A stretch of 48,052 bases of DNA from Solirubrobacterales bacterium (GTDB taxonomy: Bacteria > Actinomycetota > Thermoleophilia > Solirubrobacterales > Solirubrobacteraceae), in contig PLES01000109.1 of NCBI GenBank assembly GCA_003137075.1, forward strand, positions 1 to 48,052. The letters run 5' to 3'. Position numbers and translations under genes: made by a program. Shown piece after piece: positions 1-48,052 of this stretch. The first letter of the stretch is position 1. Each line of letters starts with the position of its first letter. The notes under the pieces are model-generated. The model ran no database searches. It was given only the letters and a program-made list of their open reading frames with translations, and was not told where the DNA came from.

Positions 1-26
1 CCATTTAACGCGAGTTTATGCGGAAT

Positions 27-44
27 CCTGGGGTTAACCCCAGG
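27..44. repeat. Perfect 18-bp palindrome upstream of the first gene pair
   Basis: CCTGGGG-TT-AA-CCCCAGG reads the same on both strands and lies 36 nt before a possible start at 80. It has no loop and no T-run, so it looks more like a dimeric regulator's operator than a terminator. No regulator can be assigned to it from this window. Confidence 0.4.
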
Positions 45-79
45 GCAAGACCTTCGCGCTGAAGCGATCCTGCAGCGGA

Positions 80-256
80 ATGGTGTTGACACTCAAGGTG
101 GAGCCCTCGGACCAGGTCCCGTTGCATGGGTCGCTGTCGGTCGACGGTGGCGACGAGCTGGTGTTCTCCGGCTGGCTTCAGCTGCTGGGTTTGCTCCACC
201 AGACCCTTACCCCGCTGCCGAGCGAGACGCCGCCGGCGGCCTGGGGATCGCGATGA
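80..256 (+). CDS. Small hypothetical protein (58 aa) coupled to the LamG gene
   Basis: The family is not recognised. The frame is open from a TAA at 35-37 to the TGA at 254-256, and the first ATG is at 80. Codon third positions are mostly G or C, like the neighbouring genes. The stop overlaps the ATG of the next gene as ATGA, the usual sign of translational coupling. The product starts MVLTLKVEPSDQVPLHG and ends in a Pro-rich tail after a Leu-rich stretch (WLQLLGLLHQTL). It has no signal peptide or membrane span. The ribosome site before 80 is poor, so the start is uncertain and a non-ATG start between 38 and 80 is possible. Confidence 0.4.
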   Translation: MVLTLKVEPSDQVPLHGSLSVDGGDELVFSGWLQLLGLLHQTLTPLPSETPPAAWGSR

Positions 257-3162
257 AGCGCCTCGCGGCAGCAACACGCTCTTGCGGAGCGGCTGGCCGG
301 CGATGGTCTCGCTCTGGTCGTGTGCTTGCTTTGATCGCGATTGGTTTCGTGCTCGCGATCGCCGGGCCGAGCGTGCTCGCCCCGGCCGCGTATGCCTCGG
401 GTTGCGCCGCTCCGTCCGGGGCGTATGCAACCGAGGTGCTTTCGGACTCGCCGGTCGCGTATTTCCCGTTGGACGAGTCGAGCGGCCCGACGATCTGTGA
501 TGACTCGGGCAACAGCGACAACGGGACATACGCGACCAGCGGGGTGACCTACGGCGTACCCGGACCGATAGCCGGCGCGTCGTCGACGGCAGTGCAAGGT
601 GACGGCAGCAACCCAAGCCTGCTTGGCAGCGCGCCAGCGATCACGGGGTTGAACGGCAACCAGAGCTTCTCTGTGGAGGGCTGGTTCAAAGCGACCAGCA
701 CGACGAATGAGACGGTCGTGGCGCTGTCCGGAGGTAACACCGTCGCGATGGCGGTCTGGTCCTCACATACGACTTGTGGTGAGGGCAGCAACAACAACAA
801 CTCCGCGCTCGCGCTCGACGAGCACGGCACGTCCAACTGCTGGGACACCACCGCGGACGGCGTGAACCTGTTCGACGGCAACTGGCACTATCTCGCGATC
901 ACCTATGACGCGACCACCGACACGATGGCCGGATATGTCGACGGCATGGGCCTCGGATCCGAACCGGCCGCGCTGGGCGGCTTCGTCTGGTCCTCGCCGA
1001 CGGTATTGCTCGGCGGCTGGATCGACAACTCGGTAAACCAGCCTTTCATCGGCGACGCAGCGCAGGTTGCGGTCTACCCGACCGCCCTGGACCCGGCTGA
1101 GGTGTCGGGCCATTACGAGGGCGGGTTGGGCCGTTTGACAGGCCCGGCGATCAGCAATTACAAGGAAACGTCGGTCACGACCACAAGTGAGACGATCACG
1201 GCCGACGTCAACGACCGTGGGGAGGCCGCAAGCTACGCGATCAGATACGGGACGAGCACCGCCTACGGAACTCAACAGACACCAAGCACCTGGTCGGCCG
1301 GAGCGACAAGCGTCACGTTCAATTTGACGGGCCTAACCGACAACACAACCTATGACTTCGAGGTCATCGGCACCAACATCCTGGGACAGAGCACCGGCGG
1401 TAACGCCACCTTCAGTACCCCAGCACCTCCACCACCGCTACCACCCCCAACGATCACCGACGTCAGCTCCACACTGACCGGACTTCAGTCAGCGACGTTC
1501 AGCGCCACGCTCAATGCGGCTGCTGAGCCGGGGCTCACGGTCACCACCTACGTTGAGTACGCAACGCACAGCGCGTACACGCAAGCGACCAAAGATGCGG
1601 CACCGGGCGCAAACCCCTACAACGAGAAAACCGCAGCGATGAGTTCCACGGCTACCCATGGGTTCCACAACATTCCGTTCGTCTATAACAGCGGTTACGG
1701 GGCCGCTCAATTCTCGCCAGGCACGACCTATGACTACCGCGTGGTTGCAAGCTCGAACCTGACGCCAACGGTGAGCTATAGCGCCGATTACACGTTCACC
1801 ACTCCTCCGGCTGGGCCGACGGTCACCTCATACGCGGCATCGTCGGTTAGCCAGACCGGCGCCACGCTCAGCGGCGAGATCAATCCGAAGGCGCTGAGCG
1901 GCACATATACGTTCAACTGGACCGCGCAGACACCTTCGGTCGGCTGTACTTCCGCGAATCCGGTCACGACAGGATCAGTGAGCGGCTCGCTGAGCGGTGC
2001 CAACGGTGAGCCGGTCTATGTCGACACGCAGCTCAACCAGATCCTGCCGGCGGGCACAGTCATCACCTATTCGTTGAGCTTCGATACCAAACTCGCCGGC
2101 TTCCGAACGGCTGTGACAAGCAGCCCCCAGAGCTACACGACCGGGATCGTGCCGACCGACGGCACGCCTTACACCGATCTGCAGGGCGGTCACAGCGCGA
2201 CGCTATACGCCTACATGCCTCAGTTCGCCGAGCCTTTGGTCGCCAACAGCAACCTCCAGGGCACTCAGCTCGGCACGAGCGCCGCCGGCGGGATCGTGTT
2301 CGTCGGTGCACTCGGTGAGGAGTACGGCGTGCTCGCGACCTCGACAGCGACCAGTCCCTCCTGGTCATACGGCGGCAACGCGCAGCTATCGGGCTCGTGC
2401 GGAACGCTGCTGAGCCAGCAGATGTCCGGCTTGACGGCTAATACCGACTACAAGGTGAGCTCCTCCGACACCGTCGGGGTCGGAGACTGCCCGGGGCCGG
2501 TGCCTCCTGGCGAGTACAGCAATAACACGCAGTACTACTCTGACGTAGACCTAACCAACACCACGTACGCCTGTTGGGTCGACGGTCTGGACGCGCTGGA
2601 GGGTTACGAGAACGGTGACGGTGACTACGGCTACGGCACCGGCGCCGACGGGTGGTGGGTACTGCCACCGGTGAGCCCGGACTGGACCGGGCCGTACCTT
2701 GGGTCGATCTATGGAAGCGGCGAGCCCGCGGTCGTCAAGCAGAACAGCTTCCAGACTCCCGCGACATCGGCACCGGCTGACCCGTCGGTCAGCGGAACGA
2801 CCGGCACTGGCGATGATGGGTTGGGCTGCTCCGCAACCTCAACCTGCGACGGATCGCAGACGATCAAGTACGCGGCCACGGCACCGCCCAGCGGCAGCGC
2901 TGCCAGTGCTCATGCACGCAGGATCACGACGCTCGTACTCGGCAAAACCCACTTCAAGATCCGTCCCCACCGGCACGAGCAGATCCGGCTCAAGCTAACG
3001 CCCGCCGGTAAACGGTTCCTGCTGTTACACAAGAACGTCCTCAGCGTGGAGCTCGTGACAACAGTGAGGGCCGGCAAGCGCAAGGCTGTGACCTACAGCA
3101 CCCCAATGAAGGTCCGCTCCGCGCTGCCGGTTGTCCGCCGCGTCAAGCCCAAGCGTCACTGA
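253..3162 (+). CDS. Secreted LamG-domain protein with fibronectin/Ig-like repeats
   Basis: A 969-aa exported surface or extracellular protein. Residues 1-48 form a signal peptide with a basic start, a hydrophobic core and an AYA-S cleavage region. Residues about 57-290 form a LamG/ConA-like jelly-roll with the typical opening VLSDSPVAYFPLDE and the strand GNWHYLAITYD. About 295-390, 400-515 and 520-630 are three beta-sandwich (FnIII-like) modules, the first two separated by a PPPLPPP linker. The remainder has many Gly, Ser, Thr and Tyr residues, and the last 70 residues are strongly basic (ending VKPKRH), which may bind wall polymers. Known LamG modules bind glycans or proteins; the ligand here is unknown. 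The ATG overlaps the stop of the upstream small ORF and follows a GGGGA site. It converges on the next gene. Confidence 0.85.
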   Translation: MKRLAAATRSCGAAGRRWSRSGRVLALIAIGFVLAIAGPSVLAPAAYASGCAAPSGAYATEVLSDSPVAYFPLDESSGPTICDDSGNSDNGTYATSGVTYGVPGPIAGASSTAVQGDGSNPSLLGSAPAITGLNGNQSFSVEGWFKATSTTNETVVALSGGNTVAMAVWSSHTTCGEGSNNNNSALALDEHGTSNCWDTTADGVNLFDGNWHYLAITYDATTDTMAGYVDGMGLGSEPAALGGFVWSSPTVLLGGWIDNSVNQPFIGDAAQVAVYPTALDPAEVSGHYEGGLGRLTGPAISNYKETSVTTTSETITADVNDRGEAASYAIRYGTSTAYGTQQTPSTWSAGATSVTFNLTGLTDNTTYDFEVIGTNILGQSTGGNATFSTPAPPPPLPPPTITDVSSTLTGLQSATFSATLNAAAEPGLTVTTYVEYATHSAYTQATKDAAPGANPYNEKTAAMSSTATHGFHNIPFVYNSGYGAAQFSPGTTYDYRVVASSNLTPTVSYSADYTFTTPPAGPTVTSYAASSVSQTGATLSGEINPKALSGTYTFNWTAQTPSVGCTSANPVTTGSVSGSLSGANGEPVYVDTQLNQILPAGTVITYSLSFDTKLAGFRTAVTSSPQSYTTGIVPTDGTPYTDLQGGHSATLYAYMPQFAEPLVANSNLQGTQLGTSAAGGIVFVGALGEEYGVLATSTATSPSWSYGGNAQLSGSCGTLLSQQMSGLTANTDYKVSSSDTVGVGDCPGPVPPGEYSNNTQYYSDVDLTNTTYACWVDGLDALEGYENGDGDYGYGTGADGWWVLPPVSPDWTGPYLGSIYGSGEPAVVKQNSFQTPATSAPADPSVSGTTGTGDDGLGCSATSTCDGSQTIKYAATAPPSGSAASAHARRITTLVLGKTHFKIRPHRHEQIRLKLTPAGKRFLLLHKNVLSVELVTTVRAGKRKAVTYSTPMKVRSALPVVRRVKPKRH

Positions 3163-3226
3163 TCGTCGAGGCCGGCAGTGGCCGCAGGCCGACTCACGGG
3201 TGTCGAGTGTCACCAACAAGCCGCAC

Positions 3227-3982
3227 TTAACCTCCGTGACGGATCGCCGAGATCTGCCCGAGGTCGGTTATCGCCAGGGAGTCAGCCGGTGCGTTGAAGG
3301 CCAGGTGCTCACCCCATCGGGTGAAGGCGATCACAAGCTTGGTGTCGCCCTTGAGCGTTGCGGTCGCGGCGATCGGCAGCGGGGTCGCTGAGCGCGACAC
3401 GTACAACGTGATCGAGCCGGAACCAGTCGTCTGAGCGTTCGCGGTACCGCTGATACCGATTGCGGACGTTCGGCCGATCTTCGTCGGGCGGGTCAGGGTC
3501 AGATGCCCAAGCGGCGTCACCTCCTGCAGCGCTGAAGCGAGCGTGACGTCGGAAGCGACCGAGGCGTACTTGGAATCGGTTAGGGGGATCTCAACCCAAC
3601 TGTTGCCAATCTGCTCGGCGATGCTCGCTGAGAAGCCGTACCCGGACGTCAGCGCCTTCTGGTTCGCCTTCAGGTAGGCAGTGCCGTTTACAACCAGGAT
3701 CTTCGTGCGAAGCCCGTTTGAGCTGTCGATCGTCTGGCTCCCGGAGTCCAGCGCAACGTTGTCCTCGTAGCTGGCCACCGCGATCGCGGTCGAGTGGCCG
3801 ATTTCGGTCTCGTGTACGGAACCCTGCGCGTGAGCATCGCTCAGTGCTGTGCGGAGCAGCGTGGTGGCGGCGCTCGGCGCTGCTCTTTGTGCGGCGATCG
3901 CAGCCACAGGGGCGGCAACGGTGGCGGACAGCAACAACAGGCCGACTGTCCCGCATCCGTGTCCAAGTCGTCGCTTCGCCAC
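3227..3982 (-). CDS. Secreted hypothetical protein, possibly LppX/LprG-like
   Basis: A mature domain of about 215 aa follows a signal peptide (basic start, GTVGLLLLSATVAAPVAAIA core). The GTG at 3982 puts this signal at the N-terminus. A longer reading from GTG 4084 adds 34 residues without a recognisable role. The body alternates strands and polar turns (DGLRTKILVVNGTAYLK-like pattern, a central helix ASIAEQIGNSWVEIPL, then a second sheet ending in ITDLGQISAI). This resembles the curved-sheet fold of actinobacterial LppX/LprG proteins that carry lipids, but there is no lipobox Cys at the cleavage site, so it would be secreted rather than lipid-anchored. It converges on the LamG gene with a 64-nt gap. 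The fold assignment is weak. Confidence 0.7.
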   Translation of the reverse strand: MAKRRLGHGCGTVGLLLLSATVAAPVAAIAAQRAAPSAATTLLRTALSDAHAQGSVHETEIGHSTAIAVASYEDNVALDSGSQTIDSSNGLRTKILVVNGTAYLKANQKALTSGYGFSASIAEQIGNSWVEIPLTDSKYASVASDVTLASALQEVTPLGHLTLTRPTKIGRTSAIGISGTANAQTTGSGSITLYVSRSATPLPIAATATLKGDTKLVIAFTRWGEHLAFNAPADSLAITDLGQISAIRHGG

Positions 3983-4109
3983 TCCCGGATTATCGGCCTT
4001 GCCGGCGGACTTACGCAAAGGGTGGAGAGCCCCATCGCTGCGAGCTCCCCACCCAGGCCACCGGGCCACCGGGGCACCTTGCACGACCGAGCTTCCGTGC
4101 AGCTACTGC

Positions 4110-4838
4110 TCAGACTGCACTGCGACCGCCGTCGACTGGAAGCACCGCGCCGGTTACGAAGCTCGCCTCGTCAGAAGCAAGGAAGAAGATCGTGTTGGCG
4201 ATCTCCTGCGCGGATGCCGGGCGAGCCATCGGTAGCGTCGCGGCGAGTTGGTCGAGTCCGTCGCCCATCGCCACCGTTCCCGGCGTCCGCGTCGGACCGG
4301 GGGCGACGGCGTTGACACGAACACCCTGCGGGCTGTACTCGGCCGCCCAGACCTTGGTCAGCAGTTCGAGTGCGGCCTTCGAGGCTCCGTATGCCGAAAG
4401 GCCTGGCAGTCCGAGGCTCGCAACCATCGTCGAGACGTTCACTATGGCGCCGCTGCCCTTCGCGATCATGGCCGGCACGAGCGCTGCGACCAGTGCGAAC
4501 GGGGCGGTCACATTCACCTCGAACATCGCCCGGACCTGATCGAGCGGCAGCTCGTGCGTGGGCCCGAACGGGAAGATCGCCGCGTTGTTGACGAGCACGT
4601 CCACCGCTCCGGCCGTCTGCGCGAGTTGCTGTGCGGCGCCGGGCGTTGAAAGCTCGGCTGAAACAAAGCGGGCCTTACCGCCAGCGGACTCGATCGCCGC
4701 GACAACCTCCTGTCCACGTGCTTCGTCGCGGCCCGAGATCACGACCGTGGCGCCGGCTGCCGCGAAACGTTCGGCGCTCGCCCGACCGATTCCTGAGGTC
4801 CCGCCGGTAACCAGCACAGTCTTGTTTTCAAAGCTCAT
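4110..4838 (-). CDS. SDR-family NAD(P)-dependent oxidoreductase
   Basis: A classical short-chain dehydrogenase/reductase of 242 aa, the usual length. It has the cofactor motif TGGTSGIG at residues 11-18, the NNAA motif (about 87-90) and the catalytic YGASK (Tyr and Lys, about 147-151), and ends with the typical FVTGAVLPVDGG. The start of the second strand (ISGRDEARGQ) has Arg, which suggests NADP preference. The substrate cannot be read from sequence. It is transcribed away from a TetR gene across two palindromes. In many bacteria such pairs are an enzyme and its repressor, so the TetR protein probably controls this gene and itself. A site (TAGGAGCAGGCG) sits just before the ATG. Confidence 0.92.
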   Translation of the reverse strand: MSFENKTVLVTGGTSGIGRASAERFAAAGATVVISGRDEARGQEVVAAIESAGGKARFVSAELSTPGAAQQLAQTAGAVDVLVNNAAIFPFGPTHELPLDQVRAMFEVNVTAPFALVAALVPAMIAKGSGAIVNVSTMVASLGLPGLSAYGASKAALELLTKVWAAEYSPQGVRVNAVAPGPTRTPGTVAMGDGLDQLAATLPMARPASAQEIANTIFFLASDEASFVTGAVLPVDGGRSAV

Positions 4839-4855
4839 CGCCTGCTCCTAGAGAG

Positions 4856-4880
4856 TGGACCAAACAGTCCAAGTTGACAC
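4856..4880. promoter_or_regulatory. Second, degenerate TetR operator next to the SDR start
   Basis: TGGAC-(6 nt)-GTCCA repeats the centre of the perfect operator at 4895-4926 with the same 6-nt gap. Its right arm continues as AAGTTGACAC, matching 10 of 13 positions of the perfect arm, while the left arm is degenerate. The two centres are 47 nt apart. It lies 18 nt before the SDR start, so it could block transcription of that gene. Confidence 0.6.
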
Positions 4881-4894
4881 TGCGGCGAGCATAG

Positions 4895-4926
4895 CACCAA
4901 CTTGGACCACATAGTCCAAGTTGGTG
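4895..4926. promoter_or_regulatory. Perfect inverted repeat, probable TetR operator
   Basis: Arms CACCAACTTGGAC and GTCCAAGTTGGTG are exact reverse complements of 13 bp, separated by 6 nt. The site ends 2 nt before a TAGAAT -10 box (4929-4934) of the TetR gene, so a bound repressor would cover that promoter. This geometry is typical of TetR-family dimers. Confidence 0.8.
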
Positions 4927-4941
4927 ACTAGAATTGTCCGT

Positions 4942-5598
4942 ATGCCGACCTCTTCGAATCCGCCCCGGACCGCACGCGGTCGCGCGACGCGCGAACGAAT
5001 CGTTCAGGCCGCAGCGGAACTAGTCGCGGAGCGTGGCGTTGCCGGCACGTCACTGGATGACGTGCGCGAGCGTGCCCACGCCTCGAAGAGCCAGCTTTAC
5101 CTGTACTTCGCTGACCGTGAGGAGTTACTGCGCGGGGTGGCCACGGCAACCTCCGACTCAGTGATCGAGTCCCAGGCTCAGGCTCTTGCCGAGTTCGATT
5201 CGCTGGCGGGCATCGAGCGCTACCTCGAAGGGATCGTGGCGATGCAGGTTGAGCGCCATGCGTCTGGCGGCTGCCCGATCGGCTCGCTCGCGGGTCAGCT
5301 GGCCGAGCAGGACGAGGGTGCACGCGCGATCCTCGCGGATGGCCTCGCCCGCTGGGAGACCGGGCTGGCCGACGGGCTTGAGGCGATGGCCTCGAGGGGC
5401 GAGCTGCGGCCCAGCGCTGACCCGGCACTGCTGGCGACACAGACGCTGGCGCTGCTTCAGGGCGGTCTGCTGCTGACCCAGGTCCGGCGGGACGCGGGCC
5501 AGATGCGGATCGTCGCCGACACGATCCTGACCCTGGTTCGTGCGGCGCTGACTGCGCCCTCACCCCCGCCTGCTCCCACACCGCCCGGCATGCCCTGA
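4942..5598 (+). CDS. TetR/AcrR-family transcriptional regulator
   Basis: A 218-aa repressor-type regulator. An N-terminal helix-turn-helix begins at RATRERIVQAAAELVAERG and continues with the recognition part SLDDVRERAHASKSQLYLYF, typical of the family. The C-terminal half is a helical ligand and dimer domain containing a GGCPIGSLAGQLAEQD segment, as in the TetR C-terminal subfamily often paired with oxidoreductases. The ATG at 4942 is preferred over the upstream TTG at 4921, because the latter lies inside the operator. TAGAAT ends 7 nt before this ATG, so the mRNA is probably leaderless. The next gene follows after 2 nt, so the two are likely co-transcribed. Confidence 0.9.
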   Translation: MPTSSNPPRTARGRATRERIVQAAAELVAERGVAGTSLDDVRERAHASKSQLYLYFADREELLRGVATATSDSVIESQAQALAEFDSLAGIERYLEGIVAMQVERHASGGCPIGSLAGQLAEQDEGARAILADGLARWETGLADGLEAMASRGELRPSADPALLATQTLALLQGGLLLTQVRRDAGQMRIVADTILTLVRAALTAPSPPPAPTPPGMP

Positions 5599-5600
5599 GC

Positions 5601-6719
5601 ATGCCCACCGCGGACGAACTGCTGAGCACGAGCGAGGTTCTGGCCCTAGCTCAGGACCTGGCACATGTCGCCCCCGATCGTGACTGGTCGGCGGTCACGC
5701 AGGCCGCCGACTCGTTCCCGGAGCTTCGGCTGCGCGATCGAGTGACCGAGGTAAGGACAGCGCTACTACAGTCGCTGCACGGCGAGTACGAAGCAGCCGA
5801 CCTCGTGATCCAAGACGCGTTGCAGGACCCCCGCTTCAGCGGCTGGCGAATCTGGCCGGTCAGCGAAGCGGTCGCGCTGTTGGCGACCGCGTCACCCGAC
5901 AGGGCCGATCTCGAGGCGGGCCTCGCACTCACCGCGGCCCTGACGTCGCGTCTCACCTGCGAGTTCGCGTTGCGCATCTTCCTGAACGCACACCTCGATG
6001 CCACCCTCGAGGCTGCACTCGGCTGGACCGACTCGCCGGACGAGCACGTCCGGCGATTGGCCAGTGAGGGCACGCGTCCACTGCTGCCGTGGGCGGCTCA
6101 GGTTCCGCAGATCCGCCGGAACCCAGCGGCAACGCTCCCGATCCTCAACGCTCTGCGCCGTGATAGCTCCGAGACGGTGCGGCGCTCGGTCGCCAACCAC
6201 CTCAACGACGTCAGCCGTCTCGATCCTGAGCTCGCCGTCGCGACGGCGCAGTCCTGGCTGGCGGATGCAGACGAGAACACGGCCAAACTCGTCCGCCACG
6301 CGTTGCGGACCCTGATCAAGCAGGGTAACCCGCAGGCACTCGCGGCGATGGGATTCGGCGCTGCGGAAAGCCTGAGCGTCGAGGGGCCCGGGCTCACAAC
6401 ACCGCGCGTAACGATCGGGGAAGCCGTGAGCTTCGAGGCCGTCATAACCAATGACTCTGATGCAGCCTTGAAGGTTGCCGTCGACTTCGTGATCCATTTC
6501 CACAAGGCAAACGGGACCCAGGCGCCGAAGGTCTTCAAGCTGACCACACGGACGCTTGCTCCCGGAGAGCGGCTGCCCCTGACTAAATCTCACAGTCTGC
6601 GGCCGATCACAACGCGTCGCTACTACCCGGGCGAACATGCGCTGGAGCTGCAAGTCAACGGTCAGCGCTACGGACGGGTGACGTTCGAGCTCGCCCCCGG
6701 GGTCCATCCCGCCGCGTAG
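5601..6719 (+). CDS. AlkC-type DNA alkylation repair protein with Ig-like C-terminus
   Basis: A 372-aa HEAT-repeat protein of the AlkC/AlkD superfamily (COG4335), which removes 3-methylated purines from DNA without flipping the base. Residues about 1-255 are paired helices, including WRIWPVSEAVAL, a FALRIFLNAH segment, then DEHVRRLASEGTRPLLPWA, SETVRRSVANHLNDVSR and TAKLVRHALRTLIKQGNPQAL, all characteristic of the family. Residues about 265-368 form a beta-sandwich (VTIGEAVSFEAVITNDSD through HALELQVNGQ), matching the extra Ig-like domain found in a subgroup of AlkC proteins. The start is 2 nt after the TetR stop, so an operon with an alkylation-unrelated TetR/SDR pair is unusual. Substrate specificity is inferred from the family. 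Confidence 0.85.
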   Translation: MPTADELLSTSEVLALAQDLAHVAPDRDWSAVTQAADSFPELRLRDRVTEVRTALLQSLHGEYEAADLVIQDALQDPRFSGWRIWPVSEAVALLATASPDRADLEAGLALTAALTSRLTCEFALRIFLNAHLDATLEAALGWTDSPDEHVRRLASEGTRPLLPWAAQVPQIRRNPAATLPILNALRRDSSETVRRSVANHLNDVSRLDPELAVATAQSWLADADENTAKLVRHALRTLIKQGNPQALAAMGFGAAESLSVEGPGLTTPRVTIGEAVSFEAVITNDSDAALKVAVDFVIHFHKANGTQAPKVFKLTTRTLAPGERLPLTKSHSLRPITTRRYYPGEHALELQVNGQRYGRVTFELAPGVHPAA

Positions 6720-6753
6720 CCGGTCAGTCGGTTAATGTGACTCCGAGGAGCTG

Positions 6754-7293
6754 ATGGCAAACCTACCTCCGAAAATCGTCGCGCTCGACGAGATCGAGCC
6801 ACTTCCAGGCCCGGGAACGTTGAGCTGGCACCCGGTGCGACACGCGTTGGGCATCCGTGCTTTCGGCTGCAACGCCTACACCGCGCACGCCGTTGGTGAC
6901 GATGTGGTCGAGCCTCATACGGAAGCGGCCGAGGAGCCCGAGGAGCTGGAGCACCCGGAGCTGATGCACGAGGAGCTCTATTTCGTCGCCGCCGGGCTCG
7001 CCCGGTTCACGATCGACGGCGTTGAGCACGAGGCACCGGCCGGCACCTATGTGTTCATCCCCGATCCCAACTCGCACAGGCACGCGGTGGCGGTCGAGAC
7101 ACCGACGACGGTGCTCAGCTTCGGCGGCCCGCCTACCTTCGAACCGTCCGCCTGGGAGTGGCTGTTCCGCGCCGATGCGCTGATCGATACCGACCCCGCC
7201 GAGGCTCGCGCAATCCTCGCCGACGGCATCGAGAAGCACCCCGAGTCGGTGCCGCTGCGCGCGTTGCTCGCGGTCCTGCAGCCGCAGGACTAG
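6754..7293 (+). CDS. Cupin-domain protein
   Basis: A 179-aa protein with a single cupin barrel: motif 1 region HPELMHEELYFVAAGLARFTIDG (about 68-90) and motif 2 region AGTYVFIPDPNSHRHAV (about 97-113). The metal-binding His/Glu pattern is partly present (H, E, H). The C-terminal 40 residues are helical (EWLFRADALIDTDPAEARAILADG) and resemble a TPR-like pair. Many such proteins are orphan small-molecule sensors or stress proteins; no enzyme activity can be assigned. It has a clear GAGGAG site 4 nt before the ATG. Its end overlaps the convergent gene by 4 nt. Confidence 0.85.
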   Translation: MANLPPKIVALDEIEPLPGPGTLSWHPVRHALGIRAFGCNAYTAHAVGDDVVEPHTEAAEEPEELEHPELMHEELYFVAAGLARFTIDGVEHEAPAGTYVFIPDPNSHRHAVAVETPTTVLSFGGPPTFEPSAWEWLFRADALIDTDPAEARAILADGIEKHPESVPLRALLAVLQPQD

Positions 7294-7643
7294 ATCAGGC
7301 GGCCGCGGCCGCCGGCCTCGACCGGCACAGCGCCAAAGCCGGCCAGTGCCGCCTCGAAACCTTCCGGATCGGAAGGCGTGATGTAAGGGCTTACGGCGTG
7401 TCCGACGTCCAGCACGTAGGCGACCTTCTTCTTCGGTCGCTGCGGGTCGAGGCTCGCCCAGTAGCGGAAGCTGCTGGTGCCCCAGACGCGCCCGCGACCG
7501 GTCAGTGCACCCATGTTCACGCGGGTGATCGAGCTGATGTCACCGTACGCGATGTGCTTCGTGCCGAACGGGAAGTAGTAGAAGCGGATCGCCAGGCCCT
7601 TGGCACCGGCGCTGATCCAGGTGTCCTTGTATTCGGCAGCCAC
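7290..7643 (-). CDS. Small PH-like hypothetical protein
   Basis: A 117-aa protein with mostly beta-strand character: YKDTWISAGAKGLAIRFYYFPFG, then HIAYGDISSITRV, then TSSFRYWASLDPQRPKKKVAYVLDVG, ending with a helix (PEGFEAALAGFGA). This is the pattern of bacterial PH-like (YdbT/PH_10-like) domains, where a strand-rich barrel is closed by a helix. It has no signal peptide or membrane span. The start is a GTG 13 nt after the NudC stop, so it is probably the second gene of that operon. Function unknown. Confidence 0.75.
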   Translation of the reverse strand: MAAEYKDTWISAGAKGLAIRFYYFPFGTKHIAYGDISSITRVNMGALTGRGRVWGTSSFRYWASLDPQRPKKKVAYVLDVGHAVSPYITPSDPEGFEAALAGFGAVPVEAGGRGRLI

Positions 7644-7656
7644 GGGTCCGCAGAGC

Positions 7657-8589
7657 CTATAGCCGGCGCCCGCCTCGCGCCACCCAGGCGTCGATCAGGG
7701 ACCGCGCGATCGAGACCTCGCCTGGCAACCGCAGCGAACCGTCGCCAGGCTGCCCCGGGCTCTGCTGGGCAGCCGTGATCTGCTCAAGCGTGAACCAGCG
7801 GACCTCAGCCATCTCGCCGGCCTGGGGCACCGGTTCGCCGCCGTCGGCGCTGGCCTCGAACCCGAGCATCAGCGAAGACGGAAACGGCCACGGCTGCGAG
7901 GCGATGTACCGTGGCGAGCGCGATTCGATCCCCGACTCCTCCAGTACCTCGCGAATCACCGCTTCCTCGGGGGTCTCGCCGCTCGAAACGAAGCCCGCGA
8001 GGATTGAGAAGCGCCCCGGCTCCCAGCCGATTCGGCGCCCCAGCAGAGCTCGCTCGCCATCCGCGACCAGCATGATCACGACCGGGTCCGTGCGCGGGAA
8101 GTGCGACGCCTTGCAGCGCGGGCAACGACGCGAAAGCCCGGCCTCGGCCACCTTGGTACCCGAGCCGCAGGTCGAGCAGAACATGTGCGTGCGGTGCCAA
8201 TTCAGCAACGCCACCAGGTAAGCCGCGAGCCCACCCTCGGCTTGGGAGAGCAGCAGCCCCGCGTCTCGCAGTGAGAGCAAGCGCCCGGCTCCGGTCGCCT
8301 CAAGCAGCGCCCCCGCCTCGGGTTCGCTCACATCCGCGGCGAACAGCGGGCGCCCGTCCTGCTCGAGCCCGAGCAGGATCGGCTGATACGGGTTGACCTG
8401 TCCGTCGAGCGGCCGGCGCAGCAGGTGTACGCCGCCGTCGGCCTCATGCGACGAAACCACCACGTGGCCGGCACTGGCGCCGACGAACCGCGCCCGTGGG
8501 TCCGCCAGCAGGCGGTCCATCGCGAGCCTGTCGTTGCGCAACTCGGCCGCGCGATCAAGCGTCGCCCCGGTAAATCGCACCTCAGTCAT
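7657..8589 (-). CDS. nudC: NADH pyrophosphatase NudC
   Basis: A 310-aa Nudix hydrolase that cleaves NAD(H), and in known homologues removes NAD caps from RNA. In order: an N-terminal domain, a four-Cys zinc ribbon (CSTC at 138-141 and CPRC at 156-159), the Nudix box (GFVSSGETPEEA with REVLEESG, about 199-220; GX5EX7REUXEEXGU intact) and the NudC-specific SQPWPFPSS motif (231-239). The ATG at 8589 is preferred. A TTG at 8613 would add eight residues without homology. GTGAGG lies about 11 nt upstream. All catalytic residues are present, so it should be active. Confidence 0.93.
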   Translation of the reverse strand: MTEVRFTGATLDRAAELRNDRLAMDRLLADPRARFVGASAGHVVVSSHEADGGVHLLRRPLDGQVNPYQPILLGLEQDGRPLFAADVSEPEAGALLEATGAGRLLSLRDAGLLLSQAEGGLAAYLVALLNWHRTHMFCSTCGSGTKVAEAGLSRRCPRCKASHFPRTDPVVIMLVADGERALLGRRIGWEPGRFSILAGFVSSGETPEEAVIREVLEESGIESRSPRYIASQPWPFPSSLMLGFEASADGGEPVPQAGEMAEVRWFTLEQITAAQQSPGQPGDGSLRLPGEVSIARSLIDAWVARGGRRL

Positions 8590-8669
8590 CCCCTTGAAGA
8601 CCTCACACCACAAGTAAAACAGGCGGCCGTCGTCTCGAAGTCGGACCGCCGTCGTAGTAGGTTCCGGGC

Positions 8670-9290
8670 ATGCGCAAGATCCAGAGCCAGGGCGTGCATC
8701 ACATCACGCTCGTCGGCGCCGACCGCCAGACATCAATCGACTTCTGGGAGGGGGTGCTCGGCATGCCGTTTGTGTTCGAGCAGCCGAACCTGGACAACCC
8801 CAAGGAGAACCACCTCTACTTCGATCCGGGCGACGGCCGGCTGATCACGGTCTTCACGAACGAGGACCGAACTTGCACGCATCAGGCCACGCCGAACACC
8901 CCTGGGGCGGTGCACCACATCGCGCTCATCGTCTCCAACGCGACCTGGCGCCAGGCGGTGGCGCGGCTCGACGAGCGCGGGATCGACCACAGTGGTCCCA
9001 AGGACCGTGGCTTCATGGACTCGATCTACTTCCGCGAGCCGCTCGGTCTGCTGATTGAGCTGGCCTCGTATCGCTTCGAGCCGCCATTCGGGTTCACCCA
9101 TGCCGATGTCCTGCTCGAAGCCCACAAGCTGCGCCTGGAGCGTGGCGACTACGCGATCGACCCGGTCCACCTGGCCGACGCGATCGAGCAGATGACGCTC
9201 GCCTCGCGCAAGTCACTGAGCGGCGACCGCTCGGTCAAGGACCCGTACCACGGCCATGCGACCGACCCCAACGCCGCCGAGGCATCCTGA
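8670..9290 (+). CDS. VOC-family ring-cleaving dioxygenase / glyoxalase-like protein
   Basis: A 206-aa protein of the vicinal oxygen chelate superfamily with two beta-alpha-beta-beta-beta modules. Metal ligands are expected in GVHHITLVG (about 8-16), GAVHHIALIV (about 77-86) and GLLIELASY (about 126-134). It resembles extradiol-type dioxygenases of the LinE/MhqO group, but half their length, so it may be a glyoxalase-type enzyme instead. A TAGGTT box ends 6 nt before the ATG, so the message is probably leaderless. It is divergent from NudC and ends in a strong hairpin. Confidence 0.8.
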   Translation: MRKIQSQGVHHITLVGADRQTSIDFWEGVLGMPFVFEQPNLDNPKENHLYFDPGDGRLITVFTNEDRTCTHQATPNTPGAVHHIALIVSNATWRQAVARLDERGIDHSGPKDRGFMDSIYFREPLGLLIELASYRFEPPFGFTHADVLLEAHKLRLERGDYAIDPVHLADAIEQMTLASRKSLSGDRSVKDPYHGHATDPNAAEAS

Positions 9291-9310
9291 AGCGGCACGA
9301 TCCCCAGGCC

Positions 9311-9336
9311 AGGGGCGGTCCCGCTGGACCGCCCCT
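9311..9336 (+). terminator. Strong GC hairpin after the VOC gene
   Basis: AGGGGCGGTCC and GGACCGCCCCT pair perfectly over 11 bp around a CGCT loop, 20 nt after the VOC stop. There is no T-run, so it is either a hairpin-only terminator, as often seen in actinobacteria, or an mRNA stabiliser. Confidence 0.6.
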
Positions 9337-9401
9337 CAAGCGAGGTCCGGTGCTGAATCGGTCTAGGTGCCATCACAAATTTGCGTGAAGCCGTCCGGTT
9401 G

Positions 9402-9430
9402 TTGCAGCTCGTTCTCCGTTTCGGTACGTT
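9402..9430 (+). promoter_or_regulatory. Promoter of the ABC-2 exporter operon (leaderless)
   Basis: TTGCAG and TACGTT are separated by exactly 17 nt, and TACGTT ends 6 nt before the ATG at 9437. Transcription would start at or next to the ATG. Confidence 0.6.
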
Positions 9431-9436
9431 TGCCTC

Positions 9437-10390
9437 ATGTCAGACAGGCTCCTAGTCGAGGCTCGGGGCCTCACGAAGACGTATCCGGCACGCAACGGCA
9501 CGCCGCCGTTTCATGCGGTTAAGGGCATCGACTTCGAGCTCGCGCGGGGCGAGGCGTTCGGCTTCCTGGGCCCGAACGGCGCCGGCAAGTCCTCAACCAT
9601 GCGGATGCTCGCCGCGATCTCCCCGGTCAGCTCCGGCAGCTTGAGTGTGCTCGGCTTGGATCCGGCCGGCGATGGCCCCGAGATCAGGGCGCGGATCGGC
9701 GTCGTCCCGCAGGACGACTGCCTTGACCGCGAGCTCACGGTTCGCGAGAACCTCTACGTATACGGTCGCTACTTCGGCCTCAAGAAGCAGATGATCAATG
9801 AGCGCATCGTCGGACTGCTGGCCTTCGCCCAGCTCGAGGAGAAGGCCGACGCGCAGGTGGAGATGCTCTCCGGCGGCATGCGCCGACGCCTCACGATCGC
9901 GCGCTCGCTGATCAACGAGCCGGAGATTCTGCTGCTCGACGAGCCGACAACCGGCCTTGACCCGCAGGCGCGGCACGTGCTGTGGGAGCGGCTCTACCGG
10001 CTCAAGCATGACGGTGTCACCCTGATCATCACCACCCACTACATGGACGAGGCCGAGCAGCTCTGTGACCGGCTCGTGGTGATGGATGGCGGCAAGATCG
10101 TGGCGGTCGGCTCCCCGCGTGAGCTGATCGAGACAAACATCACCCGCGAGGTGCTGGAGCTGCGCTTCCCAGTGAACGCGCATGCGCAGATAGGCGAACG
10201 CATCCGCGATGCGGCACTGGGCGAGCGGACCGAAGTGTTGCCGGACCGCGTCGCCGTCTACGCCGACGACGGCGAAGAGGCTCTGGCGCAGGTCCACGCG
10301 ATGTCGCTCGAGCCGATCACCGCACTGGTTCGCCGCGCGACGCTCGAGGACGTCTTCCTGAAGCTCACCGGCCGCTCGCTGATCGACTGA
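9437..10390 (+). CDS. ABC-2 type exporter ATP-binding protein (DrrA/NodI-like)
   Basis: A 317-aa ATPase that would power the two membrane proteins encoded next. It has Walker A GPNGAGKSS (45-53), the Q-loop at PQDDCLD (91-97), signature LSGGMRRRL (144-152), Walker B ILLLDEPTTG (164-173) and the H-loop His in TTHYMDEA (about 201). The C-terminal 90 residues match the DrrA-type extension. NodI and DrrA systems export lipo-oligosaccharides or drugs; the substrate here is unknown. The stop is followed after 1 nt by the first permease. Confidence 0.93.
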   Translation: MSDRLLVEARGLTKTYPARNGTPPFHAVKGIDFELARGEAFGFLGPNGAGKSSTMRMLAAISPVSSGSLSVLGLDPAGDGPEIRARIGVVPQDDCLDRELTVRENLYVYGRYFGLKKQMINERIVGLLAFAQLEEKADAQVEMLSGGMRRRLTIARSLINEPEILLLDEPTTGLDPQARHVLWERLYRLKHDGVTLIITTHYMDEAEQLCDRLVVMDGGKIVAVGSPRELIETNITREVLELRFPVNAHAQIGERIRDAALGERTEVLPDRVAVYADDGEEALAQVHAMSLEPITALVRRATLEDVFLKLTGRSLID

Positions 10391-10391
10391 T

Positions 10392-11162
10392 ATGCCGCGA
10401 GGTTGGTATCTCCTTCGCTATTGGATGACGATGTATCGGCGCACATGGCGGGCGACGATCGTGATCAGCGTCGTCAATCCGGTGCTGTTCCTGCTCGGGA
10501 TCGGCGTCGGCCTCGGCCACATCGTCGGCCACGGCCACTCCTCGTTATTGCACGGCGTTTCCTATTCGGCGTTCTTCGCCCCGGGATTGCTGGCGGCGTC
10601 GGCGATGCAGACCGGCTGGATCGAGGGCGGTTTTCGCGTAGCCAGCGCCGCCGGCTGGATCGGCGCCTACCGCTCGGCCGCTACGACACCGCTTGAGCCC
10701 CGTGAGATCCTGGCGGGCCATCTGCTGTTCATGTTGTTCCGGCTCGTCACTTCCAGCGCAGCGTTCGTCGTCGTCATGGCGGTCTTCGGCGTCGCCTCCG
10801 GCTGGTGGGTGCTGGCTGCACTGCCCGCCGCCGTGCTGACCGGGCTCGCGTTCGCGGCGCCGGTCGCCTCCTGGGCGGTAACGCTCTCATCGCCGAGGCA
10901 GCTGCAGCCCTTCTTCCGCTTTGTGCTGATGCCGATGTACCTCTTCTCGGGCACCTTCTTCGCCCTGCATCAGCTGCCGGTCGCGCTGCGTGCGATCGCC
11001 TACGCGCTGCCGCTCTCCGAGGGGGTGGCGCTCTGCCGTTCGCTCGCGCTCGGCACGGCTTCGCTGTTCGAGGTCGCCTGGCGCAGCGCCTACCTACTGG
11101 TCTTCATAGTCGGCGGCGTCGCCGTGGCACGCGTCACCTACCCGCGGCGGCTGCACCCGTGA
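10392..11162 (+). CDS. ABC-2 type exporter permease, first subunit
   Basis: A 256-aa integral membrane protein with about six hydrophobic segments, starting with TIVISVVNPVLFLLGIGVGLG. It has an ABC2_membrane architecture (short cytosolic start PRGWYLLRYWMTMYRRTWRATI, and the conserved helix region QPFFRFVLMPMYLFSGTFFALHQLP). It overlaps the second permease by 4 nt (GTGA), so a hetero-dimeric transporter is likely. Confidence 0.9.
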   Translation: MPRGWYLLRYWMTMYRRTWRATIVISVVNPVLFLLGIGVGLGHIVGHGHSSLLHGVSYSAFFAPGLLAASAMQTGWIEGGFRVASAAGWIGAYRSAATTPLEPREILAGHLLFMLFRLVTSSAAFVVVMAVFGVASGWWVLAALPAAVLTGLAFAAPVASWAVTLSSPRQLQPFFRFVLMPMYLFSGTFFALHQLPVALRAIAYALPLSEGVALCRSLALGTASLFEVAWRSAYLLVFIVGGVAVARVTYPRRLHP

Positions 11163-11932
11163 TCGCGACCGGTTGGACCCTGCGACGCACGGGCAGCCTG
11201 GTCGAGCGCAACGCGCTGATCTATCGGCGCTCGCTGACGCCGGTGCTTTCGAGCATCGTCGAGCCGGTGCTGTACCTACTTTCAATCGGGATCGGGGTCG
11301 GCGCCCTGGTCGGCAAGGTCGCCGGCGTCGACGTGCGCTACGCCGCCTACGTCGCTCCGGGAATCTTGGCGACTACCGCCATGAACGCCGCTTTCAACCA
11401 GACCTGCTTCGCGGTCTTCACGCGCATGAAGACCGACCACAGCTACGACGCGATCGTGCCGACCCCGTTGTCTGTCGCGGACATCGCGCTCGGTGAGGTC
11501 CTCAGCGCGGTCATCAGCGGACTCTTCGCCTCGATCGGCTTCGTGCTGGTGATGCTGGTGCTCGGCCTCGTGGTCTCACCGGACATCCTGCTCGCGATCC
11601 CGGGCACGCTGCTGGTCGGTTACGCGTTCGCTGCCGGCGGTCTAGCGGTGACCACCTACATGCGCGACTTCTCCGACTTCCAGTTCACCCAGCTGGTGAT
11701 GCTGCCGATGTTCCTGTTCGCCACAACCTTCTACCCGCTGACGGTCTACCCGCATTGGCTGCGTCCGCTGATTGAGATCCTGCCGCTCTACCAGTGCATC
11801 GAGATCCTGCGAGAGCCCGCGCTCGGGATCTTCCACTGGGACATCCTCGTGGCGGTCATCTACCTTGCCGTGTTCGGCTCGCTCGCGCTCGCGCTCGCGA
11901 CGCGCCGGCTCTCGCGCCAACTGCTGGCGTAG
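11159..11932 (+). CDS. ABC-2 type exporter permease, second subunit
   Basis: A 257-aa membrane protein of the same family, paralogous to the upstream permease (compare FTQLVMLPMFLFATTFYPL with the first protein's QPFFRFVLMPMYLFSGTFF). The GTG at 11159 overlaps the previous stop. An upstream in-frame extension is open but reads through the first permease and is not expected. Last gene of the exporter operon; the next gene has its own promoter. Confidence 0.9.
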   Translation: MIATGWTLRRTGSLVERNALIYRRSLTPVLSSIVEPVLYLLSIGIGVGALVGKVAGVDVRYAAYVAPGILATTAMNAAFNQTCFAVFTRMKTDHSYDAIVPTPLSVADIALGEVLSAVISGLFASIGFVLVMLVLGLVVSPDILLAIPGTLLVGYAFAAGGLAVTTYMRDFSDFQFTQLVMLPMFLFATTFYPLTVYPHWLRPLIEILPLYQCIEILREPALGIFHWDILVAVIYLAVFGSLALALATRRLSRQLLA

Positions 11933-11944
11933 CCAAGGGATAGC

Positions 11945-11976
11945 GCAAGCACTGCAAGCCTCTTGCAAGATCTTGC
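11945..11976. promoter_or_regulatory. LacI-type operator cluster before the lacI gene
   Basis: Five GCAAG/CTTGC half-sites lie in 32 nt (11945, 11954, 11962, 11965, 11972). They include the perfect palindrome GCAAGATCTTGC at 11965-11976 and TGCAAG-CCT-CTTGCA at 11953-11967. It sits just before a TAGAAT box (11978-11983). The same half-sites recur before the alpha-glucosidase gene, so one regulator probably binds both. Confidence 0.7.
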
Positions 11977-11989
11977 GTAGAATTGCGGT

Positions 11990-12985
11990 GTGTCCAGCAA
12001 ACTCGCTGACGTAGCCAAGCAGGCAGGGGTCAGCGAAGCCACGGTCAGCCGCGTCCTCAACGGACGCCCTGGGATCTCAGACGCGACCCGGGCAGCTGTG
12101 CTCACGGCGCTCGATGTGATCGGCTACGAGCGTCCGACGCACCTACGTGTCCGCCGTGCCCGCATGGTCGGCCTGATCGTGCCGGAGCTGCAGAACCCGG
12201 TCTTCCCGGCGCTCGCAGAGGTGGTCTCGGGCGCGCTCGCGCAGCGCGGCTTCAACGCCGTGCTCTGCACCCGCACGGGCAGCATGTCGGAGGCGGAGTA
12301 TGTGGAGATGCTGCTTGAGCGCCAGGTCTCGGGCATGATCTTCGGCGGCGGCCAGTACGCCGAGGCTGACGCGCCGCACGAGCACTACGAGCGGCTGCTG
12401 CAGTTGCGTCTGCCGGTGGTGCTCGTCAACGCCGCCGCTGAGCACCTCGATTTCCCCCGTGTTTCGACCGACGACGCGGTTGCAATGGAGCAGGCTTACG
12501 CGCACCTGGCGTACCTCGGCCACGAGCGCATCGGCCTGATCCTTGGACCCCCCGACCATGTGCCTTGTGCCCGCAAACTGGCTGCTTTTAACCGCATCGC
12601 CAAGGTCGCCGCACCGGAGCTCGTCGAGCGCACCCGGTTCTCGCTTGAAGGCGGCCACGCCGCTGGCACGCGACTGATCGCTCGCGGCGTCACCGGGATC
12701 ATCTGCGCCAGCGACCCGCTCGCCCTGGGGGCGATCCGCGCCGCCCGGCGAGCCGGGCTATCGGTGCCCGGCGACCTCTCGGTGATCGGTTACGACGACT
12801 CGACCTTCATGAGCTGTACCGATCCGCCGCTGACCACCGTGCGCCAGCCGCTTGAGGCGATCGGGCGTGCGGCGGTCGAGATCTTGGCGGGCCAGATTGA
12901 AGGCTCACAGGTCTCCGCGGAGGAGCTCTTCTTCGAGCCCGAAGTGGTCGCACGCGGCTCGACCGCAAACGCCCCGGCGCGCTGA
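11990..12985 (+). CDS. LacI-family transcriptional regulator
   Basis: A 331-aa regulator, family length. The N-terminal HTH SKLADVAKQAGVSEATVSRV is followed by the hinge LNGRPGISDATRAAV and then a periplasmic-binding-protein-like sensor domain (LIVPELQNPVFPALAEV to GDLSVIGYDDS). It probably senses a sugar from the neighbouring alpha-glucosidase and transporter operon and represses it, and may repress itself through the cluster just upstream. The GTG at 11990 is used; TAGAAT ends 6 nt earlier, so the mRNA is probably leaderless. Confidence 0.92.
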   Translation: MSSKLADVAKQAGVSEATVSRVLNGRPGISDATRAAVLTALDVIGYERPTHLRVRRARMVGLIVPELQNPVFPALAEVVSGALAQRGFNAVLCTRTGSMSEAEYVEMLLERQVSGMIFGGGQYAEADAPHEHYERLLQLRLPVVLVNAAAEHLDFPRVSTDDAVAMEQAYAHLAYLGHERIGLILGPPDHVPCARKLAAFNRIAKVAAPELVERTRFSLEGGHAAGTRLIARGVTGIICASDPLALGAIRAARRAGLSVPGDLSVIGYDDSTFMSCTDPPLTTVRQPLEAIGRAAVEILAGQIEGSQVSAEELFFEPEVVARGSTANAPAR

Positions 12986-13042
12986 ACGTCCGCCCCGGCG
13001 CGCTGAACACCCCCTACGGCCAGCGCCGTACCAGCGCCGTAC
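12970..13042 (+). repeat. Two short tandem duplications at and after the lacI stop
   Basis: An 18-nt unit starting CGCCCCGGCGCGCTGAAC occurs at 12970-12987 and 12991-13008 (period 21), copying the last codons and the stop of lacI. A second unit, CAGCGCCGTAC, occurs at 13021-13031 and 13032-13042. Both look like replication-slippage duplications. This 281-nt gap otherwise holds only the operator cluster below. Confidence 0.75.
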
Positions 13043-13172
13043 CGCGCCTGACCCACGGGTCAAACCAGCCGCCCTGACGCGCTCATCCGCGTTCCATTGA
13101 GATCGATGACCAGCGCCGCTGGCGGTCTCGTCCGCTTGCGCCGATGTCAGCTCCGCGAGGCCCGTAACCACT

Positions 13173-13234
13173 GCAAGTTCTGCAAGCCTTGCGTTGCACA
13201 GTACGAAAAATGCAGATTTAAGTTTATCTCTTGC
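13173..13234. promoter_or_regulatory. LacI-type half-site cluster before the alpha-glucosidase gene
   Basis: GCAAG at 13173 and 13182 and CTTGC at 13188 and 13230 repeat the half-sites of the lacI upstream region. The context CACTGCAAG is identical in both places, and the first two half-sites are 9 nt apart in each. The stretch between 13200 and 13232 is AT-rich and probably contains the promoter. Confidence 0.65.
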
Positions 13235-13266
13235 ATTCTTTTGTCGCGTGTGTCAATCTGCCCGCC

Positions 13267-14973
13267 ATGAGGGAGATGGACGTGACGCAGGCAGCTGCCA
13301 CGCTGCCTGAACTTGCACCTGAGCTCGTGGTCGAACGCCCCTGGTGGCGCGACGCGGTCGTCTACCAGGTCTACATTCGAAGCTTTGCCGACGCCAACGG
13401 CGACGGCACCGGTGACATCGCCGGCGTGCGGGCACACCTCCCGTACCTGGCGGCACTCGGCGTTGACGCGCTCTGGTTCAGCCCGTGGTACCCATCGCCG
13501 CTGGCCGACTCGGGTTACGACATCTCGGACTACCGCTCGATCGATCCGAAGTTCGGCACGCTCTGGGAAGCGGAGCAGCTGATCTCCGAGGCTCGCGAGC
13601 TCGGGATTCGCACGATCGTTGACATCGTTCCCAACCACGTCTCAAACGAGCACGCCTGGTTCCGCGAGGCGCTGGCCGCCCCGGCCGGCTCGGCAGCCCG
13701 CGAGCGCTTCTGGTTCCGCGCCGGTACCGGTGAGAACGGGGAGCTGCCGCCCAACGGCTGGCAGTCGATCTTCGGCGGGTCGGCCTGGACCCGCCTGCCC
13801 GACGGTGAGTGGTATCTGCACCTGTTCGCGCCGGAGCAGCCTGACCTCAACTGGAGCCACCCCGATGTGGTCACCGAGCACGAGGACATCCTGCGCTTCT
13901 GGTTCGACCGCGGGGTCGCCGGCGTCCGGATCGATTCGGCGGCGCTGCTGGTAAAGGACCCCGAGCTCTCAGAAGAGCCGGCCGACCCGAACCCAGGGGA
14001 GCACCCGTTCACCGACCGTGACGAGCTGCATGACATCTACCGGGGTTGGCGCGGGCTCGCCGACAGCTACGACGAGCCGCGCGTGTTGGTCGGCGAAGTC
14101 TGGCTGCCCGACGCTGAACGCCTCGCGCGTTACCTGCGTCCCGATGAGCTGCACACGGCCTTCAACTTTGACTTCCTGGCTTGTCCGTGGGAGCCCGGTC
14201 CGATGCGAGCGTCGATCGAGTCGGCGCTCGCCTCCCACGCACCGGTCAACGCCCCCGCGACCTGGGTGCTGGCGAATCACGACGTCACCCGCACGGTCAC
14301 GCGCTACGGCCGCGCCGACACGAGTTTCGCGTTTGAGACCAAGCGCGAGGGGACACCCACGGACCTGGTGCTGGGCAACCGTCGTGCGCGCGCGGCGGCG
14401 CTGCTCGCGATGGCCCTGCCGGGTTCTATGTACGTGTACCAGGGTGAGGAGCTCGGACTTCCGGAGGCGGAGAACATCCCGCCGGAACGCCGACAGGATC
14501 CCATGTGGCTTCGTTCCGGCGGGGTCGATCCCGGCCGCGACGGCTGCCGCGTGCCGCTGCCCTGGTCCGGACAGTTGCCCCCTTTTGGCTTCAGCCCGAA
14601 CGGCAACGCGCCGCTTTGGCTGGATCAGCCCGACGACTGGGCACCACTGTCGGTCGAAGCACAGACCGATGACCCGGCCTCGATGCTCAACCTCTACAGG
14701 GTGGGGTTGCGCATTCGCAGGGAGGCGCCATGGGGCGCCGGGGCGGAGCTGAGCTGGCTCAACCACGGCGATGACGTGATCGCTTTCGCGCGCGGCGGTC
14801 GTTTCCTATGTATCGCAAATCTCGGCTCACAACCGGTTGAGCTGCCTGCGGGGACTGAGGTTCTGGTCGGCAGCGCCGAGCTCGTAGGGAACGCGGTGCC
14901 GCAGGACACAACGGTCTGGCTGGTTCGGACCGGATCGGAGGGGCCGCCTGAGGCGACACCCGCCGAGCAGTAA
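13267..14973 (+). CDS. aglA: GH13 alpha-glucosidase
   Basis: A 568-aa intracellular glycoside hydrolase of family 13 that releases glucose from alpha-1,4 or alpha-1,6 oligosaccharides. A TIM-barrel start (WWRDAVVYQVYIRSFADANG, 26-45) carries the conserved GDIAGVRAHLPYL, then DIVPNH (119-124). The three catalytic acids are Asp223 in GVRIDSA, Glu277 in LVGEVW and Asp339 in ANHDVT. The end is a beta-sandwich. There is no signal peptide, so it acts on imported sugar. The ATG at 13267 is chosen; 13276 is also possible. It begins the operon of the MalEFG-type importer. Confidence 0.93.
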   Translation: MREMDVTQAAATLPELAPELVVERPWWRDAVVYQVYIRSFADANGDGTGDIAGVRAHLPYLAALGVDALWFSPWYPSPLADSGYDISDYRSIDPKFGTLWEAEQLISEARELGIRTIVDIVPNHVSNEHAWFREALAAPAGSAARERFWFRAGTGENGELPPNGWQSIFGGSAWTRLPDGEWYLHLFAPEQPDLNWSHPDVVTEHEDILRFWFDRGVAGVRIDSAALLVKDPELSEEPADPNPGEHPFTDRDELHDIYRGWRGLADSYDEPRVLVGEVWLPDAERLARYLRPDELHTAFNFDFLACPWEPGPMRASIESALASHAPVNAPATWVLANHDVTRTVTRYGRADTSFAFETKREGTPTDLVLGNRRARAAALLAMALPGSMYVYQGEELGLPEAENIPPERRQDPMWLRSGGVDPGRDGCRVPLPWSGQLPPFGFSPNGNAPLWLDQPDDWAPLSVEAQTDDPASMLNLYRVGLRIRREAPWGAGAELSWLNHGDDVIAFARGGRFLCIANLGSQPVELPAGTEVLVGSAELVGNAVPQDTTVWLVRTGSEGPPEATPAEQ

Positions 14974-15003
14974 CCCAGTACTAACGCGGTAACTCAGTAC
15001 CAA
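14972..15003 (+). repeat. Imperfect direct repeat between aglA and the binding-protein gene
   Basis: AACCCAGTACTAA (14972) and AACTCAGTACCAA (14991) are the same sequence with two changes, 19 nt apart, just before a strong GGAGGAGAGG ribosome site. It may be a regulator site or a processing signal. Confidence 0.45.
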
Positions 15004-15028
15004 AGCAGTTAACGGAGGAGAGGCACAA

Positions 15029-16414
15029 ATGCAGTTCAACATCAAGGCACGGGGGTCCATGCGTATGGCCCTCGCTGCTGCCGCTGTGAGCGCCGTGGCC
15101 GTTGCCGGCGCCGCATCGACCGCACAGGCGAGTACGCCTGTGGTGAAGATCAGCGTGGCATCGCTGCTTCCGGGCAGCACAAAGGCCGCAACTGCGGCGT
15201 TCAACGCGCAGATCAAGCTGTTCGAGAAGCAAAACCCCGGCATTCAAGTCACGGCGTCCACCTACCAGTGGCTCCCCGCGACGTTTGCCGCGAAGCTGGC
15301 GGCGGGGACACTGCCGACGATGTTCACCGTCCCGTTCACCGACGGCCGTGCACTCGGCGATGCGAATGAGCTCTACAACCTCACGTCGCTCGCCCAGTCG
15401 CTGCCGTACTTCAACAAGTTCAACCCAGCAGTGATCGCCGAGGGCACCGACGCCAAGGGCCAGGTTGTCGCGATCCCTGAGGCCTCATACGCCCAGGCGT
15501 TGAGCTACAACCGCCAGCTCTTCACCGAGGCCGGGCTGAACCCGAACGACCCGCCCACCACCTGGGCGCAGCTCGAGGCCGACGCCAAGCAGATCTCCGA
15601 GAAGACCGGCATGGCCGGCTACACGCAGATGGGCGCCAGCGATAACACCGCCGGCTGGATTCTGACGACGGTTACAGACGCGCTCGGTGGCCGCATGGAG
15701 AGCGGCATCGGTGCCAAGGCCAAGGCGACTTTCGACAACCCGCAGGCCGTGCAGGCGCTGAACATCCTCAACACGATGCGCTGGACCGATGACTCGATGG
15801 GCTCGAACATGGGCCTCTCCTGGGGCACCAGCAACCAGGCGTTCGCTGCCGGCCAGGTCGGCATGTTCATCAGCGGGTCCGACGTCTACACCTCGATGGT
15901 GCAGACGGACAACATCAACCCGGCGATCTACGGCCTGGCGCCGATTCCGCTGGCCAAGAACAAGAATGCCGGCGTGCTCGGCGGCGGCACGCTAACTGCC
16001 GTCAGCGCAAAGGCGACGCCGGCCCAGGCGGCGGCTGCCGTGAAGTGGATTGACTTCTACTACCTGCAGAAGTACGTGAACCGCAAGGACGCGATCGCCT
16101 GGGCAAAGACCGAGGTAGCTTCCAAGCAGCCGGTCGGCACTCCGGAGGTGCCGATCTTCAACGCGAAGCAGGAAGCGCTGTACAACAGCTGGATCAAGCC
16201 GTACATCAACGTTCCGCTCAAGCAGATGGCGCCGTTCACCAAGGCCATCTTCAACGAGCAGATCATTCCTGAGCCTGAAGCGGCGACTCAGGCGATCTAC
16301 GGCGACCTCGATTCGGTCGTGCAGTCGGTTCTGACCAGCCAAGGTTCAAACCCGTCCGCCTTGCTCGCGGCGGCCAACCCGACCGGGCAGGCCTCGATCA
16401 AGTCAGGCACCTAA
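15029..16414 (+). CDS. Extracellular sugar-binding protein, MalE/family 1 type
   Basis: A 461-aa solute-binding protein of an ABC sugar importer. Residues 1-34 are a signal peptide ending STAQAST, with no lipobox. The mature part has the family start VVKISVASLLPGS, a central TPTPAQ-like hinge region (TPAQAAAAVKWIDFYYLQKYV) and a Trp/Tyr-rich sugar pocket. It probably binds maltose-type oligosaccharides, as it sits behind an alpha-glucosidase gene. The ribosome site GGAGGAGAGG is 5 nt before the ATG, the strongest in this operon, as expected for the most abundant subunit. Confidence 0.92.
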   Translation: MQFNIKARGSMRMALAAAAVSAVAVAGAASTAQASTPVVKISVASLLPGSTKAATAAFNAQIKLFEKQNPGIQVTASTYQWLPATFAAKLAAGTLPTMFTVPFTDGRALGDANELYNLTSLAQSLPYFNKFNPAVIAEGTDAKGQVVAIPEASYAQALSYNRQLFTEAGLNPNDPPTTWAQLEADAKQISEKTGMAGYTQMGASDNTAGWILTTVTDALGGRMESGIGAKAKATFDNPQAVQALNILNTMRWTDDSMGSNMGLSWGTSNQAFAAGQVGMFISGSDVYTSMVQTDNINPAIYGLAPIPLAKNKNAGVLGGGTLTAVSAKATPAQAAAAVKWIDFYYLQKYVNRKDAIAWAKTEVASKQPVGTPEVPIFNAKQEALYNSWIKPYINVPLKQMAPFTKAIFNEQIIPEPEAATQAIYGDLDSVVQSVLTSQGSNPSALLAAANPTGQASIKSGT

Positions 16415-16433
16415 GAACCTCCTCAGCCGGAAC

Positions 16434-16461
16434 TGGTGGTCGTGCTCCGGCACGACCACCA
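16434..16461 (+). promoter_or_regulatory. Intercistronic hairpin between binding protein and first permease
   Basis: TGGTGGTCGTGC and GCACGACCACCA form a perfect 12-bp stem with a TCCG tetraloop, 20 nt after the binding-protein stop. Such stems in maltose-type operons stop exonucleases and limit read-through, leaving more binding-protein mRNA than permease mRNA. Confidence 0.75.
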
Positions 16462-16495
16462 CTCCGCTGGGCGGTCCGCAGGCGCAAACGCAGCA

Positions 16496-17488
16496 ATGTC
16501 GAAGATCGATTTCATGCCATCAGAGCTGGACCTGTCCCAGCAAGCAGCCATCGCCACGCCGAGCGCACCGCGCGGGGCGCCGCCCCGGTACAGACGCAAG
16601 GCCCTGACCTGGTTGCAGTCCGGCGGGCTCTCAAGGCTCGCCTTTCTTATCCCCCTGATCGCCATCTTCGGTGCCTTCTCCTGGTACCCGATCGTGAAGT
16701 TGGTGATCACCTCGCTGCAGCAGACCAACTTCGCGCTGCCGGCGAAGTGGGTGGGGCTGCACAACTTCAGCCTCGTGATCCACGACCCGCTGTTCCCGAT
16801 AGCGGTGCGGAACACGGCTGAGTTCGCCGGGCTGGCGCTGCTCTTTGGTTACCCGATCCCGCTGGTCGTGGCCCTGCTGGTCAGCGAGCTGCGCCGCCGC
16901 CGCGGGCTCTACGCGGCGTTGGTGTACCTGCCGGTGGTGATCCCGCCGGTGGTGGCGGTGCTGCTCTGGTACACGTTCTATAACGCTGGCCCAACCGGCG
17001 TCTTCAACACGATCCTGCACTGGCTGGGAATCGGTCCGCAACCGTGGATCCAGTCGCAGAGTCAGGCTATGCCCTCGCTGGTGCTGGAGTCGACCTGGGC
17101 CAACGCAGGCGGCACCGTGATCATCTATCTGGCCGCCCTGACAGGGGTCAACACAGAGCTCTACGAGGCCGCCTCGGTCGACGGTGCCGGGATCTGGAAG
17201 AAGATCTGGCACGTAACCCTGCCGCAGATGCGCACGGTGCTGCTGGTGACGATGATCCTCCAGATCATCGGCACCGCCCAGGTCTTCCTCGAGCCCTATC
17301 TGTTCACCCAGGGCGGCCCCAACAACGCGACCATCACGGTCCTGCTCCTGATCTACAACTACGCCTTCGGCAACTCGCTAGGACCGCAGTACGGTGAAGC
17401 CGCGGCGCTGAGCGTGATGCTCGTCGCCTTCCTGGCGCTCTTCTCGCTGATCTACCTGCGCGCCACGCGTTCCTGGAGTAGCGAATGA
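16496..17488 (+). CDS. ABC sugar permease, MalF type
   Basis: A 330-aa inner-membrane permease with six to seven hydrophobic helices (GGLSRLAFLIPLIAIFGAF is the first). The EAA loop that contacts the ATPase is YEAASVDGAGIWKKIWHVTLP (matching EAAxxDGAxxxxxFxxIxLP). The ATG at 16496 is preferred because an earlier in-frame GTG falls inside the hairpin. Its stop overlaps the next ATG by 4 nt. Confidence 0.92.
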   Translation: MSKIDFMPSELDLSQQAAIATPSAPRGAPPRYRRKALTWLQSGGLSRLAFLIPLIAIFGAFSWYPIVKLVITSLQQTNFALPAKWVGLHNFSLVIHDPLFPIAVRNTAEFAGLALLFGYPIPLVVALLVSELRRRRGLYAALVYLPVVIPPVVAVLLWYTFYNAGPTGVFNTILHWLGIGPQPWIQSQSQAMPSLVLESTWANAGGTVIIYLAALTGVNTELYEAASVDGAGIWKKIWHVTLPQMRTVLLVTMILQIIGTAQVFLEPYLFTQGGPNNATITVLLLIYNYAFGNSLGPQYGEAAALSVMLVAFLALFSLIYLRATRSWSSE

Positions 17489-18417
17489 GCGCGATCCGTA
17501 TGAGGCGTCGCCGGGAGCGCCCGAAGCGAGTGACCGAGGTTCCGGCCGGCGGCCTGGTGCTGGCCAGCGACTGGCGGCGCCCAAGTGTCAAATGGGGCCT
17601 GGGCACCACGCAGGCGCTGCTGCTGGTGGTGCTGGTGATCATCGGGCTGGGTCCGATCCTCTGGCTCATCAAGGCGGCGATCACACCCACCCAGGACACC
17701 CTGATCCAGCCGATGTCGGTCTTCCCGCACGGCACCGACCTCAGCAACATCTCCAACGCTTGGACTCAGGTCGACATTGGCCTCTACCTGAAGAACACGA
17801 TCGTGCTCGCGCTGGGCTCATGGGCCTCGCAGTTGATCGTCTCGACCACAGGTGCGTACGCGCTCTCCGTGCTGCGGCCCAAGTGGGGCAGCTTGATCAT
17901 GGCGCTGCTGCTGACCACCCTGTTCGTGCCCCCGGTCGTGCTGCTGGTGCCGCTCTACCTCGAGATCGTGCACCCGCCGATCTTCGGCGGCACGCTGGAG
18001 AACAACTACTTAGCGATCTGGCTACCGGCCGGCGCGAGCGCCTTCAACGTGGTGCTGATGAAGCGTTTCTTCGACAACCTGCCGCGCGAGATCTTCGAGG
18101 CGGCGCGGATCGACGGCTGCGGTCCGGTCCGCCTCTTCACGTCGATCGTGCTGCCGATGTCGAAGCCGATCCTCGGCGTCGTGTCGCTGTTCGCCGTGCT
18201 CGCCTCCTGGAAGGATTTCCTCTGGCCTTTACTGGTGCTGTCCAACCCCGGTGAGCAGCCTATCTCGGTGCGGCTGCCGACGATCCAGAGCGAGACCGAC
18301 CTGGGCGTGTTCCTGGCGGCGATGCTGATCGCATGCATCGTCCCGATCGTCGGCTTCCTCATCTTCCAGCGCACGATTCTGCGCGGAACCGGGCTCGGCG
18401 GAGCCTTGAAGGGCTGA
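17485..18417 (+). CDS. ABC sugar permease, MalG type
   Basis: A 310-aa partner permease with six helices, the first being TTQALLLVVLVIIGLGPIL. The EAA loop is FEAARIDGCGPVRLFTSIVLP. It ends the importer operon. No ATP-binding subunit follows, so the importer must use an ATPase from elsewhere (the shared MsiK-type ATPase in actinobacteria). It converges on the broken regulator gene 12 nt further on. Confidence 0.92.
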   Translation: MSAIRMRRRRERPKRVTEVPAGGLVLASDWRRPSVKWGLGTTQALLLVVLVIIGLGPILWLIKAAITPTQDTLIQPMSVFPHGTDLSNISNAWTQVDIGLYLKNTIVLALGSWASQLIVSTTGAYALSVLRPKWGSLIMALLLTTLFVPPVVLLVPLYLEIVHPPIFGGTLENNYLAIWLPAGASAFNVVLMKRFFDNLPREIFEAARIDGCGPVRLFTSIVLPMSKPILGVVSLFAVLASWKDFLWPLLVLSNPGEQPISVRLPTIQSETDLGVFLAAMLIACIVPIVGFLIFQRTILRGTGLGGALKG

Positions 18418-18429
18418 GCTCGAAGCGTC

Positions 18430-20105
18430 TCACGACTGCCCGGCGAATCGTTGGGCACGGTGGTCGGCGGCGTGGTGGCGGCCGAGTGCACGTAGCTGCT
18501 CGATGATCGCCTGCTGGCGGTCGGCGTCGCCGGGATCCTCGGCCAGCGCCGCCTCTAGCGCGGTAAGTGCCTCCTGGTGGGAGTTACGTGCCGCGGCGTC
18601 GTTGGCGATCAGGTCGAGCAACTCAAGGTGCCGAGCGTCGATCAGGTCGCGCGTTTCCCGCGCCCACTCGGCGTAAGGATCGTCGGGCAGCAGCGGTCCG
18701 GTGCGGAGTGCCAGGCCTGCGTAGGCGAACTGGACAGCGCGTGGGCCACGGGCGCTGCGGACCCGGTCGGTGACGGCCAGGAACTCACCGGCGTCGACCC
18801 AAGCGGGCACCAGCCGCAGGCTGTCGCCATCTCGGACCACGATCTCGCCGGCGACCGTGCGCAGACGGCTGAGGACCTGCCGCAGCCGCAGCCGCGCGGC
18901 CGCCGGCGGCGTCTCGGGGAAGAACCACTCCAGTACGACATCCACAGGCAGGCCGCGCGCGCCACACGCGTCCCGCCGCCGCCCGCCATCGCGGACTCGT
19001 GCAGCGCGCCTGCGGCGAGCGACCCCGCGCCTTCGCGACCGGCCCGGAACGTCGCCCACGAGGTCATCAGCGTCTGGCGCCACACCAGCCGCTTCTCGAG
19101 CCAGTCGTCGCGCACGATCTCCTGCAGCGCTTCAAGCGCCTCCAACGGATCACCGGAGCGAGCCAGCAGCATCGCCCGTGTCTGCATCACGGACTCATCC
19201 CAGTCCCTCGCGTGTGCCCGCGCCGGCGCCGTGGCGCGCTCGAAGAACCGCTGTGCCTCTTGCGTCAGTCCCACACGGTCAAGCAACTCCGCAGCCTCCA
19301 GCAGGAAGAAGCCGCCGACGTGAGTCTCAAACCACTCTGCGTCGACCGCGGCCCGTTCGGCCTCGCGCAGCAGCCGCTCGGTGGCGCGCGGGTCGCCGCG
19401 ACCCGCGGCAACCCGTCCCTGGCCCCAGATGATCTCGGGTATCGAGCGGCGGTCGTCGCGCCGCTCGGCGATCACCGCCGCTTCGGCCAGGATCTGCTCG
19501 GCCCGATCGAACTCGCCGAGATCGATCAGTACGTCGGAGTAGTAGGTGAGCGCCGCGTCACGGCGCTCACCGGATTCGTAGGCCTGGAGCGCGCGACCGA
19601 TCAGCTCTTCGGCACCGACCAGGTCGCCGTACTGGTAGTGCGCCGAATATCCGCAGCGCAGCAGCGCCGAGCCCTGCCAGTCGCGATGGCCGAGCGCGGC
19701 GAAGATCTTGGCCGCTTCCAGGAACTCGCGCCGGGCCTGGGCAGTTGCAGTGTCGGTGCCCTCCCAGGCGAGCTGCTGGCCGCCGGCAAGCAGCGCGCGA
19801 CCGAGCGCCAGCTCACATAACCCGTCGGCTTCCTTGAGAACCTGATCCACCAGTGCCCGCCCGCCGAGCGCTCGCTCACGGGTGGCGTCGACCGCTCGCT
19901 CGGCCATCAGCTCCAGGCGCCAGTCGCGCCCGTCCGGCGCCGGCGCCACGGCGTCTGCAGCGAGCAGATCCTGAAGGCGGGTCAGGGCCGTCCTGCGCTC
20001 CGCGTACCACCCCAACGGCTCGAGCGCGCGGGCATGATCAAGCAGGGCCGCGGGATCCGTGAGCTCTGCAACCTCGAGGCTTGATCGCGTCGAGTGGCCT
20101 GCCAT
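18430..20105 (-). pseudogene. Broken TPR-BTAD regulator (frameshift, probably with a deletion)
   Basis: Two reading frames hold parts of one protein. The first (from ATG 20105, reliable to about 18986) is a helical TPR region of about 374 residues with repeats such as AEELIGRALQAYESGE. The second (from about 18963 to the stop at 18430) begins RGLPVDVVLEWFFPETPP and has the helix LRLRQVLSRLRTVAG, then WVDAGEFLAV and a BTAD-type helical region (AEWARETRDLIDARHLE, ARNSHQEALTALEAALAEDPG). The break is at 18963-18990, in a GGCGGGCGGCGG run. The front of the winged helix is missing, so a deletion accompanies the shift; assembly error is possible. A GATAAT box ends 6 nt before ATG 20105. It is divergent from glgC. 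Confidence 0.7.
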
Positions 20106-20252
20106 AGCTCGATTATCCCTACGAATGGCGCTACGACCGGATGTATCACGGCGACTCTCGCCACCACCGGCGCCCATGCTCAAGCGCGTTCGGGCGGCTG
20201 ACCAGGAGCCGCAGTTGTATGCAGCGGCTCACACTGTGGTTGAGTACCGGTC

Positions 20253-21500
20253 ATGACCGCCGACCAAGCCAAGGTTCTCGCCATCGTCCTGGCCGGTGGC
20301 GAGGGCAAGCGGTTGGCGCCGCTGACGCTTGACCGTGCGAAGCCCGCGGTGCCGTTCGGAGGCAACTACCGTCTGGTTGATTTCGCGCTCTCCAACCTGG
20401 TGAACGCGGGTTACCGGCGGATCGTCGTGCTGACTCAATACAAGAGCCACTCGCTTGACCGGCACATCGCCTCGACCTGGCGGCTGTCAGCGCTGCTCGG
20501 CAACTACGTCGCCCCGGTACCCGCACAGATGCGCCACGGGCCGCACTGGTTCTCCGGGTCCGCCGACGCGATCTATCAGAACCTCAATCTGCTGCGAGAC
20601 GAGCGCCCCGATTACGTGATCGTCTTCGGCGCCGACCACATATACCGGATGGACCCCTCGCAGATGGTCCGGCAGCACATCGAGTCGGGCGCAAAAGTCA
20701 CCGTGGCGGCACTGCGCGCTCCGATCGAGACCGCCGACCAGTTCGGCGTGATCGAGACGGCGGCCGACGGCCGCACGATTGCGGCATTTCATGAGAAGCC
20801 GAAGAACCCGGTCGGCCTCGCCGACGCGCCGGACCACGTCTATGCGTCGATGGGCAACTACGTCTTCACGGCCGACACTCTGATCGAGATGGTCACGCGC
20901 GACGCCGAGGCCCGTGATTCGGCGCACGACATGGGCGGCAACATCATTCCGATGCTGGTCGAGGCCGGCGGTGCCGAGGTCTACGACTTCACGACCAATG
21001 AGATCCCGGGCGCCACCGAGCGTGAACGCGGCTACTGGCGTGACGTCGGCACGATCGACGCGTTCTACGACGCGCACATGGATCTGATCTCGGTCACGCC
21101 GATCTTCAACCTCTACAACATGGAATGGCCGATCCTGACGATGCATGAGCCACTGCCACCGGCGAAGTTCGTTTTCGCCGATGACGATCGCATCGGTCAC
21201 GCGATCGATTCGATGGTCTGTGCCGGGGTGATCGTCTCGGGCGGTCTCGTGAACCGCTCGATCATCTCGCCGCGGGTCCGCATCCACTCGCGCGCTGAGG
21301 TGATTGGGTCGGTGCTGTTCAACGGCGTCGATGTCGGTGGCGGCGCGGTTGTCCGCAACGCGATCATCGACAAGGACGTGATAATCGAGCCCGGCGCGCA
21401 GATCGGCGTCGATCTCGACGCCGATCGTCGACTCTTCACCGTTTCGGACGGCGGGGTTGTAGTCGTACCAAAGGGCGCCCGCGTGTCGGCGCCTGCGTGA
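20253..21500 (+). CDS. glgC: Glucose-1-phosphate adenylyltransferase
   Basis: A 415-aa enzyme that makes ADP-glucose from ATP and glucose-1-phosphate, the first step of glycogen synthesis. It has the nucleotide motif [13 protein letters not shown] (11-23), AKPAVPFGG with the phosphate-binding Lys, GADHIYRMD (about 128-136), the GNYVF segment, and C-terminal left-handed beta-helix repeats ([18 protein letters not shown] to [12 protein letters not shown]). All catalytic regions are intact. The gene is followed 7 nt later by glgA. Confidence 0.95.
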
Positions 21501-21507
21501 GGACCTT

Positions 21508-22701
21508 ATGCGCGTCGCGCTGCTAACCCGCGAATACCCGCCGGAGGTTTACGGCGGCGCCGGGGTACACGTCGACTACCTGAGTCGTGAGCTCTCAAGG
21601 ATGGTGGAGTTGAGCGTGCACTGCTGGGGTGCTAATCGCGATGGCCCGAACGTACATGCCTACAGTCCCTGGGACGCGCTCAGTGGCGACCGCCCCGACC
21701 TCGCGGCGCTACGGGCGATGTCGATTGATCTGCTGATGGCGGCCAAGGTTGCCGGTACCGAGCTGGTTCACAGTCACACCTGGTACGCGCAGTTCGCGGG
21801 GCACCTGGCGAAGCTTCTGCACGGCGTCCCGCACGTGGCGACTGTGCACTCGCTTGAGCCGTTGCGACCCTGGAAGGCTGAGCAGTTAGGCGGCGGCTAC
21901 GCCGTCTCGGGTTTCTGCGAGCGCGTGGCCCTGGAGTGCGCCGACGCTGTGATCGCCGTCTCGCAGGGCGCCAGGCGAGACATCCTCAGTGTCTATCCAG
22001 AGGTCGAGCCGAGCCGCGTGCACGTCGTCTACAACGGCATCGACACGGTTGAGTACGCGCCCGACCCGGGAGTCGATGTACTCGAGCGACTGGGCGTCGA
22101 CCCGGATCGTCCCTCAGTCGTGTTCGTCGGGCGGATCACGCGCCAGAAGGGCGTGCCACTGCTGCTGCGCGCCGCCGCCCAATTCGATCCCGAGGCGCAG
22201 CTCGTGCTCTGTGCCGGAGCGCCGGACACCGCTGAGATCGGCGCCGAGGTGGCTGCCGGCGTGCAGGCACTGCAGGCCACCCGAGACGGCGTCATCTGGA
22301 TAGATCAGATGCTGCCCAAGCGAGATGTGATCCAGTTGCTGAGCCACGCGACGGTCTTTGCCTGCCCGTCGATCTATGAGCCACTCGGAATCGTCAACCT
22401 CGAAGCGATGGCCTGCGAGGCGGCGGTCGTTGCCAGCGCCACCGGTGGAATCGTCGAGGTCGTGGTCGACGGTGAGACCGGATACCTGGTGCCGCTCGAG
22501 CAGGCCGAAGGTTCGATCGAGCCCACCGATCCGGAAGGTTACGCCGAGGTGTTCGCGGCCCGGGTCAACCGCGTGCTCCGGGACCCGGAGCTGGCGCGCC
22601 GGCTCGGCGAGGCCGGCCGCCGCCGCGCGGTCGAGTCGTTCAACTGGGCGCAGATCGCGGCGCAGACGGTCGCGATCTACGAAGCGCTCTGCTCCCAATA
22701 G
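21508..22701 (+). CDS. glgA: Glycogen synthase, GT4 actinobacterial type
   Basis: A 397-aa glycosyltransferase of the Corynebacterium-type glgA group, which uses ADP-glucose. In some actinobacteria this family makes maltose-1-phosphate (GlgM), so product specificity is uncertain. The N-terminal domain begins MRVALLTREYPPEVYGGAG and contains the acceptor motif HSHTWYAQ. The C-terminal domain has VFVGRITRQKG and the EX7E pair in YEPLGIVNLEAMA. Coupled to glgC by a 7-nt gap with a GAGG site. Confidence 0.94.
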   Translation: MRVALLTREYPPEVYGGAGVHVDYLSRELSRMVELSVHCWGANRDGPNVHAYSPWDALSGDRPDLAALRAMSIDLLMAAKVAGTELVHSHTWYAQFAGHLAKLLHGVPHVATVHSLEPLRPWKAEQLGGGYAVSGFCERVALECADAVIAVSQGARRDILSVYPEVEPSRVHVVYNGIDTVEYAPDPGVDVLERLGVDPDRPSVVFVGRITRQKGVPLLLRAAAQFDPEAQLVLCAGAPDTAEIGAEVAAGVQALQATRDGVIWIDQMLPKRDVIQLLSHATVFACPSIYEPLGIVNLEAMACEAAVVASATGGIVEVVVDGETGYLVPLEQAEGSIEPTDPEGYAEVFAARVNRVLRDPELARRLGEAGRRRAVESFNWAQIAAQTVAIYEALCSQ

Positions 22702-22751
22702 GTCGCGCTCGCGCGGCGGGCCGGTGACTGCCACATACAATGGGTTGTCCT

Positions 22752-22824
22752 GCCCCCATGGTCTAGTGGTTAGGACGCCTGCCTTTCACGCAGGAGATCG
22801 CCGGTTCGAGCCCGGCTGGGGGTA
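22752..22824 (+). tRNA. tRNA-Glu (anticodon UUC)
   Basis: A complete cloverleaf of 73 nt with acceptor GCCCCCA/TGGGGGT (G1-U72 wobble), a D-arm starting GGTCTAGTGGTTAGG, an anticodon stem CCTGC/GCAGG around CTTTCAC, and a T-arm with GGTTCGAGCC. The loop reads T-TTC-A, so the anticodon is UUC and the tRNA decodes GAA/GAG. CCA is not encoded; the discriminator base is A. Confidence 0.96.
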
Positions 22825-22842
22825 CTACAAGATTGCCCACGG

Positions 22843-25800
22843 CTAGCCCAGCCAGCTTTGGTCGGCGAGGAAGCCGTCGACCGGGTTGTATTGGTAGTTG
22901 CGTAGGCGGCGTGATGTGAGCTCGATGCCTGGATGGGTGACGGTCGGGACCCATTCGGCGCTGTCCGTGAGTTGGCGATCGACGGCCTCCCAGATGGTGC
23001 GGGACCTGGGCGGATCTGTGAGCTCGAGTCGCTCGGCGCGGCGCATCAGGCGGTCGGTCGCCGGGTTGCAGTACCAGCCGTTGCTGTTGCCGCCGCCGCA
23101 GCTGAAGAACTGGGGTATGTAGGACGTCGGGTCGGGCCAGGGGGCAACCCAGTCGCCTTCTATGAAGATCTGCATGTCGGACCAGTCCTGTTTCGTGATG
23201 CTGACCAGTGGGGTCAGGTGAAGTGTCACGTCGTAGCCGAGGGCGCGCAGCACGGAGGCGAAATACCCTGGGACCGTTGGCGGCACGAACTCGATGTCGG
23301 GGCTGCCCCAGACGACGATTCGCTCCCCGCGTGTTCCTGACTGTGCGACCAGCTGTCGCGCGCGCGCCATGTTCGGCGCGCTCCAGGTGCCGTTCGCGTT
23401 GGGGTGAAGCGTGTATGGGCAGTAGCGGCGGTAGCCGGGTAGACCGGGGGCGATCGGTTGACAGATCGGAGTCGCCAGACTCGGGCCGCCGTAGAGTTGG
23501 ACGATCCTGGCCCTGTTGATCGCGTAGTTAAGGGCCTGTCGGACACGAAGATCGTTGAACGGTGGAGTGTTCGTGTTGACTGCCGCGAAGTCGACCGCTG
23601 GCTGGGGGTTGGAGTGAAGCTGCGCGGGACTTTCGAGCTTGAGCCGGCGATAGACGGGTCCTGTGATCGCGCTGAACAGCCAGTCCGCTCGTCCTTGCTC
23701 GATCGTGGTTATCGCGTCTTGATTTGTCGGCGAGCTCCGCCATACGATCGAGTCGGGATTCCCGTCCGGCTGTGCAGCGTGCGACCACTCGTGAAAGAAC
23801 CGGTTGCGGGTGAACCGGATCTCGGTCGGGCTGACGGAGCTGATCTCGTAGGGTCCGGTGCCGGGGACGGTGTGCGAGCCGGTCTCCCGGTCAGGAGTCC
23901 CCGGCGGGATCGGTGCCGAGAACGCCTCGTAGGTCAGGCGGAACAGGAACGCGGGGTCAGGTGCCGTGAGCCGGAAAGTGACGGTGCCCGTCGCATCGTT
24001 CGTGACGATGCCGCGAGAGAGGTCGCAGCGGGCTCGGTCTGCGAGACACGCGCGTACGCCCACGATGTCCTCAAACGCGGACGCGTAAGGAGATCCGACG
24101 CGGAACAGACGCTCGAATCCGCGACGGAAATCGCCGGCCCGCAAGAATTGTCCGTCGGAGTATCGGATTCCCTGACGGATTCGGAACGTATATGCCGTGC
24201 CGCCGTCCGTCGCCCTCGGGATTGACAACGCGAGATCTGGGACCAGCCGCAGCCCTGCGGGTCCTGGGCTCTGCTGAAAGTTCACCAGCGAGTCATAGGC
24301 CAGCCCGGTGAACTGTCCATTGGCGGCGAACTGGTAAAACGCGGGATCTATCGAGGCGGCCGGGTCCGTGGATGAGGCGAGGCGGGACGGCGTCGCGATG
24401 ACGAGCTTCCCGCCTCGGTGGTGGCCGGAGTTCGCCGCAACCCCAACCCACAGCCGTCCGCCGCTGACCGTGAGCGAGCTCGGCGCCCCCCCGACCTTGA
24501 CGCTGGCCACGACGCGGTCTATCCGCGGGTCGATCCGAGAAACCGTGCCTGAGTACTGATTGGCGACCCACACCGCACCAGGTCCGGCGGCCACCGCGTC
24601 CGGGCCGCTGCCGACGGCGATCGTCGCGGTGACTTCGCTGGTGGCCGGATCGATCCGGGAGACCGTCGAGTCGAGGCTGTTGGTAACCCAGAGAGATCCT
24701 GCCGCGTAAGCGATGGACGCGGGGCCGTTCCCGACGTGAACGAGGGCAAGCACGCGGCCTGTCTCCGGGTTGATCCTTTCGAGTGTCGCGTCGTTGTACC
24801 CCGCAACCCACACACTCCTGCCACGTATCAAGACCGCGCTGGGTTGCAGATCCAGTGAGAGCGTCCGCTTCAGCGAGTCACTGATCGGATTGATCTCGAA
24901 GAGCTCCTTGTCGCCCGAATCGGCAACCCACAACCCAGCTGCCCCATAAGCGATTGCGACCGGGTTGACTCCAGGGAGCGGGATGGTCTGCGTCACGCTT
25001 TCTGTCGTCGGGTCGATTCTCGTGACCGTGGCCGCGTCGGTTCCGGCCACCCAGATTGCTCCGCCGCCGTACACAATGCTTCCCGGCTCTGCAGCAACGG
25101 GGAGGTCGTCGACCACGACGCCAGAGCGGGCATCGATGCGCGAGACCTGCTGGGCACCGGGATTTGCCACCCAGGCCGAGCCTGCACCAGCGGTGACCGA
25201 CCCCGGTGTGCCGACGAGCGGTGTTGTTAGCGCTATCCGATCCGATGCGGTCTTGACCGCCACGACCCCGCTCACCCCGGCGGCCAACGCGCGCTGCTGA
25301 TCCGCGGCACTAGCGCTGAGGACCAACACTCCGGCGAGTGCTGCTGCGACCGCCAGGAGCGCGGTGACCGCGCGACCGCGGCCGCCGTGCGAACCCGGCA
25401 TCGAAGGGAACCGGCGTGGAGGCTCGAGCGAGGGATCGTGTAGGAGGATCCGCCGCTGGAGGTCGTGCAACTCTGGGCCTGGCTCGAGCCCCAGGTCATC
25501 GACGAGGCGTTGGCGAGCCGACTGGAAGGTGTGAAGTGCATCGGTTTGTCGCCCGGCGCGATATAGCGCGATCATCAGGGCGCCGAGCAGACGCTCTCGC
25601 AGCGGATGCTCTCCGACGAGCCGCTCGAGCTCGGCGACCAGTTCCGCTCCCCCGCCGAGCGTCAGGTCCGCTTCAATCCGTGACTCCAGTGCGTCGAGCC
25701 GCAGCTCGTCGAGTCTCAGGGCTTCTGCGCTGACTGTCGGGTTGTCGCGGATGTCGAACCACGCCGGGTCGCGCCACAGGGCGAGCGCCTCGTTGAACGC

Positions 25801-26160
25801 GTTGACGGCGCCAGCAGGGTCGCCGTCAACCGCTGCGCGACGGCCGTCCGCAGCCAGCCGTTCGAACCGATCGGCGTCCAGCTCGTCCGGCTCGACGTGG
25901 AGCAGGTAGCCGCCGGTCTGGCGCAGCAATCGATCGTGACCGAGCAACTTGCGCAGGCGGTGCAGGTAGGCGTCTAGCGAAACATCTGCGCTCGGCGGGG
26001 GCCGGTCCCCCCAAAGAGCATCGGTCAGCTCGTCTCGTGAGACAACCGCGTTTGCACGCACCAGCAGCACCGCGAGCAGCGTCCGCTGCTTGTGCCCGCC
26101 GAGTGAAAGCGGACCCGCATCGACTGAAACCTCCAGTGGCCCGAGTACGGCGAACCGCAT
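22843..26160 (-). CDS. Membrane-anchored SARP/BTAD regulator fused to a beta-propeller and an ABC solute-binding protein
   Basis: A 1105-aa protein with four parts. Residues 1-95 are a SARP-type winged helix (MRFAVLGPLEV, then LDAYLHRLRKLLGHDRLL). About 97-245 are the BTAD (DADRFERLAADGRRAA to ALHTFQSARQRLVDDLG). 263-284 are one membrane helix (AVTALLAVAAALAGVLVL). About 305-575 are seven propeller repeats with WVA(N/G) and SRIDP motifs. About 584-1105 are a whole family-5 (oligopeptide) binding protein (YRFRIRQGIRYSDG-like core, YAINRARIVQLYGG). It is thus a possible one-piece membrane regulator that reads an outside ligand. ATG 26160 matches the usual family start; ATG 26193 is possible. 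It is divergent from a secreted propeller gene. Confidence 0.9.
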   Translation of the reverse strand: MRFAVLGPLEVSVDAGPLSLGGHKQRTLLAVLLVRANAVVSRDELTDALWGDRPPPSADVSLDAYLHRLRKLLGHDRLLRQTGGYLLHVEPDELDADRFERLAADGRRAAVDGDPAGAVNAFNEALALWRDPAWFDIRDNPTVSAEALRLDELRLDALESRIEADLTLGGGAELVAELERLVGEHPLRERLLGALMIALYRAGRQTDALHTFQSARQRLVDDLGLEPGPELHDLQRRILLHDPSLEPPRRFPSMPGSHGGRGRAVTALLAVAAALAGVLVLSASAADQQRALAAGVSGVVAVKTASDRIALTTPLVGTPGSVTAGAGSAWVANPGAQQVSRIDARSGVVVDDLPVAAEPGSIVYGGGAIWVAGTDAATVTRIDPTTESVTQTIPLPGVNPVAIAYGAAGLWVADSGDKELFEINPISDSLKRTLSLDLQPSAVLIRGRSVWVAGYNDATLERINPETGRVLALVHVGNGPASIAYAAGSLWVTNSLDSTVSRIDPATSEVTATIAVGSGPDAVAAGPGAVWVANQYSGTVSRIDPRIDRVVASVKVGGAPSSLTVSGGRLWVGVAANSGHHRGGKLVIATPSRLASSTDPAASIDPAFYQFAANGQFTGLAYDSLVNFQQSPGPAGLRLVPDLALSIPRATDGGTAYTFRIRQGIRYSDGQFLRAGDFRRGFERLFRVGSPYASAFEDIVGVRACLADRARCDLSRGIVTNDATGTVTFRLTAPDPAFLFRLTYEAFSAPIPPGTPDRETGSHTVPGTGPYEISSVSPTEIRFTRNRFFHEWSHAAQPDGNPDSIVWRSSPTNQDAITTIEQGRADWLFSAITGPVYRRLKLESPAQLHSNPQPAVDFAAVNTNTPPFNDLRVRQALNYAINRARIVQLYGGPSLATPICQPIAPGLPGYRRYCPYTLHPNANGTWSAPNMARARQLVAQSGTRGERIVVWGSPDIEFVPPTVPGYFASVLRALGYDVTLHLTPLVSITKQDWSDMQIFIEGDWVAPWPDPTSYIPQFFSCGGGNSNGWYCNPATDRLMRRAERLELTDPPRSRTIWEAVDRQLTDSAEWVPTVTHPGIELTSRRLRNYQYNPVDGFLADQSWLG

Positions 26161-26192
26161 TTCGCAACGGATCAAACCACTCAAGTCACTCA

Positions 26193-26211
26193 TTTGCCAG
26201 CTTTTTGCCAG
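26193..26211. promoter_or_regulatory. Direct repeat TTTGCCAG with 11-bp period, possible SARP site
   Basis: TTTGCCAG at 26193-26200 and 26204-26211 are identical octamers one helical turn apart, lying between the divergent regulator and propeller genes. SARP regulators are known to bind direct repeats at 11- or 22-bp spacing, so this may be the site of the adjacent regulator. Confidence 0.5.
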
Positions 26212-26268
26212 TCGCTGTCGCCACGATTCGAGTCGTCAGTCACCAATCGACCGTCAGGGGCTGTTGTG

Positions 26269-28761
26269 ATGTCGAAGCAAGCCAGGAACGTCTGGGCGCC
26301 ACTAACCGCCACCATCGCGGCATGTTGTCTGCTGGTCGTCTTTGCTACCCAGGCCGTCGCAGCGCCGTTCCCCGGCGGGTGGGCCCACTCGTATCGCCAC
26401 GGATTCGGTGTGTCCGGCCCGATGGCCGGGTTCGACTGGCTGCACCCGTTCGGCTCGCCGACTGGCCCGTTCGGGTCTGCGCTTGTGGGATCGACGCCGA
26501 CGGATCCCGGTCCCGATCAACTCGCTGAGGACAGGGCGACACACACGATCTACGTGACGAACGGCTTTAACGAAAATGAGCCCAACGCTGGTGGGGACAC
26601 GTTGTCAGTGATCGACGCCAGTCATTGTCAGGCGCAGGATCTTTCGGCGTGCAAGGGTCCGTGGCCTACGATCAAGGTCGGGAACTTGCCCAGCGGGATC
26701 GCGATCGACCAACACACCGACACGGTGTACGTGACCAACGCCGGCGACGACACCGTCTCGGTGTTCAACGGGGCGACGTGCAATGCGATGAACACGTCGG
26801 GGTGCGGGCAGACGCCCGCGACCGTGCCCGTCGGGCTCGGGCCGGTCGGCCTCTACGACGACCCGGCCAACCACACGGTCTACGTCCCCGACCCCAACAA
26901 CGGCGTCGGCGGTAACACGACCGTCTCGATGATCGACAGCGCGACCTGCACGGCGACCGACCTAGCCGCGTGCCCGACGACACAGCCCCCGACGTTCGAT
27001 GCCGGAGCTGCACCGTTTGCCGCTTCCGTGGATCAGGCCACGCATACCCTCTACATAGGCACGAACGTCGCAACGTCCGTGCTCGACGCCAATACGTGCA
27101 ACGCGACCGTCCAGTCTGGGTGTAACACGATCGGCACGCTCCCGGGAGGTCCCGGCGGAGGGCCGAACGGGTTCGGCTTCGACAACGCGAACCACACGCT
27201 GTACACCGCCGACTACGCCAACACGATCTCGGCGTTCAACATGCTCGACTGCGACGCAGGCGATCTGACCGGCTGTGCAGCCGATACGCCGGGCACGGTG
27301 GCCCCGTTCCCCTACGACACCAACAACGATGCTGCCCTACACGTCGTGCTAGACGTGGCGCTGCACAGCGTCTATGTCACCTTCCAGCGCGACGACGCGC
27401 TGATGGTCGTGAACACCAACGTCTGCAACGCAAGCAATCCGGCAGGATGCGACACATTCGTTCCGCGCGCGGCAGCCACCGGCGCTCAGCCTGAGGGGGT
27501 CATCCTCGACCCGCAGACGCAAACGCTCTACACGGCCAACGCGACCGATAACGACGTCTCGGTAATCGACGCGAAGCGCTGCAATGCGCAGGTCACGAGC
27601 GGCTGCCGCCAGATCCCAGCGGCCGTGGACATCCCGGCTTTCGGCTTGGCGACGGACGCGGCCGTAAACACGCTTTACGCCACGGCACCCAACGCAAACG
27701 CCGTGTCGATGGTCAACACCCGAACCTGCAACAGCGTCACGTCAAACGGATGTTCTGCGACACCGCGGCAATTCAGCGATGACGCCGCCCCCGTCGCTGC
27801 GGCGGCCAACCCTCTAACCCACACCATCTACGTCTCAAACTACGGGACCTCCGCGACGGGCACCGTGTCGGTGATCGACGCGGAGACCTGCAACGCGACC
27901 GATTCGGCTGGCTGCGGAAGCGTCCACACGCTCGATGTGCCCGGCGGAAACCCGGCAGACATAGAGGTCGACGTCGCAACAGACACCATCTATGTGGCCA
28001 CAGCCGCGGCCAGTGGGGCGAATCTGATCTCGGTCTTCGACGGCGCCACGTGCAATGCCGCCCAGACCTCTGGGTGCAGCCAGACACCGACGACGCTCGC
28101 GCTCGGCGACTCAACACCTGCGCCGCCGGACCCCTTCGTATTTGCCACCCCTCGGCTCGCCATCAACCAAACGACCAACACGATCTACGCCACGAACGTC
28201 GGATACCCAGACCTGAACTTCGTGGGTGACAGCGTGTACGTGTTCAACGGTGCGACCTGCGACGCCGCAACGACGAACGGCTGCAGCCAGACGCCGGCAA
28301 CCATAACCCCGGATAACCCGCTCACACCCGGAGGTGTAATCCCGTGGGGAATCGGTATCGACGAAGCGACCGACACGGTCTACGTAGCCCTGCAAGCGGG
28401 CGGAGACTACGCAGGAAGTGTCGCGGTGATCAACGGCGCCGTCTGTAACGGGTCAGACACCGCCGGCTGCAATCAGACGCCGCCAAGGATCGCGGCCGGA
28501 TGGGGATCAAGCGAAGTGGGGGTCGACCCCACAACCAACACCATCTACACGACGAACACCGAAGACGAAAGTCTCTCATTGATTCCCGGGAATATCTGCA
28601 ATCGCTCCGTCACCTCCGGCTGCGGCAGCACGCCACCGACCGAGGCGGCGGGCAGCTACCCAGGATTCAATCCCGGCACCATCGCCGTCGACGCGACCGC
28701 CCACACCATCTACGTTTCGAATGTAGCTGGGGGCGTATCTGTGATACCGCTCGACGGATAG
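26269..28761 (+). CDS. Secreted double beta-propeller with 14 YVTN repeats and 13 Cx7C pairs
   Basis: An 830-aa exported protein. A signal peptide (residues 1-30, core LTATIAACCLLVVFATQAVAA) is followed by 14 blades, each containing a strand such as HTIYVTN, DTVYVTN or NTIYATN, with DTVSVF or VSVIDA strands between. Thirteen of them carry a Cx7C pair (CNAMNTSGC, CTATDLAAC and others), with no other Cys in the mature part. Fourteen blades fit two seven-bladed propellers in one chain. There is no catalytic motif; such proteins usually bind partners or surfaces. The start at 26269 has an AGGGG site 8 nt upstream. The neighbour regulator also has a propeller outside, so a functional link is plausible. 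Confidence 0.85.
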   Translation: MSKQARNVWAPLTATIAACCLLVVFATQAVAAPFPGGWAHSYRHGFGVSGPMAGFDWLHPFGSPTGPFGSALVGSTPTDPGPDQLAEDRATHTIYVTNGFNENEPNAGGDTLSVIDASHCQAQDLSACKGPWPTIKVGNLPSGIAIDQHTDTVYVTNAGDDTVSVFNGATCNAMNTSGCGQTPATVPVGLGPVGLYDDPANHTVYVPDPNNGVGGNTTVSMIDSATCTATDLAACPTTQPPTFDAGAAPFAASVDQATHTLYIGTNVATSVLDANTCNATVQSGCNTIGTLPGGPGGGPNGFGFDNANHTLYTADYANTISAFNMLDCDAGDLTGCAADTPGTVAPFPYDTNNDAALHVVLDVALHSVYVTFQRDDALMVVNTNVCNASNPAGCDTFVPRAAATGAQPEGVILDPQTQTLYTANATDNDVSVIDAKRCNAQVTSGCRQIPAAVDIPAFGLATDAAVNTLYATAPNANAVSMVNTRTCNSVTSNGCSATPRQFSDDAAPVAAAANPLTHTIYVSNYGTSATGTVSVIDAETCNATDSAGCGSVHTLDVPGGNPADIEVDVATDTIYVATAAASGANLISVFDGATCNAAQTSGCSQTPTTLALGDSTPAPPDPFVFATPRLAINQTTNTIYATNVGYPDLNFVGDSVYVFNGATCDAATTNGCSQTPATITPDNPLTPGGVIPWGIGIDEATDTVYVALQAGGDYAGSVAVINGAVCNGSDTAGCNQTPPRIAAGWGSSEVGVDPTTNTIYTTNTEDESLSLIPGNICNRSVTSGCGSTPPTEAAGSYPGFNPGTIAVDATAHTIYVSNVAGGVSVIPLDG

Positions 28762-28768
28762 GCGCCAG

Positions 28769-28787
28769 GGCTCCTCGAGACGGAGCC
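28769..28787. terminator. Hairpin between the convergent propeller and MarR genes
   Basis: GGCTCC and GGAGCC pair over 6 bp around a 7-nt loop, 7 nt after the propeller stop. GTTCCG/CGGAAC (from 28798) makes a second stem nearby. No T-run is present, so activity as a terminator is uncertain; it could serve both strands. Confidence 0.4.
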
Positions 28788-28824
28788 GAATGCGCCAGTT
28801 CCGTTCGCCGTCCGATCGGAACGG

Positions 28825-29283
28825 TCAGCCGTCGACCATCTGTCGCAGCAGCCCAATCAGCCGCTCCCGGTCATCAGCTGCAAGCGGCGCCAGAACTTCA
28901 ACCTGGACGCTGGCGAGTACGGTGTCCAGCGCCTCCAGCTGTTTCGAGCCGGTGCCGGTGATCGAGACGACGTTGCGGCGGCGGTCGTCCGGGTCGGGTG
29001 CACGTTTCACGAGGCCCCTGCGCTCGAGCTCGTCGAGCGTGGCGACCACGTCACTGCGGTCGACGTGTGTGCCGCGGCCGAGTTGCGCCTGGCTGCACGG
29101 CCCAGACTCCGCAAGCGCGGCAAGCAGCCGATAGTGGTACTTACGCAGGCCGGTGCCGTGCTGCTCGAGGCCTGCATTCAGCATCGCGTTTGAGCGCGCG
29201 TATGCGCGGCTGATCAGCCAGGTCGGCTGATCAGCTATCCGGTTTGGGGCGATCTCTCCGGGGCGTGGCGCGTCCTGCGGCAT
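28825..29283 (-). CDS. MarR-family transcriptional regulator
   Basis: A 152-aa regulator with a winged helix: GLRKYHYRLLAALAESGPCSQAQLG, then HVDRSDVVATLDELERRGLVKR and the wing PDPDDRRRNVVSITGTG. The start at ATG 29283 is chosen because TAGATT ends 7 nt before it. The longer reading from 29385 adds 34 residues rich in Arg without homology. It is divergent from ligD with 109 nt between starts, so it may control ligD, but no palindrome was seen there. Ligand unknown. Confidence 0.85.
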   Translation of the reverse strand: MPQDAPRPGEIAPNRIADQPTWLISRAYARSNAMLNAGLEQHGTGLRKYHYRLLAALAESGPCSQAQLGRGTHVDRSDVVATLDELERRGLVKRAPDPDDRRRNVVSITGTGSKQLEALDTVLASVQVEVLAPLAADDRERLIGLLRQMVDG

Positions 29284-29392
29284 CCGCTCGAATCTAGCAG
29301 TCGTTGGTGCGGCCAACGGTCTCTCATCGACCTGCTGCCGCCGCCGGGCAGGTGACGCTCGACCTGTACATCGCGAGCGGCACAATCGTCAG

Positions 29393-31912
29393 ATGACGCC
29401 AGCACCAAGCCGACGGTCGCGCGGCCAGAGCACCAGCGCACCGAGCTCGGACGCGGGCGGGCTGGACGAGTACGAGCGCAAGCGAAACTTCGGGGCCACG
29501 CCGGAGCCCGAGGTGCCCGGCACGCGCCCGAGCGACCATGACCTACCTCGGTTCGTGGTGCATGAGCACCACGCTCGCCGGATTCACTGGGACCTGCGGC
29601 TCGAGCGCGAAGGAGCGCTTGCCTCGTGGGCGGTGCCGAACGGGATCCCGGACGACCCCAAGCGCAACCGTAAGGCGGTGCACGTCGAGGACCATCCGCT
29701 CGAGTACCTGGACTTCGCGGGCACGATCCCGGCCGGCAACTACGGCGCCGGCAAGATCAGCGTCTGGGACAGCGGCACCTACACCTGCGAAAAGTGGCGC
29801 AAGGATGAGATCATCATCGTCTTTCACGGTGAGCGGCTGACCGGGCGCTACGTGCTGTTTCGCGCCGGCCGCGAGCAGCGCGATTGGATGATCCACCGTA
29901 TGGATCCGCCGGTCGACCCGACGGCAGAGGAGATGCCGGATTTCGTCGCGCCGATGCTCGCCGGGCCCGGGTCGATCCCCGCGGACGAGTCGCGCTGGAG
30001 CTTTGAGGTCAAGTGGGACGGAGTCCGCGCGATCGCACACTCCGAGCCCGGACGCATCCACCTGTTCAGCCGCAACGGCAATGAGATCACCGCCGGCTAT
30101 CCGGAGCTACGGGCGCTCAACCGCGCTCTGGGCTCGCAGCGCGCGATCCTGGACGGCGAGATCGTCGCCTTCGATGAGGGTGGACGCCCGAGCTTTCAGG
30201 CATTGCAGACGCGCATGCACGTGCGGGGCGACACGGCGGTCAGGCGGCTCAGCGAATCGGTGCCGGTGACCTATCTGATCTTCGATCTGCTCTGGCTCAA
30301 CGGCCACTCGCTGGCGCCGCTGCCCTACAGCGACCGTCGCGAGCTGCTGGCCAAGCTCGAGCTCGAGGGGCCTCACTGGCTGGTGCCGGAGTCGCATCGC
30401 GGCGACGGCGCAGCGCTGCTGGCAGCGACTCGTGAGCAGGGCCTCGAGGGCATCGTCGCCAAGCGCTTGGATTCGCGTTACGAGCCGGGCCGCCGATCTT
30501 CGGCCTGGATGAAACTCAAGAACTTCGCGCGACAGGAGGTCGTGATCGGTGGCTGGACGACCGGCAGCGGAGCCCGCTCAGGCGCACTCGGCGCCCTGCA
30601 TCTCGGCGTCTACGACGATGGAGATCTCCACTACGTGGGGCGCGTCGGCACCGGCTTTGACCAGCGCGAACTGGCGCGCCTCGGTCAGCTGTTCGCGCCG
30701 CTCGCTCGTGACAGCTCGCCGTTCACCGGCCGCCAGCCGGCCAAGGGCGCCCACTTCGTCGAGCCGGAGCTGGTCTGCGAAGTCGAGTTCTCCGAGTGGA
30801 CACACTCAGGCACGCTGCGCCAGGCGTCATATAAGGGGTTGCGCGACGACAAGCCCGCCACCGAGGTGATCCGCGAGCAGCGGGCTCACACAGAGCTGCC
30901 GAACGAGTCGCCGCCGACCACCGTTGCGCCGGCGGGCGCAACGGACGGAAACCGGCCGGGCGACATCGCGGCTGTGATCGCCGACGGCCGCAAGGTCCGC
31001 GGCGGGCTCGAGGTGGAACTTGAGGGCCGCACGCTCAAGCTCACGAACCTCGACAAGCTGCTGTACCCCGAGACCGGCTTCAGCAAGGGGGACGTGATCC
31101 GCTACTACGCGAGCGTCGCCGAGGTCCTGCTTCCCCACCTGCGCGACCGGCCGCTGACGCTCAAGCGCTATCCCAACGGTGTCACCGAGGGCTACTTCTA
31201 CGAGAAGCGCTCGCCGCCGCATCGGCCCGATTGGGTGCAGACCACCCCGGTCGCGAGTGCTCGCGGCAAGCGCGAGATCGACTACACGCTCTGCCAGGAC
31301 CTGCCGACGCTCGTCTGGCTCGCGAACCTTGCTGACCTCGAGCTGCATCCGTTCCTTTCGAAGGCGCCGGCGCTCGAGCGGCCGACGGTGCTCGTCTTTG
31401 ATCTGGATCCGGGGGCGCCGGCCACGATCGTTGAGTGCTGCGCGGTCGCGCTCGAGATCCGCGAGCTGTTCGGCGAGCTCGGCCTCAGCACCTACCCGAA
31501 GACCTCGGGCTCCAAAGGCATGCAGATCTACGTCCCGTTGAACGATCCCGACGTTAGCTACGAGCAGACCAAGGCCTTCGCACATGCCGTGGCGGCGCTG
31601 CTCGAGCAGCGCCATCCCGAGCTGGTCGTCTCGGCGATGGCCAAGGCCCAGCGCGACGGCAAGGTGCTGATCGATTGGAGCCAGAACGACGAACACAAGA
31701 CCACGATCGGGGTTTACTCGCTTCGCGCGATGGGCATCCCTTCGGTATCGACCCCGCTGCAGTGGACCGAGGTAAGCGCCTGTCATGAGCAATGCAAAGC
31801 CGAGCTACTCACGTTCGATCCCGAGCAGACCGTGAGCAGAATCGTGCAGGGTGGCGACCTCTTTTGCGATGTACTTTCGCGCAGGCAGACGCTTCCCCGT
31901 TTGGAGATCTAG
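29393..31912 (+). CDS. ligD: Multifunctional DNA repair ligase LigD (PE-ligase-polymerase)
   Basis: An 839-aa NHEJ enzyme that cleans, fills and joins double-strand breaks with Ku. Residues about 30-180 are the 3'-phosphoesterase domain, with likely metal residues His59, His65 and Asp67 in HHARRIHWDLRLE and His101 in VEDHPLEY. About 185-500 are the ATP-dependent ligase with catalytic Lys207 in FEVKWDGVRA. About 545-839 are the primase-polymerase domain, with DLDPG, SGSKGMQIYVPL and KVLIDWSQN. The order PE-ligase-polymerase is as in Pseudomonas LigD; mycobacteria have polymerase first. Ku genes follow after 1 nt. A CACAAT box ends 6 nt before the ATG. Confidence 0.95.
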   Translation: MTPAPSRRSRGQSTSAPSSDAGGLDEYERKRNFGATPEPEVPGTRPSDHDLPRFVVHEHHARRIHWDLRLEREGALASWAVPNGIPDDPKRNRKAVHVEDHPLEYLDFAGTIPAGNYGAGKISVWDSGTYTCEKWRKDEIIIVFHGERLTGRYVLFRAGREQRDWMIHRMDPPVDPTAEEMPDFVAPMLAGPGSIPADESRWSFEVKWDGVRAIAHSEPGRIHLFSRNGNEITAGYPELRALNRALGSQRAILDGEIVAFDEGGRPSFQALQTRMHVRGDTAVRRLSESVPVTYLIFDLLWLNGHSLAPLPYSDRRELLAKLELEGPHWLVPESHRGDGAALLAATREQGLEGIVAKRLDSRYEPGRRSSAWMKLKNFARQEVVIGGWTTGSGARSGALGALHLGVYDDGDLHYVGRVGTGFDQRELARLGQLFAPLARDSSPFTGRQPAKGAHFVEPELVCEVEFSEWTHSGTLRQASYKGLRDDKPATEVIREQRAHTELPNESPPTTVAPAGATDGNRPGDIAAVIADGRKVRGGLEVELEGRTLKLTNLDKLLYPETGFSKGDVIRYYASVAEVLLPHLRDRPLTLKRYPNGVTEGYFYEKRSPPHRPDWVQTTPVASARGKREIDYTLCQDLPTLVWLANLADLELHPFLSKAPALERPTVLVFDLDPGAPATIVECCAVALEIRELFGELGLSTYPKTSGSKGMQIYVPLNDPDVSYEQTKAFAHAVAALLEQRHPELVVSAMAKAQRDGKVLIDWSQNDEHKTTIGVYSLRAMGIPSVSTPLQWTEVSACHEQCKAELLTFDPEQTVSRIVQGGDLFCDVLSRRQTLPRLEI

Positions 31913-31913
31913 A

Positions 31914-32768
31914 GTGGCCCCGCGTTCAATTTGGAACGGCACGCTCGCCGTCGGCGAGGTGATCGTTCCGGTCAAGCTGTTTTCAGTCGTGCAACAACAC
32001 CGCGTGCAGTTCCGCGAGGTGCGACTCAGCGATGGCGCCAAGATCAAGCACCAGCGGGTCAACTCGGAGTCCGGCGAGGAGGTTCCGTCGGCTGAAATTC
32101 GCAAGGCCTACGAGCGCGAGGATGGACGCCAGATCGTGCTGACCGACGAGGAGATCGCCGCTGCCTACGGGCCGCGAAACAAGGTGATTGAGATCGAGCA
32201 TTTCACCGCGGCGACGCAGATCGATCCGATCTTCTACGAGAAGCCGTACATCCTCGGCGCTCAGGCCGGCGGCGAGCGCGCCTACTCGGTCCTGCGAGAC
32301 GCGCTCGAACGCAGTGGCAAGGTCGGAATCGGCCGCTTCGTCTTGCGCACGCGCGAGCAGCTGGTCGCTGTCGGCCCCCATGGCGACGCGTTACGCGTCT
32401 ACACGATGAGGTTCGCCGACGAGCTGGTTCGTAGTTCCGATCTCGACGTGCCGTCGATGACGCGAGAGCCGGCAGCCAAGGAGTTGGAAATGGCGCAGCG
32501 GCTGATCGATACGCTCGCTGCAGAGTGGGATCCCGAACGCTACGAAGATCGCCACCGCGATGCGGTGATGGCCGTGATTGAGAGCAAAGCCGCGGGCCGT
32601 AAGGTCGAGGTGAGTGCCTCCAAAGAACCCGAACCGGTGCCAGACCTGTTGGCGGCACTCACCCAGAGCGTCGACCAGCGCAAGGCCCGCGGCGGCAAGA
32701 CCACGCCGGCTGCGAAGCCGCGACGTAAGCCGGCGGCCGCGGCCAAGACGAAGTCGAAGACGAGCTGA
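31914..32768 (+). CDS. ku: Ku protein, first copy
   Basis: A 284-aa Ku core that binds DNA ends and recruits LigD. It starts APRSIWNGTLAVGEVIVPVKLFS and carries the conserved YEREDGRQIVLTDEEI, FYEKPYILG and PVLRD-like segments. The PDLLAALTQSVDQRKA motif near the end resembles the part known to contact LigD. The last 25 residues are Lys/Arg/Ala-rich (KPRRKPAAAAKTKSKTS), typical of DNA-binding Ku tails. The GTG at 31914 has GGAG 7 nt upstream and a 1-nt gap from ligD; an earlier in-frame ATG (31851) lies inside ligD and is less likely. Confidence 0.93.
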   Translation: MAPRSIWNGTLAVGEVIVPVKLFSVVQQHRVQFREVRLSDGAKIKHQRVNSESGEEVPSAEIRKAYEREDGRQIVLTDEEIAAAYGPRNKVIEIEHFTAATQIDPIFYEKPYILGAQAGGERAYSVLRDALERSGKVGIGRFVLRTREQLVAVGPHGDALRVYTMRFADELVRSSDLDVPSMTREPAAKELEMAQRLIDTLAAEWDPERYEDRHRDAVMAVIESKAAGRKVEVSASKEPEPVPDLLAALTQSVDQRKARGGKTTPAAKPRRKPAAAAKTKSKTS

Positions 32769-33568
32769 TGCCGAGCACCATCTGGACAGGGACGATCAGC
32801 TTCGGACTCGTGGCCGTCCCGGTGCGCATGGTCAGTGCGACCCGAGACCTCGACATCCACTTTCACCAGGTGGACGGTCGCAGCGGTGACCGCGTATCGA
32901 ACCGGCGGATCAGCGAGCTCGACAGCAAGGAGGTCTCGTGGGATGAGATCGGCCGCGGGTACGAACTCGACGGACAGGCCGTGGTGCTCACCGACGACGA
33001 GCTTTCGGCCGCGGCGCCTGAGCGCACCCACATGATCGAGATCGAGGAGTTCGTCGATTCGAGCGAGATCGATCCAGCGCAGTTCGATCATCCCTACCTG
33101 CTGCTGCCCGGCTCTGACACGGAAGGCGTGACACGCGCCTACCGGCTGCTGCGCGACGCGATGGCAAAGACCGGGCGCACGGCGATCGGGCGCGTGGTGC
33201 TGCGCTCCAACGAGTATCTGGCAGCCGTGCACGAGCGTGATGACCTGCTCGCGCTGAGCACGATGCTCTACGCCGACGAGATCCGTGACGCCGCAGAGAT
33301 CGACGCGGTCCCGAGCGGCGACGCCTGGGCCAGCAAGCGCGGTGAGGTTACTGCGGCGATCGAGCTGATCGACGCGATGAGCGTCGATTTCGACCCGTCG
33401 GCGTATGAGGACCGCGACCGTCAGCGCCTGCTCGAGCTGATCCAGAGCAAACGCGCACGCAAGGGCAAGGCCGCCGCGGTCAGCGAGCCGGAGGCGCAGA
33501 GCTCAGAGCCGCCGCCTGACCTCATGGCTGCTCTGCGCGAGAGTCTCGCCCGCGCGCGTAACAGCTAG
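32768..33568 (+). CDS. ku: Ku protein, second copy
   Basis: A 266-aa Ku core (PSTIWTGTISFGLVAVPVRMVS; YELDGQAVVLTDDEL; PYLLLPGSDTEGVTRAYRLLRDAM). Its last residues PPDLMAALRESLARARNS match the minimal LigD-contact motif, but it lacks the long basic tail of the first copy. The ATG overlaps the first copy's TGA by 1 nt, so both are made together. The two copies diverge clearly, which suggests a heterodimer or specialised copies, not a fresh duplication. Confidence 0.93.
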   Translation: MPSTIWTGTISFGLVAVPVRMVSATRDLDIHFHQVDGRSGDRVSNRRISELDSKEVSWDEIGRGYELDGQAVVLTDDELSAAAPERTHMIEIEEFVDSSEIDPAQFDHPYLLLPGSDTEGVTRAYRLLRDAMAKTGRTAIGRVVLRSNEYLAAVHERDDLLALSTMLYADEIRDAAEIDAVPSGDAWASKRGEVTAAIELIDAMSVDFDPSAYEDRDRQRLLELIQSKRARKGKAAAVSEPEAQSSEPPPDLMAALRESLARARNS

Positions 33569-33600
33569 CCGCGCGGAATCGCAAATCCAGGCTGAGCTCG

Positions 33601-34071
33601 CTAGCGCGCGAGGAACGCGCCGATCAGCTCAACGACGAAGGCGTGGTCGTCCGCCTGGGGCAGACCGGAGACCGTGATCGTGCCGACCACGCCGGTGTCC
33701 TTGATGCGAATCGGGAAGGCACCGCCGTGTGCAGCGAACAGTCGCGGCTCTACGCCGAGCGCCTCGTCGAGCTCGGTCTCGGTGGCAGCGAGGCGTCGGC
33801 CCACAAGATACGACGCCGCCCCGAAGCGGTTGACGACGTTGACCTTGCGGTCGATCCAGGAGTCGTTCTCGGCGGTCGTGCCAGGCAGCGCTGCGTGGAA
33901 CAGCTGGTGCCCGTGGCGCCGGATGTCAATAGTGATCGGCAGCTTGCGCTCGGTCGCCGCAGCCACCATCGCACTTCCCAGCTGCCAAGCGTCGGCGTTG
34001 TCGAAGCGCGTGAATACCAGCTGCTCTTCGTGGGCCTCGAGCGAGGCGATCAAGCTGCTCTCGTCAGTCAT
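33601..34071 (-). CDS. UPF0303 / heme-degrading-domain family protein
   Basis: A 156-aa single-domain protein of the UPF0303 (COG4702) family, with helix WQLGSAMVAAATERKLPITIDIRRHGHQLFHAALPGTT and the conserved AAHGGAFPIRI segment near the end. The family is related to GlcG/HbpS proteins, which bind heme or small acids; the role here is unknown. A TACGCT box ends 7 nt before the ATG. Divergent from the next gene over 35 nt. Confidence 0.85.
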   Translation of the reverse strand: MTDESSLIASLEAHEEQLVFTRFDNADAWQLGSAMVAAATERKLPITIDIRRHGHQLFHAALPGTTAENDSWIDRKVNVVNRFGAASYLVGRRLAATETELDEALGVEPRLFAAHGGAFPIRIKDTGVVGTITVSGLPQADDHAFVVELIGAFLAR

Positions 34072-34106
34072 GCGCGAAAGCGTACCGGCCGCTAGTTTTC
34101 TCGGAG

Positions 34107-34967
34107 ATGAAGATCTTCGTGGCCGGCGGGACCGGTGTACTCGGACGCCGCGTCGTCACAGGCCTGCTCGAAGCCGGCCACGCGGTCACGGTCCTGGCGC
34201 GGACGCCGTCACGGATCGACCCGGCCTTCGTGCAGCACGTCGACGTTGTTGCGGGTGATGCCTTGGATGCGGAGCGGGTGCGCGCTGCGCTTGCTGAGCA
34301 TCAGCCAGACCTGCTGATGAACCAGCTGACCGACCTCGCCGCCGGGTCACGGGCGGCTAACGCGCACCTGCGGATCCACGCGACGCGTAACCTCGTCGAT
34401 GCTGCGCTGGCGGTCGGCACCGAACGGATCGTCATCCAGAGCATCGCCTGGTGCTATGAGCCGGGCGACATTCCCGCCGGCGAGGCGGTCGCGCTGGACT
34501 TGGCCTCGCTTGACCCAACTCGCCGCGAAACGGTCGACGCCGTGACCGCGATGGAGCGCTGCGCCGCCGAGCTCGAGCACTGTGTGGTGCTGCGCAACGG
34601 AACGCTCTACGGACCTGACACCTGGTACGCCCCGACTGGACTGATGGCCGACTCGGCCCGCGCCGGCGGGATCGCCCCTGGGCCGGATGTGACCAGCTTC
34701 GTCCAGATCGACGATGCCGCCGCAGCCGCGGTGGCCGCAGTCGGCTGGCCCAGCGGCGCGGTCAACGTCGTCGATGATGAGCCGGCTGCCGCTTCAGTGT
34801 GGCTGCCCGAGTTCTGCGCCGCGGTCGGGGCCCCGTCGCCGGCGCTTGGTGTGGATGCGGAAGCTCAGCCCTGGGCACGCGGCGCGCTCAACGGCCTCGC
34901 TCGCAGCCGTGGGTGGACTCCACGGTTCGCCTCTTGGCGTCAGGGCTTCGCGCAGGGGCTCGGCTAA
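34107..34967 (+). CDS. NAD(P)-dependent epimerase/dehydratase-family protein
   Basis: A 286-aa Rossmann protein of the extended SDR/NmrA-like group. The cofactor loop is FVAGGTGVLGRRVV (GxxGxxG, about residues 4-17), with an Arg after the second strand (LARTPSR), suggesting NADP. The usual YxxxK pair is not seen in the expected place, so it may be an atypical or regulatory member. A TAGTTT box ends 8 nt before the ATG, and the mRNA is probably leaderless. Confidence 0.85.
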   Translation: MKIFVAGGTGVLGRRVVTGLLEAGHAVTVLARTPSRIDPAFVQHVDVVAGDALDAERVRAALAEHQPDLLMNQLTDLAAGSRAANAHLRIHATRNLVDAALAVGTERIVIQSIAWCYEPGDIPAGEAVALDLASLDPTRRETVDAVTAMERCAAELEHCVVLRNGTLYGPDTWYAPTGLMADSARAGGIAPGPDVTSFVQIDDAAAAAVAAVGWPSGAVNVVDDEPAAASVWLPEFCAAVGAPSPALGVDAEAQPWARGALNGLARSRGWTPRFASWRQGFAQGLG

Positions 34968-34977
34968 CTTCGCCGGT

Positions 34978-35577
34978 TCACTGCGGTGGGCGGCGCATCG
35001 GCCAGATCGGCGGGCTGTTGCCGATGTTGAATGAGCGCAGATGCTCGAAGCCGAGGCGTGAGAAGAGCTCGGCGCTGCGCTCACTGGTCGCCTCCAGGTA
35101 GGCCGGGAAGCCCTCCCTGTCGCAGCGCGCGCAGGTCCTTCCGACCAACGCGGTGCCGAGGCCCTGCCCCTGCGCGCTTGGCGAAACCCCGACGTAGGGG
35201 ATGTAGTAGTGCGCCTCGACCGGGTGCAGTTTCTCGATCGCGCCGCGCAGTGCGGTGGCCTGCGGCAGGCGGCTGCGGAAGAGCCGCATCAGCGACGGGG
35301 CGAGGATCGCCTGGTCGCGTGGCGAAAGCTGCCACCTGTCCGAAGGCAGCTCGAGTGAAGCGCCGTCGGTACGATCCCCCGTCCAGACGTCGCCGGCACG
35401 GAACGTCCTGCGTCCGAGTTCGAGCCCGAAGAAGCGGAACAGCTGCAACGGCCGTTTCGATTCGTCGGGCAGCAGCCAGCTGAAAAGCGGGTCCTCCGTG
35501 AATGCCTCAGCAAGCACCTGGCTCAGGTGGTCGAGCTCCGAGAGGGTGGCCGGGCGGGTCGGCTGGTCGATGATCAT
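34978..35577 (-). CDS. GNAT-family N-acetyltransferase
   Basis: A 199-aa acetyltransferase with the acetyl-CoA motif SAQGQGLGTALVGRTC (about 132-147) preceded by the strand HYYIPYVGVSP and followed by YLEATSERSAELFSRLGFEHL. It transfers acetyl groups from acetyl-CoA to an amine; the substrate is unknown. It converges on the preceding gene. Confidence 0.9.
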   Translation of the reverse strand: MIIDQPTRPATLSELDHLSQVLAEAFTEDPLFSWLLPDESKRPLQLFRFFGLELGRRTFRAGDVWTGDRTDGASLELPSDRWQLSPRDQAILAPSLMRLFRSRLPQATALRGAIEKLHPVEAHYYIPYVGVSPSAQGQGLGTALVGRTCARCDREGFPAYLEATSERSAELFSRLGFEHLRSFNIGNSPPIWPMRRPPQ

Positions 35578-35629
35578 TGCGTCGATACTGCCACCAACGC
35601 ATCTCCGGTGACCGGAGTCGCCTACTCGA

Positions 35630-36598
35630 TCAGGGAATCAGCACGGTCCGTACGCCTGGAAGCTGCGGCTGATTCCAGATCGACTCAACCTCGGAGAGAG
35701 CCGCGGTCTCGGTCTTGACCGAGATTGAGCCGGCGTCGATCTCGGCGATCAGCGCGGGTAGCTCGGCTAGATACTCGCGTGGAGCCACCGAGCCCTGCCC
35801 GGTGCCCTGCAGCCGGAAGTTCGCCGAGCGCAGCGCCACCGATGGCAGCTCGATCGTCGGGCCGGCGATCGCGCCGATCTGAATCCAGTTGAGCTCGCGG
35901 CTGCGATCTGAGCGCGCACTCAGCAGCGCCGGGATCGCCTGCTCGGCCGGTTTGCCCCAGAGGTAGTCGATCACGATGTCGACCTCGGCTGCCGCGATCG
36001 CCAGCGCCTGTGCGGTGGCCTGCGCGTCATCAGTCAATTGCACCACCGCATCTGCCCCAACGGCGCCGAGCGCCTGCAAACGCACGGCATCGCGGCCGGC
36101 GCCGACCACCTGCCCGGCGCCCAGGCGCTTTGCCACCTGTACAGCCATGCTGCCCGCATTGCCGGTCGCGCCGAGCACCAGCACGCTCTGTCCCGGTTTG
36201 ATCGGAACCCGCCGCCGCAGCGCCACCCATGCGGACATCGCCGGATTCATTCCGGCGGCAACCTTGATCACGTCGACCTCTTTCGGCAGCTCGACGGTAC
36301 GACGCAGATCGACGACGGTCTTCTCAGCCATGCTGCCGAGCAGCTCGTCGTCAGCAGCGAAGTAGATCTTGCCGCCGTCGGCCCGCTGGCCGACGGCATC
36401 GACGCCCGGGACCATCGGCAGGGCGCCGGTGCTCGTGTAGTGCCCACCACGGGCGCCGCTCCGGACCCGCGGATGCAGGCCGATTGCCAGCACGTCCACG
36501 AGTATCTGGTTGTCGCCCACTGGCTGGGGAACCTCAAACTGCTGGTAGTGGGGTGGCTCGTCAAACGACGTCACCACCGCCGCGTTCATCTTTTTCAT
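35630..36598 (-). CDS. Zinc-independent MDR oxidoreductase (quinone-oxidoreductase-like)
   Basis: A 322-aa medium-chain dehydrogenase/reductase. The N-terminal GroES-like domain has FEVPQPVGDNQILVDVLAIGLHPRVRSG. The Rossmann loop is VLGATGNAGSMAVQVAKRLGA. The GHE zinc motif of alcohol dehydrogenases is absent, so it resembles NADPH:quinone reductases. The start at ATG 36598 has an AGGAG site about 10 nt upstream; the longer GTG 36652 lies in the operator. It is divergent from a MarR gene across a large palindrome, so it is probably its target, and may respond to quinones or other electrophiles. Confidence 0.88.
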   Translation of the reverse strand: MKKMNAAVVTSFDEPPHYQQFEVPQPVGDNQILVDVLAIGLHPRVRSGARGGHYTSTGALPMVPGVDAVGQRADGGKIYFAADDELLGSMAEKTVVDLRRTVELPKEVDVIKVAAGMNPAMSAWVALRRRVPIKPGQSVLVLGATGNAGSMAVQVAKRLGAGQVVGAGRDAVRLQALGAVGADAVVQLTDDAQATAQALAIAAAEVDIVIDYLWGKPAEQAIPALLSARSDRSRELNWIQIGAIAGPTIELPSVALRSANFRLQGTGQGSVAPREYLAELPALIAEIDAGSISVKTETAALSEVESIWNQPQLPGVRTVLIP

Positions 36599-36645
36599 GG
36601 CGTCCCAACTCCTGTTTGCACGGCCGCGTGCGCTGTTTTTTGTTT

Positions 36646-36674
36646 GTGTCACGTACTACTATAGTTCGTGACAC
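36646..36674. promoter_or_regulatory. MarR operator: 29-nt near-perfect palindrome
   Basis: Arms GTGTCACGTACTA and TAGTTCGTGACAC match at 12 of 13 positions around a 3-nt centre. It sits between the divergent oxidoreductase and MarR genes and overlaps the likely -35 region (36665-36670) of the MarR gene. This is a strong candidate for MarR binding. Confidence 0.8.
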
Positions 36675-36699
36675 GTACTAAATCAAGTACGATCTGCCG

Positions 36700-37185
36700 A
36701 TGACACAAGCGCCATCAGGCAGCGCAGCCTCGGATCACGGCCGCCGGCTGAGCACGGTTGACGGCTTGGCCCAGCTCTCGTTCCTGATCCAGCGCACGCT
36801 TGAACGCCGAGTCGCCGAGCACGATCTGTCGTTGATCCAAACGCGGCTGCTGGGCGTCCTGCGTGACCGCCAGCCGACGATGAACGCACTGGCGCGACTG
36901 CTGGACCTCGACAAGTCGAGCGTCACCGGCCTGGTCGACCGCGCTGAACGACGCGGTTTGGTGGTGCGGGTGCCCTCAACGCAGGACCGGCGTTCGTTCA
37001 CCGTCAGCCTCACCCCGGAGGGTCGCTCGCTTGTCACCGAGGCCGCGGCCGGTTTTGAGGCCGACGTGGCAGCGATGCTGGATGTTCTCCCGCTCGCCGA
37101 TCGGGATGCGCTGTCGGCGCTGATCAGCCAGGTGTTGGTCACGCACGCCGCGCAGCATGGCGTTGACCTCTTTGCGACCGACTGA
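36700..37185 (+). CDS. MarR-family transcriptional regulator
   Basis: A 161-aa winged-helix regulator: LSLIQTRLLGVLRDRQPTMNALARLLDLDKSSVTGLVDRAERRGLV and the wing RVPSTQDRRSFTVSLTPEG. TACGAT ends 6 nt before the ATG. It probably represses itself and the divergent oxidoreductase through the palindrome at 36646-36674. Confidence 0.92.
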   Translation: MTQAPSGSAASDHGRRLSTVDGLAQLSFLIQRTLERRVAEHDLSLIQTRLLGVLRDRQPTMNALARLLDLDKSSVTGLVDRAERRGLVVRVPSTQDRRSFTVSLTPEGRSLVTEAAAGFEADVAAMLDVLPLADRDALSALISQVLVTHAAQHGVDLFATD

Positions 37186-37247
37186 GGCGCGAGGCCGATC
37201 TGTCCATGACGAGGTGGTCGGAGCGACCCCGATGGGATCATGACCCG

Positions 37248-38114
37248 ATGCTGCTCCCGCACCGCCGACCGTTCTTGCTCTCAGCGCTGGCTCTCGTCGC
37301 CGCACTACTGGTCCTGACTCCGGCGATCGGATCCGCCAAGGCTCCGCCATCGCCTGCGGCGTCGGCGTTGCACGCGACCGCCGCCGGGTCCTCGACGCGA
37401 CCGCTGCGGCCGATCAGGTTTGTCAACCGCACGCTCCAGACGATCTGGGTGGCGGCGACGCCGGGCTCCGTGTCGGGTCGCACTGGTTGGAAGCTTCCGG
37501 TTGGCGCCTCGCTGTCGATCGAGGTCACCAACAACTACAACGGGCGGATTTGGGGACGGACCGGCTGCCACTTCAGCGCCGACGGCCATGGGCACTGTCA
37601 GACCGGCGACTGTGGCGGGCTCTTCCAGTGCACCGGCTGGGGGCAGATCCCGGCCACGCTGGCGGAGTACGACCTCGATGCCTGGGATCACCTCGATTTC
37701 TATGACGTCTCGATGGTCGACGGCTCCAACCTGCCGATGTACATCAACTCGATCGGCGGCAGGACCAAGGACAAGATCAACTCGAGCGGTTGCCAGCAAG
37801 GGCGTGGATGTACGACCACTGTGAAATGTCCCTCCGCTCTGCAGGTTCACAGCGGCGGCCACGTGGTCGCGTGCATCTCACCCTGTGCGCGCTTTCAGAC
37901 CGACCGTTACTGCTGCCGTGACCAGTTCGCTAAGGGCTGCAGCCCAGCGAAGACCTGGCCGATCGACTACGCAAACGTCTTCAAGCGGGCCGAACCCTAC
38001 GCCTACTCGTGGTCGGGCGACGACGCCACGAGCGTCTTCACCTGCACCGGCCGCTGCGGCTATCGGATCGTGTTCGGTGTTACGCCGCCCGCGGTTGGCG
38101 GGCCGCCTGGCTGA
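37248..38114 (+). CDS. Secreted thaumatin-like protein
   Basis: A 288-aa exported protein with a signal peptide (PHRRPFLLSALALVAALLVLTPAIGSA) and a thaumatin/PR-5 domain: FVNRTLQTIWVAA, then GRIWGRTGCHFSADGHG, GDCGGLFQCTGWG, TLAEYDLDAWDHLDFYDVSMVDG (the acidic cleft residues are present) and many paired Cys. Thaumatin-like proteins in plants bind or cut beta-1,3-glucans of fungal walls. Bacterial members are less studied. A glucan- or wall-binding role is plausible but not proven. The nearest earlier gene on the strand is the MarR gene, 62 nt before. Confidence 0.9.
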   Translation: MLLPHRRPFLLSALALVAALLVLTPAIGSAKAPPSPAASALHATAAGSSTRPLRPIRFVNRTLQTIWVAATPGSVSGRTGWKLPVGASLSIEVTNNYNGRIWGRTGCHFSADGHGHCQTGDCGGLFQCTGWGQIPATLAEYDLDAWDHLDFYDVSMVDGSNLPMYINSIGGRTKDKINSSGCQQGRGCTTTVKCPSALQVHSGGHVVACISPCARFQTDRYCCRDQFAKGCSPAKTWPIDYANVFKRAEPYAYSWSGDDATSVFTCTGRCGYRIVFGVTPPAVGGPPG

Positions 38115-38147
38115 TTTGTTGCACCCGCTAATGCCCACTTTCCTGTG

Positions 38148-38173
38148 TGCCGATACCGCAGCAGGGATCGGCA
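38148..38173 (+). other. Possible hairpin before the GGDEF-EAL gene
   Basis: TGCCGAT and ATCGGCA pair over 7 bp with a 12-nt loop, 27 nt before the GTG start and before the GGGAGG ribosome site. It could be a terminator for the thaumatin gene or an RNA element; no riboswitch consensus is recognised. Confidence 0.3.
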
Positions 38174-38200
38174 TTGATTTGGTAGACCAGGGAGGCTGCG

Positions 38201-40078
38201 GTGTCGGCAACTGAGGGCGGCGTGCGTTGGAAGACGCCATCCATGATTTCAGCGGATGGCAGGGTCACGGACGAGGCGCTCTGCCGCGTCGGCAACGGCC
38301 TACAGAATCGCTGCAATGACGTGGTCGCCCGTGTCGAGCGGTTGAACCGCGGCGGCGCACTGCAGCTCGATCCGGCCGCACACCGCAGTATCGCCCGCGT
38401 CGTGGCGGTCTCAACCGAGTCGGTGGGCCGCTGGATGGCCGGCGAGAGCGTGGACTCGGCCCGCGAGGTCGGCCGCGAGGCAGCGGTGATCTTCGGTCAG
38501 CTCGCGATTCAGCGCGCGGCACCACTCAACGAGATCACCAAGCGGGCGTTGCGCTGGCGTGACGCGGCCTGGGAGGTCATCGAAGAGATCGGTCAAGAGC
38601 AGCAGGCCGGTGAAGAGGTCATGATCGCCGCCAAGACGATGTTGCAGCGCAGCCTTGACGTGACCCTCGTGCGGCTCTGCGAAGCCTTCGAGACAGAGCG
38701 CCACTCCGTGGACGAAGAGCTCTCGCGCCGCCAGCAGGAGTTGGTCTTCATGGCCACGCATGACTCGCTGACCGGGCTCCCGAATCGAACCCTTGTGCTC
38801 GACCGCGCGGACCAGCTGCTGGCGCGCTCGCGGCGCGACAACCTCCCTTGCGGAGCGCTTTTCATCGACCTTGACGGCTTCAAGGCGATCAACGACAGCC
38901 TTGGGCACCGTGCCGGCGACGAGTTGCTGCGGGCCGTCGCGGCTCGCCTCGGCAGCACGATCCGCGAGGCAGATGCGCTCGGCCGCCTTGGCGGCGACGA
39001 GTTCGTGATCTTGGTGGAAGGCGTCGCGCTCGCCGCCGGCCCGGAGCTTGTGGCCGAGCGCATCCTTGATGCGCTGAAGCAGCCGTTCGCGCTTGCGCGA
39101 GCCCACAGCGGCCGCGTCACGATCACAGCCAGCGTCGGTATCGCGCTCGGCGATCGCAGCTCTGCCGCGGACCTGCTGCGTGATGCTGACATCGCCATGT
39201 ACCGCGCGAAGCTCGAGGGCAAGAACCGCTACGCCGTCTATGAACAGGGCATGCAGGACGCGGTCCAGTCGCGCATGGAACTCGAGATGGACGTCCGCGA
39301 CGCGGTCGCCAAGCGGGAGTTCCACGTCGCCTACCAGCCGATGTTTGATCTTGACGGCCTCACTCCGATCCGGATGGAGGCGCTGCTGCGCTGGCGCCGT
39401 TCGTCCGGCGAGCCGATCGGGCCGGACAAGTTCGTTCCGATCCTCGAGCAGTCGGGCCTGATCAACGAGGTCGGGCGTCAGGTGCTGCGGGAGACCTGTA
39501 TGCAGTGCGCCACCTGGGCACAAGACGGATTTGAGATCGGAGTCGCCGTGAACGTCTCAGCCGTCCAGCTGGAGACCGACCGCTTTGTCCAGGATGTCAC
39601 CGCGGCCCTCTCTGAGAGCGGCATCTGCCCCTCGGCGCTGACCATCGAAATCACCGAGACCGCGCTGATGCGCGACGCCGATCAGACCGCAAAGCGCCTG
39701 CGCGCGATTAAGGAACTTGGCGTGCGCCTTTCGATCGATGATTTCGGTACCGGCTACTCGTCGCTCGCCTACCTGCAGCGTTTCCCGGTCGACGAGCTGA
39801 AGATCGATCGCTCATTCGTCTCGCAGCTCGCGGGTGGCACTGACAATGACGCCCTGATCCGCACCTTTGTGCAGCTCGGAAAATCGCTGGCGATCGAGAC
39901 GATCGCCGAAGGCATTGAGGACCAGGTCCAGCTGGAGCAGCTACGAGCCGAGCACTGTGACGTCGGTCAGGGGTTCCTGTTCGCGAAGCCGCTGGCTGCG
40001 GCTGATTGCGAGCCGTTCCTGCGCACTTGGCTGCCAGCCGTGCGGGTAGCCCACGGCGAAGCCGCCAACGCGGGCTGA
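38201..40078 (+). CDS. Hybrid GGDEF-EAL cyclic-di-GMP enzyme
   Basis: A 625-aa cytosolic protein. Residues about 25-180 are a helical sensor without membrane spans. About 185-345 are the diguanylate cyclase domain with intact GGDEF (264-268) and an RxxD inhibition site (READ, 255-258) five residues before it. About 360-615 are the phosphodiesterase domain with MEALLRW (392-398) and later the conserved DDFGTGYSSL. Both halves have their catalytic motifs, so it may make or break c-di-GMP depending on the sensor. The start at GTG 38201 follows GGGAGG by 5 nt. Confidence 0.93.
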   Translation: MSATEGGVRWKTPSMISADGRVTDEALCRVGNGLQNRCNDVVARVERLNRGGALQLDPAAHRSIARVVAVSTESVGRWMAGESVDSAREVGREAAVIFGQLAIQRAAPLNEITKRALRWRDAAWEVIEEIGQEQQAGEEVMIAAKTMLQRSLDVTLVRLCEAFETERHSVDEELSRRQQELVFMATHDSLTGLPNRTLVLDRADQLLARSRRDNLPCGALFIDLDGFKAINDSLGHRAGDELLRAVAARLGSTIREADALGRLGGDEFVILVEGVALAAGPELVAERILDALKQPFALARAHSGRVTITASVGIALGDRSSAADLLRDADIAMYRAKLEGKNRYAVYEQGMQDAVQSRMELEMDVRDAVAKREFHVAYQPMFDLDGLTPIRMEALLRWRRSSGEPIGPDKFVPILEQSGLINEVGRQVLRETCMQCATWAQDGFEIGVAVNVSAVQLETDRFVQDVTAALSESGICPSALTIEITETALMRDADQTAKRLRAIKELGVRLSIDDFGTGYSSLAYLQRFPVDELKIDRSFVSQLAGGTDNDALIRTFVQLGKSLAIETIAEGIEDQVQLEQLRAEHCDVGQGFLFAKPLAAADCEPFLRTWLPAVRVAHGEAANAG

Positions 40079-40198
40079 ACCGGTCTTACCCCCGCCAGGG
40101 TCACTAGTTCTTGCTGCAGGCTAGGCCGGCTGCCCCGGGGCCGTCCGCGCGCTGGGTAGCCAGGGCAGCGAAAATCTCGTGTGCTGGATGCATGCCGT

Positions 40199-41023
40199 CT
40201 ACGCGACTTCTTGGACTTGCGCTGCCTGGCGGGCGCGACGGTACTGTTCCACGACGATTTCATTCAGCTCCAGCACGGAAGTCTCCGCGGTCGGCTTGTC
40301 TAATGCGATCGCGCCGTCCACAATCATGTTCACCCGATCGCAGCTCTCCAAGACGTGCACGTAGTTGTGCAGAATCATGATTATGGAAAGGTTGCCTTCC
40401 TGCTTGAGGCGAGCGATGAGTTCGAGGATCATCGCGCCCTCCTTTGCTCCCATCGCAGCAAGCGGCTCGTCCAGCAGCAGAATGTCCGCGTTGGAGTAGA
40501 CGCCTCGTGCGACCGCGATCGACTGCCGTTGACCACCGGACAAACGCGCGACGGGGACATCCAGCCGCGGCAGCCGGATGCCGATGTCGTTGAGCACCTT
40601 GCGGGCTTCGCGCTTCATCTTGGCGCCGTTTAGGAACGGCAGCCTGGAGTAGCGCTCTTCGCGGCAGAGGAACATGTTCTGGTAGACGCTGAGTTCGTCA
40701 ATCAGCGCCAGGTCTTGATAGACCACGTCCACGCCCAGTTCTCGCGCGTGCTGCACGCTTTTGGGCTCGTAAGGCTGACCGTGAAGCCACATCTGCCCGG
40801 AGTCCTGTTTCTGGAAGCCGCAGATGGTTTTCACCAGCGTGGACTTTCCCGCGCCGTTATCTCCCAGGAGCCCGAGAACCTCACCCTTCTTCAGGTGCAT
40901 GCTGACGTCGCGCAGCGCCGTCACCTGACCAAAGCTCTTGGCGAGGTGCTCGACCCGGAGCACGTCCTCGTGCGCCGAGACGGGTGCAACGACGAGCTCC
41001 TCAGGGGGCGACTGATCAGCCAA
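40199..41023 (-). CDS. ABC sugar transporter ATPase, single-domain RbsA/XylG type
   Basis: A 274-aa protein with one ATPase domain, whereas ribose-type ATPases usually carry two. Walker A LGDNGAGKST, signature ARLSGGQRQSI, Walker B ILLLDEPLAAMG and the H-loop region MILHNYVHV are present. The start is chosen as TTG 41023: an AGGAGG site lies 7 nt before it and it overlaps the permease stop by 8 nt. The earlier ATG 41053 would overlap by 38 nt without a ribosome site. It should pair with the permease and binding protein upstream. Confidence 0.88.
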   Translation of the reverse strand: MADQSPPEELVVAPVSAHEDVLRVEHLAKSFGQVTALRDVSMHLKKGEVLGLLGDNGAGKSTLVKTICGFQKQDSGQMWLHGQPYEPKSVQHARELGVDVVYQDLALIDELSVYQNMFLCREERYSRLPFLNGAKMKREARKVLNDIGIRLPRLDVPVARLSGGQRQSIAVARGVYSNADILLLDEPLAAMGAKEGAMILELIARLKQEGNLSIIMILHNYVHVLESCDRVNMIVDGAIALDKPTAETSVLELNEIVVEQYRRARQAAQVQEVA

Positions 41024-42095
41024 CGCCAGTCCTCCTGCGAACACGCCCGACATAGACGTTAATCAGCATCGCGAACAGGATCGCTATGCCGAGGTAGAAA
41101 TCGAGGTAGTCGGCGTTGACGCCCTTGATCGCTAGACCGTCTTGCAACACACCTAGGAACAACGCGCCGATGAAGGCGCCCACGATCGTCCCCGATCCGC
41201 CGGCGAGCAGCGTCCCTCCGATGACGGCCGCGGCGATCGCGTCAAGCAGCACTGAGTTCGAGGACGACGGATCCGGCGAGATTGATTGCGAGCGCACGGC
41301 CTCCATGATGCCGACGAGACCAGCGAGCGAACTACAGACCATGAAGTTGCGAATCACGACGAGGCGGACCTTGACACCTGCCTCGGCGGCGGCGATTCGG
41401 TTCGACCCCACTGCGATCGTGTGCAAACCCCAGCGGGTCCGAGTCAGTGCGATCTGCATGATTGCGATGATCACGACCGCCCACACCAGCTCCGAGTAAA
41501 CCCCGGCACCGAAGATGCTCGCGAACGTGCCCAGGTGGCTACTGCCGTTCGCGGAGGTGCTCACGGCCGAACCGGGCATGTTCAGTTGCTCTGCGTGCGA
41601 AACGATCAACGTCAAGCCCTCAAGCGCAAACAGCGTGCCCAGCGTTGTTATGAACGAATTCACACCCAGAATGGCGGTGACGACGCCGTTTACGACCCCA
41701 ATGCCGGTGCACACCAATATCGTGAGGATCACCGCCGGGACCAGCGAAATGCCACCGCCAACGATCTCGTAGAACAGCAGCGGCGCGAACAGGTATACGC
41801 CGCCGATGGAGAGATCGATCTCGCCGTTGATCATCAGGAATACTTCGCCGCCGGCGAGGATCGCGAGCCAGGTGAAGTAGGTCAGCAGGGTCTGAAAATT
41901 CGACGATGTGAAGAATGCGGGAATGCTCAGCGAGAAGTACACGATCAGCGCGATCGTGACGACGCTGATGCTCCCCTCACGCATCGTGAGGAACCGCTTA
42001 ATCAGTGTCCATGGGCTCAGCACAGCGCGGGGGGCGGAGCGCGGCTGCTCCTCCCCCCGCGCCGGTGCGGCGGCATCGGGATCGCTATGAATCAT
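41016..42095 (-). CDS. ABC sugar permease, RbsC/XylH type
   Basis: A 359-aa membrane protein of the ribose-type (BPD_transp_2) family, with about nine hydrophobic segments and the conserved helices GGEVFLMINGEIDLSIGGVYL, NSFITTLGTLFALEGLTL and AVIGGTLLAGGSGTIVGAFIGALFLGVLQDGL. It forms the channel for the sugar bound by the next protein upstream. It follows the binding-protein gene by 26 nt. Confidence 0.92.
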   Translation of the reverse strand: MIHSDPDAAAPARGEEQPRSAPRAVLSPWTLIKRFLTMREGSISVVTIALIVYFSLSIPAFFTSSNFQTLLTYFTWLAILAGGEVFLMINGEIDLSIGGVYLFAPLLFYEIVGGGISLVPAVILTILVCTGIGVVNGVVTAILGVNSFITTLGTLFALEGLTLIVSHAEQLNMPGSAVSTSANGSSHLGTFASIFGAGVYSELVWAVVIIAIMQIALTRTRWGLHTIAVGSNRIAAAEAGVKVRLVVIRNFMVCSSLAGLVGIMEAVRSQSISPDPSSSNSVLLDAIAAAVIGGTLLAGGSGTIVGAFIGALFLGVLQDGLAIKGVNADYLDFYLGIAILFAMLINVYVGRVRRRTGVG

Positions 42096-42121
42096 CTGTC
42101 AGCGTGCCCCAGACCGGCTAT

Positions 42122-43225
42122 TCAGGAGTTGGTGACGCCGACCTTGGAGCTGGTGCCTTCATACCGACTCTTGGTGCTGTTGTACGGCTTGACTGTCGTC
42201 TTATCGAGGAACTTCAGGCCCGTGTCAACGTCTGCGATTCCGCTCAAGCGGTCGGAGGCGTGGTAGAGGAAAAGCTCCAGGGTCGGGAGAAAGCCCTGTA
42301 GGTATGGCTGCTGGTCGATCGTGAAGTCGCCCTCACCAGCGGCGAGCAGTTGCTGCGTGATCGGCGTGAGATCGTAACCGCCACCCTTAACACCCTTGCC
42401 ACGCAGGTTGTACTTCTGGATCGTCTGGAAGACCGCCTGTGTGCTGCCGCCATCGACGGCGAATAGGCCCTTGTAAGACGTGTGCCCCTGCCAGAAGGAC
42501 TCGATCGTCGATAGCTCCTGCGGCAGAGCCGCGCCGGTCGCTGTGACGGTGTATTTGGTGGCCGAGCCTTTGAGGACGGACTCTGCGCCGTTGATTCGCG
42601 GCTGAATATTTGCCGATCCCGGCGTGGCGATGAACAGCGCGACGTTGCCGGAAGGAACCAGACTCTTGATCCTTTGGCCCATATCCTGTCCGGAGACGAA
42701 AAGATCCTGCCCGATGTACGCAAGGCGCCCGTTGGTGGGCTCATCCGCGTTGTAGGACAGCACCGGGATGCCCTTGGCGAGCGCTTTCGCCGTCGGTGCG
42801 TTGAACGCCTTCGGATCGATCAACGGGATCGCGATGCCATCTGCATTGCCCGCGATCGCGGTGTTGAATGCGGTCACCATCTGCGCGACGTTGCTCGTCT
42901 CCGAGCCCGTCCACTGGTAGCTGCAGCCGAGCAGGTTGCAAGCGTCCTGGATCCCGCTGATAGTAGGGGTGAAGAACGGGTTCGTGGTCACATGGTTTAC
43001 GAACACGAAGTGGTACTTCTTTCCAGTCCCGAAGACGCTGCTGCTTGACGCAGCTAGAGCCTGTGCCGCCGGGGCCAACATGAACGCGGCAACCGCGCCC
43101 GCGCCGCCGCCGAGGGCTACGCGCCTAGTGACCGCGCGCGCCTTTGATTGGGGCGTCGCTTCCACCTTGGCATCGTTCCACTCAAGGCGCTCAATCGCCT
43201 CGTTCACAAACTCGTTATCTGACAT
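42122..43225 (-). CDS. Sugar-binding protein with Tat-like signal, RbsB type
   Basis: A 367-aa periplasmic-binding protein of the type-I (Peripla_BP_4) family: FVFVNHVTTNPFFTPTISGIQDA, then GNADGIAIPLIDP, and ILSYNAD-like segments. The N-terminus is unusual: about 35 polar residues, then RAVTRRVALGGGAGAVAAFMLAPAAQALA, a twin-arginine (Tat-like) signal. The start at ATG 43225 has GGGAGG 7 nt upstream. First gene of the sugar import operon; the divergent DeoR gene is its likely regulator. Confidence 0.9.
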   Translation of the reverse strand: MSDNEFVNEAIERLEWNDAKVEATPQSKARAVTRRVALGGGAGAVAAFMLAPAAQALAASSSSVFGTGKKYHFVFVNHVTTNPFFTPTISGIQDACNLLGCSYQWTGSETSNVAQMVTAFNTAIAGNADGIAIPLIDPKAFNAPTAKALAKGIPVLSYNADEPTNGRLAYIGQDLFVSGQDMGQRIKSLVPSGNVALFIATPGSANIQPRINGAESVLKGSATKYTVTATGAALPQELSTIESFWQGHTSYKGLFAVDGGSTQAVFQTIQKYNLRGKGVKGGGYDLTPITQQLLAAGEGDFTIDQQPYLQGFLPTLELFLYHASDRLSGIADVDTGLKFLDKTTVKPYNSTKSRYEGTSSKVGVTNS

Positions 43226-43340
43226 TCCCACGCCTCCCAGCGTCAATTTGGCGAAGCGAGATATGGATCGCGCCAGTCGGCCGGGGCACCCTCTCGGAGA
43301 GCCGACAGCGGGATGACACGACCTAACAGACTCTCGCTCC

Positions 43341-43370
43341 TTCGAACACTTTCGAACACTCTCGAACTAC
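43341..43370. promoter_or_regulatory. TTCGAACACT repeats with 10-bp period, possible DeoR operator
   Basis: TTCGAACACT at 43341 and 43351 are identical and CTCGAACTAC at 43361 is a third, changed copy. They form a direct array at exactly one helical turn, within the 294-nt space between the sugar operon start (43225) and the DeoR gene (43520). Rest of this interval: no gene was seen. Confidence 0.65.
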
Positions 43371-43519
43371 GCTGACGTATGGCAGCCCTCTTGTCAAGTG
43401 CAACGGGGCGGAGGACGTCCCTCGGCCTGCAGCGCCAACATGGAGGACGCGCGTATCGGATGACCGGGACCTGGCATGTTGTGTAGTGTGCGAATCAGTC
43501 CGAATGCGGAGATGACGCG

Positions 43520-44317
43520 GTGCTTCCAGCCCAACGTCAGAAGTTGATCGTCGGCGAGGTGCGAAAGCGCGGCGGTGTCCGCGTTGGGGAACTCGCGGCA
43601 CTCTTTGATGTCTCCGAGATGACGGTCCGCCGCGATCTTGAGGCTCTCAATGCGGCCGGCCTGCTGGAAAAGGTTCACGGTGGTGCGACCGTCAACGGTG
43701 AACTGAGCGCGTACGAGCCGGGCTTCGAGGCCAAGGCGAATAGGCAGACAGTCGAGAAAGAGGCGATCGCCAAGGAGGCCCGCGGCCTGGTGAGGCCGGG
43801 CCAGGTGGTCGGCCTGAGCGCCGGGACCACGACCTGGCGGTTGGCTCGCCATCTGTTGGATGTTCCCGACCTCACCGTCGTCACCAACTCGACTCAGGTG
43901 GCACAAGTGCTGTACCGCGAGCCACGTCACGATTTGACCGTGGTGCTCATCGGCGGAATCCGCACCCCGTCTCACGCACTGGTCGGACCGCTCGCCGTCG
44001 ACGCTATCCGCAATCTGCATCTCGACATCCTCTTTCTCGGAGTTCATGGCGTGACCATCGATCCGGGGCTGACCACGCCCAACCTGCTCGAGGCCGAAAC
44101 GGACCGGGCTCTGGTGGCCGCAGCAGCGAGTCTCGTGGTCGTTGCAGATCACGCGAAATGGGGGGTCCGCGGCTTCTGTCGCATCGTTGGCCTCGACGAG
44201 GTCGACATCTTCATCACGGACCGCGCGTTTCCGACGGCAGCACAAGCTGAAGTTTCAGCGCACGTTAAGGAGATCTTGATCGCACCACATTCGGTGCAAG
44301 TGAGCAGTGCACCGTGA
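43520..44317 (+). CDS. DeoR-family transcriptional regulator
   Basis: A 265-aa sugar-phosphate-type regulator. The HTH GVRVGELAALFDVSEMTVRRDLEAL is followed by EKVHGGA and the DeoRC sensor domain (GLSAGTTTWRLARHL, TNSTQVAQVL and LGVHGVTIDPGLTTPN). It probably represses the divergent ribose-type importer, releasing it on binding a sugar phosphate. GTG start with GGAG 10 nt upstream. Confidence 0.92.
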   Translation: MLPAQRQKLIVGEVRKRGGVRVGELAALFDVSEMTVRRDLEALNAAGLLEKVHGGATVNGELSAYEPGFEAKANRQTVEKEAIAKEARGLVRPGQVVGLSAGTTTWRLARHLLDVPDLTVVTNSTQVAQVLYREPRHDLTVVLIGGIRTPSHALVGPLAVDAIRNLHLDILFLGVHGVTIDPGLTTPNLLEAETDRALVAAAASLVVVADHAKWGVRGFCRIVGLDEVDIFITDRAFPTAAQAEVSAHVKEILIAPHSVQVSSAP

Positions 44318-44381
44318 CTGAGGTGACGGTCTTCGCCAGGACCCACTAGGACCACCGCCAAGCTGAGCGACGGTTTCTGAG

Positions 44382-44412
44382 TACCGCTAAAGGGATTCGA
44401 ACCCGGGCTACC
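44382..44412 (-). other. tRNA T-arm-like fragment
   Basis: On the minus strand GGGTTCGAATCCC (44392-44404) has the loop TTCGAAT with only three good stem pairs, followed by TTTAGCGGTAC. There is no anticodon arm or acceptor stem, so it is not a working tRNA. It may be the remnant of an old integration at a tRNA end, or chance. Confidence 0.3.
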
Positions 44413-45259
44413 TCCTCCAGAGTTTCAGCTCGTAGTAGTCCTCAGTCGAGACCCGCTGGAAACCGAGCGACAGATAGAGCCCGAGCGCGCGCTCGTTGTC
44501 GACCGAAACCTCGAGCCCCACGCTGGTCGCACCGGCGTCAAAGAGCTCGCCGGTGACACGCCTTAGGACGTCACGACCGATACCGAGGCCGCGCAGTTCG
44601 GGCTTTATCGTGAACCCGTAGACGCCGCCGCGAACTCCTTCAAGCGTCAGCCGCACGCTACCCACGATTGCTCCGCCGAGCTCCACCACCACGGTCCGTT
44701 CGCGACCGATGCGGTCGAACTCGTGCGGGTGGGCCGGGTGCCCGAAGCCGGCGACGAGCAGCTCAGATAGCTCCTCGAAGTCGTCCCGGGTCGCGGCTCT
44801 GGTGCTGATTCGCGGATCAGTGGGACCCTCCGCCGGGCGCTGCTTCAAGACCAGCGCATGCTCTGAGTGCTCAAGCACCGCGCCGCGGTCAAGTGCAAAC
44901 GCGCGACCGGCTGCCGTCTGCCCTGGGACCACCAGCAACACGTGCCCGACTCCCTGCGCGACGCAGCTTGGCAGGGCAGCTTCCAGCAGCGCCGTGGCGA
45001 TGCCTCGGCGGCGGGCATCCGGCGCGACCATCCCGGCGATTTCAATCGTGCCACTGCCGAACGCGTAGAGGCCGAGAAATCCGATCGGCTGGTCGTCCTC
45101 CAGCCAGAGGAAGTCTCGGGTCGCGTCGCGTGGCCGGTCGCGCAGGACCCCCCACTCCAGCTTCAGCCGGCCGCCGTCAGCGCTGACCACGCGTGATTCC
45201 AGCGTGGCCAGCGCATCTAGTTGCCGGCGTGACAGTTGTTGTGTCGGTACTACAGCCAT
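44408..45259 (-). CDS. Tandem GNAT acetyltransferase
   Basis: A 283-aa protein with two GNAT domains (about 5-135 and 150-283). Acetyl-CoA motifs are DARRRGIATALLEAA in the first half and PELRGLGIGRDVLRRV in the second. The double-domain layout is that of mycothiol synthase MshD, but the catalytic residues cannot be checked here, so that activity is only a possibility. It overlaps the upstream 65-aa ORF by 10 nt. Confidence 0.9.
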   Translation of the reverse strand: MAVVPTQQLSRRQLDALATLESRVVSADGGRLKLEWGVLRDRPRDATRDFLWLEDDQPIGFLGLYAFGSGTIEIAGMVAPDARRRGIATALLEAALPSCVAQGVGHVLLVVPGQTAAGRAFALDRGAVLEHSEHALVLKQRPAEGPTDPRISTRAATRDDFEELSELLVAGFGHPAHPHEFDRIGRERTVVVELGGAIVGSVRLTLEGVRGGVYGFTIKPELRGLGIGRDVLRRVTGELFDAGATSVGLEVSVDNERALGLYLSLGFQRVSTEDYYELKLWRR

Positions 45260-45447
45260 GGTCCCCGACCGGCACGGTACCGACGCCGGTGGTCTGCACG
45301 TATCTGTTCCATGCGGGTGACCATCTCAGCCGAGTGCTTGCGCTGCCAAACGACCCATGCCAGCGTCGCCGAGAGGCTCGGTCGGCGCAGGCGTGATCTC
45401 GGTCTCTGGCTGTGTGCCGCACTCATCAACATTGAGCGGCTTAACAT
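45250..45447 (-). CDS. Small basic ORF (65 aa) coupled to the GNAT gene
   Basis: The family is not recognised. AAAGGAG lies 7 nt before ATG 45447, a strong ribosome site. The stop overlaps the GNAT start by 10 nt. The product is Arg-rich (RRPSLSATLAWVVWQ, ending RRRYRAGRGPWL) and has no signal peptide. Codon use in the first 20 codons is less typical than later, so it may serve mainly as a translation-coupling leader. 45448-45699 contains no other gene that I can support. Confidence 0.45.
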   Translation of the reverse strand: MLSRSMLMSAAHSQRPRSRLRRPSLSATLAWVVWQRKHSAEMVTRMEQIRADHRRRYRAGRGPWL

Positions 45448-45642
45448 CCTGAAACTCCTTTTACGGTGACTGTTTTGTGGCAGGCGTCACCGCACGCGGT
45501 TTGCGTGGGTTACTGCCACTTTTGTGAGTGAGTGGTGTCGCGCTGAGCGCCGTTACCTGCGCCGGCTCAGCGTCACTTCGGTGTAGCTGTCATGTGTCAC
45601 TCCGGATCTTTGGCCTTGTCGTTCTGAAGCTCGTTTGGGAAC

Positions 45643-45670
45643 AAAAAAAGGGCGGCCCTCAGGGCCGCCC
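45643..45670 (-). terminator. Rho-independent terminator for the 43-aa peptide gene
   Basis: GGGCGGCCC-TCA-GGGCCGCCC is a perfect 9-bp stem with a 3-nt loop. On the minus strand it is followed by a run of seven T. It lies 30 nt after the peptide stop. Confidence 0.85.
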
Positions 45671-45699
45671 TCGCTCTACCGGTGTATGCACGCTGGTTA

Positions 45700-45831
45700 T
45701 CAGCGCACGCACCCCTTGGCGAGGGCATAGGTCTCCGCGTTCACTGCACCGGCCACGGGCGCGACAAAGCGCGCCACCTCGAGTGGCTGTGCTGCAGTGA
45801 TGGAAGTGATGTGGGCGAGCGTGAGTGTCAT
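45700..45831 (-). CDS. 43-aa peptide gene with its own promoter and terminator
   Basis: A short gene too small for ordinary ORF screens. The product begins MTLTLAHITSITAAQPLEVA and ends NAETYALAKGCVR, with one Cys near the end. The ribosome site GGGGAGG is 8 nt before ATG 45831. A promoter lies at 45866-45894 and a terminator follows 30 nt after the stop, so a discrete transcript is likely. The family is not recognised. It could be a regulatory or signalling peptide, or a modified-peptide precursor, but no maturation gene is recognised nearby. Codon use is GC-rich and coding-like. Confidence 0.65.
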   Translation of the reverse strand: MTLTLAHITSITAAQPLEVARFVAPVAGAVNAETYALAKGCVR

Positions 45832-45865
45832 TGAAATAACCTCCCCTGAGTGGGGACTGAGGGGC

Positions 45866-45894
45866 AGACTAACCGACTCACTGACTCAACGCAA
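45866..45894 (-). promoter_or_regulatory. Promoter of the 43-aa peptide gene, with TGACTC repeats
   Basis: On the minus strand TTGCGT (45894-45889) and TAGTCT (45871-45866) are separated by exactly 17 nt. The spacer contains GAGTCA twice (45883-45888 and 45875-45880 on the plus strand as GACTCA). A third TGACTC lies at 45916. The leader then has CCCC-ACTCA-GGGG, which could pair with the ribosome site. Confidence 0.6.
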
Positions 45895-45931
45895 GTGATT
45901 TGAGTGAAACTTTTGTGACTCGTGGCTGGCG

Positions 45932-47302
45932 TCAGCGAGAGCGCGCTTTGGTGACCCGGATGACTACCGGCCCGCCACTCGGATCGACCGCGCTGACCCA
46001 CTTGGTGCCTAGCGATGCGGAGCGTCCGGGCATCACCCGCGGCAGTCGGGCGGATCCGAGCGCGCGTGTGTCCTGTGAGATCGCGATGCGGGCGTCGATC
46101 AGCTCTTCGCGGGCGCGCAGCAGGTAGTGCCCACGCGGCGGCGCGGCCGGTGGCTCGCCGGCTCGATCGCCGGCGAAGGCCGGCGCTATCTCAATCGCAC
46201 CCGGTGAGACCCAATGCAGCGGCGCCGCGCACTCAATCGGGACAAAGGCGCGCGGCCAGCGTTCGCCGCCCAGAAAGTCCGCGACCTTACCGGCGACATG
46301 ACGGCCGCAGAGCGCCGCCACATCGGCGGTTTCGGCTCCATGTAGGACGTTCCCGGCGGCGAACAGGCCAGCGCGGGCGGTGCGCAGCGCGCCGTCGACG
46401 CGTGGCCCCCTAGTGCCGATGTCCAGCACCAAGCCGGCGCTGACCGCGAGTTCGTGGTCAGGGATCCAATCGCCGGTGAAGATCACGGTGTCGCACTCAA
46501 TCAGGCGACTCTGGCCGCGCGTCAGGTCAAGCACGGTGACGCCGGTGACCCGCTCGCTGCCGTGGATCTCCGTCACCGCGGTCCGTGTCAGCACCCGCAG
46601 CGGTGTCACCGGCAGCGCCGTCCGAGAGTTCGACACCGTGCCATAGCGAGCTGCGGCGCCCCAGCGGAAGGCCGCGTACGACTGGTGACGCGGCAGCTCG
46701 GTCGTGATCGCGACCGTCCTGGCGCCGCCGTGCGCGAGCGTCGCCACCGCGGAGAAGGCCACGTGCTCAGCTCCGACCACCACGGCACGGGTTCCGGGGC
46801 TCTGCTCGTTGAGGTAGACGAGCTGCTGCAGTGTCCCGGTTGTCATGACTCCAGCGGGCCGCGATCCGGCGACCATGCGTGCCGAGCGCGGACGCTCACG
46901 GCAGCCACTCGCCAGCACGACCGCACGTGCATATAGATGCGCGACGGCGCCCGGCGAGGTCAGCTCCAGGGCGCCGTCCGCAGACCAGCCTGTCACCTGG
47001 GTGCGAAGCCGCAGATCAGCCCCCGCCGATGCAGCCGCATCAGTCAGTTTCTCGGCGTAGTCCGGTCCGCTCAGACTCGTGTGCAGGTCGCGTAGCCCGT
47101 AGCCCTGATGGAAGGCGTGGCGCGGAATCCCGCCGGCCTGCCGCTCGCGCTCGAGCACCACCACCTTCGCCTCCGGCGACAGCTTGCGCAGGCGCGCGGC
47201 CGCGGTCAGGCCCGCCGGTCCGGCCCCGATGATGGCGACGTCGGCGCTCTCTTGGGGCTTCGCCAGCGGCGCCTGCGCGACCTGCTCCCAGCGCTCGCTC
47301 AT
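45932..47302 (-). CDS. FAD/NAD(P)-dependent oxidoreductase (GlpB/HcnB-like)
   Basis: A 456-aa flavoprotein with the FAD-binding GAGPAGLTAA (26-35) and an ASGCRERPRSARMVAGSRPAGVMT segment, followed by the NAD-binding VVVGAEHVAFSAVATLAHGGA. This is the layout of the HcnB/OoxA or GlpB-type subunit that pairs with a DAO-type partner. Its start overlaps the upstream gene by 4 nt, so the two work together. Its substrate (glycerol-3-phosphate, an opine or an amino acid) is not clear. Confidence 0.88.
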   Translation of the reverse strand: MSERWEQVAQAPLAKPQESADVAIIGAGPAGLTAAARLRKLSPEAKVVVLERERQAGGIPRHAFHQGYGLRDLHTSLSGPDYAEKLTDAAASAGADLRLRTQVTGWSADGALELTSPGAVAHLYARAVVLASGCRERPRSARMVAGSRPAGVMTTGTLQQLVYLNEQSPGTRAVVVGAEHVAFSAVATLAHGGARTVAITTELPRHQSYAAFRWGAAARYGTVSNSRTALPVTPLRVLTRTAVTEIHGSERVTGVTVLDLTRGQSRLIECDTVIFTGDWIPDHELAVSAGLVLDIGTRGPRVDGALRTARAGLFAAGNVLHGAETADVAALCGRHVAGKVADFLGGERWPRAFVPIECAAPLHWVSPGAIEIAPAFAGDRAGEPPAAPPRGHYLLRAREELIDARIAISQDTRALGSARLPRVMPGRSASLGTKWVSAVDPSGGPVVIRVTKARSR

Positions 47303-48052
47303 GACAGCAGCTCGCCGCCGAGCGGCTCGGGCTCGGCACCGACCGAGGCCTGGCCCTGCTCCAACAGTTCAGCCACGCGCGCGCCGCAGAAGAAGCCTTG
47401 GCAGCGCCCTGCCAAGGCGCGTGTGCGCCGGCGCAGGCCGTCGGGATCGGTAGGCGGGATCACGCCCGCCAGCGCGTCGCGGATCTCGCCACGCGTGACG
47501 CGTTCACAGAAGCAGACGACCTCGCCGTACTGCGGGTCGATCGCCACCACTTCGCTCCGCATGTACGGGCGCGGGGACGCCTCGCCGATGTTGGGCATCG
47601 TGATCTCCGGCAACGCCTGATCGCGTTCGCGCAGGTCAAGCCCAGCGTCGGCAAGTCCGTCGCGGACCCACTCCGCGATCGCCATGCCCGCCGTCAGCCC
47701 GGTCGAGCGGATGCCGCCCGCGCAGACGTAATGCGCTTCGCGATCGACCTCCAGCACATAGTCAGCGTGCTCGGTCGCGGCCCGCAGCCCCGCGTAGACC
47801 GCGGTCACCTCGTGCTCGAGCAGCTTCGGCATCAGCCGCAGCCCGAGTGATCTCAGTCGCTCGAGCCCGTCGACGCTGGAAGCGGTGTCGGTCTTGTCGT
47901 CCAAGTCGTCAGCGGTCGGACCGAGCATGACGTTGCCAAAGACCGTCGGGGCGATCAGCACGCCCTTGGTCTTGCCGGTCGGGATCGGCAGCAGGATGTG
48001 GTTCACGAGTGGGCGCGCGAGCTTGTCAAAGACGATCAGTTCACCGCGCCGG
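47299..48052 (-). CDS. DAO-type FAD oxidoreductase with BFD [2Fe-2S] domain (5' end outside the window)
   Basis: The C-terminal 250 residues of a glycerol-3-phosphate-dehydrogenase-like flavoprotein, still open at the window edge. Seen parts: KGVLIAPTVFGNVMLGPTADD, then HYVCAGGIRSTGLTAGMA (FAD-binding end), then a BFD-type iron-sulfur module with CFC and CQGFFC (a CxC and Cx4C pattern). It probably feeds electrons to the next subunit. No start codon is assigned as the gene continues beyond 48052. Confidence 0.85.
   Translation of the reverse strand, partial: RRGELIVFDKLARPLVNHILLPIPTGKTKGVLIAPTVFGNVMLGPTADDLDDKTDTASSVDGLERLRSLGLRLMPKLLEHEVTAVYAGLRAATEHADYVLEVDREAHYVCAGGIRSTGLTAGMAIAEWVRDGLADAGLDLRERDQALPEITMPNIGEASPRPYMRSEVVAIDPQYGEVVCFCERVTRGEIRDALAGVIPPTDPDGLRRRTRALAGRCQGFFCGARVAELLEQGQASVGAEPEPLGGELLS

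What the first reader, a model, noticed from the sequence alone, without database searches (positions are those of the whole stretch)
45700..45894. Discrete 43-aa peptide gene missed by length cut-offs
A 17-bp-spaced promoter, a GGGGAGG ribosome site, a short GC-rich coding frame and a perfect T-tailed terminator line up within 250 nt. This is a complete small transcription unit. The product has a lone Cys near its end and is not from a family I recognise.
Basis: partly seen in the sequence, partly recalled or inferred. Interest (0 to 1): 0.7.

Follow-up and report, generated by a model that had tools for sequence, protein, structure and literature searches.

The report
Ribosome-sensing leader ORF before terminator
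The 43-amino-acid reading frame is real, but it is most likely a "sensor" leader peptide whose translation switches transcription of the genes behind it on or off, a device conserved across a whole class of soil bacteria and, in many relatives, placed in front of tRNA gene arrays.

Summary
In detail: on the minus strand there is a promoter (45894-45866, spacer 17), Shine-Dalgarno GGGGAGG, a 43-codon ORF (45831-45700) and a strong terminator (45672-45642). Protein searches find no homologue, but the same unit recurs in at least 27 other genomes of the class (4 families), almost always one copy per genome. Promoter and terminator are conserved; the peptide is not (dN/dS mostly 0.7-1.7; lengths 20-50 aa), except its last codons (L-A-x-R-C-x-R-stop). 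Those codons encode the 5' strand of an RNA stem (CCCUCGC) that pairs with GCGAGGG at the base of the terminator hairpin; the stem covaries, lies at a fixed distance from the stop codon, and the stop codon sits in the next hairpin. In fold models a ribosome on these codons nearly always yields the terminator; without it the alternative stem competes. This is the anatomy of a uORF transcription attenuator (whiB7/wblC and lmrC type), not of a stand-alone peptide gene. Behind it lie, in the window's genus, an unknown ~65-aa basic protein and a tandem-GNAT acetyltransferase; in many relatives, an undescribed conserved RNA and a tRNA array. Switching, inducer and read-through are inferred. New variant of a known kind.

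The parts
45909..45919 (-). A-rich stretch GTCACAAAAGT upstream of the promoter; similar A-rich stretches at this place in G082, G087, G079 (possible UP-like element, unproven)
   Evidence: sequence; number of such motifs in the window not above chance
45866..45894 (-). Promoter: -35 TTGCGT (45894-45889), 17-nt spacer, -10 TAGTCT (45871-45866)
   Evidence: 25 of 25 related promoters have a 17-nt spacer; leave-window-out weight matrix ranks the site 1st of 96,046
45840..45846 (-). Shine-Dalgarno GGGGAGG
45700..45831 (-). uORF / leader peptide, 43 aa, stop TGA at 45702-45700
   Evidence: counterpart ORFs of 20-50 aa in 27 other genomes, all ending at the same structural position
45719..45725 (-). 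P1 5' strand CCCTCGC inside the last 8 codons of the uORF
   Evidence: pairs with 45674-45668; fixed distance from the stop codon, covaries
45684..45712 (-). P2/P3 hairpin containing the stop codon
45668..45674 (-). P1 3' strand GCGAGGG; its GGG is also the 5' base of the terminator stem (mutually exclusive pairing)
45642..45672 (-). Intrinsic terminator (stem 45672-45648, T tract to 45642)
   Evidence: conserved in relatives
45573..45593 (-). Mini-ORF MTATPK* after CCGGAG; counterparts MNKHTRRA*, MNAHRIRT*, MNAIYTRC* in relatives; role unknown
45250..45447 (-). 65-aa basic small protein, SD AAAGGAG, stop overlaps start of the next gene; counterparts in the same genus and in G087
   Evidence: no Pfam/NCBIfam/PADLOC match
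44408..45259 (-). Tandem-GNAT acetyltransferase, probable last gene of the attenuated operon in this lineage
   Evidence: Pfam Acetyltransf_1 1.7e-27; synteny with the leader in G073, G074, G077, G078, G081, G082

Best explanation
The 43-codon ORF is the leader ORF (uORF) of a ribosome-mediated transcription attenuator. When ribosomes translate it to the end, they sit on the last codons (P1 5' strand) and the stop codon (inside hairpin P3), so P1 cannot form; the GGG at the base of the terminator is free, the terminator folds and transcription stops after about 220 nt. When ribosomes fail to start, or stall early in the uORF (antibiotic, shortage of charged tRNA or of ribosomes), the nascent RNA folds into the long imperfect hairpin P1-P2-P3 first, which takes up the GGG, and RNA polymerase reads through into the downstream genes: here a mini-ORF, a ~65-aa basic protein and a tandem-GNAT acetyltransferase; in many relatives an undescribed conserved RNA and a tRNA array. 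Shown: the parts, their conservation, the covariation, the mutually exclusive pairing in fold models. Inferred: that translation happens, that switching occurs, the direction of the switch, the inducer, and read-through as the route to downstream expression.
For: (1) Conservation as a unit: covariance models find one strong copy per genome in this genus, in Solirubrobacter and in other families of the class, each with promoter, ORF, terminator. (2) Promoter: 25/25 with 17-nt spacer; window site ranks 1st of 96,046. (3) P1 pairs in 188 of 196 positions across 28 sequences; none of 5000 re-pairings between species reaches that (mean 182.8); 95.7% of cells paired against 38-69% when slid by 1-3 nt. 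Covarying forms: CCCUUGC/GCAAGGG (G075), CCCUCGU/ACGAGGG (G133, G138, G300), CCUUCGC/GCGAAGG (G322). (4) In nearly all species the P1 strand starts 23 nt before the stop codon (26 in G087 and Solirubrobacter, one codon more) whatever the ORF length, so the stop position matters. (5) In partition-function folding a ribosome on P1 or on the stop gives the terminator (mean probability 0.98 and 0.95); with no ribosome it drops to 0.55 and P1 takes 0.44. (6) No promoter of the same type between terminator and the 65-aa ORF (best rank 1786). (7) Same logic shown by experiment elsewhere: whiB7/wblC (PMC11550727); lmrC, where a uORF overlapping the terminator must be translated for termination (PMC8546547); a S. 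meliloti DUF1127 small-protein gene (PMC12218461).
Against: In the window's own sequence, equilibrium folding without a ribosome still gives the terminator (0.95-1.00), so switching here would need co-transcriptional kinetics. The downstream genes differ between lineages and lie 200-300 nt away. Much of the P1 signal is invariance rather than covariation, and species are related, so the swap test overstates significance. dN/dS gives no firm proof of translation. No RNA-seq, ribosome profiling or reporter data.
Confidence: 0.74

Rival explanations
1. A stand-alone gene for a functional small peptide with an ordinary terminator.
For: Good RBS, GC-rich third positions (0.67-0.91), a frame kept open in 28 genomes, weakly similar N-termini (HIT / HKLNV), dN/dS 0.22-0.28 in the pair G063/G070.
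Against: Peptide length 20-50 aa and sequence nearly unconstrained outside the codons that form P1/P2; dN/dS about 0.7-1.7 in other close pairs; covarying pairing of coding sequence with the terminator base is unexplained.
Confidence: 0.09
2. A stand-alone regulatory small RNA (possibly dual-function) whose 3' hairpins act in trans; the ORF is secondary and the downstream genes have their own promoter.
For: Strong promoter and terminator giving a ~220-nt RNA, mostly one copy per genome, structure conserved, downstream genes not constant.
Against: Stop codon fixed relative to P1 and in-frame ORF always present; P1 shares bases with the terminator; no similar promoter downstream; recurrent position before operons or tRNA arrays.
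Confidence: 0.1
3. An amino-acid-specific attenuator (trp/his/ilv/cys type): stalling at particular codons near the end (for example Arg or Cys) senses charged tRNA.
For: C-terminal motif L-A-x-R-C-x-R recurs; Solirubrobacter copies precede tRNA-Arg(GCG).
Against: No run of one amino acid; Cys and Arg are replaced in several species (EMLLH, DGWRT, EDLQR); the conserved codons are those that form P1/P2, so RNA constraint explains them.
Confidence: 0.07

Closest known systems
whiB7/wblC uORF attenuator of mycobacteria and Streptomyces
   Same: uORF, intrinsic terminator favoured when the uORF is fully translated, antiterminator when translation fails (PMC11550727); Actinomycetota
   Different: Controls a WhiB transcription factor; here the downstream genes are a small basic protein plus GNAT, or an unknown RNA plus tRNA arrays; homology of the two leaders was not tested and nothing found here links them
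lmrC attenuator of Streptomyces lincolnensis
   Same: uORF overlapping the terminator whose translation is needed for termination (PMC8546547)
   Different: Controls an ABCF resistance ATPase; class-wide conservation not described in that paper
S. meliloti uORF attenuator of a DUF1127 gene
   Same: 29-aa uORF, start-codon mutation derepresses, a small Arg-rich protein of unknown function downstream, induced by tetracycline (PMC12218461)
   Different: No intrinsic terminator (authors suggest Rho); Alphaproteobacteria; the 65-aa protein here has no DUF1127 match
ilvBNC / trp type amino-acid leader peptides
   Same: Short leader ORF coupled to alternative hairpins
   Different: No codon runs for a controlled pathway; peptide sequence not conserved

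Membership tests
Ribosome-mediated uORF transcription attenuator | Own promoter and RBS upstream of a short ORF | tested here: met
Ribosome-mediated uORF transcription attenuator | Intrinsic terminator directly after the ORF | tested here: met
Ribosome-mediated uORF transcription attenuator | Alternative stem that excludes the terminator and includes translated sequence | tested here: met
   P1 covaries and shares GGG with the terminator
Ribosome-mediated uORF transcription attenuator | Ribosome position changes which structure forms | tested here: inconclusive
   Model folding supports it over the set; in the window the terminator dominates in every state
Ribosome-mediated uORF transcription attenuator | Downstream expression changes with uORF translation | not testable with these tools
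   needs reporter or RNA-seq
whiB7/wblC leader | Downstream gene encodes a WhiB7/WblC protein | tested here: not met
   65-aa ORF and GNAT downstream, no WhiB match
Amino-acid biosynthesis leader peptide | Run of codons for the regulated amino acid | tested here: not met
   28 leader peptides listed
Known Rfam RNA | Match at gathering score | tested here: not met
Known small-protein family | Pfam / NCBIfam match of the 43-aa peptide | tested here: not met

The most novel reading that the evidence does not exclude
A class-wide bacterial translation-stress switch in which a uORF attenuator controls transcription of tRNA arrays together with a previously undescribed structured RNA, so that cells make extra tRNA when translation falters; the window's lineage has re-used the same switch for a small basic protein and an acetyltransferase.
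Probability: 0.4. Interest if true: 0.82.

Novelty: new variant of a known kind. Interest (0 to 1): 0.66.

Why it matters
It turns an orphan small ORF into a testable regulatory device found across a poorly studied class of soil bacteria, and points to tRNA arrays and an undescribed RNA as its targets. uORF attenuators are known mainly before resistance and amino-acid genes; the papers searched here reported none in this class or before tRNA arrays, though that library holds only open-access papers. It also warns that isolated small transcription units with no peptide conservation may be leaders rather than peptide genes.

Tried and rejected
tblastn of the 43-aa peptide in 146 family genomes and in phages: only chance matches; the two best-looking same-genus ones (L009, L028) lie in another gene, by eye a gas-vesicle-type protein. 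Rfam at gathering and permissive thresholds: nothing on the leader. Y-RNA idea, raised because a Solirubrobacter copy lies near a TROVE/Ro60-like gene: dropped, since the element has no such neighbour in the other lineages examined and the nearby tRNA is a normal tRNA-Arg. Link to the upstream oxidoreductase: not conserved. GNAT as the constant partner: rejected; in G079, G063 and G070 the GNAT is elsewhere and in G075 only its first codons remain. Low-scoring model hits (below about 40 bits with R2) are often ordinary terminators, and one at 43.7 bits is (L073, L124, L136); a Novosphingobium hit (38 bits) is an unrelated-looking short ORF before a terminator. Two-mismatch hits of the downstream RNA motif in G332 and G368 are not next to a leader. 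Viral contigs: no copy of the RNA motif; three weak leader-pattern hits without tRNAs.

Full report
WHAT IS THERE. On the minus strand, downstream of an FAD-dependent oxidoreductase gene (45932-47302), lie in order: promoter TTGCGT-N17-TAGTCT (45894-45866), 34 nt to the start codon, SD GGGGAGG (45846-45840), a 43-codon ORF (45831-45700, stop TGA), a hairpin around the stop codon, and a terminator (45672-45642). The ORF matches no Pfam or NCBIfam family. After the terminator come a mini-ORF (45593-45573), a 65-aa basic ORF with a good SD (45447-45250) that overlaps the start of a 283-aa tandem-GNAT acetyltransferase (45259-44408).

HOW THE RELATIVES WERE FOUND. Protein search failed. Reading the DNA upstream of the GNAT orthologues in the same genus showed the same unit in G077 and G074 with a quite different peptide but nearly the same 3' end. 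A DNA pattern of that 3' end gave exactly one copy in G000, G074, G077, G078, G081, G082 and in a Solirubrobacter (G135), with no control matches in any of the 146 genomes. A covariance model from these seven (R1) and a second one from 21 (R2) then found strong copies in seven more members of the genus, in most Solirubrobacter-group genomes, in one genome each of two other genera, and in three further families of the class.

WHAT IS CONSERVED. (a) Promoter: 25 of 25 promoters inspected have TTG(C/T)NN, a spacer of exactly 17 and, in 24, a TANNNT -10 box; a matrix trained without the window ranks the window's site first of 96,046 positions. The promoters were picked by eye from each locus, one locus (G073) gave no clear match and was left out. 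(b) An ORF with ATG in 28 of 28 sequences, 20-50 codons, ending TGA or TAG at the same structural position; the Solirubrobacter versions are 21 aa and begin about 10 nt after the -10 box, so probably leaderless. (c) P1: CCCUCGC in the last codons pairs with GCGAGGG at the foot of the terminator: 95.7% of cells paired on an alignment made without structure, against 38-69% when slid; 188 of 196 pairs in the 28-sequence set, a number not reached in 5000 re-pairings among species. Changes on both sides occur in separate lineages (G075, Solirubrobacter, G300, G322, G392). (d) P3, a hairpin that holds or abuts the stop codon, keeps its pairing while its sequence changes. (e) The terminator. What is not conserved is the peptide: dN/dS 0.73-1.7 in the closest trio, 0.22-0.28 in G063/G070, only non-synonymous changes in the two closest Solirubrobacter pairs (small counts). 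The visible C-terminal motif L-A-x-R-C is what CUCGC-NNN-AGG-UGC spells in that frame, so RNA pairing can explain it.

HOW IT LIKELY WORKS. The GGG that closes P1 is also the 5' base of the terminator, so full P1 and full terminator exclude each other. With a ribosome footprint placed on the P1 strand or on the stop codon, the terminator base pairs with probability 0.98 and 0.95 on average; with no ribosome, 0.55, P1 taking 0.44, and in about a dozen species P1 dominates. P1-P3 is also transcribed before the 3' half of the terminator and so has the head start. Hence: translation to the end = termination; failure to translate, or early stalling = read-through. This is the logic described for wblC/whiB7 (PMC11550727), for lmrC, where a uORF overlapping the terminator must be translated for termination (PMC8546547), and, with a different kind of terminator, for a S. 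meliloti DUF1127 gene (PMC12218461). The inducer is inferred by analogy: ribosome-targeting antibiotics or general translation failure. A weak point is that in the window's own RNA the terminator wins at equilibrium in every state.

WHAT IT CONTROLS. In the window's genus and in G087 a basic protein of about 57-67 aa follows, often with the GNAT gene coupled to it; GNAT is lost or elsewhere in others. In G058 and, less clearly, G020 of the same family and in G208, G264, G300, G322, G341, G380, the terminator is followed by a mini-ORF (ATG CTC AGC TTG AAG ... in most), a conserved sequence (GAGGCCCCGCCTGAGAGAGAA ... GATCCAGGGTCGAAGGGTAGGCGAGTGGC) with no Rfam match, and one to nine tRNA genes within the stretch held. 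In 249 genomes of the class every exact match of the first motif lies just behind a leader. In Solirubrobacter the leader precedes tRNA-Arg(GCG), and in G134 and G135 a TROVE-type gene lies further on. The window's genome lacks the conserved RNA. No promoter of the leader's type lies between the terminator and the 65-aa ORF, which fits read-through but does not exclude another sigma factor.

VERDICT. It is a new variant of a known kind; the link to tRNA arrays and an undescribed RNA is the most novel part and is untested.

Noticed in passing
L131:1610-1985, L130:310-635 (-), L122:1625-1910, L134:1190-1500 (-), L135:1615-1905, L132:1605-1790, L068:1620-1850: Conserved RNA-like sequence without Rfam match between the attenuator and tRNA arrays; 21-nt core GAGGCCCCGCCTGAGAGAGAA lies behind a leader in all exact cases.
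   Followed up: partly
window 45573-45593 (-); L032, L066, L075 just after the terminator: Mini-ORF of 6-8 codons with Shine-Dalgarno just after the terminator (MTATPK, MNKHTRRA, MNAIYTRC, MNAHRIRT); MLSLKK-type in tRNA-array loci. Possibly a second leader.
   Followed up: no
window 45250-45447 (-): 65-aa basic protein with counterparts in the genus (23-34% identity), no family in Pfam, NCBIfam or PADLOC.
   Followed up: partly
L051:1725-3179: In G078 a transposase-like gene (484 aa, identified by eye) sits between the leader and the small-protein gene.
   Followed up: no
L050:522-2582 (-), L094: Solirubrobacter: leader, tRNA-Arg(GCG), in G134 also tRNA-Asp, and a TROVE/Ro60-like gene downstream (identified by eye, not by a family search).
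   Followed up: partly
L102:3568-3728 and 3853-4000: Novosphingobium beihaiensis: two related short ORFs (ending FALTLA and FAITLA), each followed by a terminator; they score on the model but look unrelated.
   Followed up: no
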